Part shown: positions 1 to 64,000 of the stretch, piece after piece
Numbering within the stretch: position 1 is the first letter of the stretch
Layout of the letters: each line of letters starts with the position of its first letter
DNA from: Theocolax elegans
Lineage: Eukaryota; Arthropoda; Insecta; Hymenoptera; Cerocephalidae
Direction: 5' to 3'
Length of the DNA: 64,000 nucleotides
Assembly (NCBI GenBank): GCA_026168455.1
Contig: CM047427.1
Location: 86,892,670-86,956,669 of the forward strand
Position numbers and translations under genes: made by a program
Notes under the pieces: model-generated
Databases searched by the model: none
The model's input: the letters and a program-made list of their open reading frames with translations, nothing else
What the model was told of the DNA's origin: nothing

Positions 1-340
1 GTAGAGAAAGACAGAGTGAGAGAGAGAGAGAGAGGTGGGGAGGGGGAGAAAGCGAGCGCCACCCCGTCTACCGCAATTAGTTTTACGAGAGGTGGCGCCG
101 GCCTCTGGGGGGTGAACGAGGTGTCGGCCCAGCTTTAGCCTTGCGCGGCTTAAACGGCCCGTAATGAAGGTTATCGCTGCTCTTCGACCTGCCGAGGGGC
201 ATCAAACGCGAGATTATCGTCGGGGCAGAGACGCCCTGGCCGGACGCGAGGGGTGTTAACGCGTCGAACGTGCCCCGACCTCTCCTTGACTACCTCTTGA
301 CTGATTGGAGCTTGAGGATACCTTTAGAACCATTTCCATG
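1..340. other. CpG-rich island, no gene seen
   Basis: GC-rich and full of CG, with runs such as GGTGGCGCCGG at 93-103. It drops abruptly to AT-rich DNA after about 340. It could be the end of a regulatory element or first exon lying mostly outside the window. Confidence 0.5.
18..46 (+). repeat. (GA)n followed by G-runs
   Basis: A GA microsatellite at 18-35 is followed by GGGG and GGGGG runs, at the left edge of the window. Confidence 0.9.
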
Positions 341-3300
341 ATGGATGCGTATTCTCCTTCGGTTTGGATTTCGAGGAACCTTTCTTCAACGAGTTGGACC
401 AATTAACAATAATTTTCAAACTGATATAAGTGATACATTTTCATAAAACGCGCATATTTTCCATAATATTTTAATTATATTGAAGTACCGAGATATTCTA
501 ATTTAACTATTCATTATAATTAAACTGACGTAGATAAATTAATTCATTTTTATGCGACCTCTTAATTAACTTTATTAATTTCGTACAGTCGATCAAGATA
601 AAGGCCAAGCACAACTTTCATAATTTCAAAACAGTTATCGATATAGGGTAGGCGCATCATGTTCTAGTAATATACCGGAGTCACAATTACTTGAAAACAT
701 AAAGTTAAAATTCATTTATAGAATAATACAGTTAAAATTTATTAAAGGTAATTGATTTCCACGGTGGTAGATATGAAAAGTCGATTGAAAATAAAAGTCG
801 TTTATTCATTGTCGAAGATTTTATGAATATTGGACAATCTCTGACTTTATATGTAATTACCCCAGAGCGCAAAGTAATTTAAGCTAACCCGGAGGACGAT
901 TTGTCGAAGGATATTCTTAACCATACTTTTTTTTGTCGAAGCGATAGAGAATCAGTAAACTGGGAATGCATTACAATTTCCCACATCTCTATCGGATCGT
1001 TGATAACTTTGGACGTTTTTTCTCTAAACGAAATTAAGCTCGACCGATCCCGAACAATCGGTCAATTTATAAAAGAGCTCGAAATTTCGACGAATGGCTT
1101 CTCGCACTACCCTCTTTTCCATCTCCGTGAATACGAACGGTGAATTAATAGACTCGAAGTAAGTTGAAATTGAACGAGCTGCACGAGTTTGCATTCAATA
1201 TTAGACGAATTTCATAATAAATTGAGCTTTGCTGAGGACGGCAGCTTCAATTATCATTCGCACTTCTATACAGTGATTTTCTGTTTATACGTCTGTTTGT
1301 ATACATAGGTAGATACATCACACTTTTTAAATCTACATGAAAATTTAAAAGGTTACGGAATATAATACTCCCGGAGAATGTAGACATTTAAAACAATGAC
1401 TATTATTCTTCATGACATATTCTGAATTTCTTATGATTACCTCGTAGATAACGTGCGTAGTTCGCCAACTATAAAATTTAAAGGACATTCTGGAATATGT
1501 ACAAGATAGATAGCTCAAAATGATTGAACAATTTATAAGGGGATCTTAATTTTAACTCGTAATTACATATTACTCGGATCAAAATTGTAGTTTCGGAAAT
1601 TTTGATTAATGAATATATAAAGTTTTAAAGTCGTAAAACGTCAAGCTAACATATAGAGACCTTTTAGAGATAAAGCCCACTAGAATTTTATTACGGAGTA
1701 GTTAGGTTAATCTTCTTTGTAATAAAATATGATAACGCACTGTAAAACATTGTTTATACTTTAGTACTGTTACGAACTTGACCTAAAATATTTAAGATCG
1801 AGTAACTACTCCGAAGGTTATTGAAATCGAAGACTAATCATACATTATTACGTTGCTATTCAATAAATTATACTAAATGCTATGATTCGTGGTTTAAATA
1901 TAATACTAGACTGTATCAATAGTTTTATATAATTGAACACTACTATTTACAATTTAGGTACTTTCCCTACTATATAATTGAATGTCATAATATTATTTTA
2001 ACCGACCGTAAGTTATTAAAAGTACTATTACAAAATAAGTCCCAATGTAGAAATGATGGATTAAAATATTTTTATGGGAAGACTTATAGTGGAGGTAGGG
2101 TATAACGTAGTGTTTTTGAAATTTACTGTTAAATATAGTTGCTATTTTCTTAAATCATACCCGATGTAGATGATATAGTTGGGATTGAATAAAATACTGA
2201 TATAATCTCCAGAAATCGCTACTCGTAAAACTAGTCGCATTACCTTTCTCGACAAAGAAAGTGGCTTGGTATAATAGACCATCGCAGGTGCAATGATTCA
2301 CTTCGCGACATCCAATGTTCATTCGAATTGACAAACGCTGTACAGGAGTCTTAAATTCTCTCAAAACCCCATCAGGCACACGCGTCGACTTGACTTATAC
2401 GCCGCGCACTCGAACCGGCTGCGTATATACCTACTCCAAAGAAAGCCGAACGAAACGAAAAGAAAAGAGGAAATATATAGAGCTAGTGCAGCAATGCGGA
2501 TATATAACGAATCTTGCGGTGCGCATGTGTCCACTTTGGCATTTATGGCGGCATTTATAACCGAGTTCGTGAGTTATACTAAGCTCGAGGGTGGTTCCTA
2601 TACACTCGTATGTGCATGCGCCTACCTATCCAACTGTGCATCTGAGCTTCCATGCGTACAATGTACTTTCAATCATTTTTCAATTACCAAGTGATATGCG
2701 ATCGCATCCGCGTATTTTAAAATTTGTTAATAGAAATTGCAATCTAACTGCGAGGAGTCTTCGGGCCGATCCAACTGATGTCAACTCTAGCAACATTCTT
2801 GGAGTATTCGATAAAATATTTTATTGTTTGTAATAATTTACGCATCTTTCGAAATTTACGTAAACTGCCTATATATAATCCATTTTATTGGCCGTATTTT
2901 AATAGTTAAATAAAATTAGTATAGTCGTAGCAATAAATTAATTGAAGATGGTCCAATAATTCTAACAAAATTTACTATTTCTTTGTACAGTCAAGAAATA
3001 AAGGGCAGTATGAAAACCATTTGGATAGTAAAAATGGTAACACAAAAACTAATACGAATGTAAATGCCTATTATAACGACGTGTGTCGTTCAATCGTGCG
3101 GCATTGACAAATAGAGAGGTACAATTGCAAAAAAACGCGGTCGAAAAAAAGACATGGTGAATGAGTGTGTAATCAAAGATTTAAATTGAATTTTCGATGT
3201 AACAGTATTTCCCTGGTTTCGTGAGTTTAAATGGTACTTTTTTGGCTGCTGGCACATTAATATAAAAACACGAAGCTTCCAGTGTATCAATTTCGCGTCG

Positions 3301-4370
3301 ACGAGCGTACAAGTAAAAAAAGAGGGAAAGGAAAGAAAGAAATGCAATACGCCGAGAGCTTAATTTGTCGTCCCACCTACACTCCTCGTTCCTCTTTTTC
3401 CGATGTGTATATATAGGTATATATATATCTATATATATATACACACGTATATATGACTTCGAACTCGTTCACTGACAGAATAATAAATAGAAACGAGAGG
3501 TGGGCTAATTCCCGTATCAAATTTCAAGATATAAAATACAGGTGCTCGTAGTACTAGAAATATAAGATACGTGGGTGAAATGTATAAAATTATATATAAA
3601 ACTATAATATAATATCGTTTGATATACAATTTTCATTAAAATGTGTTATATTAAGAGCTTTTTGCAGCTATTGGATTATGCGGAACTGAGTACTACTACA
3701 TCATCTTCTTTCGATATTATTTAATAATTCTTTTATCCCAAATGTAGTAAAACAAATTAAATTACCTGTAAATGAATATAAGAATAAAATTTATTTGAAT
3801 ATAACGCTCATTGTTAATATCAAAAAAATTTTGTCCAATACTATATTTTATGACTAAAATAATGCTAATAATAAATTCTACGTAAATATTATATTCGCTT
3901 ATATAAAATTAAAGTGGAAAAATATATACCTTTTCGATAAATTTAAATAAAACGTTATTTGCAATCCAAATAACTAGAATATATATATATCGTTCAAGTT
4001 TAATTAATCATTTAAGCGAATTTCGTATCAAGTTTCAATGGAATGTCAAATTTAGTTTATTAATAGGCAACTGACATAGCTTTTATAGAAAAAGCTTCTT
4101 TTAAACAAAATAAAATAAAATAAAAATATAAATAAAATGAATTAATTGCTCCGTATGTGTCACATTTCGTAGTCAAATGAGCCTTGTAAATGTTATTTTA
4201 ACAAATCAATGCGTCACATTTTATTTTGTTGAACAAGCAACCAAGTTTTCCAAAATGTGGAAAAAAGTAAAACGTCCGAAAAGCTCTCCTATTTTGAATG
4301 TCACTATAGTTTTTCTATCTATGTCCTATCCTGATGGAAATCAGGTACTAGAGTAGTCCGTTCTTCCCCG
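341..4370. other. Mostly AT-rich DNA with one GC-richer patch
   Basis: No credible gene. The patch 2280-2730 is GC-richer. 3410-3455 is a TA/TATG low-complexity run. Short open frames here have no recognisable domain and overlap others on the opposite strand. Confidence 0.6.
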
Positions 4371-6560
4371 AACAACGAGAATTTCCCTGGGTTAAAAAAA
4401 CGAAGCGAGAGACGGACAGTTGATCAGCTCGTTAAGGGACATTGTCGCCGCGAATTAGTGGCCGATTTGTTTTATCTTCTTTTCTCTCCCCAACGAACAA
4501 TGCGGGAGAAAAAGAAAAAAATAGTCACCCTTTTTTGAACAAAGCATTTAACGAATTTTTCGTTTGTTACAGAATTTGGCGACCTAGCCGGCGCAGCGAA
4601 GTCACCCTTCATTGTTCCCGTGAGAGGGGAAGGAAATTATTCAGCGAGAAGCCGAACTACTTGGTGCACACTCGACAAATAAAAAAAAGGAGGGTCGAGG
4701 GAAACTCGTGGTTCCGAAAAGAAATGCAAGATGGGTTTTCTCGTGCATGGACGGAGCTCGGTTTTTATTATGCAACAAGATCGAGCAAAACGGATGTTCC
4801 ATGCAAGTGAAATGAAATGACACCACGGAGTGGAAGTGTAAAGTTATGTAAGCATCACCGCGATACTCTTTGCTCGTTTTTTCAATCAATGCTGCATTGT
4901 ACACGTTTGTCTATATTTTCGCCAAATTTTTTCTCCCAGTACGAAATTGGCAGCTCGGGTCGATAAAGGAAATTTCGTAGCTAGATAAAGGCCGTTACGC
5001 GAGGAACATTATCGGATTGTGTTTTATACAGAAAAGCGAGCGCGTAAACGCAAATCGAGTTATCTATGAAATGGACTCTGAAAGGTTTTCAACGATACCA
5101 CCTTTTTTTAATAAACCGTTATTCCGTGGGGAATATTTTTATATTATTTATCAGAAAATGTATTAAAAAAGAGAAACATAACATCGTATTGGTTTATTTT
5201 TACTTGGAAAAATCATAGATGCGGAATTCAACGCGTTGTGTATTCCTTCCTTACTGGAATTTCCCTTCCAAACGAAGTGTTCGGTGATTGCAGTCCATTC
5301 AATATTCTACCGTAGTTGCCCGCCTCATTGAAGTAGTTAGACTTTTTATAGGAGAAAAAAAATACGCGGAAAAAATGAGGGAAACGAGAAATGATGGCGT
5401 AACTGCCGATACATGTACACCACTTTTTTTTCGAGAATACTTTAGGGCCTTTTACGTAGGTTGTAGCTCGTAATTTGGTTAATCTTACTGTGTATATATC
5501 TATTGTACAAACCGATTTTATTTTTCCGATTTATACACAATATCGCAAAACTAAATTTTCATCTCTGTCCGGGGCGTGATTCATTATGCAAATGTATACG
5601 GTATAGAATACGTTGAACGAGGGAAAAGAGAGCAAAAAAAGTTTGCGCGGTAAGTTAATCTCGCCGGTGGACTAATTTGCCAAAAAAGAACTACGTTCCG
5701 CGCTCGAATTTCCGCGTTAATTAAAATTACACGCAGGCGGTATTCACCTTCTGACGCGCTCATTCGATTTTCCATCCCTTTCTCCCTTCTCGAGGGGTCA
5801 TTTCATTTTTTTTTTCCCCTTTTTTTTCATTCTTTTATTTATATCGCGGTCCGGCTCACTAGACCTGCGAATTATCTCGGAGGATTCGTGAGCCGCATAT
5901 ATTTTACGCGTCCGGCTTATGACAGATCGTTAATTGAAAAATTAAAGGACCTCGAGCTTTTCCTCCCGGTACTTTTTTTGTTCTTTTCGGTCGCTCGACT
6001 ATTTTGGATTTTATCGAACCCGCCGATTACCCAATTACCGTACCGAGTTTCTCATCGGTTTTTACAGCTCCACAAATTAACAGCGACAATTAGCGATCTT
6101 GTTAGTCGTTCGTAGAGAAGGAGAAGCGATGCATATCGATGGACGGATAATCGTTAAATTCACGCGCTCCTGAACTATAGAAAATGCAGAAGCGAATAAT
6201 CCATGTGCGCAGGTCCGTATGTACATATAAAAATACGACGCAGCGTTGATTGAGACGCGCATCCTCGACGTTGAATAGTGAAGATTTATATGTGTATATG
6301 CATATGTGAGCGTGTGTGTGTGTGCGTGTGTGTGTGCGCGCCCGCATATACCTACATACGTACATATACATATACATAGTGGCAGTAATCAAGCTACCTA
6401 CCGCGCGTGTCGATCTATGTAAAACACTCCGAGATTATTTGTATTTACGCCTACAGTTATTATTGTACGCGTCGATTTCGGGTTCGATGAATACGATAAT
6501 TAATTGTTTATATTTTTATCTTACTCAAATATTTTTATAGCTTCCGTTAGAGCTGTAATA
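4371..6560. other. Mixed-composition segment with GC-rich patches
   Basis: GC-rich patches at about 4380-4900 and 5570-6480 are separated by AT-rich DNA. A T-rich run lies at 5798-5830 and the GT microsatellite at 6311. Nothing recognisable as coding. Confidence 0.5.
6311..6340 (+). repeat. (GT)n microsatellite
   Basis: Alternating GT with two GC interruptions, flanked by CG-alternating and TA-alternating DNA, so the whole 6295-6375 stretch is alternating purine/pyrimidine and potentially Z-forming. Confidence 0.9.
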
Positions 6561-9530
6561 ATTCAACTATGTAATTTGTTAATATCCTTGGTAGAATATT
6601 CATCGAGTTTTTTTCGAGTATACTAATTGGCCATATTGAATCTCGAAATAATTTATTATTTTATAGTATATTTATTATATAAGTAATTGTGAAAGAGATT
6701 TCTTACAAATTATTCATAAAGCATCTTCTTTTACAAAATGAGATAAGTTTTATAAAACGCATTTAAATGTTCTGGGTAAAAATTGTAGCGCCAGCATGGT
6801 CAAAATTCTAAAACAAAACACGTGCACAAAGTACCCTCTTCTGGGGAAAATTACTATTCAGCATGGTGAGAATTTCAATCTGATTCTCAATTTTTATTAC
6901 AATTATGGAGAAAAATTACAGAAACGAGCATACGCAAGCATTTTACCGCGAACATTTGGGTAATTTTTATTCAACTTTTCTCCAAGTGTAGACCTTGCAC
7001 AAATAAGTGATAAAAAAGTCTTTAAAATATCATAAGAAAATACCTACTATTTTTACTACTTCTAGATGTAAAGTAAATTGTTTAACAATTTTATTGCTTT
7101 GTATTAATTTTATAAGCTTATTAATTTCTGCCAAGGATATAGTGATCTTCGATCTCATTTGTAGACAGTTACAAATACATTTTGATGAAATATCGATCGT
7201 ATATAAGTCGAGGTCGCATTTAAGAGTCTGTACGATCTCTCTGTAAGCGAATGGAACAAACGTTTGTAGCCCATTGATATAGGTTTCAAATAAAGAGAGA
7301 TAAGGAAAGAATGTAACACTTTGTAAATAAACCAGGATATGGGGAATACTCCGGCGCGGCCAGGTAGGCCGTGGGTTTTTCATCCGCAACCGTATCTATG
7401 CTCCTCTTCAATGAAACGAAAGTTAACTGACGAAGGCCAAAATAGAAGTATGAATCAAATAGGAATAAAGAAAAGAAAAGAAATGAACGACGAAAAGCCA
7501 AGGTAAGCGCGCGTGCGTGCCTCTCGCGCGGAAAGTCGAACGAAGAGAGTAAACTCTTTTATCCGATTATTTTAAGCTAGAGGAAGATAATTGACTTTTA
7601 TACTTACTTTTCTCTCCCGGGGACATGCAATTCTCGGTGCGACTTTTCCTATCAATCTATCAATGCTATCAACGATCCTTTTTCTATGTGGATTTAATTC
7701 GAAAATCTAATAATGGCTTTTCGGGATGTTATAACATTTTATTTCATTAAACTAAATGAATAGAATATTCCAATGCTGCCCGTTTATTTAACAGTGATGG
7801 GCAGCAAACATTATTTAAACAATTTATTTCGTTTTATCAAAGAATAAATCTGATGTTTTAATTTCTCCAATGAATAATTGAGAGAAAATATTTTTAAAAA
7901 TCCTCGGCTAAAATATGACATGGATTAACTTGATACCGCATTTTGCATGTGTTAGTTACGCGTGATATTTTCAAGATTTAACTAAAAATTATGTATAAAA
8001 TATTTATTTTTAGACATGACAGAAATATATAAATTTACAATGACGTATTGTGTATCATGTAACTAAAATTAAATTTCGGGTTCTTGTTTAAATACAGAAA
8101 GGTATATAGAGTAATGTAATTTTTGACAATTAATTAGAATTACGATTGATACTATCTGTATACCTGTATTAATTAATTTATTGCTCGTCTTGTTCGAATT
8201 GGTAAAATAACGGAATCGCTGTATAATTAATTTTGTAATTATTCCTATTAGATTACAAATTATTCAATGAAAATCTATAATTGCTCTCTCTCGTATTATG
8301 CATCAACTAAGGAAACAATATTTCCTGTTAAAAAAAGATACATATGCGTATTTAATAAAAAAACACGGCAATGGCTTCAAGAAAGATTGTGAGAGAGAGA
8401 GCAAGAACAAGCGAGTAATTTAACGAAAATCGAAGAAAGAAAGACCACCGTAACGACTCGCGCGAACGATAAACACACAGGGTAGAACAATAACATAGGG
8501 ACCATCGAGAGGCTGCATGCGCGCGCGCTTTCATATTTCATGAATATTTCAGCGGTTGGTCCCAGCAATAAATAGCTCGGGTGCGCCGTAGTTGGCATTA
8601 TACTCCCCCGTATACCGAAATAAATCGGTCCGCGAACCTCGAGGGACACGCGGAATACTAATTGACTTGGTGTGTGCAACTGTCTTTTGTAAAGCCAATT
8701 GATTTTCGTCGTTGCATCTACGACTATGCGGTTAACGTGTGAGCGGTGACGTTTGCGAAGGATGTACTTTTGTTTTCACTTAAGAGATACGATGGGTCTT
8801 ACTATATGATTTTTTTTTGCGTGAAGAATTCATGAATTCTTCAAAGAATGATTGTGTAATTTATTAATGGATTGTATATGCTTTTCGCTTAGATTTATTT
8901 TAAGGAAAATCGCAATAAATACTGCAGCCTAACCCCTAGTTATGCATTTACATTCAAATATATTGTATTTATTTTCGAAATAAATTGATTAAATTTGAAT
9001 TATTTATTAGTTTTTAAATTTAATACTACGGAAGATAATGAGAGTTTCAAGTATCTTGACTAAACTTCATTACTGGCAATTGATAAATAAATAATATAAT
9101 TTAACGTAGTAGTAAACTTTGAGTCGGATGTAAATCAATAACGTGGTTTTAATGTAAACATCATTTGGATTAAAAGCGTCTTTACATAGATTATCATATA
9201 TATATACAATACAATTCGACTAAAAATTTTTCATTTATATAATAATGTATAACTTATATACGAGAATATACATACTTATATATCAAGAAGAAATTTAAGT
9301 ACAATAATCGTTATATTCTTATATGCATGAATATACAGGTAATGTACATATTTGACTCATACATTCGTTAAAAATCTTTACATTAACCAATCTGCAACGA
9401 TATATAAATTTTTATTAAAATTCCGTTAGTTCATACACGTACTAAAAATTGTAGATGTAAAAATATTAATTTCTAGGATACTCTATTGTCCATATAAAAA
9501 TGTACGATAAGATATTTTAAAGCAACGAAA
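6561..9530. other. AT-rich DNA with two CpG-rich patches
   Basis: The CpG-rich patches are at about 7345-7640 and 8380-8790. The second ends just before the 22-bp palindrome. The rest is over 70% AT by eye, with no feature. Confidence 0.5.
8822..8843. other. 22-bp perfect palindrome
   Basis: A perfect dyad with half-site TGAAGAATTCA, centred at 8832/8833, at the left edge of an AT-rich stretch. It could be a dimeric factor site or chance. There is no adjacent gene. Confidence 0.4.
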
Positions 9531-10230
9531 GCATTGGAATGGAAATATATTCATGAATTTAATAAAAATCGATTATTTCCTGAGTTGAGACAACAAAATA
9601 TTCGGATACGTAAGGTAGAAGGAACGAAGAGAGAGAGAGAGAGAGGAAGGAGGAAGCATGAAACATCGTTCGCATTCGGTAACCGCATAAATCCGAGAGA
9701 ATCACGTAAATCGATCGTGCATAAGAAAAGGAGGTATAGACGAAGATCCGGAAACAAATCGGCAACGATCTATCGTTATCACGAGCGGATGCCTTATTTC
9801 AGTAAACGGGAGAAGGCGCATGCAAGAGGCGGCCCCGTTAATGGGCCGTGAAGAGGGTGGAAGCTCTCGGGGGCCAACGTCAACGATGACGACGGGAGCA
9901 GCGACAAACCATGAAAGCGAGCCACCTGTTACTCGACAACTTCGGCGTTTCGGAGGAGCGGAAACGCGCGGCGAAAAGTGTTCGCGGTTTAGCCTCGGTA
10001 GCTGCGTCACCATTATCCGTATAACAGTGAGGCGATTGTGTGCGATACATCGATTACTGGGCGTCTGCGGGCGTGCGACTTTTGCTTACGCGAACTCTCA
10101 GTGTCTTCGAGGAACACGTGCAGTGTGTGTTACGTATGATTGTGCTCTGGCTGACTGTCTGTACCTGTATGTGCGCGTGACTCTAAAGCTTTGAGCTATG
10201 TAAATGATGGCATATACATTCGAATAAACC
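9531..10230. other. CpG-rich island
   Basis: The open frame at 9820-10194 (124 codons) shows no recognisable domain and is overlapped on the minus strand by another frame of similar size, as expected in GC-rich non-coding DNA. Candidate regulatory island only. Confidence 0.45.
9626..9655 (+). repeat. (GA)n microsatellite
   Basis: A GA run passing into GGAAGGAGG, inside a GC-richer island. Confidence 0.9.
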
Positions 10231-13140
10231 ATGTCTAAATTTCTATCTGCCTCTTTTTTCCTTTCATTTATTTTCAGGTGCAGTCGACCACCTTCTCTTC
10301 CGACTTTTTTTTTCGATTAATTCGATTATCATCTATTCATCACGATACAAGATTAATTGTTAATAAATAATCTAATTTTAATTTAATTTTTAACTCAATA
10401 CCCTATTGTTATTTAATCTATTTTAATAATCCTGTAATCAGTGCAATATGTATATTCACCTTTAAATTAACTTTATCGATTTCCCATTAATGAATGACTT
10501 GTAAACAGTGATAGAATATTTGCAGTTTCCCGCGCATAATCCTGTCATTGTTAATTCATTTTTATTAATTTACAAGGGATATGTTTAATAAGTGGGATCC
10601 AAAGTTATTTTTTACATTTATTTTTAATTGTTTTACCTTTTGTTCTATTAATTTAAATTAATAACAAAAGATTCCCGAGTACGACATAAATAATCGTAAA
10701 CTGAAGAAAGACCGTTTTGATTAAGTGCTTAAACTTTGTAAAATATACCTTATTTCTTCAGAATTACAATTTTTAAGTATTCACTTAAAAGTTAGTTGCC
10801 TAGATTTTCAAGACAAGTACATTATTCAAGCCTTTCATTGCAGTTTTATTAACATAGAACATAACTATATACTTTGTTAAAAGACATTTTTTTCAATAAA
10901 TGATAACTTCTACCATTATTTTATTGTACTTTACACATTAACTGGTATCTTATATTTAGTTGATTATTGTCTTGTAATTTATGCAGAATCGTAATAAATC
11001 AAGATAAAATAGTTAATTTCCTATATATAAAAATGATTTCTGCAATTAGTAAGAATAAAACGAAAGAAAACAGTTGGGTTTTAGTTTGAAAAAGTACTAA
11101 GATTCCATAGGGTAGCTGGGTTACGAAATCACCATCTGAGACAGACACCCCCGTCTCTTCAAACTTTCCGGCAAGTAACTCAAGAGCGCGACCCTCTTCA
11201 GATTGACATCGTCCCAGAGTTGCAAGGAGTTCTCTCCTCGGCGACCTTTAGCCAGAGTCGCACTCACAAATCGGTCGAAAAATCGGATCGACCGATCATT
11301 TGGTCTCGTGCTCATTAGGAGTCATCATTCAAAATTAAAGCCTAATCGCCGAGTTATTTGTACGCAATTAAAACGTCGGAGGATGGGTGGGAAACGTAGG
11401 TCGTTAAGCTAACTCTCGCGCTATCAAACTTTTTCAATTTAAGGAGATCCATGGAATTCGGTGAGTTTGGGAAATCCTGACTCGCCAAAGGATTATAACC
11501 AGATAAAAACTGAACCTAATTAAAAATCCCCAAGTGTAATGAAAGAATCTCGCAACACAAAACGACGATTTATCACGCGTACAGTAACAAAAGGTAGAAG
11601 AAGGGGTCATAAGTATAACGCCGCAATTAATCACATCAGGTCCAGCTACCAAATGGCGAGACTAGAAAAGACTATTAAGGTGCGAACATCCAATCTCGCT
11701 GGGTTCGAGGGGAGAACAAAGCACCGAGATGTGGACCCGTACAACAAAAGCCTCGAGAATCGCGAAGGCGTCGGTACTCGGTATATATATATATATATAT
11801 ACACTTGTAAGTAAAAATGACGTGTATTAAGTGAACCGAAAATTGAACTTTATTATGTTCTCTAAGAGAATTCGATCAGCTGTATTTCGTACTTGAAGTA
11901 AGCTTGTACATCAAAAAATGTACTCGTTACAAGAAAATATGTGATCGTACCTCAAACTCATACCTCTTTCATACAGCATATGGTATAATCAATAAATTAT
12001 ATGGGATTGCTAAAAGTGAAATTATCGACCTAATATATTTAATACTATATAGAAATCTGTACAAAATTTATCGCATTGTATTATGTATAATTTAATTTAA
12101 ATACTTTCACTCGGGGATGATGATATTTGAGTTTGCATGTTATATATCGAGTAACCGATAAAGCCAGTTTTACGGAGTAATTAAAATTGACGTAAGCTTT
12201 ATGAAGATGGTGCTTTATCATACTTTCTAATATTGCATCTACTTTGCTTTTTTATTAATATCCGATAAACTCTTAATATTAAATACTCATTTTACATTTT
12301 ATTAATTATGTAGATGTAGATTTCATTATTGTAAAATTTACTTTTATAAACAATTTATTTTATAAAATATCAATAAATGTATTATATTACATTACGACAG
12401 TCGTACAGTCCAATGTATTTATTTATTCATTACATTACGTGATCAAATTGTCGAGTACCTGGACAGCGGTAAAATGGGACCAGTACTAGGACAATGATGT
12501 AAACGGCACTTTTAATCAGAAGTCCATATAGTTACGAAATGCAAAAACGATAGAAATATCGCAAAATATTGGTTATTCGAGTGTTAAAGAGACTATATTG
12601 TTTTACGATATTAGGTAAGCTTACGCAATCTTACAGAGTTATTATCAAAATATAACGTAAAATATAAACTTTATCTTAAAAAATCAAGTTACATTATTTA
12701 TTCACATAGTCGCAAATGATATTCTTTAATTTTATTCTTGACACAATTTCGTGCAAATATTTCTAAGTTAAGTAAATAGCCTAGATTACCCAACTATTGG
12801 AACTGACGTGACTTAGAACTATACAGTTAGTTTGAAAAGCCTGTCCAACTACGGTAGCAGACGGGTACAAACTTTGTAATTCTTTTTATTCTTTAAAAAA
12901 GTTTAGATTAGATATTAACATAATATTTTCATCATGTAGAAAATGTCTGATACAAAAATTACAAATCATCGGAAATAGTAGTCAGGAGTTCAATAGGTAT
13001 TCGATATTCATAAGCATTGATTTAAAGTTAAAGTTTTGCGCCATTAAACAAAACAGATACATAATTTTGATATATTTAAAATATTAAGAGAGAAACTAAC
13101 GAATCTTATTTATAAAGTTGAATATAAAGAAAAAAAGAAA
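10231..13140. other. AT-rich DNA with one mixed patch
   Basis: 11100-11780 is GC-richer. Everything else is AT-rich and featureless apart from the TA microsatellite at 11781. Confidence 0.5.
11781..11802 (+). repeat. (TA)n microsatellite
   Basis: About ten TA units at the boundary between a mixed-composition segment and an AT-rich one. Confidence 0.9.
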
Positions 13141-14950
13141 CGCGAGCGAGGAAGAAATCCTGAGGAACATCTCCTAAAAATAAATCTTAAAAATAAAACT
13201 CGAGCGAATAAGTTTAAGTACAGTGTCCCTGATAAATCCCACCTCGTGAAGAAAAGACCCGTCGTGAAAGCATGGTCTTGGTTGCATTTCCCTGGCTCAC
13301 CAGCACCTATAACCTCCCAGGGTGCGCTTTAAAAGCGCGCTAAAAGTATTAAACGGTCGGGAGGTCGCGATGCGTTATCTTTCAACCGCAAAACCGAAGG
13401 AAGAACAAAGCCGGAGACGAAGACGACCGGACGGATTGATACGCGCGCAAGCGTCGCCAGAAGGTGGGGAATTACGGCATTTTAACGACGACCGTTAAGT
13501 CGGCTCGTGTATGCTCGTAATGCGCGCGCGACAGACTACTATTTTTATGGCCTCGAGGCAGTTACGTGATGCGCGCTCGGGATAAGTCGCGCCCCCTTCG
13601 TATAAACCGTAATAGATTGCGTGGGGCGTTTTGCATGCGGACGCACGTAGTTTCGGCGGCCCGGTTTTCCTTCCACAGGGGAGCCGAGAGCCCCACTCTC
13701 TCTCTTTCCCTTTCAGGGTTCTCGACCCGTCTAAGTGCCGGTGATTTGACGCGGCGAAGGGTTGCTCGGGCATCGCAGTGTTCGTACGTTAAACAGGACC
13801 CCGGATTGTTTGACTTTCACCAAGATCAGTCGTTTTTCCTTTTCGGAATAAAAGATATTTTATAAGGCATGTTAAACGTGACAACGTTTCACTAAATATT
13901 GTCGAATTATCATCTAGTTAATTTTACTAGCATATTTTTCACTTTGACTATTATCGAGAAAAAAAGGTTCTCGATTCTGCGGTAAATTTAAAAAAAAAGG
14001 CAATTTTAAATATCAGTTAAGCTGCTTTAAAAAATGGTATTACAAACACTACAAAACGATAAGCGCTGTAAAGTATTTATCAATCAGAATAGATTATTGT
14101 TCATCATTGTATAGGTACAATTAAGATAATCCGTGAAAAGTTTTAATTAAAGAGTAATATATAAAGGTATAAAGTAATATACTGCAGTTTTAAAATGCAA
14201 TATTATCTTAAGCATCGTGTTAGACCGTATTTATGTAGGGAGAATAGAGACATTGAAACAATGAAGTATATAGTAATAGCGAAAGAAGAGTCTGAGTCGG
14301 TTTTCAGAGATTTAGCATCGGGTTTAAATCTAAAGATATACCTCTGCTATAACCCTAACCGAGAGCCATTATTCTAATTAGAAGCGTCGGAGGCCCAATC
14401 TACATTACTCCGGCGATAACAAGGAGAGAGGTTGCGGTCACGAGCGAATTCAAGCTTCTCGTGCGAATATAAAAGCTTCCCGGCGGCGCCTAATAACTTG
14501 AAAAGCGCTTACGCCGACCTCGGCACCTCGGAACCTCGGAACGAAAGCTCGTCGCTCGTCGCTCGGCGCTCCTCACGTCTCGTCGGGGTAATTCAAGTTA
14601 TTGTTTGGGGATGGGGGAGACGCCGTATTCATTGTCAGGCCGACGTGAGAATTATACGCGATCGCGAGTCGACCTCTACAATTGAATCGGGGCTCTAATT
14701 TAGGTGAACGCAGGAATGTAGCGAAGGCACTTCATTGGACGCACATACGGCCGAGGATCGACGTATCTCAGGCAAATACGGTTCCGATCCATACTATTGT
14801 TCACTGTTCGTGAGACGATCGCGAAAACCTCCCTCTCCCGATTAATTTACGCCAATTATCGGTGGGTATTGTCGCTCTAGCCTACGAGTGTACCATACCT
14901 ACTAACCTGACGCGTTCAACTTTCGAACGGGGAAACCTTTTTATCAGGAA
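13141..14950. other. Two CpG-rich islands separated by AT-rich DNA
   Basis: The islands are at 13140-13850 and 14370-14930. The first contains a tight dyad at 13324-13338 (arms GCGCTTT and AAAGCGC around one A). Open frames here lie on both strands and look random. Both are candidate regulatory elements by composition. Confidence 0.45.
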
Positions 14951-17900
14951 AAAAAAGTACGAAAAAATATTTAACAACTACTCAGCTATGTTTAACAAAA
15001 TAATTCTTTACGCTAGTATCACTTGTCTGTTCGCGTGAACTTTTACAAAATCCAGTACACTTGAATTGAAATTAAGTTGTGTTTATTAAGTTATTTACAT
15101 CATTGTTTTCGATTCTGCGCAGGTACTTTGTGCGTATTGATTCGATATTATAATGAATTTTGGGTAATGTTGTTAGCTATTGGCGATTTACTTTTGTATA
15201 ATTATAAACATAAAATAAATTTTGCACTTGTGTTTAACTTGGCGTACAAATATTATATTCAATTAAAATACGTATGTCAATTTGTTCTTTTGTCTTACAT
15301 CACCATATATTCGATCTTAATCTAATAATGTATTACATCAAAATCTTTAACAAAGTTTGTTCTATTATTATGTTTACGAAAAAAATTTATAGTGCGAAAA
15401 AAATAAGTGTTATTTAGTATAGATGTTAATTACATTAAAAAGCAAATGGTTTAGTCTAAGCAAATTTATTTTATAAATTATAAAAAATGAGTATAAACTT
15501 TTATTAAAATCTTTGGATCCTTTTATACCGGTTAAATATACCTTTTCATAAAAAAAAATTGTTCAAACACTCGTGAGTGTAAAGAACCTAATTTTGAAAA
15601 GGTACGGTAAAAACGTAGGTGCACGTAAAGTTTACTACCCGAGTTAAACGCCCGATGATAAAAGAATACGCAAAGTGATCTGTAATGCTACATCATTAGA
15701 CGATGAGCTGTGAAGCTCAAACGACTTTTCAGCCGCTTCTTTTACACGCGATCCTTTTTGCTGAAAAATTTTCCCAGAGAAGAAAACAGCGTAATACGCG
15801 AAGCACATTCAATGGGCGTGAAAAGCCCAACGGAAGCTTTAACTCCGGTGTGTCGGTGTAGCATAAAAAAAGCCAACCTTCAAAACGTCGTAACCATCAA
15901 ATTCTTCAGCACGCGTAAACCCAAGCGAATTTTCACCTTCCATGTAGCCGATTCGTCGCGTGACTACGCAATGTTTTGACACAACCATCTATCTGTGTGC
16001 GTAAACCAGTTGCAATGTAAAGATTCGTCAATGCCAACTCGATGTGCCTCAATGTGCCTCCCCTCCCTGTTACCCCATCACTATTCACCCACCTCCCTGC
16101 GTTTACTTCAATCTCAAACCGAGTTTTTTTGTTGTACCCCGCTGCATTACAGTTTTCATTTCCGCGCAACAACGTCCAGTGTTTGTTTTTTTTCGCGCGC
16201 GAGCACATTTTCGAAAAAAAAGAACCCGGAAAATCTGACGAGTCGCGGAATATAAATACGCTGTAATTGGCAATTAAAAGTTACGGGCGAAACCTGCCAG
16301 GCGATTTTTATCTGTCCTATCGTTACAAACGCACCGGGTAAAAGCATATTGCCTAGCCCCTATTGCCACCAGTATAACGAAATTCTCTTTTTCTCGTGTT
16401 GAAAAAAAAAATAATAAAAGGAGAGCAAATCGAATCACTGGAGAACTTGGGTAATTTTCCGTATTTAGCGAAGACACTGAAGCTTTATAATTAGAAAAGT
16501 TTTCGTCCTCTGTGACAGACGTTCGAAATTATTCGGTTCGATGATTTAATATTTCCGATCTCGAGAATAAAGTTATTCCGAATGCACAAACTATTTAAAT
16601 TGCAGATTATACATTTTTTCACATATACGAAACGAGTTTCGAATGACAATAAAACCATCAGCCAAACAATTCCAATCAAAGCATTCTACAGGAATCTACG
16701 ACAAGTTGTTAACTAGACAGCTAGTCAATTTACTCATAACTTCGTATATTTCCAATATAACTCTATTATTAGATATATAACAGTTATTCTGATTTATACG
16801 CTGATGATTAAATATTTATAGCCTCGTAACAGAGGATGATTTTCAAGAATGTAAAAAACATAATCTTAACTTTTGATTTATACATTAATCTAATCCGCAT
16901 ATGAAAAAAAATGTATTAATGAAAGAAAAATTATTTTTTCATTTTCAAAACATAAGTGTAAATGAATATATTAATAATTTTAAGCGTTTACATAGAGAAA
17001 CGTTCGATCCTTGAAGGAAAATGAAATGCGAGTTAAAATCAGATAAAAATAAATAAAATACCGATAAAATATAGATCTCTTGATCTTGATATAAAGAAAC
17101 TAGGCCGTGCACTTTGTACGCAAATCCGCCGGCTTCGTCTGTCTTCACGTTATTTGTACGAATTTGACTGTATGATGCAATATCCCGAACGACATTATTT
17201 ATTGCTCAGTCATTGAATTACTGCTGCGAGCGTGCACTATGCATACTATTAACATTAATCCAATGCTCGAACATTATTTTTTTTTCCTTCCCCTCCATAC
17301 CACGCGGGCAAATTGAGGCGCCTTCGATAAGGGTGCAAGAAACGTCTGCAACTTGGTTTGAGATACGAGTCGACAGATTAGATGACTACAACGCGATAGA
17401 GCGGACCTTCTACAACATTTTTCTTTTTATACCTCTGCCTCGATTACCATTTTCCCGTAAAGGCCATTTCCGATTTCTTGCGAAGGCGGTCGATCGGTTC
17501 GATAACGGGTTTTCAGAATTATAATTATGTGCATTCGTAATCGGTCACTCGGTCGGAATAAATATAACTCAGAGATTGAGAATCGAATTTATCGTTCCCT
17601 TACCGCGGTAATGAATTGATTGAATTAGTGTTGAAGCAATTATGATTTGCATCTCAGGAATATTTTACTATGACTGATTGTCTTGTGCACGAAAATGTAC
17701 AAATTAAGCGGTACTACCAAAACTTATGTATAGTAACTATCCATGCTATTTAAGTATTTTCACAGTAAACAAACTCCACGTAAATAGAATAAATATTATT
17801 AACGTAAATGAAAAACAAGTGAGACGATTTGCAGAGCATCGATCGCATAAACATCGATCTCATATGCGCAACGAAGTGAAGAAAAATGGATGATTTAACT

Positions 17901-18040
17901 CATCGGTTAACTGAACCGTACGCAACGTTTGTAAACTTGACAACTCATTCCTAGCAGTTTGCAAATAAGATATATAAAAATGATATTGACGAGAGGTGGA
18001 TTTGTAGAATAACAACTTGAAGAAACGAAGATCTTATCGA
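14951..18040. other. Alternating AT-rich and mixed DNA
   Basis: 15600-16400 and 17110-17640 are GC-richer. The T-run/A-run rich area 16180-16230 generates several overlapping short frames. No gene seen. Confidence 0.5.
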
Positions 18041-18500
18041 TAGCTTACTTCGAATTAAATGGTATATCTACGTTATCCGCGGCGCAGAAGCTCGCATATT
18101 ATTCCTGTGGAAGACAAGAGGTAACTCTTCGTTTGCGTCTTGTTTGACGTGGGGATAGCGAGTACGATTACACGAGGCTTTACCATCGAAGGCCCGCAAG
18201 ATAAAACGAGGCGCGTGCGAAGGTACGACCGGCTCGGGTTATCGCGACTGCACGGTAAACAGAGTTACGCGCGCGGGCTCAGGCCCTGTTAAGAAGATGT
18301 AAGAGGCACCTGCTGCCGTCGCCGTCTCTGCATCATACGCGAATTAATTTTCCCGCTTGTTGTGGGATTAGTGTCATTTATGCCCGTACCACCCTGAGTT
18401 TTCCGCTCTGCTTAGCACCGACCTACCTCGTGAATTATTTATACCTCGACGCGTGCGTTGATGATTGAACACGCGACTTTTCGGCAATCAGGAAGAGATC
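18041..18500. other. CpG-rich island
   Basis: High CG density across 18060-18480, ending at the first copy of the 14-mer CTTTTCGGCAATCA (18477-18490), which recurs at 18631-18644. Confidence 0.45.
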
Positions 18501-18968
18501 ACTTTTTCTTTTTTTTTATTTTTCAGTGCGTAATTACACGGTGATTTATTAACACAATATTGCAGTATATATTATATACATTTTATTTTTATTCAAAATA
18601 ATAATGCACAATCTTAAATAATAACTGTTGCTTTTCGGCAATCATAATAATGTGGTTTAGGCCAATATTATTAAAATTAATTTACCATTTAAATTTAGGA
18701 ATAATTGATTAGTTTTGAATTAATTGAAATTTGAGATAAGTATACAATTAAAGATGAGACATTTTGCGACCCTCGTCTTGGAAGTGTTTACGCGAAATGC
18801 ACTTACCCATTACAGCTCTTGTCCCATTTGTCACAATTATAATTACGCTACATGCACATGAATAATACGTGTCATTATTTACTATATAATTCTGATAGAA
18901 ACATAAAGATTTGAAGGCTTGCCAAAAATATAATTTTGCTATATAGTGTATAGGTAGCTTTATAATAT

Positions 18969-18995
18969 TATATATATATATGTATATATATATAT
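18969..18995 (+). repeat. (TA)n microsatellite with one TG interruption
   Basis: TA repeats within AT-rich DNA; no coding context. Confidence 0.85.
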
Positions 18996-21900
18996 CTACT
19001 TTTCATTTAATAAAGTATTCAGATGTGCTAGTTTCGTTAGGCACGACGTTATAATTCATTAATATCAGAATTTCTGCTAAGAAAAAAATTATTATTTTCT
19101 TTGATGAAATTTTGTATAATAATTTGTTCAGTGAATCTTGATTCCATACATTAATACCAAATTCTTGGTATTCTTTAATTCATATCATCTGAATCTATTT
19201 TATTCTGGTTTTATTATCCTCCTGCACTTTAGGTCAACATTTCATTCAAATCAATTTGTTCGCACAGATGCGGGCTCATTTTATTCTACTACCTTTTGTA
19301 ACTTTACATCAAATTTACAATGAATTCAGAAAGTTAATAATTCAGATTAAGTGAATTTAACGCTTCATTTATTGGTAAATAAATATGATAATTAAAAACA
19401 AATTGTTATAAGTTATTAAACCTGAGTCTTGATCAGGTTCAAATATCGCTAATTATGGAAATTTAAAATGGTATACCACAATGTAAAATATTATGGAGCA
19501 ATTAATTGTTAAATTTGACATATTCAATCTTGCTTTCCGGTTGGAAAATTATATGCGGAGATTAAAAAATAACGTATAAACAACTGTATCATTATTACAT
19601 AGATATTATCAACTTAATATACGATGCTGAATAATTTACTAAATTTGTTGTGCATAAGGGTTCTTACATAACGTAAACATAGTATCGTACGTGTAGAGAT
19701 TTTGTTTACATTAATATCATATTCCTCATATAGCCTTCGTATAATTTACAATAAAGTAAGACAAAAAATTAATAGCTGCAGTGTATAACTTTTTATATTC
19801 AATGTCTAGACGAATGTTAAATAATTGTAAAACTAATTGCAATACTGATCTAGGCTTTCGTAGTACATACTTTATCACGTGCTTACGTATGAAGAGTAAT
19901 AGTCAGAAATAAGTATAAGTCTTCTGAATCGCATACACTTTTATCCCTTGTACATTTCGGATGTGAGTAAAGCTGTAGTTTATTGCAAGTAATACTTTGA
20001 TCCAAAATACAATACAATGAAACTAGTTTCATCCGAAAAAAGAATTTGAAATTTTAGACAGGCCATTGGAAATGAATAAAGTAGAACTGTTTAAACGTTC
20101 ATTTAGAGTAGAAAAGATAGGTTAGGTACCTTTTATTTCGTAGGTCCGGTGTAAACCGTGAATAAATTCACCACCTCGACGCGAAATCCCACATCTACAC
20201 TCGGTATTTCATCCCCATCAGAATCATCATAAAAAGAAACTACACCGCAAAAAGCCGACTGCACTATCGGAGGTCAGTGTCTTACTTTTATTTTATGGAC
20301 TACCTCCTCTTCCCGTTTCACCCACACACGTACCTTTTCGTCTGTATCTTGTTCTTTCCGGGGCGGGTTTCCTGCGGGCCAGCGGTTGAGAGCAGCCAAC
20401 GAGCCTCCGGCAGCCGATAAATTTCCAACAAACTGCGGAAAGAAAACAATGCCTGCGGCCCAAAGATACCGCTACGAGAGCTTACCCTCTCGGCCTTCCC
20501 CTTTTTCTTCTTTCCACCGGCCCATAAGATAGATATACAAATGTACCCTCAGGCATTCCTGTACCATTAATTACCCGTTGATATGCCTGATGAATAATAT
20601 GTTTAATCGTCTACAAGAATTAACGTTACTTCGAATAATACCTTCAAACGGTTAACTACTTACACTGTATTTTATCAGGGAGAGCATTCAATATGTACAT
20701 TTCCAATAAATAATAATAAATAATAAAAATATAGTAAAATTAATCCTGGTAGTAACATTGCATTGCATATGCTTATCTTAATTTAAATCTGAACAGTAGA
20801 ATGCTAAATGTAATAAAAAAAAATAAAGTTGAACGATAGCTAGTGAACTCGTCGCTTTATATTGTTAGTATCAACAATTGTACGTACATACGTCAGAGTT
20901 ATTTAATGATAAGTTATTCATTCCATTTAAACAGCGAAAGTTCAAAAGTATTGTCTCACTTTAACTCAATGTCATACTCCGGAGCAATCCATCAAGATAA
21001 ATTCAATCCACATAAATCCTCTAAAATATATGACGTATTTTAAGAGAAAATATATTTTGAAAGTTGAGACTCAAATGTGTTGAAAATCTTATTATGCTCA
21101 ACGTTATAAAATAATACAATTATTCACTTAATTGCGAAGAATGATAATATATTTAGTATACATGGTAATCTGTATATAAATAATTAACAATATAAAGCTT
21201 AACAATCGGTAGATTATTCTCTCGTTATTCGAAAAAAAAGGTGAAAAAAGAGGAATAGGTACACAAACGACACGTGTCGATATTCCCGATAAATTAGATC
21301 CATTACGTACACGCAGGCAGAGCGGAGGAAAGAAAAACGCCGCTAGGCTATCGCTCCCCTGTCGGAAATTAAAAATTCGGTAAATGGTTTCTGCAACGTG
21401 GCGCGATTTTTTTCCCATCGCGTCATCGCACGGCCATTGCACGAATTTTGCCGAATCATTCATATCCGCGTGAGGGTGTGAGGTGTAAAATAACCAGGTT
21501 GTAACACGCGCACGCTAGTATTAATGTCCTCTGAGGGAGCGGCGCAAATGCGCTCCTCGGGACGGGTACATTACGCATTAAACTTTATAGCGTTAAATAC
21601 GTTTCGATCTTTTTGTAAATATTATGCTTTCAAGAAACATTTGGTAGATTTTCAATTTTTTCAAGTCGCGTTTTCAAAAATAAAATAAAATATTCGAGTA
21701 GCATATTGATAGGTAGTTTATTTCGCAGCTTTTTTAATAGAAACTTTTGTCGGTCAATTGTATGTATACGACACATTATTACATCCAATTCCTTACTAAG
21801 AATATGCAACATTTATATAATTTGTGAATCTAAAAAAATTTAAAGTGTTTGTTACATAAGATGGTATTTATTTTTTGCCAACATTATCTTGAATATTTGT

Positions 21901-22167
21901 AACGGTTACACATTACTTAGTACATGAAACTTAAGAAGCTACATAAGAAGTACCTTGGCTTTGCGCATATGCTTATTTAGTTTGACAGTTTTTAGGCCGT
22001 CCAGCAAAAAAGATTTAATTTTCGAAGATTAGCGATGCAATGTTTAAAATGTGACATCGAATGTTTTGTGGCTCAAAGTCTAACACAGTTTGGACAGAAG
22101 TAAATTTCGATTTTCATATACTTCGTACAAAATCTTCGTTAAGCAAATTTGCCATCGTTTCGTCGCA

Positions 22168-22207
22168 AGGACCATTTGCGACATATAAGGATCATTTGCG
22201 ACCTCAT
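22168..22207 (+). repeat. Two tandem 20-bp units
   Basis: AGGACCATTTGCGACATATA is followed at once by a near copy (AGGATCATTTGCGACCTCAT), identical over 15 of the first 16 positions. A minor local duplication in AT-rich DNA. Confidence 0.7.
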
Positions 22208-23111
22208 CTCTTAATATAATTTTCAGTATACATACTGCGTAAGAAATTCAGAATTGCATTCAATGCGATGATACGACATATAATTATATATTTAAATAAA
22301 ACGACGAATTCCTCATTCTTCGTAATAAAACTACTACATACATACAATATTAATGGCACTAAAGGTTCTTTATGTAAGTTAATGCAATAAATAGACACCT
22401 GTTCAAGTAAAGTGGTAATCGATTAATGCAGTTGAATGAACTAGAGAAGTAAATATTTGAATACACTTAGTTTTTTAATTTTATTAATATTGTTAACCAT
22501 TTAATAAATCAATATATGCTTGCAATGGTTAAAATTTGATTATTTATTATTTATTTTTGTTTAATACGAACAAGATTTTGTTAGACTATCTTTTACTACT
22601 AAAAAAATAAAGGAAGTCTTGAAATAATTAATAACTATGTTTTAATTATTAATTTAATTAATTATTATTGTTATTTATAGTACACAATTTATTGGATTGA
22701 ATACAAGAAAAGGTTGTGGATGAAAATGCTAATCTATAAGTAAGTTATGCAAAAATAATTATTTATAATTATTTACAGCGATTCTTTTGATTTTTTATTT
22801 ATTTATATCATAAATAAACAATTAATTATATATATTAATAGGATATACGCTTTATAGTAAGAAAATATATTGTAGACTTATCGCTGATGCCATTGCACAA
22901 AAATGCATATTATTGTATAAATGTACAAAAAGTTAACATTGTTCTATCTTTGCACTTACTGTCCTTTGAATTCTATAACTCTCCTTCTAAAACATTAGAA
23001 TTTCGATCATCATATAATAATTAATTTGTAGATGTACTAGACAGTAATACGCGATTTCTTACGTTTTATTATATAACAGTCGCTGCTGTGTTGTGGTCAT
23101 CGCATATGTCA

Positions 23112-23313
23112 GGTTCGATCCAGAGCTCGATTCGATCGCGATCGACTACTTGGGTAAAAGAGTGATATGGGAATCCTTTAGAAATACGTGAACCATCGAC
23201 CATGAGAATGGATCTTTTGGTTTAACCTAAAGCTTGACTCGATCACAGTCAACTATCCGAGCAATAACAGGTTCCGTAGAACGCTCTCAGATATCGACCA
23301 CAAAAATAATATC
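23112..23313 (+). repeat. Degenerate tandem duplication (period about 107 bp)
   Basis: 23112-23157 aligns without gaps to 23219-23264. Thirty of 46 positions are identical and all 16 differences are transitions (C/T or G/A). The 3' parts also align (the ATCGACCA motif at 23195-23202 with 23293-23300, again followed by transition differences). The segment is GC-richer than its surroundings and includes GGTTCGATCC at 23112-23121, which resembles a tRNA B box, but no tRNA fold is apparent. Confidence 0.65.
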
Positions 23314-23750
23314 CATCGACGGTCGCCAGTGATCATACTGTCCCCGTACAGTCAAATTACAATATATCAGATACCGGTTTAAAACAAGTTTTCCAAAATC
23401 TTTTTTATTATTCTTTCAATTATTACATTGCCCGATCGCATTTGGGTTTACTACAGTATTAGTTTATATATCGTTACTAATTTTGAATCTTTCAAAAGTA
23501 TATCAACAAACTTATTTATTAATACACTAGTTATTTATTTATTAAGCTAACGCAGTAACATTTCGCAAATTAATTACCTAACTAATTAACACAATATAAA
23601 ATTGTAATAAATTTAGTTTTACTAGTAGTTACGCGCATTACACAATACGCAAGCACTATATGTATTGCCGTGTTTAATTATGATATTATACTATAATTAT
23701 AATATCTTATGTGCGTATAACGACATACTAGGTTAAAGCTAATAATTTTA

Positions 23751-23753
<3 letters not shown>

Positions 23754-23822
<69 letters not shown>
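23754..23822. repeat. Perfect (TAA)n-(TTA)n palindromic microsatellite
   Basis: About eleven TAA units (23754-23786) run directly into about twelve TTA units (23787-23822), giving a 66-nt or longer perfect inverted repeat with its centre at AATT near 23785-23788. It can extrude as a cruciform with no loop spacer. Confidence 0.95.
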
Positions 23823-23823
<1 letters not shown>

Positions 23824-24206
23824 TGTTATTATCGTCATCAAAAGTTTGTTAAACGTTAAATTTAATTACGCGATTCCGACAGGGAAATACATTATTGCAC
23901 GGGTAGCTTTAATAATGAAACTTTCATAAAAGAGTGGTAGAAAATAATTGAAAAACAACATGTTAAAAATTAATACTTTCATAGCACTATATGTCATCAA
24001 ACGAGTCATCGATTTTTCAATTTCGTGTAACGTAGACACTTGAAATTAACTAATTATATGTCGTGTACAAATTCATACGTAAAATCTAATTAAAGTGCAT
24101 AGAATCGTTACAAAAATCATATTTCGGATATATTTAAAAAAAATCAATTATTTTTGAAATTCATATTTATTAACATTAACATTAAGTATGACAAACAAAA
24201 AGTTAG

Positions 24207-24255
24207 TATATGAATTTATCGATCTTTACAAGCCAAAGAAATATTCTTAACATCT
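24207..24255 (+). repeat. 49-bp segment duplicated inside the insertion at 25259-25307
   Basis: This is an exact 49-of-49 match, in direct orientation, to 25259-25307. It lies 82 bp left of repeat unit 1. It is either the donor of the sequence in the insertion's hairpin loop or the remnant of a third, decayed array unit. Confidence 0.85.
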
Positions 24256-24337
24256 CAAGTAAGGCGGACTGTATTAATACCAGCCACTTAATAAACCTCA
24301 CAGGATGAGTGTTTGAAAAAAGACTAAGACAAGCTAG

Positions 24338-24837
24338 GTCAACAAAAATATAAAATTTAGTTGTTTGTAGTATGAAATTAATAAAACCTTAATAAGACGG
24401 AAAAAAAAAAAGAAAAAATTATATTTCGCCCTGAGTATGCCTGGTGGGCTCATCAGTAGAGTCCAGGCATCTCGTCTCTAGATATAAATGACAGATATAA
24501 AATTATTTGAAAACCAGCTGTATTCTGACGAGGAAGACATGGGGTATATATGCCCTACCGATAGCAAACTTTAATAAGTGCCACATATTAACAGGTAGCC
24601 CCCTAACGCACTTACATAGAACTAATGTCTTAATCGTCAGACTTTTGTTACATAAGGCATATTCGTGATCCAATGCCATATAATTTTAAAATTTGAATTT
24701 TCCAACTGTCTATATAACATTGTTATCATATTATTTCAAATATATTTTCTTTTTTTCCTTTGGCTTAATAATAAATTTTAATAACAAATATAAGAGGATA
24801 TATATATAATTAATTTATTGTAAAATTAATTTATTTC
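24338..24837 (-). repeat. Hammerhead-bearing tandem repeat, unit 1 (500 bp)
   Basis: First of two adjacent units that start exactly 500 bp apart and share the same left end (GTCAACAAAA) and right end (AATTTATTTC). Over 24338-24707 the two units differ only by single-A length changes in two A-runs, so the duplication is recent, has been homogenised, or is an assembly effect. Outside the ribozyme the unit is AT-rich and has no open frame of useful length. The strand given is that of the ribozyme. Monomer size and ribozyme content resemble the pDo500 satellite of Dolichopoda cave crickets and other hammerhead satellites and retrozymes. I see organisational similarity only and cannot claim sequence homology. 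Confidence 0.9.
24419..24487 (-). ncRNA. Hammerhead self-cleaving ribozyme, type III, copy 1
   Basis: Read on the minus strand, every conserved hammerhead part is present in order. Stem III is formed by 24482-24487 with 24419-24424 (UUAUAU with AUAUAA, 6 bp). The cleavage nucleotide C17 is at 24481, preceded by U16.1. Stem I is 24476-24480 with 24457-24461 (UAGAG with CUCUA, 5 bp), closed by a 14-nt loop. The core CUGAUGA is at 24450-24456. Stem II is 24446-24449 with 24428-24431 (GCCC with GGGC, 4 bp), also with a 14-nt loop. GAA is at 24425-24427 and A15.1 pairs with U16.1. The two loops contain AUGCCUGG and CCAGGCAU, complementary over 8 nt, which could form the loop-loop contact that natural hammerheads need at cellular magnesium. 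Predicted cleavage is between 24481 and 24480. Stem III is the open helix, so the type is III, as in viroid-like RNAs. Activity is inferred, but the core match is complete. Confidence 0.93.
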
Positions 24838-24917
24838 GTCAACAAAAATATAAAATTTAGTTGTTTGTAGTATGAAATTAATAAAACCTTAATAAGACGG
24901 AAAAAAAAAAGAAAAAA

Positions 24918-24986
24918 TTATATTTCGCCCTGAGTATGCCTGGTGGGCTCATCAGTAGAGTCCAGGCATCTCGTCTCTAGATATAA
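24918..24986 (-). ncRNA. Hammerhead self-cleaving ribozyme, type III, copy 2
   Basis: This is identical over all 69 nt to the ribozyme 499 bp to its left. On the minus strand stem III is 24981-24986 with 24918-24923, C17 is at 24980, stem I is 24975-24979 with 24956-24960, the CUGAUGA core is at 24949-24955, stem II is 24945-24948 with 24927-24930, and GAA is at 24924-24926. Predicted cleavage is between 24980 and 24979. In a minus-strand transcript this copy is upstream, so cleavage here and at copy 1 would free a 499-nt RNA (24979 down to 24481) with a 5'-hydroxyl and a 2',3'-cyclic phosphate, ends that can be ligated into a circle. Confidence 0.93.
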
Positions 24987-25207
24987 ATGACAGATATAAA
25001 AATTATTTGAAAACCAGCTGTATTCTGACGAGGAAGACATGGGGTATATATGCCCTACCGATAGCAAACTTTAATAAGTGCCACATATTAACAGGTAGCC
25101 CCCTAACGCACTTACATAGAACTAATGTCTTAATCGTCAGACTTTTGTTACATAAGGCATATTCGTGATCCAATGCCATATAATTTTAAAATTTGAATTT
25201 TCCAACT

Positions 25208-25337
25208 ATTAGAAAAATTCGTGAATTTATTGCTTTCTTACACTTTAAGTTTTTAAGATATATGAATTTATCGATCTTTACAAGCCAAAGAAATATTCTT
25301 AACATCTTCATATATCTTAAAACTTAAAGTGTAAGAA
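25208..25337. mobile_element. 130-bp fold-back insertion in repeat unit 2
   Basis: This segment is absent from unit 1. It contains inverted arms at 25235-25264 and 25307-25337, complementary over about 30 nt with one A-run length difference. The region between and overlapping the arms, 25259-25307, is an exact copy of 24207-24255 upstream of the array. It could be a small fold-back element or the product of template switching during replication or repair. I see no target-site duplication that would settle this. Confidence 0.6.
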
Positions 25338-25466
25338 TATATAACAATTGTTATCATATTATTTCAAATTATATTTTCTTTTTTTCCTTTGGCTTAATAA
25401 TAAATTTTAATAACAAATATAAGAGGATATATATATAATTAATTTATTGTAAAATTAATTTATTTC

Positions 25467-26616
25467 TTAATTGCATCAACATATCATGAGCCACAGCAGC
25501 AAACATGTCTATAATATTAAAATCAATGATGGTTAAGTAGAGGAAATTACCTTGAATAACTTTCGAATTTATAGAGAAATATAGAAAACTACGCAACTAT
25601 TAAAATAAACTTTGGTATGAATTTCACAATTATAGATATAGTCCCGTGAGCAAGTGTATAGCGTTCGATTCGCACTCTAGATGCATCGGAGGTACCGTCT
25701 GCAATCGCCAGAAGAATTTCGACAACCGAACGGTTCGGTCAATAAAATTTCTGTCCGACTGCGCGACTTTATACATATTTATGAATATTTTCCCCCGCGT
25801 CTCGCGCTCTATTCCCCCGACGCGTTATTACGGGTTTGGCTGCAACGCTGAATAATTCGGTTGACCGCTATTGACAAACCATATGAGCGAGAAACAGCGA
25901 TATGGCATATTATTCGCTTTTCGCACCCCGCGATACATGCGTAATTCGGTTTATCCACGCGATGCTGTTGATTCGACGTCCGCATTAGCAGGAGATGCAC
26001 CCGTTCTCTTTTTCCTCCCCCCGGATTCTTTTTTTTCCGTGCCACTCGATATATACTTGGATTAAAAGTTCCATATTCTCCAAAATTAGTATTTCATTTT
26101 AATCGATAACATTGTTTCTATCAGTTATTTTTTACGAGATTAATTGATTGACCGATTTAGCAATTAATATTTTGTGTGTCTTCATTTAAATCCGTATATC
26201 TCTCATGTTAACGTTCATAAAAAATTTACAATTAAAACTTGTTACAATGTTTTTATAAAAACTTGTGAATAAATTTATGAAACTGATTACATTATGGTAA
26301 ACCAGGTTTATTGGATATTAATAAGCTGCATTATACTGCAGTAACCAGATTACATTTTATAATTTATTTATTCAACATCTCGTACTAATTTTGGCACGCA
26401 GTGTATATCTGCGCAGGGTATAATATTTAAATGAATTATTTAAATATTTATATGTGTTAAAGAAAAAATCGGTTGCTAATTTAATACATGTAAATAAATG
26501 TTTGCATAATTAAATAAAATTATGGTATTATAAGACAGTTTATCTTAATCTATTTTCATTGATATATCCATATCCGCTTACTGCACAAAAACTTCTGCCA
26601 ATTCATTGGCACGTAG
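25467..26616. other. Right flank of the hammerhead array: CpG-rich patch then AT-rich DNA
   Basis: 25630-26060 is CpG-rich without a credible gene. 26061-26616 is AT-rich and featureless. Confidence 0.45.
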
Positions 26617-27658
26617 CTTCCTCAAAATTAATTTATCATCCCTATGTGTAATACATTATTCGAATATTAAATTTAATTAAGCATAATAAATTTATCCAAC
26701 GGAAGCAAAGATGCTCTGAAAACATTATTGAACGTGTCAGAATTTGAATATCCCAATTTTAAACAATAAAGAAATACTAATCATTTGATTTCAACATCTA
26801 TCTGTTTTCTCTCAAATTAATACATTTTTCAATTATTCCGCAACAAAAACTACAACATTGCATTTAGGTATTGCACAAAATATGTTTCTAAAAAGTTTGA
26901 ATATAGCTACAAATGCTATTATTTTAACGTGTGTTTTAAAAAAATATATAGGTATATTTTAAAAAAAAATTGCATTGTAAATTATAGTTTTTTTCTCAAG
27001 AACCACTTGGTGAAATATTCCGAAATTTTTACAAAATATAGACACTATTATTTTTTATTACAACGTTTTTTTTAACCAATTTGACCGATTAGTTTCAATG
27101 ATATGAGCAATAAAATATTTTGTTAAAAAATATGTGATGCTCAATGACTTCATTAACTACAAATCTTTTAAGCTGAAAAAATGTACAGATTATTGCTACC
27201 ATAAGGACTACTTAATCTCAAAATTTTATGTGGATAAATAGTTTTTTATGACCAATTGCGTTTAAAATAGAAAACTCGAATAGATGGTTTTTATTTTTTT
27301 TAACAAAAAATAGTTCATAGAATTAATTCAAATTTTTGACTAATTATTTCCAGAGTTTTAACAAATGAAAAACTAATAGAGATAATTTGAAAAACTCAAA
27401 TCGAGAACAAAGATATTTTAATTTCTACAAAGTGCTTTTGATCTGTTAAAAAAATACATATTTTTCCCGAATTTGGAAATTAAAAAGAAAACTATGCATG
27501 CCCAACCCGAGCGATTTTGATAAAGTAGTTTAAAAAATGTTACGGCATGTACGTACAAACATAAAAAATAAGTGATTTGAACTCTAAATATAGTTCTAAC
27601 ATGTTTTTAGCACATCGAAAAATTTTATTATTATAACATTTTCTCTACGAAGGAGCAA
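26617..27658 (+). repeat. Dispersed repeat family A, copy 1
   Basis: It shares an ordered series of matches with 37960-38660 in the same orientation: the block TTCCTCAAAATTAAT at the left end, ATGCTCTGAAAA, a block around AACATCTATCTG, TTTAGGTAT, AGAAAACTAT, and ACGAAGGAGCAA at the right end. Divergence is high and many indels separate the blocks. This copy is about 340 bp longer than the other, mostly in its centre. It has no open frame of note and is AT-rich. It is probably an old non-autonomous transposable element. I see no clear terminal repeats or target-site duplications. Confidence 0.65.
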
Positions 27659-30600
27659 AATATAAATACAAATTGTATATAGCAGTTCAAAAATAATTAA
27701 AAACAGCAATAATATTTATTTATAACGTTATTGTCTTGAACTAAAGAAAAAATATAATTGCGTCCCTCTGAGTAAAAAAAAAATATTTAAGCGGAAAAGA
27801 CATTGTTTGAACGAATTCACATGCTTTCCATTATAATATAACCAGAATTGTTTTAATATCACTTAATGAGATTTTAATGTTTCAAAATTAATTTTATTCA
27901 GCCTATTAATACCTTTAAATCATCTGGTAAAATAAATGAATATATACACATGAACATTTTGACAAATGCAGTTTATTTCAAGAGTGAAAATGACGTCATG
28001 AGTATCGGCGTGCCGAACAAATAAATGCACGTGTAGTTACGTGCGGTGTAAAAATGAGTAAATCAATTTACAGGGAAGTAATGTACTGGTGCATCGTAAA
28101 GTATTACTACTCTTTCTGTTTGAATGGTTCATTATAGGTCGACCGGTATACCCGTGAGAGGCCCGTGTTCTTCTTAACCGTAAAAAATGTTCGTACCACC
28201 GCAAGCCACAACAATGAGGAGGGGGCTCGATAAAAAAAAGTCCAACACGAGTGGGTCGCGCGAGCGCGCACTCACACACATAGACACACTCAACCGCATC
28301 ACTAATGAAAATTTAAATACCCTTCCGGCACGAAAATTTCAGTCACGCTCGCATTTCGTATACCCGGGTGAAACTTTAAAGCGAGCAATTCGCTTTGCAC
28401 ACTTGTCTCAAAATTCACTTAACTCCGGGTCGAAGGAATTCTAGGAAAGGAGTCGCGCGGCACCGCGGTCAAATTGACGCCAGGAAAAAGGACGTATATA
28501 CGCGGAGGGAACAAAACCCAGGGCGTACACAAATTGCTCGACCTTAATGAAAATTTAAATGCTCCCCCCTCCCCTCTTAACGTGGAGGAAAATTTTCGGC
28601 CGAGAGGCATTATGCGAGGCATCGCGTGTGTCGGAGAGATGAAAATAATTAGAAAAAAAGTGCCCGGCAATTTAGCCGCGTAGACGACGAGAAAGGTATA
28701 AAGCGACGAGGGACGCATTAGACCCAGAAGCTGCTTGGTTAACCCTCTATACCGTGCATTCCCTTCTTTCCGTCGGTTTCGCTACCGCGGATTTGCTCCA
28801 GCGCCTCCTACTATCCATTTTTTCCTTTTACATCTCTCACTCTCTCCGTGACTCTGCTTATCCCCGTGTGCTCTTTGCTCCCGTACTACGTGAAATACCG
28901 GGGGTACTCACCGAGACTAAAATCACTGAGACATTTACACCACAGAAAATTGGTTAACTGTCTACGCGATCTACGTGTCTCTGTACTCGATGGAAAAGTA
29001 CGTGTCAGAAAGTCAAATGTTACGTGACCAAATTTTTATCTTTACTGGTATGTGCGCGCACGTCACATTGTTCTTGCAAAATACCGTAATCTTTTTATTT
29101 GCTAACGAGAGAATAATAACCTTGAATTACTACGGGGTAAAATTTTATTAATGTGTACACGAATCCACAATTTTTCTTATTTTTTTACGTGCATTTGCAA
29201 TGTTTTCTTACTTACATAAAAATATAAGCAAATGTACGTGAAATATTTATTCCTCAAAATCTAAAAATATACTTTCCTATACCTTTTTAATTATATCGAT
29301 ATTTAAAATCGGTATATACAGTTTTAGATAGTACGTAGAAAATTGTAAAAGTTTATTGGTGAACGTATTGATTGGAAGCAATTTCAATAGTTATATAAAG
29401 ATAGCGTTTATTATTTTAAACTAAATTAGTTAATATTTTTTCAAATCAATATAGAAACTTTAATAACAAAAAATATTTTGCTAATAAATTTTTCAATAAA
29501 TGTCGTAACAACAATTTTTATATTCTGATAGCTAACGATCACGTTCCTAAAACGATATTGACGAGGTGAATGGAAATACATAAAATTTTTTGCTAACTAT
29601 TAAAACAAGAATTTGAAATAAACTGAAATTTCTGAAGATAGAATTCGTCGTAGTATCATATCCTCTTAAATTTTCTTCGGTCGCTTTTATTTTGGTCACA
29701 AAAATGAAATAAAATAGAGATATATGGTTATATAATAAAATACATATTCTGGTTGTAACAAAGGTCAAACGTATAGAAATCCAAAGTAAAAATAATTCAA
29801 AAATTTTGTCCTAAGCTCTATGAAGATTTATGTTTTACTGAATAATTAAAACAACTAATGTCAAGATAAAAAAGATAACGATGTACACTAGTGTGAATAC
29901 AAGTATTATTCGTAATGTGTGCATTCTTATGAGACTACACGATCCATTACTTAAAAATAAGTAAAAACAAAATTCACTTACATAAATTTATTTATTGTTA
30001 AAATCATGGTGTTGTTAGTTAAGATAAAACCGGTAAATAATTCAAATGGACACTCAACTCTATAAGTAATGGAAAGGAAGTAACATCAATCTAAAGAAGT
30101 AGAGTGGAATTCTTTTAAATTTCATCCAAAAAATGAAGTTTTTATCTAAACTTCCGGATCTCGAACGTGGTAGTACAATGGGTACGGCACCTTGGCACTA
30201 CACTATAGAAGTGGTCCATCTCTCGTCTCGGAGAATAGCGTCCCTATCGCTGCGGGTTCGCTTGTCACGGGCGAAAAGACCCCCGTAAACCGCAGCGAAT
30301 AACGAAAGTACAACATGAGCGCGCGAGCGTTTAACATTATGCGCCATCGCCACCACCGTCGTAGATAAAAAATAAATAAAAACAAATTGCTCTTCCCTAT
30401 TTTATTTTGTCCGGATCGTTTTGCTAAACACGCCGGGCTATAATTTTCTGTACCTCGGGGATCTTCGCTCCCTTACTATATATTCGGAGACACGGATCGT
30501 AATCCGGATTTCTACGTTAAGAAGGGAAACCGTCTAAGAATTATTTATTGCGATACTCTTATTTTTATAATGCTGAAAAGATTTTATTTATTGTATGTAG

Positions 30601-33600
30601 TTTAGAGAACATCATATCTTTCAAACTGTTTGATACAGATATAATATGAAATGTGGAATAACAAAATTCTTTTGTACGGAATAAACATTATTTTTTTTAT
30701 ATTTTATTTATATTCATTAAATTTCGATAATAAATGTTTTTTAAAAAAAAAACAAATACTTATTTATATAATTAAAAAAATGTTTAAAATGACAGATTAA
30801 ATTTTAAATAAATTAAATAATTATTATACACATCGAGAAAAATGGTACATTACAAAATTCCTATATTTTATAGCGTTTTGACATATTTGGATTATCGTAG
30901 ACTGTTTGTTTTATAACAAATATTAAAATATATAAGTGATTTTTGTTAAAAATAGTTATATATGTATGTTAATATTTGTTACAAAATATAGTAAAAATTA
31001 TAGTAATCGAAAGGTATCCACACGCTATAATAAAATATCGTTATTTTTAATTTACCATTTTTTTCAGTGTATAAATAAAGAACAAATACATAATTACAAA
31101 ATTGATTTTAATTTTTTGATCGATATCAAGATATTCATAATATATTAACTAGAATAAAATAAAAAAATACTAAGCAATATAGTTCAGTATATTTTAATAT
31201 ACATTGTAGATTTTTAGACTTGTAGAGCACTTTGATGTTAAGAGAAAAAGATAATTTCCCGAATTATGCTTCCTGAAATATAAGTAAAATCTATGCAAAG
31301 AATGCTAATGCATTCACGTTGATTACATTATAATACATTCCAAAGTCTAACACAATTTGAAAGTTTGAAGCTTAGTTACTTTCAATTACGCGTTGCATAA
31401 TACTCAATACTTTAGATCGTGATCGTATAATAACATGCATAACGAAAACATGGAAAAGTAAAGTAAAACATAAAGTATAGATAATCCAATATGAGTTTTA
31501 AAAAAAAAGGGAAAGGGGAAACAACTGATTTATTCACAGGTTTATTCAGATTAAATGAGTGAGCGTGTAAACACCTTCTGTTTGCATTGTAAATCGTTGA
31601 AAGTTAGTTAATCGGGTGAAATAAGCCACGTGTAGTCGGTCTATAGAGTCTCTTAATGCATTATTGCGCAAGGTCCATTAGTACCATAAATCAATATCGC
31701 CGAGACGTTCGTTAAACCGCACCGCGAGAATCGAGTCACGCACGACGTTACATTTCCTAGCCAAACTTGTCGCGTAAAAAAGTACGGGACGAAGGCATCG
31801 AGGAAGGCAAGGCAATTCCCGCGCGGAGACGAATCCGAAGACCCTCGGTGTAAAAGGTGACCTTTGCCCGTTACGAGCGCGAGGAACAATCCCGAGATTG
31901 GCGGAAGCTTTACGAGGCACTCGAGCGGGTTCGTTAGCAATCCTTGCTTCGAATTGCATTGCTCACCGCTTGTACCGAGAAGCCTTAAACTCCGAAAGCG
32001 CAATGAGCTAAACGCGATCACTTTCGAGGGCTTTTTTCCCTCGCCCCCGTTTTTCTTGTTTCTCCTTTTTCTTTACCCCCTCTCGCCCTCTCGGTCTCTC
32101 GGTCTCTCCCTCCCCCTGCTTCGAGAGACGAAACGAGTGCAACGAGCCGACGACACTTTCCAGACTTTGCCGTTTTGCTGTTGCGATAATGGAACAAGTA
32201 CCGGAGCCTCGAGATTGCTTTGAAGGTGTAGGGATTCGAAAAGTTTCTCATTTTTGGATTAGTTTTGTTGTGATTTTAGTTAAATGATAAAGTTGAATTA
32301 ATTCATTAGTGTTCGGGTGATTACATCGGATGTTTGTAGGATATGAAGAGATTCAGGTGGACTTAAAACTTTGGAAATACGTTTAACATTCTTACATTTA
32401 CAATTTTTGAATTACCATTACATTATTACTTAAAAAAATAATTACGAAAATGTAAAAATAGTTGAACATATTTAAAGTCAAAACTAATAGTATAAAAGTG
32501 ATTTAATTGTCTTGACAATTACTTACTGTATTTAGCTACTAATGAGCAAAGTTATACATAACAAATAATTGTAAACTACATTGTGCACTGGTATTCTTAT
32601 TTACAAATAAATTGGTATTTTAATTGATCAAAATTAAAGGAAATGAAAACGACAATTTTCCTATATCAGCATTCATATTTTACAAATGGTTATTCACTTA
32701 ACTTTGAAATTAGTTTTATTGCAAAAGCTGTGTTGCAATTATTAACGCATTAAAATTAATTATTATCGAATCATTGTACATGTATGAATAATTCTAAACA
32801 TTTCGATAGTAATTTATTAAACGTTTAATGGATTATTTGGTTTTGCGCTTATCACCTTTAATAAAGTATCTTTGACAATTTACAGAGCTGATGAATTATT
32901 TTTTAACAAATATACGAATAACAGTAATAATCTAATCAAAGTTGATGAAAAGGTAATTTTCAAATAAATGAAAAATGATAATATTAAGAAAACAATGAGG
33001 ATGGTGGAAGGGTTGGTAAGAGTGAGACGGAGGTGCATTAATACTCAGGCTCACGTACGTAGACGCGCTAATTTCCAATTACCGGGCCTACGCATGGGGA
33101 GTCTTAGGAACGAGGTTCGGTAAGGAACCTCCAAGTTTCTCGGAATGTAATTACTTTACCAGAAGCTCAGAACCTTGATATATGTATGAATGTTGACGTA
33201 AGTCTTCGGCGCATCTGAACGGAGATGTTGTTTTTAATCCCGTTTCGGTCTATCCTTCTTCCCGTATTTGTATCACGGTATCACCAATATGTATATATAT
33301 ATATATGTATATAAATACAAGTCAATCCGGTGGGTTAGCGCATTAGCATATTTCCCGAAAGCAGGTATTTTTATTTCACCAACTCTCACCCCGTTCGTAG
33401 TTCGAACAGAAAAGATGAAGGTATATCATCCTCGGAGGAGATGCGTAAAGCCTTCGGCACTTTCGTAATTATGCAATTGGCGCGTGAAACGAGATGTATC
33501 CCCGAGAGTGTATGACGTATATATACCTGTGTATAGACTCAAGACGACAAGGAAAATAGTTCGGTCTTCCTCGCTCGAACTCGTTTCTCAGCGAATACAC

Positions 33601-34750
33601 GCCAGCCGGGGATCTGGTTTACACATTTGACAGCCGGGGAAATTATATTTCTCAACTGTCATTTAACTTGGCAAGGGGAGCCAAGACCCCCGACGGGAAG
33701 AGCAAAGCCTCCAGGCGCAGCTTAGCTCTCTCTCTCTCTCTCTCACTCTACTCTCACTCTCGCTCTCGGTCTCTCTTATTCTACTAGGCGCCCGGGTGTG
33801 AGCTTCTGACTCCTTCAGATCCTTCGCGGCTTTGCACCTTTCCTGCCTTTCGTCAGCCCGAGAGATATCGAAGCCCTTACCTTATTCTTCCACGTTCGAA
33901 CACATCTGTACGCATCTTTCTAACATTAACCAGATTTTTTGTGTTACTCAGGTTAATCGTTAGAGGATGCATTGTTTTAGTTTTAATTAACTTAATTTTG
34001 AGTAAACTAGTAGAATATGCACGAGAGTACCAACATAGTCGCTTATTAAATTTAAAGTAAACTAGAAATTTAATGCAAATTATCTAAACTAAATCGTGTA
34101 CTACAAACATCAAGTTAGGAATATAACCAATTTTATTGTTCATACTTACATAAAACGTAAAGTTATAGTATTATCATTTCCGCACCATTTATTTTATTTT
34201 TACAATTTTCTATATATTTTTATTTGCCTTTGCGCAGTTACTAGGCATTTCAATGATTTTAGTTGTGTAATATAATTTCGGTATTAAAAACTAATAATCG
34301 AATAATTAAATACATAATTATGTAAATTATGTAAATTTAATGATTGTACCCTAAGGAAGAATATTTATGAACTATATAGTACAATATTTACTATTCAGTA
34401 AATTAATACGTAATTTGTAGTTAAATAGATTGTAGTAGAATAAAAAATAGTCACCTAAATAAAAGTAATGTAATTGGCAATTGTATCGAGAGCAACATAG
34501 TTTGGCAGATAATAACTTAGATTCATCAAATATTTCCCCAAATGTAATAAGACTCGATAATAGGAAAGAAGAGTTCTGATAATACATCCAAAACGGATTA
34601 CAACTATTATCTTGGTAATCTTTTACCACACCCATCCCCAAACTCCCACATTTATCTCGCGCACTTGATACGAAATCTCCCGTATACACCGACGTACACC
34701 TACACACGTACATTGAAGGTGCCGAGTGCAAGTTTGACTGGCCGTTCGTC
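27659..34750. other. CpG-rich islands alternating with AT-rich DNA
   Basis: Islands lie at about 28140-28980, 30150-30530, 31590-32230 and 33000-33900. The first contains the 16-mer TAATGAAAATTTAAAT twice (28303 and 28545). Frames at 31653-32021 and 31864-32223 overlap on opposite strands and have no domain. The remaining DNA is AT-rich. Confidence 0.5.
33726..33778 (+). repeat. (CT)n microsatellite, interrupted
   Basis: A CT run to about 33744 followed by degenerate CTCACT and CTCGCT units. It lies within a CpG-rich island. Confidence 0.9.
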
Positions 34751-34779
34751 TATAAGTATCCAGTAATCCTCGTTCGACA
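34751..34779 (+). promoter_or_regulatory. Possible TATA/initiator core promoter
   Basis: TATAAG at 34751-34756 is followed 28 nt later by ACAGTT (A at 34779), which resembles the arthropod initiator TCAGTT. The spacing suits a TATA-driven start. It lies at the left edge of a long GC-rich segment. Such pairs also arise by chance in 64 kb, so support comes mainly from the downstream splice donor. Confidence 0.3.
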
Positions 34780-34868
34780 GTTGAAGCTTCTTTCGATCAT
34801 AGACTTAGCGCAATATCCCCGATACCCGGTGCATTACAGTTGCTTTCTTCGATCCGCTTGCCCTACAG

Positions 34869-34911
34869 TGGGAGAGTGAGAGAGAGGGAGAGAGAGGGAG
34901 GGCTAGAGAGA
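34869..34911 (+). repeat. (GA)n/(GGGAGA)n tract
   Basis: Interrupted GA repeat with GGGAG units, just downstream of the candidate TATA/initiator pair; it could supply GAGA-factor sites. Confidence 0.85.
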
Positions 34912-35029
34912 ACCAGACGATGAGCAGACATTGAGAATTTAGTGAGAAACCATCAAGAAACAGAGAGGCAGAAAAGCTTCTTAATTCGCCGTCTGTTTAG
35001 AGAGGTTGCGATGAGATTTACCGTGGTCG

Positions 35030-35047
35030 CGTGACCGATCGGTCACG
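35030..35047. promoter_or_regulatory. 18-bp perfect palindrome CGTGACCGATCGGTCACG
   Basis: A perfect 18-bp dyad in GC-rich DNA inside the candidate first exon. Its half-site GTGACC resembles binding sites of nuclear receptors and other dimeric factors, but the two halves abut without spacing. The protein that might bind is not known. Confidence 0.4.
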
Positions 35048-35217
35048 GAAGAAGAAACTTTTTGGAAAGATCGAAAATTACTTAGCTATCGCGTGTTCAC
35101 TGGCTGATTGAGCTAATTATTTGCGTTTCCGTACCCACCGACTTTCGTATCATTCGAACTAATTTTACCTCGGTATATATACCGTTGCGTTGTATCTCAC
35201 CGAGTGTAAATCAAGGT

Positions 35218-36115
35218 AAGGGTACGTGCTCCGCGGAATCGTACGCGATTAATTCGCGGCGCATCGTCGACCTCTGTAAATCATAGGACCTACCGGTGAA
35301 ATAATAATCGACCGACTAGCAAGTACGACACTGTCGTGACGGTAATGGATCGCCCGGGTTTTCTCGAGAGTCGACGTTTTTTTTTTTCTTTTTTTTTTCC
35401 TCTTCCTCTTTGGGCCTCGCGCACTCCTCAGGATTTTTAATATGCACTTAGCACGCGACGTCACGTTGCGTTACTCCCTACGTAGGGCGGAATGTCTCCT
35501 TTCATTCATCAATCTTTAATGAGCCCTTCCGACGTGCACCTCCGTCGTGACTCGGAACATGCTCCCTCTCTCGCATACGATCGCGTAAATTAGCGCCGTA
35601 ACCCCTTACACGTTCCGGCGAATTAGCCGAGCGTCGTTCGCGGTTGCATAACTGTATCAATGTACCTTCAGCTACCTCTCTGCTTCCACTTTTTCACTCC
35701 ATCCGCATTTTCAAGATCCTATGATCATTATTTCTACGTTTCTGGATTTCTACGTTATTACTTGGACCGGTATTACAACGTGCCCGGGTAACGTTAACTA
35801 CACTTTATATACCCCTGCGTTAATTAAATTGTCTATAAACCTTTAAACTCAACCAAATTTCTCAAAATATCAATATAATACTAATATTTTTATTGTAATT
35901 GTAAGATTAAATACTACATTTCTAAAGAATATTTTCAATTTTACAGAGCGCCAATACTGCAGCAAAGGATAAAAAGGGAAGAAAAATCGATGGGTTTTAT
36001 AGACTACAATGAAACCCTCAACAACGAACCTAACAATCGATTTCCTTAAACCTCGAATTTGGAAAATACTGAAGAGAACAGAAGGTAGAAAACTGAACAT
36101 ATGTAATCCGAGCTA
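35218..36115. other. CpG-rich DNA grading into AT-rich DNA
   Basis: 35218-35800 continues the GC-rich segment of the candidate first exon, with a T-rich run at 35378-35400. 35820-36100 is AT-richer. No gene seen. Confidence 0.45.
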
Positions 36116-36340
36116 GGCTGATCGCGAGCACTCACGAAAGTATATCGCTCGCGCGGTTTACACGTTGCATTCTCTTGATAATTGGATCGGAAATCGATCC
36201 TAGACGATTGCGTTATTGCGGCCGTCCCACGAACGACTCACGGTCTTTTTCAATCTCAAAGCCAAACAATCCGCGTGGATCCATCGCGGATCCTTGGGCG
36301 AGCCAAGGAAAGAATCGAGATCAAGTGTAAACTACAGAAA
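36116..36340 (+). repeat. Dispersed GC-rich repeat family B, copy 1
   Basis: About 225 bp, alignable along its length to 42799-43020 with roughly 80% identity by eye. The longest shared blocks are GGTTTACACGTTGCAT and, at 36168-36200, a run containing TTGATAATTGG and GGAAATCGATCC. It is markedly richer in GC and CpG than the DNA around it. It could be a SINE-like element, a fragment of a decayed transposon, or a duplicated regulatory element. I see no poly-A tail or Pol III box pair. Confidence 0.7.
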
Positions 36341-39300
36341 CGCACGTACATGCGCATACCTATATGCAACTTTCAGTTTGACTCACACATTATAGCATAA
36401 TGAAGCCTAAAACTATCTTATTTTCTTATTGTAATAAGATCTTTCAATATTTGCAAGTAATTTTTAAAATAATGTACTTACACTAGACTGCAGGGTTGTA
36501 TTAAAAATTGATATATAAATTTAATTATCGGTTAACAATATAAACTTTCCTTTGTGAAAAATGGCTTATTTTTGAAAAACGTAATAGTATGTTTCCTCAA
36601 GTGAAATTACATGAAATTACTGATAAAAGCTTTGCAGTCTTTGTTCGTTGTATGAAGCAAAGTTTACGTATATTCAGGACTTAAACTGTTAAACCTTTGC
36701 GACCAAAATAGCATTGCGTGCAGCATAGAAATTTCTGTTAAATGATCGCCCCTATTTCTCTGCTTAATTCACATCGCCGGGAGTCTTTATACTCCATATT
36801 TTAAATTAATTGCAATTATTCTGTATATATTTATCTTATAAACCTTTAATAACAACACCATTACGATTACATAATGATTATGGGATTTAAAACGGTGATT
36901 TGCAAAAGCGACTCAAGTTTAAATAATTGTGGAGAAACACATAAAAGAAGAGTTTAGGTTCGACGTGTTTCCAAAAAGTTACAAGCATCATTAAAGTTTC
37001 CAAAGTATTACAGAGAAAAGAGCGACACATCTTTTTCCACGAACTATCGATAGGGTCATTTCAAATGACATAGGTCGGAGCATATATCCAAAGAAATGTG
37101 GGACATACTGAACAACGGATTTTTCATAAACATGCATAAGATTACCGAATTTATCGGATTAACTATAGAAGCGTCTAGACAAATGCGAGTCAAATAAAGA
37201 AAGGTACGAGGTGAAATAATAAAAAGAGTGAACGGAAAAAGGGAAATCGAGAGTCACCGAAGAAAGAGTGTGTAAATAGAATTGTGAAGAGGAGAAAGAG
37301 GTCGCATAGAAATAGGACGCGAAAAAGGAAAACCGAGGAAGAAAGCGAGAACGATAGGGCATACGAAATAGAAGTCGGTATTGGAGGTACTGAGGATTGA
37401 AAGGTGTGGCTTCTAGAGGTCACAGGACTCCGGTACACGAATCAAAACCGACCGATCAAAAATGTGATGAGTTATATGGGAGAAATCGAGAGGAAAAATG
37501 AGGAAGACACGAACATTCTTGTCAATACTTGCGGAAATTAATTGTAATACTAACGCGTATTGAATTCCATAATTTTCCATTTTTTTTAAATTATAACTTA
37601 CAGTAATAATAATGTCGAATAGCAAAACCGGGAGATACATTATAAATTACTTTAGCTAATATATAAACAAATAATGTCATTTGTAATTATACATATTTCA
37701 AATAAATCTAATACTCCACTGTAAAATAATAAAATTATTAAATTAACCCTCTTAAATACTGTGGCTTCTTAACATGAAACTATACTTGTTTCTTGAAACT
37801 TAAATGGAACAAAAATGAATAAACTTTAAAAATCAATATCCTGTTTCTAAACGAGCATTAATAAGTATATGCAAAATTAAATTCGTTTTATAAATAATAT
37901 AGTATTTATATTACAATAAATATAACTATATTACGGATACACATATACATATATTATAATTCCTCAAAATTAATGTGTCATATTTATATGTAACACATTA
38001 TTCTAATATGAAAAATAATTAATCCTGTAAACAAAATTATTCAATGTTTTTATAATTGTTTATCTTTGAACTAATTTAATTCGGATGTTTACATAAAAAT
38101 GCTCTGAAAATATGATTAAACATTTCAGATTTTCAGTAACACCAGTATAAAAAATAAAAAATACTAATGATTTGACTTTAACGTCTATCTATTTTCGGCC
38201 AGATTAATGCATTTTTCAAGATTATAATGCACCCAAAAGTACAACATTTAGGTATCGCAAATACCTCAAAACATGTTTTTAAAAAGTTTTAAAAGCTACA
38301 AATTTTTTTATTCTTTACAAAATATATTTGATCCGATTTAAAAATATCATCAGCAACATTCAAAAGTTTCAAAAAATAAATTAAAAAAATTTTTAAATTG
38401 GTTATAAAACTAAAGTTAATCAGTAGATGGAAAATCGAATTTTTTCCCGAATTTGGAAAAGGGAAAGAAAACTATATGCCCAAAGTCAGGAATATCAACG
38501 GAGTAGTTTTAGAAATACAACTTTATACGTACACACGCGCTCACGTGGATATTTTCTAAAAACACGTTTTTAAACTCTAAATATCTCAAAATATACTTGT
38601 AACATGATTTAATAAATCGAAAATGTTTACTATTGCAAAGCTTCCTTTACGAAGGAGCAACCAATTTATTAAATTGCCGTATAAAATAGATTTTATAAAA
38701 GTATATTTTTAGCTTAGATTTTTGATGGGTACTACTCAGTTAAAAAGTAGATCCAAACGCAAAAATCGACAGCGATCTCTCCCGTCTCAACTCTCGGGTA
38801 ATTTTTAACGCAAGCGGCAAACGTCAGCGTTAAAGGGCCAAACGTAAAGAGTACGTCAGTCTGCCGGACAGGTCGTTCGATAGGTCTATGTATTGCACCG
38901 ATTATATAGTCTAACGCTCCCATGTGGTGTACGAGCCCGTAACTGAGCCATGCACACGGCCATTTGCTAACATTTTTTACAAACGTTGACCGATGCAACA
39001 GTCACAGAGATAAACGAGAATAAGATTATTGATGCTTGTTAAATTCTCGTAATAAATTTACTGGAATAATGTTAAATTAACCGATAACTAATACCTATCC
39101 TGTACATAATAATCTGTTATCGATATACCATCGACAATATTAAGTATTTTCAAATATTGTAAAACATAAATATCAAAGGAATTAAACTTTACAGGAAGTC
39201 TTTTACTCCCTGGTTTGTTATAACATTTTATATATAAAAAATTCAAAATTATCGTTTTTCGATGTTTTACATGAATATTTTACCAAGCTGGATACTGAAA

Positions 39301-42300
39301 TAATCATTTTAACGGAAAATTCAGATGATAAAAGAGCAATTTTTAATATAGTTGACCTATATGCCGACCGTGTTATATATTTTTTACGAAGAAAATGGTT
39401 TAAAAACTGTAATTCAAAGCATTTTATAATGTGATGAACATTTTTTATATTTTTCTCAATACAGAATACATATGTCTCTAAAAGTTTCGTATATAATTCT
39501 TATATATTTATTTAATATAAGTTAAAGTTATTTTATTAATGTATTGCACGTATTATTATAAATTATTAAGGTTTAATTAATTCTAATCGTCATTTATTAA
39601 ATGATATTGTAAGTATTTTACAATAACAAGCTCTTAATTTACAAATCAGCAGTGTTTCTTGAAACATCAACATTTGTATTTTTGAGATATATTTTACTTT
39701 GGCAAAGTAAAAGCTTTCAAGTTTTCATTTTTATGTTCATTATCAATTAATTGCACTGTAGAAAGTAAGAAACCAACCAAAATCGACAAAATAATGAGCG
39801 CGATTCATCATCTATTGTTTTTTTATAGAAGCAATAGTAAGTATAAAACAAGAAAGAAACTTCACTTGGAGATGTTGTACAAATTTTTAATGAGTTTCTC
39901 GATTTATGGAGACCCTCCCCATATCGGTTGACGGCTCATATCACTCGAGGACCAAGTCAAGTATTATGTTTACCCGCGCTACGCGAAACGAGGTAATCCC
40001 GTTACGGATAGTCCGGAAAAGGGAAAAAGAGAGGGAGATCACTTCGAGAAAATTGGAACGGAAAAAGGACCGAAGAGAGAAGATCCCTCCACGTCGGGTC
40101 GAAGGACCTAGAAGGGGCTGGATTATGAGTTTATGCCGGATTCCAATGGCTACCGCGAACTTCTTCTGCGGTTTAATAATTCGATTTTATCACGAGATTG
40201 AACAGCCCATTTTATTTGCTTTCTTTTCTCGAGCTTCCTACCGATCCCGTTCATTAGCTTCGCAAATAATATTAGCTTCCTCGCCGCTATGTTATCAATA
40301 AAATCACTTATTTTTCTGCCTCGTATCAAATTTTACGATACAAATATCGTACATACAAATGTGGGATATTACTATTATTTTACATAATTATGAAATTAAC
40401 TTTTAAATAATGCAACCTATTCAATCACTGGATTTTTATATGCTTTGAAAAAGCTCTAGTAAAGAATTTATTAAATTGATATTCCGTATATTTTAATGCA
40501 TCGCATTTTTTTACTATATATATTTTCAGTATAAATGACACTATATATCAATAAAGAACGAGCTTTTCATTGAAATAAAATGCATATTGAAAGAGAATAA
40601 CAGTATTTTCAAAGGGAATTTTATCAAAAGTGACTTTTTAGATACGTTAAAAGCATGTAATGAAAAATGCATTGTGACTATATTTAGTTAACAGTATTAA
40701 TGGGAACGTTTTAAATTCATACATAAACTTTGACATTATTGTAACTATGATATTATATTCCCATACAATACAAATAAATTATCATAAAATCGTATCGTTG
40801 AAATATTTTATGAGATTATTAATACAACGATATTAATCTTTAATCTTTTTTTATTATAATATGGAAAGTTGACGTGACAGATGACTGTGATAACAATTTT
40901 AAACATTTTTATACGTTTAAGTATAAGTGACAAGTCGTTTCTACTGTATAAATTTTAATATAATAAAATAATAATCTTAAAACAATAAATAAATAAGCTT
41001 GGAGAATTTAATCTCCCTACTTATTTATTTTCATAGTTCGCAGTAGTCCAGTTCTACATTTATTTATCCTGAGTACTTTTTTCTTACGTCGACGTTGTCA
41101 AAAGAAATAAAATTTAGTAATATAGTAGCAATTGTGAAGCATCATAATAACCTAGACAATCGAAAGAAAGTTGTTTCGACTGCGTAAACTAAAATACCGA
41201 GAGCGGAATATATACGTTTGGCCACATCATCTTTAAGCTACTCAGTCGTCAAAGAAGAAAAGCATCTTACGTTGATCCAAAAGAAGCCCTTTCTCTCTAA
41301 AATGTAGGTCCGATTCCTCAGCATCAGCAATCCAATTTCCCCCGGGCGCGGAACGTAAAAGACTTTGGTTCCAATCAACCAGCACTCGTAATTAAAAAAG
41401 AAAAGACACGCCCGCATGCATGATAAACAGAAGAGCAATGGCTTGCAGGGTGCAGGTTGGCCAGACGCAAAAAACGAGTGGTAAAGCAAAAGGACCGGGT
41501 GATCTCGCGAACCCCGGTATTGTGTACACACAGTCTCTTGTCTTTTGAGCTTGGCAGCCTCGCCGCTCTCGCGTCTGTCTCCTTTCATTACTCGGTACTA
41601 GGTAGATAGGTATACACCGACGGATGTATAGATGTATATACACGAACCGAGTCTCTCAGGAGCGAGTCTGAGCTCTTTTTCGTTCCCTCCGTCACGGAAT
41701 TCCACTTCGGGCCGCGAGTACACGACGGATTCCGCGTCGAGTGCCCAGGTTGGACGAGTCCTCGAAATTTTTCAAGGATTAAATGTTTTTCCAACGGAAG
41801 TGCACCAGGTTTCTTCTTCCTTCTATTTACGCTGGATTTTTCTCTTCGAATTTTTAAGGATTACGTATCAAGCATTTAAACCCTTTTCTTGGTAACAAAC
41901 TGTCCTGTACCCACTGATTTCTAAATAAATAATAAATAATTTATTATCATTTCTTTTCGTTATTCACATTTTCACCATTTACGTTATGTATAAGCCAGAG
42001 GATAGATAAACGTTAATCGAGCCGAAAATACATGCATTCTACATTAATACATTGATGTTTAACATTCTAAAATTAATCATATTTGACTGATAGGTTCGGT
42101 GAACCAGTTACTGGATCCTGCAAGGAGAGAACAAACACCAGTATAATTTCATTTGCTTGGTTTCATATTTGTCCTTATAATTATATAATACGTAAACGCG
42201 TACATCCAACTAATTACAAATTTTCGAGCTTATTTCTTTTCCCATAAAAATTTTGGATATTTTGCGCATTAAATATTGCATATGCAAATATTGCACACGT

Positions 42301-42798
42301 AAATATTTTCTTCACCCAACTCAAGGGAGAATCACCCGCTTAACGCTTTAATTGTGCAATGCACTATTTTCAGATACGATTATATCCAAATAAATAAATT
42401 ATGAAAAATTAATACTTTCAATACGAAAAGTTTTAAATGAAAGAGTATGCTTTCAGATTCTCTTTGACTATTTGCCTTACTCTTATTCAGTCTTATGATC
42501 GACGAAGTTTAAGCATTTCGTTCAACTACTTTAGTTTCCTTACAGTTTTTCGTTCAAAAATCTATTTCATAAGTTCAGTCAAATTTTTCAATAAATGCAC
42601 TATTTACCCATACCTCATGCCCTTTTAATACAATTGTAAGTTAAATAGTATATCTAGACATTATTAGTGCCAATAATGGAGTAAAGTAAAATGAATAAAA
42701 TATTATACATTTCAAAGACTACAGTGCAACCTCACTCACGAATCTAATAATTAGTTTCTCCAAATATCGAGTGTTTCAGCATATTCAACCCGTATTTA
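36341..42798. other. AT-rich DNA with scattered GC patches
   Basis: Apart from repeat family A copy 2, GC-richer patches lie at 38740-39010, 39900-40300 and 41190-41830. Frames in them are unrecognised and overlap antisense frames. Confidence 0.5.
37960..38660 (+). repeat. Dispersed repeat family A, copy 2 (internally deleted)
   Basis: Second copy of the family described at 26617-27658, matching at both ends and through the middle blocks but lacking roughly 340 bp of the central part. The right end is again ACGAAGGAGCAA (38649-38660). Both copies are on the plus strand, about 11.3 kb apart. Confidence 0.65.
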
Positions 42799-43020
42799 GG
42801 CTATTCGGGGTACTCGTGAAAGTATATCACCGGTGCGGTTTACACGTTGCATCCTCTTGATAATTGGATCGGAAATCGATCCTGGACGATTGCGTTATTG
42901 ATCGCGTATCGCGAAGGACTCACAGTCTTTTCCAATCTTGAAGCCAAACAAAGTCGTGGGTCCGTCGCGGGTCCTCGGGCGATCCAAGGAAAGGATCGAG
43001 ACCAAGAGTAAACAGAAATA
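42799..43020 (+). repeat. Dispersed GC-rich repeat family B, copy 2
   Basis: Partner of 36116-36340 in the same orientation. Both copies carry short open frames in the same register whose translations are alike (PSRILGRAKERIE and PSRVLGRSKERIE). This may be chance preservation in a high-identity block or a trace of former coding sequence. The surrounding 43020-43380 stays fairly GC-rich but no longer matches the first copy. Confidence 0.7.
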
Positions 43021-45774
43021 CAGCACATGGGCGCGAACCCGCGGGTTTTTCGATTACTCTGTACGTGCTTGCAAAGATGGACAATTTATTTCCGATATTT
43101 CTCGAGCGCAAATATCTTACTGTTATTTTTGATACCAAAGGGAATTATTTTACCGCGAGGAGAAATTTCGTTTTCACGGTGGAATCAGTTTTCTTCTTTC
43201 TCTTTAACCCAACGTTGCGAATCAGCTCGGAATATTTTCTTTGTTTTAAACAATGGAACTGAAAATATCGTGGTACTGCGCTGTAAAATTAAAAACTTTT
43301 CTCGTGTTAAGTTTCGACGGAAAATTTTTTACGTTGCAATTTTCGGTAGATTTTTACTTTCCCGTATGCAGCTGTAATTAATGAACCTCTTATTATTACA
43401 GCTAAATACACAATTAACTGGATATTTATATAATAAACCTCGTATTTTATTGGGCACACATTTTCTGCAAAATGTTGATGTATAATGGAAAGCTTTTTTT
43501 CATAACACCGAGATTTTCATTATCGTAATGAAAAGAGGATGTAATACTTCTAATTAAATAAAAACGATACTGAAAACCGTAGCATCGATAATATTTTTAA
43601 AATTTATTATTTCGCTTCTTTAAGTGCACTTTTCTCATGACAGACGAATTGTTTCCGATATCTCCTGCGAAATTACTTACCGCTATTTCAGCTCCAGGGG
43701 AAATGTTTCCCATGAGACGTGTGTGTAGCGAATATAACGTTTTTGCGATTTGTTTTTCGGAACTGCTGTCCGTAGTGAGTTGGCGGGGAATCCTTTTGCG
43801 GAAAACGAGGTTTATATTTCCCCAAAGATGGCTGAAATCTGGATAACAAATCATCTTCATTTTACACGATATATTGGATTACGCTTTTTGTAATAAGTAT
43901 AAATAAATTGTCGAAATACTCTACCCCTATAAATAATCGAGATGTTCGTGAATTTTTTACATGAAAACGTATTATAGAAAACTTTATTCATTTTAAATAA
44001 ATACTGCGCACATACTATGAGAGTGGGTGAATTTTTACGCGTATTAAATAAATGTAATAGTTAGTAAAGTGTGTCTTAAATTATAATAATTCTTTACTTA
44101 AAATAATGATTTTTGTTAGCATTATTTAATAATTCAATTATTTTACGTGCAGACTACAAATATTATTTAACGAAGAAAATACGCATCAACCGAATTTCAA
44201 GAGTGAAGATAAATCATTTCTACATTAAAATTATTTAAAATAAATATTTCAGAGTATACCCCTTCATCATTCGCAGATAAAAGAATATTTTACGAAGGAA
44301 AAAAAATGGTCTAAAACTAATGTTCAGTCAGGGTTTATCCAACAGTGAAAGAGGAAAAGTAAAAAAGATCACCGAACGTCGGCTCTAGGGTCAAGTAGGA
44401 AGCGTCAAGACGAGGCTTACGACGAGAGAAGAGTCTCAACAGATATATTATCGCGCACCAGACACGGAAAGAGGAAAAGGAAGTAAAAAGGCCGTGCGGG
44501 GAGTGGGAAAGAAGAATAAAAGTGCGATACGCGGAAAATCGCACACATCTATGGCAAAAGTACAAATGGAGCTATAGTCTGGCGCGGTTATAAAACATGC
44601 AGGCGGAAAAATGCATTGCCATAAAAAATTCCATTCGACGCCGCTCGGTACGTGCGTCTGTGCAACATAGTGCGAAACGATAGCATCTTCATAATTTCAA
44701 CTTCCACGCCCCCCCACATGCGACGTCGATGCGAAATTCTGCGTTTTGTTCTTGCAGTTGTGTACCGTACTCAACCCCATTCGCACTACTGTTTGATACT
44801 TACTTATAATACAAACTAAGTATACAATACGAGACTATCTTTTCGTTCTTTTATTTTTAAAGTTCTTCTTAAGAAGTCCGGAATACGTCTTCCTATTTTT
44901 TTTTATTCTAGGCAAACGAATTTTTTCTTTTGGTCTTTTGTCGGATAATTTGCAAGCGTTCATTACGGTATAATTGCTGCAGCACAGTTTTCAAGTCATT
45001 TATAATTTAAATTATGAAATATTAAATCGAAAAATTGTTGTACTTTAGCTTAGAAATAAATAAAATATAATAAATATAATAACGTGAAAAATAATTAAAA
45101 GGTAAAGATGAGAATTAAAATATAATAATCGTTTTCACTATATCAAGAAAAGAGAATAGTTTAGGTATTATTATATGTTGAATAAGTATGACTGTGTTGT
45201 ACTGTATAATACTGTACTATTAATTCAAAGTTAATAGAATAATGTAAATTGAAAGTATATTTTGGTTATTGCTAAATTTATATGCATGTGCATTGACTGC
45301 AGTTGAATTATTGATAAATTATAAATTTCAATATTGTCGGAGATAGAAGATTGTTTAGAATGTATTTAGTATATATAGGGCTTTTGAATCATGGCGACTT
45401 GGTATTGAAGGGCTCACGCCTCCATTATGGAGTTTCAGCGATACGAGAAGTCTCAGTTGCTTCTAATAAGTTAGAGGACTGGTACCTCTAAAGTCGAATC
45501 CACTTTTGTCAAGACTTGCAATACACAACTTCTAGAGAGTACGTATCACCCTGCACTTAATTAATACATTCCAAACATATATAACACAAAGTAAATTATT
45601 CCGCTAAAATTTTCAAATTATACAAATATTACTACTCATCAATAACTATATTAATAATATCCAACGGGTTTTAATTTATATACATATATGATAAAATTGA
45701 GATGTACACGTATATAATTTTTTGTAATTAAATGTACATGCATCTAAGTAATAAATCAAATATATTCACGTGCG

Positions 45775-45801
45775 TATATGTATATATATATATATATATA
45801 T
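45775..45801 (+). repeat. (TA)n microsatellite
   Basis: About thirteen TA units with one G near the left end; marks the left edge of the CpG-rich island that begins near 45830. Confidence 0.9.
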
Positions 45802-46375
45802 CGGTCATCTTGAAATAAATGGAATGTTGGAGTGAATCTCGGATCAAAGGACATTCCGAGCATGTGGTCAAAATTTATTAAAAATATTCCAGCACATATC
45901 GCAAGCTCCAGATGTTAAAATATCCGAGAGATAGGAAAAGGAAAGAAAACCCGTAGGTAAAATTAAAGGCGGCGTCCGCGTTTCCAGATCGTAATAAATC
46001 TTTCAGTCAAAGCCGCGGCCCGTGAAACGAATAAGAGGGTAGCCGGGGCGCGCATAGCAATATCTCGCGGGCGTGTTGTTTGCAAAGGTATCCTACCTCA
46101 GCAGCAGTTGCCCCCGAGATACAATCCAGAAGCTCACTTCTCGGTACAAGAATGTATCCGGATCTTTGAGTCTTCGGTATTTCGGCGGCCCGAAGGAAAA
46201 GCTGACCAGCCCGAGCGCAATTTCTCATCTAAAGTTCGCAGCTGACCCCCGCGGAAACAGAGGCGATGGCACAAAGCTACGAGGTCAAAAGAATTTTCGT
46301 AGCTGGGTTAAACGCCCTGAAGGCCGGAATGCGTTTCCCAGCACACAGATATACAGTCAGAGTACGTACGCTTGC

Positions 46376-46376
46376 C

Positions 46377-46409
<33 letters not shown>

Positions 46410-46421
46410 GCGCGCGCGCGG
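46376..46421 (+). repeat. Compound microsatellite (CT)n(CA)n(CG)n
   Basis: Three dinucleotide tracts follow each other without interruption: CT to about 46397, CA to about 46410, CG to about 46421. The alternating CA/CG portion can adopt Z-DNA. The longest open frame of the window (46073-46606) runs through it, which argues against that frame being a gene. Confidence 0.95.
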
Positions 46422-47568
46422 CCAGTATCAACGAGTATAATGCCTCGTCTGAAGTTGAACCCAACGTCGGGCAGTCTGACCATGGAATGCTTTTACTACT
46501 GAAGACCGCGGGCCAGCTTTTACCCGAAAGAATTATGAGTCTCGATGCGCGAAGACGTAAAGTCACTATGCGCGGTGAAAAACAGTTAACTCGGTACGAG
46601 ACGTGACTTTCGACTCCATTTTTACTTAGGTCCTTTTATCACGGGAGCGTAAAACTCCGAGTAAGATACGCTATAGACTGCGCCTGCAGATCGAAAATTG
46701 GCCAGGAGAAATTGTAGCTTGGTCGCCGCCGCGCGGACGTTTAGTCTGTATATAGGTATATCCATATAGGTGTATAAACATAGGCCTCTTGTTTTCTTTC
46801 GTTTGATTCCGCTTCTCGTAATTCTTTCTCGCTTTCGCGAGTGATAAATCCTTAAGCTGATTTGACTGTTACTACTGCGAATTCCAAGGGGAATAAAGTA
46901 AACTGCGTAGCTACAGTAAAGTCCAACTTACCGGCGCTACTCAACAGAGACGAGGATCATTTTCTTCTCGAGTAACGAGTAACCTTTTCCTCGAGAACGA
47001 AACGTTATTTACATTTTATTTCCTATATCTTCGTAAAATTCCTTTTTGTCGATGAAATTGCGTTACGAAACTTCGTACTCCCGCGGCGTATACACACGAC
47101 CGGCTGTTAGTACAACTTCATAATTCAACTTTCAAAATCGTAAATATATAGAGAATTTCGTAAATGCTGAGTAAACCAGAAAAACCGTCGAAAAATCAAA
47201 TTAAATATTTAGTAAATAAAAGGTAAATTGAAAACCCGGCAGTTAAACTATACGATGTTTACTATCGGAATTGTTGTATATTAAACTATAGACGTAGTCG
47301 TTACAGTAGAGAGGAATGTTTATCATCGACGTGAAGAACAAGGGAAAGGTAACCCTAACCTCGATTCGAGCCGCGTATTGTACGGTAGATCGTACGCGAG
47401 CATACTTCGTGAAACTCATTTCCCGGTAAGGAAGGAGAAAAGCAAACAAAAAAGTCTCCGTCCTCTTGATTTATGAATCGAGCCAATAAACCGAGAGCGC
47501 GATAAAAAAGACGAAAGGAGATGGAATAATGTCCAGCTTAACGTCTACATTTGACAAGGGTCTGAAAA

Positions 47569-47606
47569 GTGTGTGTGTGTGTGGGTGTGGATGTGGGTGA
47601 GCGCGC
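47569..47606 (+). repeat. (GT)n microsatellite, degenerate at its right end
   Basis: A GT run decaying into GGGTGT and GGATGT units. Confidence 0.9.
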
Positions 47607-48840
47607 ATATGGAAGAAGAACTATAAAAAAGGAATTGTAACTGCGCGGGTTGCATTAAACTCGTAGGCCATTTTCTCGTACGTACCGGCTTATGATACAT
47701 ACGGGCGAGAAAGCCAAGATCGTTTTGTTTATCGCCGTGCATTCCGCTGCATGTACGGCGACAAATGCGTCTTTCTCGCGCGTTACGCGGAACTTGAGAG
47801 CAGCCAAGAGACGCGAATGTCCGCGATATCTAAGGCTCCGTAAACATGCGAGAAGAGCGCACTGCGTGTACGTATATGTGATGGAAGAAAAAAATGGATA
47901 TATAAACTTGCATGATAATAAATCCGAAATACGTCGGGTTACGCGTCGAGATGAACAGCATCACTTCGGTCGTTCACATGCAAAACGGCTGTTTTACATA
48001 GATAATACATTATTTACATGCGGATATTTGTGGCTCATTCGATAAATAAATACCTTTCTTCTTTTTCTTTTCTCCTTTATTACTTTTTTTCTCTGGAAAT
48101 AACCATATAACGTGGTAACGTAAATGCTCCGGATACTGGACTAAAATTCGTCGCAAGATTCGAAAGAGCACGAGTATACCGATCGCAGCCAAATTCTAAT
48201 GCATTTTCGAGCTTCGTACGCTGACAAAAATGGATCCTTACTCTAAGTAGAATTATTTCGAAATATGCGCCAAGAAGAAAATTTGTTCGATATAGAATAT
48301 GCTTTAGAGGGTATATGGATATATATACTATATAGTTCATTTATTAACTATTTTTGTTCAAGACGATTCGTTTTAACTATCAAAGAAACGTTCTCTTTAA
48401 AAACGCGGTTTAAATTATTCTTATTAAAGTAAATATTTCCTCTCAATGAACGATATAAATGTACTTATTTTTAACTTGGTTGTATACGTGTTAATACCAT
48501 GCACTCCAAATTATGTATATAAGGATTTAACAGCTTGTGTTAAAACTTATACAATGAGATCTACAGCTTACATTTTATTTATTTAACAATATAATATGGA
48601 AGGACATGAAAAAACATTTATTTTATAAAATCACAAGTCGAGTGTATATATTGCTGCTGACAATGCCGACTTTACTTCGACGCAATTTTGTATATTATGA
48701 TATCCATAAATGTAAAATAACAATAAAGGCAGATGAAAAGGTAATAATAATCTTGAGTTCAATTTTTATGGGGGCATAACGGTAGAAAACGATTCTCCAT
48801 AATGATTTTAGAATTTGTAAAGCCGAAATTCAATGATACG

Positions 48841-51800
48841 AGAAACTGCAAAACCCAGAGCACTCGCAGAATAGCGCGAGTGGCGTAACGCGGCGGGTAC
48901 ACCTCTCAGTCCTCTCGGTACGACGTTCGTTCTCGAGATCATGTCGAGGCCCTTAAAACCGGCAATTCCGTCGTAAGAATCCACGTATCGCTACGGTTGG
49001 AAGCGAAAGAGCCGCGCTCACTGCCTATATCCGAAAGGCCGTCGGCCCTGCAGCCACAAGGGATTGAGCGAGGCGTGAGCCACGAGTTTAGCGGCCGGAG
49101 GTACGGTGGTAGTAAATGGATTTACGCGAGCAAAGTTATTTCGCGAGGAGCGAATGTCGCGCGCCTGGCGTGAATCATAAGCCAAGAGAACGTCTAGGAG
49201 AGTCGGCGACGGGTTCAGACTTCAGGTACCTATAGGACCGATGGAATGTGGCCAAGTCTCGCCGGGTCCGTGAAAGAAATATGGGACCGAGGCAGGATTA
49301 CTGGATCCGCACATGCGATTTCCAAACGAATTCCGTATGTGTGCCTCGATCCAATAAAAACCAATATTTTTTCTTTCGTACTCTATACACTTTCTCGCGC
49401 TCAGATTACCGCTCAGAGTCGAGTATACAAAGATTGATTGATATGTTTATTGACAAATCAGTGGAGAGCTATACCTTGTTCAAAATAGAAAACATTCGCG
49501 TACTCGAAAATTGATTGTACGATTTTCGGAAACTCGAAATCTCGTGATGTGATACGAACTAGTTTCCACGTTGGGTATACTATTCAAAGTTTCTTTACTG
49601 TTAAACAATTATTATTAAATGTAACATTACTCAATATTAAATATTTATATATAATTTACAATTTCTAGTGAACAATGATAAAATTATTTATTTATAAATT
49701 AAACTGAACATTTTCTTTTCTCAAAAGACATCTGACTATATTTTCAACTTTATCACTTTGTATATGATATACGAAGACTGCTTTATGGTTAAAAATAATA
49801 TTACAGCCCAAGTCCGAAATAAGAAAGGAAACCTTAATCTAAAAATATAAACTGCTATGCTATATTATTTCCACAATCACAGTAGTACTAAAGATTCGAT
49901 AAAATTAGAACTAAATTAAAATTTCCAAAACATCATTTTACTGTACATATTCGCTTGGTCTATTTATGTTAATTTGAAATTTTAGTGTATATTACTGTAT
50001 AATATGTATATAAGTATCTTTCTGCGAAAAACTCTTTAAATATATGTATAATTAGATCGTAATGATAAAATGTAATTGTACGTTTATAAATAAATTTTGG
50101 ATATACGTATGAACAGTACGTAAGGTATTGGTTATCGTTAAGCGTATATAGTATTAAAAATCCTTCTTTTGAGATGTATATCTGTGTCTATATGCAAGAA
50201 TCGATTCATTCCAAGTATAAGACAGAGTCGAAAGTTCTTGCCAGGTTGATATGTCCGAAAAACACCTGCAGTCGGTTGCGCATATGTGTACCCTTATAAC
50301 CGCGGCACACATATGGTCGCACGATGTCGTAAAACAGTCGACGCTTTCCGAGTGAGAGATACTACTTTACGGACGTCCCTAAATAGCTTTCCTATATTTT
50401 GAGGGATGCACACCGCGTTGGATACATTTTTCAAACACCGCTTCGTGAGTTGGTTTATGAAAAAAAATTGCAGGTTGATACGAGGAAATTTATTGAATTC
50501 CATTTAGATGCTCTCATTTTTTGGTCGTACGGAGCGTCATATACCGAGGACACCGTGAATGCGAAATGTTTCGCAAAAAATATACATTTAACTATCAATT
50601 TCAAAAATGTCTACCATTGTAGTGCAAACTTTCAGATATACATACGGGAAATTTAATAACTGAACATGTTTTTCGTCACTTTGTACTTGGATCAGCTTTT
50701 CGAACGTCGAAAAAAAAAAAAAAAAACGAAGGGTCGACGAGCGAAACACACAATATGCATGACGCGTCAAAAAAAGCCCTTTATTGCGCCGTCTGAGCGA
50801 AACCCTACCCAAAAAGTTTCACAGATATCAGGGAACAACGATAACTTCCCTCGTTTTTTCCGTTCCTGCCTTCGCAAAACTCGGTATACCTTTGACGCGC
50901 GAAAATAAATTTAATCCCGTGACGTCGAAGCTTCCGTAGTCCTTTTACCTATTATTTGACTCGAATGGGGAATAGGGACCGATAGCGTAAAAGTCAGGCG
51001 AAAATGATTTTAGCATCGATGTAACGTTCTACGGAAACGTAACGCGGATTACACGGACCGACCGGACGATTTCCATATTTTGCAAGCGGCACGTGCATCC
51101 AGTGATTTCTATTCATCGATCCACATTGTGGAGATGCTCTTTCTCTCCCCCCTCCTCTCGCTCTATCTCTCTCTCCCCTCCCCCTCCTCCCTCCCTCTCT
51201 CTCTCTTTCTCTCTCGATGCGGCCTGCGCTCTCGGAGATGTTTACTGTCGAACGCTTTATGAAAATCAATTTTCCCTAGACGATGCTTCAATTTACGGTA
51301 AATTTGAAAACAAATTTTTGCATTAAAATATAGAGAATTTTATTGGTAGCTGTGGTACATTTAAATTCTCTGTATTATTGTGATAATTTCCTAGAATTAA
51401 TGTATGCTATGCATTTTTTAAATTATTGCATTAATCAAAACCGCAAAAGTTTTATTTTTAATACACACTATGACAGGGTTTATAAAACGTTTACTATGAC
51501 GGTAATTTATTATAATTTACAAAGTTTTTAAAAAATAAAGAAATAATATGATTTATAATATGATTTAATAAAAATTACTATATATTTTATAGCAAATATT
51601 ACGTAGATAGTAATTTACGTTATAAATTGTGCTAAAATTTACTATAAATGCATGAATATTTTCTATAAAATATGGTGAGTATTTTGATATTCCAAGTATA
51701 TGTCACAACATCATTATAAAATATTGTAATTTTTATTAAATAATTTTTCTCAGTGTGCAAATAACATACAGAAATTCTAGTAAAGGGATGTAATAATTTG

Positions 51801-52649
51801 CATTCCTTGAAATTCCGTAGTCTGAATATTTATATAAATTTCTGGTATTTTCTTTTTCATCGTACTTAAAAAAATACGTTGAACTGCCAATAACATGTGT
51901 ACCTCAATAACGTGGTACTATATAGCGTCACTCCGGTGTGCCGTTACACTTACACGCGTGCGCCTTTACGAAGAGAAATTCGTTACCGTTATAGCATGGA
52001 CCCTAGAACTGAAAAAGGTATGTCCTACTCAATAAAACAAAAATTTATTTATACAACTTTTTCTTGGAATAGATATATTTCTGTCCCCAAAATTACTGTA
52101 TCAGCACACTCGTGAAAATCTAATAGTTTCAAATATAAATTTCGAAATATATACATATTATATATAACTACAGTTAAAATATAAATTCTATTATTTATTA
52201 TAGTACCTTACTTATGATTTGATGCAAATTATTGTAAATAAGTAAGTAAATAAACAAAATCTTTTATAGTAAACGCGAATAAATTAAATTTTATAGAAAT
52301 GTCTATTATAAAAAATATAATTTTATTGTAACAAGTGTATATATATATTGCTTATATTATTACGAATGTAATCGAAAAAAGTCCTACAGACGCAATGCAT
52401 TGATGCCGTAGTAGCAGCAGTTTGATGAGAATCAATCACGAGCCTAGAAATATGTTTTGCGACACGTTCCTAATGAAACACCATCACTATCATAACATTA
52501 TAAGAATAAAATTTTTCATTACTTATTGCAATATAGAATAATAATACACGAAGAAAAATCGCAGCAGAGTGTAGACTATATAAGTAACGAATTTCCCTGC
52601 ATGTTGTTCTGGCGCAGAAGGCGCGATACATAACATGCAAGGATAAGGG

Positions 52650-52650
<1 letters not shown>
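48841..52650. other. CpG-rich islands around AT-rich DNA
   Basis: 48850-49440 is one of the most CpG-dense stretches of the window. 50210-51240 is GC-richer and holds an A-run at 50710-50725 and the polypyrimidine tract. 49560-50160 and 51300-51880 are AT-rich and empty. Confidence 0.5.
51139..51219 (+). repeat. 80-bp polypyrimidine (CT-rich) tract
   Basis: Nearly pure C/T, with CTCC and TCTC units and only a few A or G bases. Open frames on both strands here are low-complexity artefacts. Confidence 0.85.

Positions 52651-52695
<45 letters not shown>
52651..52695 (+). repeat. (GA)n microsatellite, about 21 units
   Basis: An uninterrupted GA run at 52653-52695 with a G-rich left flank; the longest simple purine repeat in the window. 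GA repeats bind GAGA-type factors in insects, but a site inside a pure microsatellite is weak evidence of function. Confidence 0.95.
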
Positions 52696-52698
<3 letters not shown>

Positions 52699-55600
52699 GG
52701 GCTTTTACGACTCTGAGCGATCTATTTCTGCAGCACCAGCAGCCCAAGAAGTCCCGCATCCTTTTTTGCCGCTCGACGTTTCGGCCCTCCCAACCGCCCG
52801 CAGAAAAAAGCATTTCGTGTGGTTGTTATACATTTTTTATGGCCTTTGAGCCGCGAGTGTCCTTTCTCTTTTTTTCCCCCTTGCACGAATATATCCAGGG
52901 AGTTTTATTATGAAACGCGGGATCCTTTGGATGGATTGCGTAATTTTGGGGATGAGGGGACGCGTTTCGTTATTCATTACATTATTTGCCTGAATTGGGT
53001 ATCCCTGGTGTAAATAAGTAATGGCTGATGGAAATTTCGGTGACTGATTGGAATGTCCTCGAATTACAAATTTATGTATTTTGTAAATTACGATAGGTAC
53101 GTGAACACAGGGAGACTCAATCGAGAACGGTAATTAGTTAATGCGACTATATAGTAAGCAATATTATTGTGACGACCGGTTAAAAACTTATGTGTAACGT
53201 ATATTCTAGGATAAAATACGCGTGATGGAAGAAACTGATAAATATTAGTGAAAGTAACAAAAATTTGTAATTACATTTTTAACGATCCAGTAAAAAGTGT
53301 AATCCTAGAGAAAATTTAAAACACCCAATTCTCCTTAACACGAGGAGAAGCAATTATCTGTCGTAGTTTCAGCCCAGGCAATCGCGTCCATAGTCGTACA
53401 CTTTGTGACGAGTACGACACACGTTAAACTTTTCAATCTACCTCCCAGCCTCGTACCCGTAAATTGATACTCGAACCGGGAAACTCGAGGAATAAAACGG
53501 GCTTACGGTAATACACCGCGGACCTCGCAATCTCATCCGGGTTGCATTAACAAACGAGACACCCTCGAGCTTATGTTTATTAATCGCAGATATAAACCAG
53601 AGCAAAGCACAGATAAACAGGGCCGTATAAAGGAAGACTACTTTACCCCGTACATAGCACCTAACTAGTCCTCTTTATTATTGCGAGCGCGCAGCTGCCG
53701 TGCACATCCGAGGGAGAACCCACTCGATGCTGGACGATTTGCGTCTACACCTGTGCACCTTTTACAAGCCAAATACTGCCCTCTCCTATTGTTTACGTCT
53801 ACCGATTATTTTACAACCACTTTCCTCCAAACTCTCCACTTTTTCTTCGATTTTCTTTTTTCCCGCGAATCTCTGCGAAAGTCTTAAGACATTCGGTTAC
53901 CGTTCGAAAAGCACTTCACTCGGTATTGAGTATACTTATAGAGTACTATTATTTTGCAACTAATTTTTGTAAATAAGTACAAAATGCAGATGTACGTTTG
54001 TTTTTAGTAATAATTAATTAATAGAGACTACAAACATAAACTAGATAATTCTGTAGTTTAGACAGAAATAAAGAAAATCGATGCGAATTAATTATTTGCA
54101 CGGTTTAATTAAAAAATAAGTTAACTCTTACTTTGTTATCACACATGATAAATAAATCTAAAAATGTATCCCATTTCGCCTCTGTATAAAATCTCGTTCG
54201 AATGCAGTTTTATATAGTAACCGTATTATATTTTAGTTGATTGTATATCCAAAATTAAAGAAAGGAAAAATTGTTCCTTAAAATAGTGTAAAGATAATGA
54301 AAGTACATTAAAAAGATAGTTATCTCGATATATTTGATTTGATAGAAAAGTAATTTATTTCCAGAAGCAAGTGTACTAGATAGTCATATTAAAATTGAAT
54401 TTACCCATAACAATGAAATTTTAAGTTACAAAGACAATCTTACTCAAATACGCTGTACGGTTAATTTTAGTAAATAGTAAATACATTAATTATCCATTGT
54501 TTGAACAAACGGTATATTTGTCAAATGACAAATTTACCAAGGTAATTAACGACCTACTTAAAACGGATCTGCAGTCGTATAATTTTACGTTATTCGGACA
54601 AAATAATACGTACATGAACGGAAGTATTACGAAAATTATCTTTCCGCTAAGTATCAAAAAGTTTTTATATACGATTTTCCCTCTCTAAAACGAATATTTT
54701 AATTTTTAATCACATCAAACGGGCTCGCATCCACGCTTCCATTTGTTAAAAGATAAAACATTTATACGAAGTCATCCATTTCGTTCCCTCCTCTCTATCT
54801 ATCATCTCTCTTCCTCTCTTTTCTCTACTCTATACGTATCTCTCTCTCTATATAGGTATACATATACATCCATATACATATATATGCTCAAACACCACGA
54901 AAACGCACGTACATATACATATCGTGAAAATGAGGAACGCTAATGAACGAAATTTAACGGCTCTCCCGCTACCCCTTTTTGTCTCTCTTTCATTCCCTCC
55001 TCGCGGTATTCGCGCCGCATTTCACATCCAGTATATTACCAGGAGCCCACACTTTCGAATCGAGTTATTGAAAATACAGTGAAAAATACTAGTAATTTTA
55101 TAGGCGCTTTTGTGACAACTATACCTCGAAATTAGGAGGATTACTAATTGCATTCTTTTAAAAAATTTGAATTTTATCGAGGAAACGAATACCTCTACGC
55201 CTGAGCTTGTCACGACAATGACTCTTAATTACAGAAAAGATTTATCTCGCGGTCTATTTTTAGACTTAATTTGACGTTATGATGTATGAAACCTCTGAAA
55301 TTCACGCTCTTCACTTTTTAACCCGAATTAAAATTCTTTAATAGCGATTACCTTTCTAATACATTATTTCTTTATATGCTCGATCAATCATTATGTATTT
55401 GCATATTCTCGCAAATATATTCATTCGCAACATATTTATACGCATTCACAATTTATTCCCATTATGATTCAATTTGCTTTTCTTTTATGAATTATTTTAT
55501 TTTTACAAAATTTTTTACACCATTTTAATGAATTTTTCCGTGCTCCGTGCGCAAGTTTAATCGTTTTCCATTTTTACAAAAATTATATAAATATTACATT

Positions 55601-57033
55601 GCAAATATTTTTTTCCATAAATGCATTTCGGTATTTTTTATTATTCATGAATTATATTATTTTTAAACAATGCTTTAGTAAACCATGTTTCTATTGAAAT
55701 ACATCGGACTACTAATACTGTTGATTTACTTCAAATAATTTTCAGTGTCAAAAACTTTATTACGTATCTGTAAAACATCTGTAAAACATTTTTCCTTTTT
55801 TTATTTCCTCACAGTACTTGTATCCAAAGTATATAATAGTCACATATGAAGTAAAATAAATATAAATATTACGAATAAAAAATCTGTATATCGTATTTCA
55901 ATTTTGCGAGTTTAATCATCAATTTGTATTACAATTGTATTAATAAACGTATGTAAATATAGTAAGTGTAATAACAATAAATAGTATAATTATTTTAAAA
56001 ATAATAAAATAATTTCGTTGAATATACATATAGGTATATGAAAAATAAAAAGAATAATCGATTGCTACAATCCGTGCATCAGCAGCACATCAATCGAACA
56101 AAAACCAGGATATCCAAACTTGCCATAAAAAAAGGAGAAGAATAGACCATCCACATGGAAAATCCCAACCGACGAAAAACGCGCAGGCATAGAAGGTGGT
56201 TCAAATTCGTTGCCGTAGCAGTTCGCGATCATGCCGGATGCACATCGCTGAAATGCCAGGCGGCGGTGCGAGAACACACAGACGATGGCAACTGGCGCAG
56301 AAGCTCGCTCAAACCCCTTCTCGTTACGGTACGTGCGAGCGCGTCGCACAATAAGAGAGCAACGCTGTTGCCCGCGGCGAAATCCTTGCCGTTATACACG
56401 TCGTCCTACGATGCACCGTGAATTTCGCCCTCGGTTCGCTGTCTTTCGTCGCCGGGAGATTTCCTTCACCGTCCTTTTTGGTACTTTTTTTATTCCTACC
56501 CTGATAAACTTTCGCTTTTGATGGTCTTTGCTGTTCCTCGCTATCGTGTTTTAAGGGTGTAGCGACCGGACTGTATACGACTTTCCGAGGGGAAAACTGG
56601 CCATGAGATACTTCTGGGTTAACCTTTACGGTTAATGTTATAAAACTATTATGTTTAATTTAATCTTTGTTTAATTACAGGAGAGTACCGTAATGTAGAA
56701 TAATACAATACTCGAGTTAAATTTTTCATTTATTTCAATAGCATTCAAATTGCGCTATACTTTGTAAATATAGAAAAGTAAAACGAGCGAAAACTAAAAA
56801 TAATATACGAAATTTAGTTAAGTAGTTTTATAAATTTGTGCCCACTGTATACACTTATTTATTTCATATTCAATATTTATTTTAGAATTCAATTAAATTT
56901 TATATGTTACTTCCTGTAAAGTGCGTCTATCGTATTATTCACTTAATTGTAACAATTTTGTTCAGTAATACGCATATCCATTTTATTAAATTAGTCTCAA
57001 ATTCGAAACATAGAATGATGTAATCATTCACGT
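52696..57033. other. Alternating composition, no gene seen
   Basis: GC-richer patches lie at 52700-52990, 53330-53920 and 56060-56600. 55210-56040 is strongly AT-rich. No credible reading frame. Confidence 0.5.
54779..54890 (+). repeat. CT-rich tract passing into TA/CA-alternating DNA
   Basis: Short TCTC and CTAT units to about 54860, then ATACAT and TATA units to about 54890. Low complexity. Confidence 0.75.
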
Positions 57034-57118
57034 AAGACTGCGTGAAACTATTTCTAATAATTTCCTGTCACTAGAGAAAATTATTAGAAATAGTTTCGCG
57101 TGCGTCACGCGCAGTCTT
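57034..57118. other. Long branched hairpin (85 nt)
   Basis: The inner stem 57044-57063 with 57078-57097 is 20 bp and perfect, with a 14-nt loop. The outer stem 57034-57041 with 57111-57118 is 8 bp and perfect. Between them on the 3' side, 57098-57110 forms a small GCGTG/CACGC hairpin, giving a three-way junction. An alternative pairing joins the outer arms through a 2-nt bulge. It could be a pre-miRNA-like transcript, a small fold-back transposon remnant or a cruciform. I recognise no known insect miRNA in the arms. Confidence 0.6.
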
Positions 57119-59755
57119 CCGATAGAACGAGATAATTCAGGTCACCGAACGAAATACACGTGTTACAATAGAATACTTGTTGGTTGCAAATAAGAAAAAA
57201 AAAGTAAGGAAAAAAAGTAAGATAACGAACAAAAATTCGTTCGACTTTAACGAGAGGTTTGACGAAAAATTAAGTTGGAAGAAAACAATTTGCACTCGAT
57301 GTAGTAAATGCGCTGTTTTAATACCCTTACCGCGATTATTCTCCTTTCAATGACGACATTGCGATCGGAGAAACGGGGGGAAAATGCACCGCTAGATTTA
57401 TCTATTGACTAATCAGTAAACGCGAGTCTATGTCATACAAAATTGATTACGGTTTGGAAGTTCGCCAGCCGGAAGTTGGTCTTTGATTACCAAACGCTCG
57501 AACTCCAAGCAGACCGGAGGCAACGTGGTGGAGGGTTCCTAGGAGGGGGGAGGACCAAGGGAGAGGACAAAGTACGCTAAACCAATAACAACTCTTCTTT
57601 GCTTTCAAACTACAAGTCGAAAACTTTGAAATTACCCAAGAAAATCCCAAGGTTCCGGAGCTTTGAACCTTCGCCACCCCCTCACCATCCACTCTCTTTC
57701 TCTCTCTCGCTCTCTCGAGTTACTTTTTCTCTTTGTGCACTTTACTCAGAGGTTTTTCTTGCCATTTCCCTTGCTTATAATAACGAGGCATTTAGTATAT
57801 AATGTCGCCAGGTGAAATAAAGTGCAAGGAAGAAATGAAAGTATGCGTCAGAGGGAAGGAATGAAAACTTGACTCTGTCTTGCTCGGGTACTTTCCGTAA
57901 GGTACATCTCGCGCGATATTGAAATACGATTCACATGAGAAACTTGTGAATATCGTACCTGCATTCTTCTTCTTAAATGTTTTGCCGCAATAAAAAGAAT
58001 CCGTTTTATGAGTTTGATATAAAAATAGAGGGTAACATATGTGTTTAGGGGAAAAGAATTGTTTCTTTTCTTTTATTTCTTCTCTTGTAGATAAATCATC
58101 AAATATCCTTTAGAGAAAAAGTGTACGTAAGAACAATTTTTTCTCATCACTTTAAAATTTTTACGTATACCCATTCTAGGATAATATTTTTTTTTAATTT
58201 AGAGATGCGAACCGAAAAGTTTCGAACTATTCAATTGACCAAATGTACCTTTTGCAAAAACGTACAACGTTAACGTGTATGTTTTTCTTTTAAATAATGT
58301 TCCATATAAAAACGTCCGAAAGGAAGCCTCGGATAAACTGTGGGAAACGGCCGTAGTAGCGGCCGGCCTGTGAAACAATAACGACGTCGAAATGAGATTT
58401 GTCTTCTCATCCCTTATTCAGTATACGAGGCCCCAGAAACAAGCGAACGAGGAGTGAGCCGCACAGAGGCTAATTCGAGCGCGGCGCGCTTGACGGAAAG
58501 ATTTATTTCAAGATTTAACAGTACCGAAGCATCGTGGACAGTCTGGCACTGGACACTATACTAACGGAGCAAAGGAAAATCAGGGAGGTAAACTCGCGTG
58601 ATTTATGCACAAGAAACGAGACATATACGCGCAATAGATGTGGCTTCAGGTACAGAAGGTCGCTGCCAAACGTAGTCTCTCTGTGAATTTCGAGAAAGAA
58701 AGATTTTCGCTTTGCGTGAACAAGCACACGGAGAGAATACGGTGCTTGTTATTGTTGTTCTTGGTTCAAGAGTGCGGCCGGTTTGTCTTTTGTGTAACGT
58801 TACCTTGTTAAATACGTCATTTACCACAAATTACGGAAATAATCATCCATGAAATTGAAATAACAGCTGTAACTACCAATTCATTAATATTAATAAAAAT
58901 ATATACGCCGACAACTGCATCCAATAAAATTGTTTATATAATTTTAAAAAATGAATAATAAATCTAAAGCAACCAAAATCAATATCGAGGTATTTGCATC
59001 GGTATCTGAGGATACCGCAAGGTAAAAAAATGCAGCTGCATATTTCTTTATATAATTCATTTTCAAGATAAGAATTGAAATGGCACTACGTGGGATTAGA
59101 AATATTCTGCTCGATATTCAGCAGTGATGCCAAATCAGAGAAAAAAGAGGTAGACCGCGCGGTCCGAAATTCAAGAGGAAACGCTATATAAGTCATACAT
59201 CGGTCGTCTTCCTGAAACGAAAATCCATAGAGACTAGTCCTTACTGTTTCCACAAGCATTTCAATAAACTCGAATTCAATTTTAAAGGTTGAAACAATGT
59301 TAAATAAAAAAGTTACTCCTTCTATGATCAAGTATTTTGAATAAATGTTCAAGGTATAATTAAAATCAGAGAATCTTTTGTCAATGTCTGGCAGTATCGC
59401 TCACGAATAAGTTCATATTTTATAAAATTCAGAGCAAAAAGTCGGGATCCAGCGAATGTATTGTATACCTCTGAGATTGTTAGAGGCGTACGCGTATAAC
59501 CGAGGTGTAAACTTGACGAATATGCGCGCACGCTGAGCGTTGAATGTCAGGCAGTCATGTATAAGTAACGCGACGTGCCACCACCGGTAAGCCCAGTCGG
59601 AGAAACCCACAAACGCGAGATTGACCGATCGCACAATGCCCGCGGATTTCTGTCACCGAGGCTCGAGAGATGGATTCGCGAATACCGACTCGGTGTTATT
59701 CCCCTAAAATGAATATTTAACCATTAACTTTGCGAGAAGGACGAGAGAGAGACGC

Positions 59756-59818
59756 AGCGGGAGGGGGAGGGGGTGAGGCAGAGGAGGAGGAGGAGGAGGA
59801 GGAGGAGGCGAGGTAGCC
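59756..59818 (+). repeat. G-rich tract and (GGA)n trinucleotide repeat
   Basis: Two GGGGG runs are followed by about nine GGA/GAG units. The polypurine strand asymmetry makes it prone to triplex (H-DNA) or G-quadruplex formation. It sits in a CpG-rich island. Confidence 0.85.
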
Positions 59819-60966
59819 TCCATTCTCGTAATTGCACGGCACTTCCGAGCAACCGTTGCCAAACCGCACAGAGCTACAATCAATTACGCGGGCTCTCGCG
59901 TTGCTCCCTGTGTATTATGCAGCGACGCGTCGAACGACCACTCGAACGATACCTACGTGTCTCGCCGCGCTAATGTCGACCAAGTGGCGTTTGTATGGAC
60001 TCGCGACCTCGGGTCTCTCCCTTCTCCCACCCCTTTCGCACAATTTAGGGATGAAGAAATCCATGAAATCCATTCCACCTGAATCGACGATAATCACCCG
60101 GATTTTATTGGATTATAAAATAATGCGATCCTTTGTTCCTCGAAAATTCATCGACTAATTTTGTAGTTTAGCGCTCAATTATACTTTGTACACTGGATAA
60201 TAATATTATTAAGGGGATCAACTCAAAGACTTAAATGTATAACAGATAAAATATCCATTATTAATATTATTACCAAGAGTGTTTAAAGTTTCGAAAATTA
60301 ATTTTTAATAATATAAGGTTGCTATCAGATGCAATCAGATTTTACTTTGCACGATTACGTATACATGTGTGTTAGACATTATGAATTAATACAATTATTT
60401 GTCTACTCTTACTATTAATTCTTTGTCACATCTACGGCTTATATTCAATACATAGCTAACTATTACCATAAAATATATTTTTTAAAATAATTTATATGTA
60501 ATTTATATGTGTTCCATTTATCTGATTAAATGATATAATAATAATGTTTTACGCGATTCAATTGGAAAAATGGCAACAAATAAAGTCACTTGTTTTACTT
60601 ATAAATAAGACTTTATCCACATAATTACACCTCTCTTTCCAGCCAATATCTATTAATATATAGCTATAACTATGCATAGAGAGTTAGACACGAATCGATA
60701 TTGCGTGAAATTTGCATGTCTGGTAAATCAATAAATGAAATAAAAGAAGGAAGGGAAGCAACGAGTTTACACGTACGAGCCCGAACAAAAAGTAAATTTC
60801 GGCTCGATTTCCCATTTTGAACGGTAGAATCGCAAAAGCCGCAAACTGACACTGTTTCCAATGGATATTCCGAATGCCGCGCCTTTCCTCTCTTTCATGG
60901 CCCTCTTTGTTTTCCACCTCGAAAGTGCCGTAGAAACGGTGTACTCTAAATAAAAGGCACCAAGTA

Positions 60967-61003
60967 GGGGAGTCCGGGGCAGAGGAAGGGGCAGAGGCAG
61001 GGG
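60967..61003 (+). other. G-quadruplex motif (four GGGG runs)
   Basis: GGGG runs at 60967-60970, 60976-60979, 60988-60991 and 61000-61003 have loops of 5, 8 and 8 nt on the plus strand. It lies in a GC-rich island. Folding is plausible although two loops are slightly longer than the strict seven-base rule. Confidence 0.55.
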
Positions 61004-64000
61004 TTAGCGGATATTGTGGAAAAGCCAGGCGATACACATATTTGCACAGGGAAAGAGCCCGTACATGCAGGCATTCGCGAGCGAGTCAAAGACTTGCGTG
61101 AGCTGCCTCCCGCGGTCGCGATAAATTGGTAACGTTAAATTTAATGTCATTCATTTCATCGCCGAGTCGCGTCGCGCGCGCGCGTCACGTCGATTGCGCC
61201 GCGTGTAACACACGTGCGCGGGTTAAAACTACCGAGCACTCCCCTTTCCCACCCTCTCTCTCCACCTTGCAGCTCGTAACTCTAAGCGTATTGTAAGCGC
61301 AGTGAGCGAAGCTACATCGAACATTATAACAAAAAAACTCATGTTGGAATATTGACGTATCCTGTAAACAGTTTTTTTTTCTCCGCGACGTACTTTTTAC
61401 GGAGTTATTTAATTTCAAGATTTTATTTTTATTCGGTGCATTGACCGATCGTCTATTTTAAGTGACTTGATTAAATATACTTGTTTATTCGTGAACCCAT
61501 ACTTGATTATATATTCTATACGTGCCTGACTAAATTGTACTAGTACTACTTTCCCGTAATCCCTTTTACCCTTTTAACTATATGTAAACTTATGAACTAA
61601 AAGATATGAACATGAGTTTACCATCATTTGCTCACTGTGCGCAACTATTTCAACTCGCAGTAATTTAAAAATTCACGTAACATATTTTTATCATTGATAA
61701 ATTTACGATTACTATGTTAATGAACAACGAACGAAATTGTACAATTTTTTTTTCATTTAAAGGTGAAAAATTAGATTATATTTTATGGTAAATAGATTTT
61801 TTATCGTTATATAATTTTCTTCTTAATCGACGAATAACATAGATAAATTGTATATTTATAAAGTTACTATATATAAAATAAGTAATCGCAAATCCTCGGA
61901 GGTACCCATGCGAAAAAAAGTCTCATTGTATCATCTTTAACAGATATAGAAACGATTTTTCAAAACAATTATATCCGATCAGGGAGGACGTAAATACACA
62001 ATGTAACTCCTATTATTTCTTGGTAGAAAAGAACTCCCAGTAAATAAAGGACAAATTCCGAAACAATAAAATATTTGCCCAAGCAACAAGACAATAAACA
62101 CAAGACCAACCGAAGAAACGAAAGAGCGGTTGAGAATATCCATTCGACGAGTGCCGAGCGCTTTAATCAAGAATCCTTCCCAAAGCAACAGTACACAGTA
62201 GCCCCGTCGGTTTTTCCGCTTTGGAGTACAACTTGTTTTGCGCGTCCAAACAACTTGAAAAAACTAACCGTTTCTTAGTGCAAGAAAATGAGATACGAGG
62301 CAGCTGTTGGCTGCGGAAACGGGTTTGGTCAGCAGGGCTGGGGTTATGCTTTTCCGGCGGGTCGACCGGAAAAATGAAAATTCTAGCCCACGCGCAGAAG
62401 GTGCCCGTTATGCGGAAGCTCGCGCTTTACGCCCACTTTTTATGGGGGTCATTTGTAGTTACCGCACCCGCTTTCTCTTTGAATAAGACGATCGCGACGC
62501 TTGCGGGACCATGGGCTACGACTGGTCTATACTTCGGATAACGTTGTACACATAATTGCTTATTTTAAAATGACCATCACACAGCAATATATATATGTAG
62601 AATTTGAAATTGAACTCTTGAGGATCGACGGTAAGGTATTGATTCAAATAACAGAAACTGCATCTTTTTATACCACTAAAATGTATAAATTTATAAGCTT
62701 TAAAAGTGATTGTACGTTTTTGTACCTTTAACCTATTGATTTTCATGATTTTTATATAAATACTAAAGATATATATTATATATTATAGCAGTTGGTAAAT
62801 ATATCTGTTCAATGTTAGAATAAAGAGATTCATCAATTTTAGTCAATTTTAAGACAGGATTATAAATACTAAAACTCGATAAACACCAAGAAATGGGTCA
62901 TGGAGCGATTTGTGTATCATGCACAGTACACGCGTAAAAATAACTAAATATTCGGAGCGAATCCAATGTGTTCGACTCTTTAATGCATAAACCGCTCCAT
63001 ACCAGAAACGAATACTATAGAAAAAAAAACAAATTTTTAACTTAAAAATAATTAATAAATTATTATGCAGTATTTAAAAAAAAATTATTAAACGAATAAA
63101 AGCGATTGTAATAAAGTTGTATAAAAAGTATTTTTAGCTGCGCAACTTACAAAATGGCCGCCTGAAAACAAACGGTGTAGAATTAACTGTAGGAATAAAA
63201 TATTCCTCAACCATGTATAAAATAAAACTTGCAAAAGCTGTGTGACACAGTTCGGCCGTTTAAAAGTGGCATATCGAGCAGAACTTACAAATCCTGACAC
63301 GTCATCGATATTATTTTCTATATGCGCGTTGAGTTTCGTTGTGAAAAAAAAAACGATAGTTGCGGTACATATAACGTCGGTGAGAATTCGGATGAATGCA
63401 AACAGAAAGAGGGTGGGAAACGCGCATTGCAGGACGAAGCTTCGCGATGATTAAAATATTAGATTACCGGTGATGAGGGTAAATGTGTACGAGTGGCTTG
63501 ACGTCTGAGTTTACCAGGGAGAATTTGCTGATGTTTAATGCAAAGGATTAACCAGCTTTTTAACAATTTTGTGGGCTACGCAACTTTCCAAATACTAATT
63601 AAGTAAATAAATCGTCGAAAATTGCGTACCTATTTGCTTACTTAAAATTAATTTTCTGCAAACTCGATAATCAATTCAAAATGACTGATTATACACCAGA
63701 GAAAATGAGAGATAGAGAGAGAATATTATAGTGCATATTATTGACGCTGCTTTACACATTTGGAATTCCACTGCTACTCTACTTATTATAATATATTATT
63801 ATGTACCTATATATATATGCCTATACGCCCGATTCCGAGAAAAGATTTAACTTATAAAAGACATAAATTAAGAATGTTCCCATGAAACGAGCTAAAGAAG
63901 TAAAATATTTATAACTTTCTTTAAAAGCAGCGTGTAAGGCAATTTTATACATAAATAAGAACTGTACACCAGCAAAACCGAGTAACTTTCCCATGCACAA

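Follow-up and report, generated by a model that had tools for sequence, protein, structure and literature searches.

Does a tandem repeat in the genome of the hymenopteran Theocolax elegans encode self-cleaving RNA, and, if so, was that repeat copied through a small RNA circle or simply duplicated as DNA? The repeat lies within a stretch of 64,000 nucleotides, the whole of which was analysed and is called the window here. A preliminary description had claimed a tandem pair of complete hammerhead ribozymes on the minus strand, each with a full core, a 5-bp stem I, a 4-bp stem II and a 6-bp stem III in type III order. Both motifs are present as claimed, and their layout is as follows.

24918..24986, minus strand: type III hammerhead copy A, identified from the sequence, a motif scan and Rfam RF00008 (24.5 bits, below cut-off)
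24986-24981 / 24923-24918, minus strand: stem III of copy A, followed by C17 at 24980
24979-24975 / 24960-24956, minus strand: stem I of copy A
24955-24949, minus strand: CTGATGA of copy A
24948-24945 / 24930-24927, minus strand: stem II of copy A, followed by GAA at 24926-24924
24419..24487, minus strand: type III hammerhead copy B, letter for letter the same as copy A, with C17 at 24481 (RF00008 22.8 or 24.5 bits, below cut-off)

The copies are 69 nt each and are identical on direct comparison. Read 5' to 3', each begins with TTATAT, C17, TAGAG, a 14-nt loop I, CTCTA and CTGATGA, and continues with GCCC, a 14-nt loop II, GGGC, GAA and ATATAA. Direct pairing gives a stem I of 5 bp (TAGAG / CTCTA), a stem II of 4 bp (GCCC / GGGC) and a stem III of 6 bp (TTATAT / ATATAA). 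In both copies this pairing leaves stem III open and stems I and II capped by loops; programs that do not allow pseudoknots prefer another fold. Both copies contain the full type III core, comprising CUGAUGA, GAA, A15.1-U16.1 and H17, which is C17 here and gives the triplet AUC. The AUC triplet and the GAAAU box agree with the RUH and GAAAY consensus as given in PMC7936874. Cleavage after C17 would produce 5'-OH ends at 24979 and 24480, and these positions, derived here from the sequence, are the ones that had been predicted.

A scan of both strands of the window for the core together with its three helices returned the two copies and no others, and no further degenerate hammerheads appeared in the window when one core mismatch was allowed. 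As a null, 687 Mb of sequence was simulated from a first-order Markov model with the dinucleotide make-up of the window and scanned on a single strand. It contained 3 loose matches, none of which had helices of at least 5, 4 and 6 bp, and the number of loose matches expected by chance is about 0.0006 per 64-kb window, counting both strands. The bare core CTGATGA..GAAA without helices is not significant in itself (2 found against 0.74 expected, with 14 of 100 shuffles reaching 2). It had been argued that a chance match occurring twice is not credible. The simulation makes chance implausible, but the word "twice" does not hold, because copies A and B are one duplicated sequence and not independent events. 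The argument therefore counts once, and the second copy adds little to it.

The Rfam comparison gave a divided answer to the check with the type III model that had been proposed earlier. Hammerhead_3 (RF00008) is the top family at both places when an 801-base stretch is searched (24.5 and 22.8 bits; E 0.01 and 0.032), and a search of the whole window with 4227 families gives 24.5 bits and an E of 0.84 at each copy. The best-matching family is thus the expected one at both copies, but 24.5 bits is under the cut-off, as the gathering score of RF00008 is 48.5 bits and both copies reach about half of that. As a result, a default Rfam scan of the window is empty. The large loops of the motif probably depress its score. 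Taken together, we regard the type III hammerhead pair as almost certainly real.

Other layouts were also considered. A pattern scan of the window for type I hammerheads found none, and both copies are in type III order. Type II was rejected on the grounds that the sole hammerhead family listed by Rfam is type III, a judgement made from the Rfam matches. An HDV-like or viroid-like RNA copied into DNA, which would carry hammerheads of both polarities, was rejected because the motifs occur on the minus strand only when both strands are scanned. Rfam rows below the cut-off included SNORA51, bxd_6, STnc410 and several microRNAs.

The two hammerheads are embedded in a larger repeat, one per unit and 499 nt apart.

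24838..25466, minus strand: repeat unit A, 629 bp long with its insertion
24338..24837, minus strand: repeat unit B, 500 bp, directly adjoining unit A head-to-tail
25211..25337, minus strand: 127-nt insertion in unit A, missing in unit B, with a foldback inside
24481..24979, minus strand: candidate circle, a 499-nt RNA bounded by the two predicted cleavage sites

Aligned with each other, the units agree in 497 columns and differ by 2 mismatches, which border the insertion, by 4 one-base indels and by the single 127-nt insertion. A likeness to retrozymes or insect satellites had been suggested, and the head-to-tail units of ~500 bp with one hammerhead each support it. The predicted 499-nt RNA has 28% GC and does not include the insertion. 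Folded as a circle, it reaches -100.1 kcal/mol with 62% of its bases paired (z -3.75; none of 60 shuffles folds as stably), and the 430-nt body of the unit without the hammerhead likewise exceeds its shuffles in structure (z -2.93; 0 of 150).

We think it fairly probable that the dimer is a retrozyme-like element, the transcript of which would free a 499-nt RNA for circularisation. By analogy with known retrozymes, the locus would be transcribed through both units, and the transcript is predicted to cleave itself after C17 in both copies, freeing the 499-nt RNA. A ligase would then close this monomer into a circle, which would likely be reverse-transcribed by the borrowed enzyme of another element. 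Tandem copies would be inserted, and the tandem arrangement would be the mark of copying from a circle. In this way, small RNA circles would likely help the repeat to spread. The sequence-level basis of this reading consists of the motif, the loop complementarity described below, the dimer, the unit size and the lack of a plus-strand hammerhead. It is favoured by the arrangement, AT-rich composition and non-coding nature of the repeat, which are like those of described animal retrozymes, by the abutting head-to-tail units, and by the structure of the unit body and circle beyond that of shuffles.

The outer ends of the dimer bear on the other answer to the opening question, namely that one hammerhead-bearing segment was tandemly duplicated as DNA, in which case the ribozyme would be real and the dimer would not derive from an RNA circle. 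A search for a target-site duplication at the outer ends, which compared words of at least 5 bases between the two flanks (40 bp of each, extended by 10 bp into the unit), found none. The shared words were TGTTGA (and words within it), which on one side belongs to the unit itself, and CTGTG and CTCAT, both situated 24-34 nt away from the ends. Plain DNA duplication would leave just this picture, exactly two complete units with blunt outer borders and no duplicated target site, and this weakens the retrozyme reading. No additional copy is present either, since blastn of 24100-25600 against the 64-kb window returned only the two units, a 49-base repeat and the foldback. On the other hand, head-to-tail hammerhead dimers are the usual form of retrozymes as described in PMC4918200 and PMC7229834, although the dimer form alone cannot separate a retrozyme from a DNA duplication. 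We consider duplication as DNA a serious alternative, if a somewhat unlikely one. A retrozyme bounded by long terminal repeats (LTRs) was rejected because units A and B abut; there is no distinct middle part and no target duplication at the outer ends.

A further possibility is that the repeat is decayed and inactive, the fossil of a once-mobile element. Its low RF00008 score and the 127-nt insertion in unit A would fit such a history. However, both hammerheads are intact and identical, the only 2 mismatches between the units fall at the edge of the insertion, and the predicted 499-nt released unit excludes the insertion altogether. A fossil therefore seems distinctly unlikely to us. The foldback within the insertion has arms of 31 and 32 nt that are 97% identical as an inverted repeat, and it looks like a small inverted-repeat element. 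A segment of 49 nt inside the insertion (25259-25307) recurs at 24207-24255, just beyond unit B, where it is 100% identical and in the same orientation. A T-rich run (24898-24917) lies directly 3' of the copy A hammerhead on the minus strand, and presumably could end RNA polymerase III transcription. No tRNA was found in the window.

Within each copy, the two loops contain segments that are complementary to each other.

24936..24969, minus strand: loop-loop match of copy A, AUGCCUGG (24969-24962, loop I) with CCAGGCAU (24943-24936, loop II)
24437..24470, minus strand: loop-loop match of copy B, 24470-24463 with 24444-24437, identical to that of copy A

Loop I and loop II can form 8 Watson-Crick pairs through these segments, a number reached by 86 of 200,000 loop shuffles. 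Three more pairs, between GAG of loop I and CUC of loop II, could form across a bulged A. A tertiary contact between loop I and loop II is predicted from the 8-bp complementarity. Together, the motif scan and the loop shuffles indicate that a chance origin of the motif with its loop match is very unlikely, even over many windows read. According to PMC3088659, contacts between the loops stabilise hammerheads and are predicted in about 40% of them, and disrupting the loop pseudoknot strongly cut cleavage. The same source gives a difference of 2 between stem I and stem II as common in pseudoknotted type III motifs. Stem I is longer than stem II by 1 bp here, which counts against the overall reading.

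The strands of the two loops can alternatively pair as one long hairpin, GAGAUGCCUGG / CCAGGCAUACUC, which encloses the core, and this fold is favoured in every pseudoknot-free calculation. For the motif alone, three cuts folded without pseudoknots gave z of -2.55, -2.97 and -2.90, with 2, 0 and 1 of 200 shuffles as low. In the pseudoknot-free ensembles, stems I and II have probabilities near 0, and the hairpin reaches 0.85-1.0 in the transcript of the dimer and 0.95-1.0 in the circular form. Stem III has a probability of 0.39-0.88 in the isolated motif and of at most 0.008 in the circle and the dimer transcript. The hammerhead without loop pairing has an energy of -7.1 kcal/mol, against -19.4 for the hairpin fold. 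As free duplexes, the 8-bp pairing contributes -12.8 kcal/mol and the whole loop pairing -19.0. On these free-duplex values, which do not model kissing geometry, the hammerhead and hairpin states look comparable in energy.

The preference for the hairpin raises the question of whether GAGAUGCCUGG / CCAGGCAUACUC is itself the conserved object, surrounded by a hammerhead core that arose by coincidence, as its prediction in all of these calculations might suggest. Such a hairpin requires neither the core bases nor the three outer helices, yet all of them are intact, and the strict motif did not occur in 687 Mb of simulated sequence. Moreover, a long loop-loop match always permits a hairpin of this kind as an alternative. 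We give a fortuitous core very little credence. For the same reason, pseudoknot-free folds do not refute the ribozyme, since any hammerhead with a long loop-loop match would offer the hairpin. The ribozyme reading is nevertheless weakened by an RF00008 score at half the cut-off together with the pseudoknot-free preference for a hairpin that hides the core, and the folding models do not settle ribozyme activity.

For the retrozyme-like element, the two pairings could act as a switch. During cutting, the loop strands would pair loop-to-loop; once the RNA is a circle, they would form one long hairpin, which would cover the core and prevent the circle from reopening. In plant retrozyme circles, the hammerhead has been described as conformationally blocked (PMC4918200). 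It is conceivable, but on balance doubtful, that the dimer represents a third kind of retrozyme, one that is animal, hymenopteran, non-LTR and equipped with a pseudoknotted type III hammerhead, in which an 8- to 11-bp pairing would serve both as a clamp and as an off-switch hairpin.

Comparison with known systems shows where the repeat is familiar and where it departs from them. Retrozymes are mostly divided, with type III in plants and type I in animals (PMC7229834, PMC7761336). The animal non-LTR retrozymes of coral, mussel, axolotl and others, as described in PMC7229834, share with the present repeat a low GC content, a non-coding nature, an arrangement of short tandem repeats from dimers upward and one hammerhead per unit, with no LTR or plant-type signals seen. 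In contrast, their hammerheads are of type I, their units measure about 150-450 bp, and their circular RNAs have been demonstrated, whereas the Theocolax elegans dimer has type III hammerheads in units of ~500 bp and a predicted circle. The larger unit weakens the retrozyme reading. The plant LTR retrozymes of PMC4918200 share the type III motif, the dimeric arrangement and a circle with a predicted blocked hammerhead. They possess LTRs and a separate middle part, a PBS, a PPT and 4-bp target duplications, with a GC content above 55% and a spacing of ~600-1000 bp, whereas the units here abut and the monomer GC is 28%.

The hammerhead itself has its closest described counterparts among pseudoknotted type III motifs. 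Those of termite and fly genomes and of the HDV-like RNAs of toad and termite, as reported in PMC7936874, are likewise type III with a first 5-bp part of stem I and a Watson-Crick loop-loop pairing centred on GCC/GGC. Their helices are longer than those here: stem II has 6 bp, and stem I contains an internal loop plus an additional hairpin. The termite genomic motifs are isolated, whereas a tandem dimer is found here. A structure-based search for that pseudoknotted form recorded none in hymenopterans (PMC7936874), and it may have been blind to the present motif because of its shorter helices and 14-nt loops. The satellite RNA of cereal yellow dwarf virus RPV, described in the same report (PMC7936874), is also type III with a stable pairing of loop 1 and loop 2. 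It is a plant virus satellite, whereas the present motif belongs to a genomic repeat. Alternative pairing damps the cleavage of this satellite RNA. In unit size, the repeat resembles the pDo500 satellite of Dolichopoda cave crickets, a ~500-bp repeat (463-505) with one hammerhead per unit (PMC2837043), a likeness by description. pDo500 forms a long satellite family, in contrast to the single dimer here, and PMC4918200 places the hammerheads of crickets among the type I motifs of animals, whereas those here are type III.

How new is such a repeat? The suggestion that this family may be undescribed stands in part. Among titles and openings of abstracts in the open-licence literature, no report of a type III hammerhead in a hymenopteran, or of one in an animal tandem repeat, was found, and nothing there contradicts the suggestion. 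However, insect elements with type III hammerheads are mentioned in a 2020 review, which cites previous studies and data still in preparation (PMC7761336), so that the kind is not entirely new. It is unusual for an animal tandem repeat to carry a type III hammerhead; Perreault et al. 2011 considered that repeats possibly need type I in order to propagate (PMC3088659). If the retrozyme reading is true, a type III hammerhead in a mobile animal repeat would breach the divide between plant type III and animal type I, and the pseudoknotted type III motifs of insects would gain a mobile setting. It would also bear on the origin of plant retrozymes, for which horizontal acquisition from insects or bacteria has been suggested in the same review (PMC7761336). 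The finding is surprising in hammerhead type and host, yet lies within the known logic of ribozyme-bearing repeats.

Additional searches describe the sequence around the dimer. Ten of 40 listed reading-frame segments (not the ten highest) had no Pfam match above the cut-off, and the rows below it were HDPD (E 0.063) and Ribosomal_L39 (E 0.086). Exact words of 33 and 24 bases had 0 occurrences in viral contigs and a 27-base word had 0 in prokaryote contigs, collections that would not be expected to contain insect DNA. At 35% GC, the window shows a CpG observed/expected ratio of 1.56, with a range of 1.36-1.68 across 16 of 16 4-kb blocks. The corresponding ratios are 1.58 in Lasioglossum albipes and 1.67 in the honey bee, as given in PMC4062844. 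This comparison, made with bee genomes, suggests that the CpG over-representation of the window is hymenopteran-like.

Other repeats are present in the window away from the dimer. A 140-nt direct repeat (36130-36269 and 42812-42951) is 86% identical and is probably another dispersed repeat. Two more pairs of direct repeats, 26618-26680 / 37960-38022 (83%) and 27451-27495 / 38431-38475 (82%), occur in the same order about 11 kb apart and are possibly parts of one dispersed repeat.
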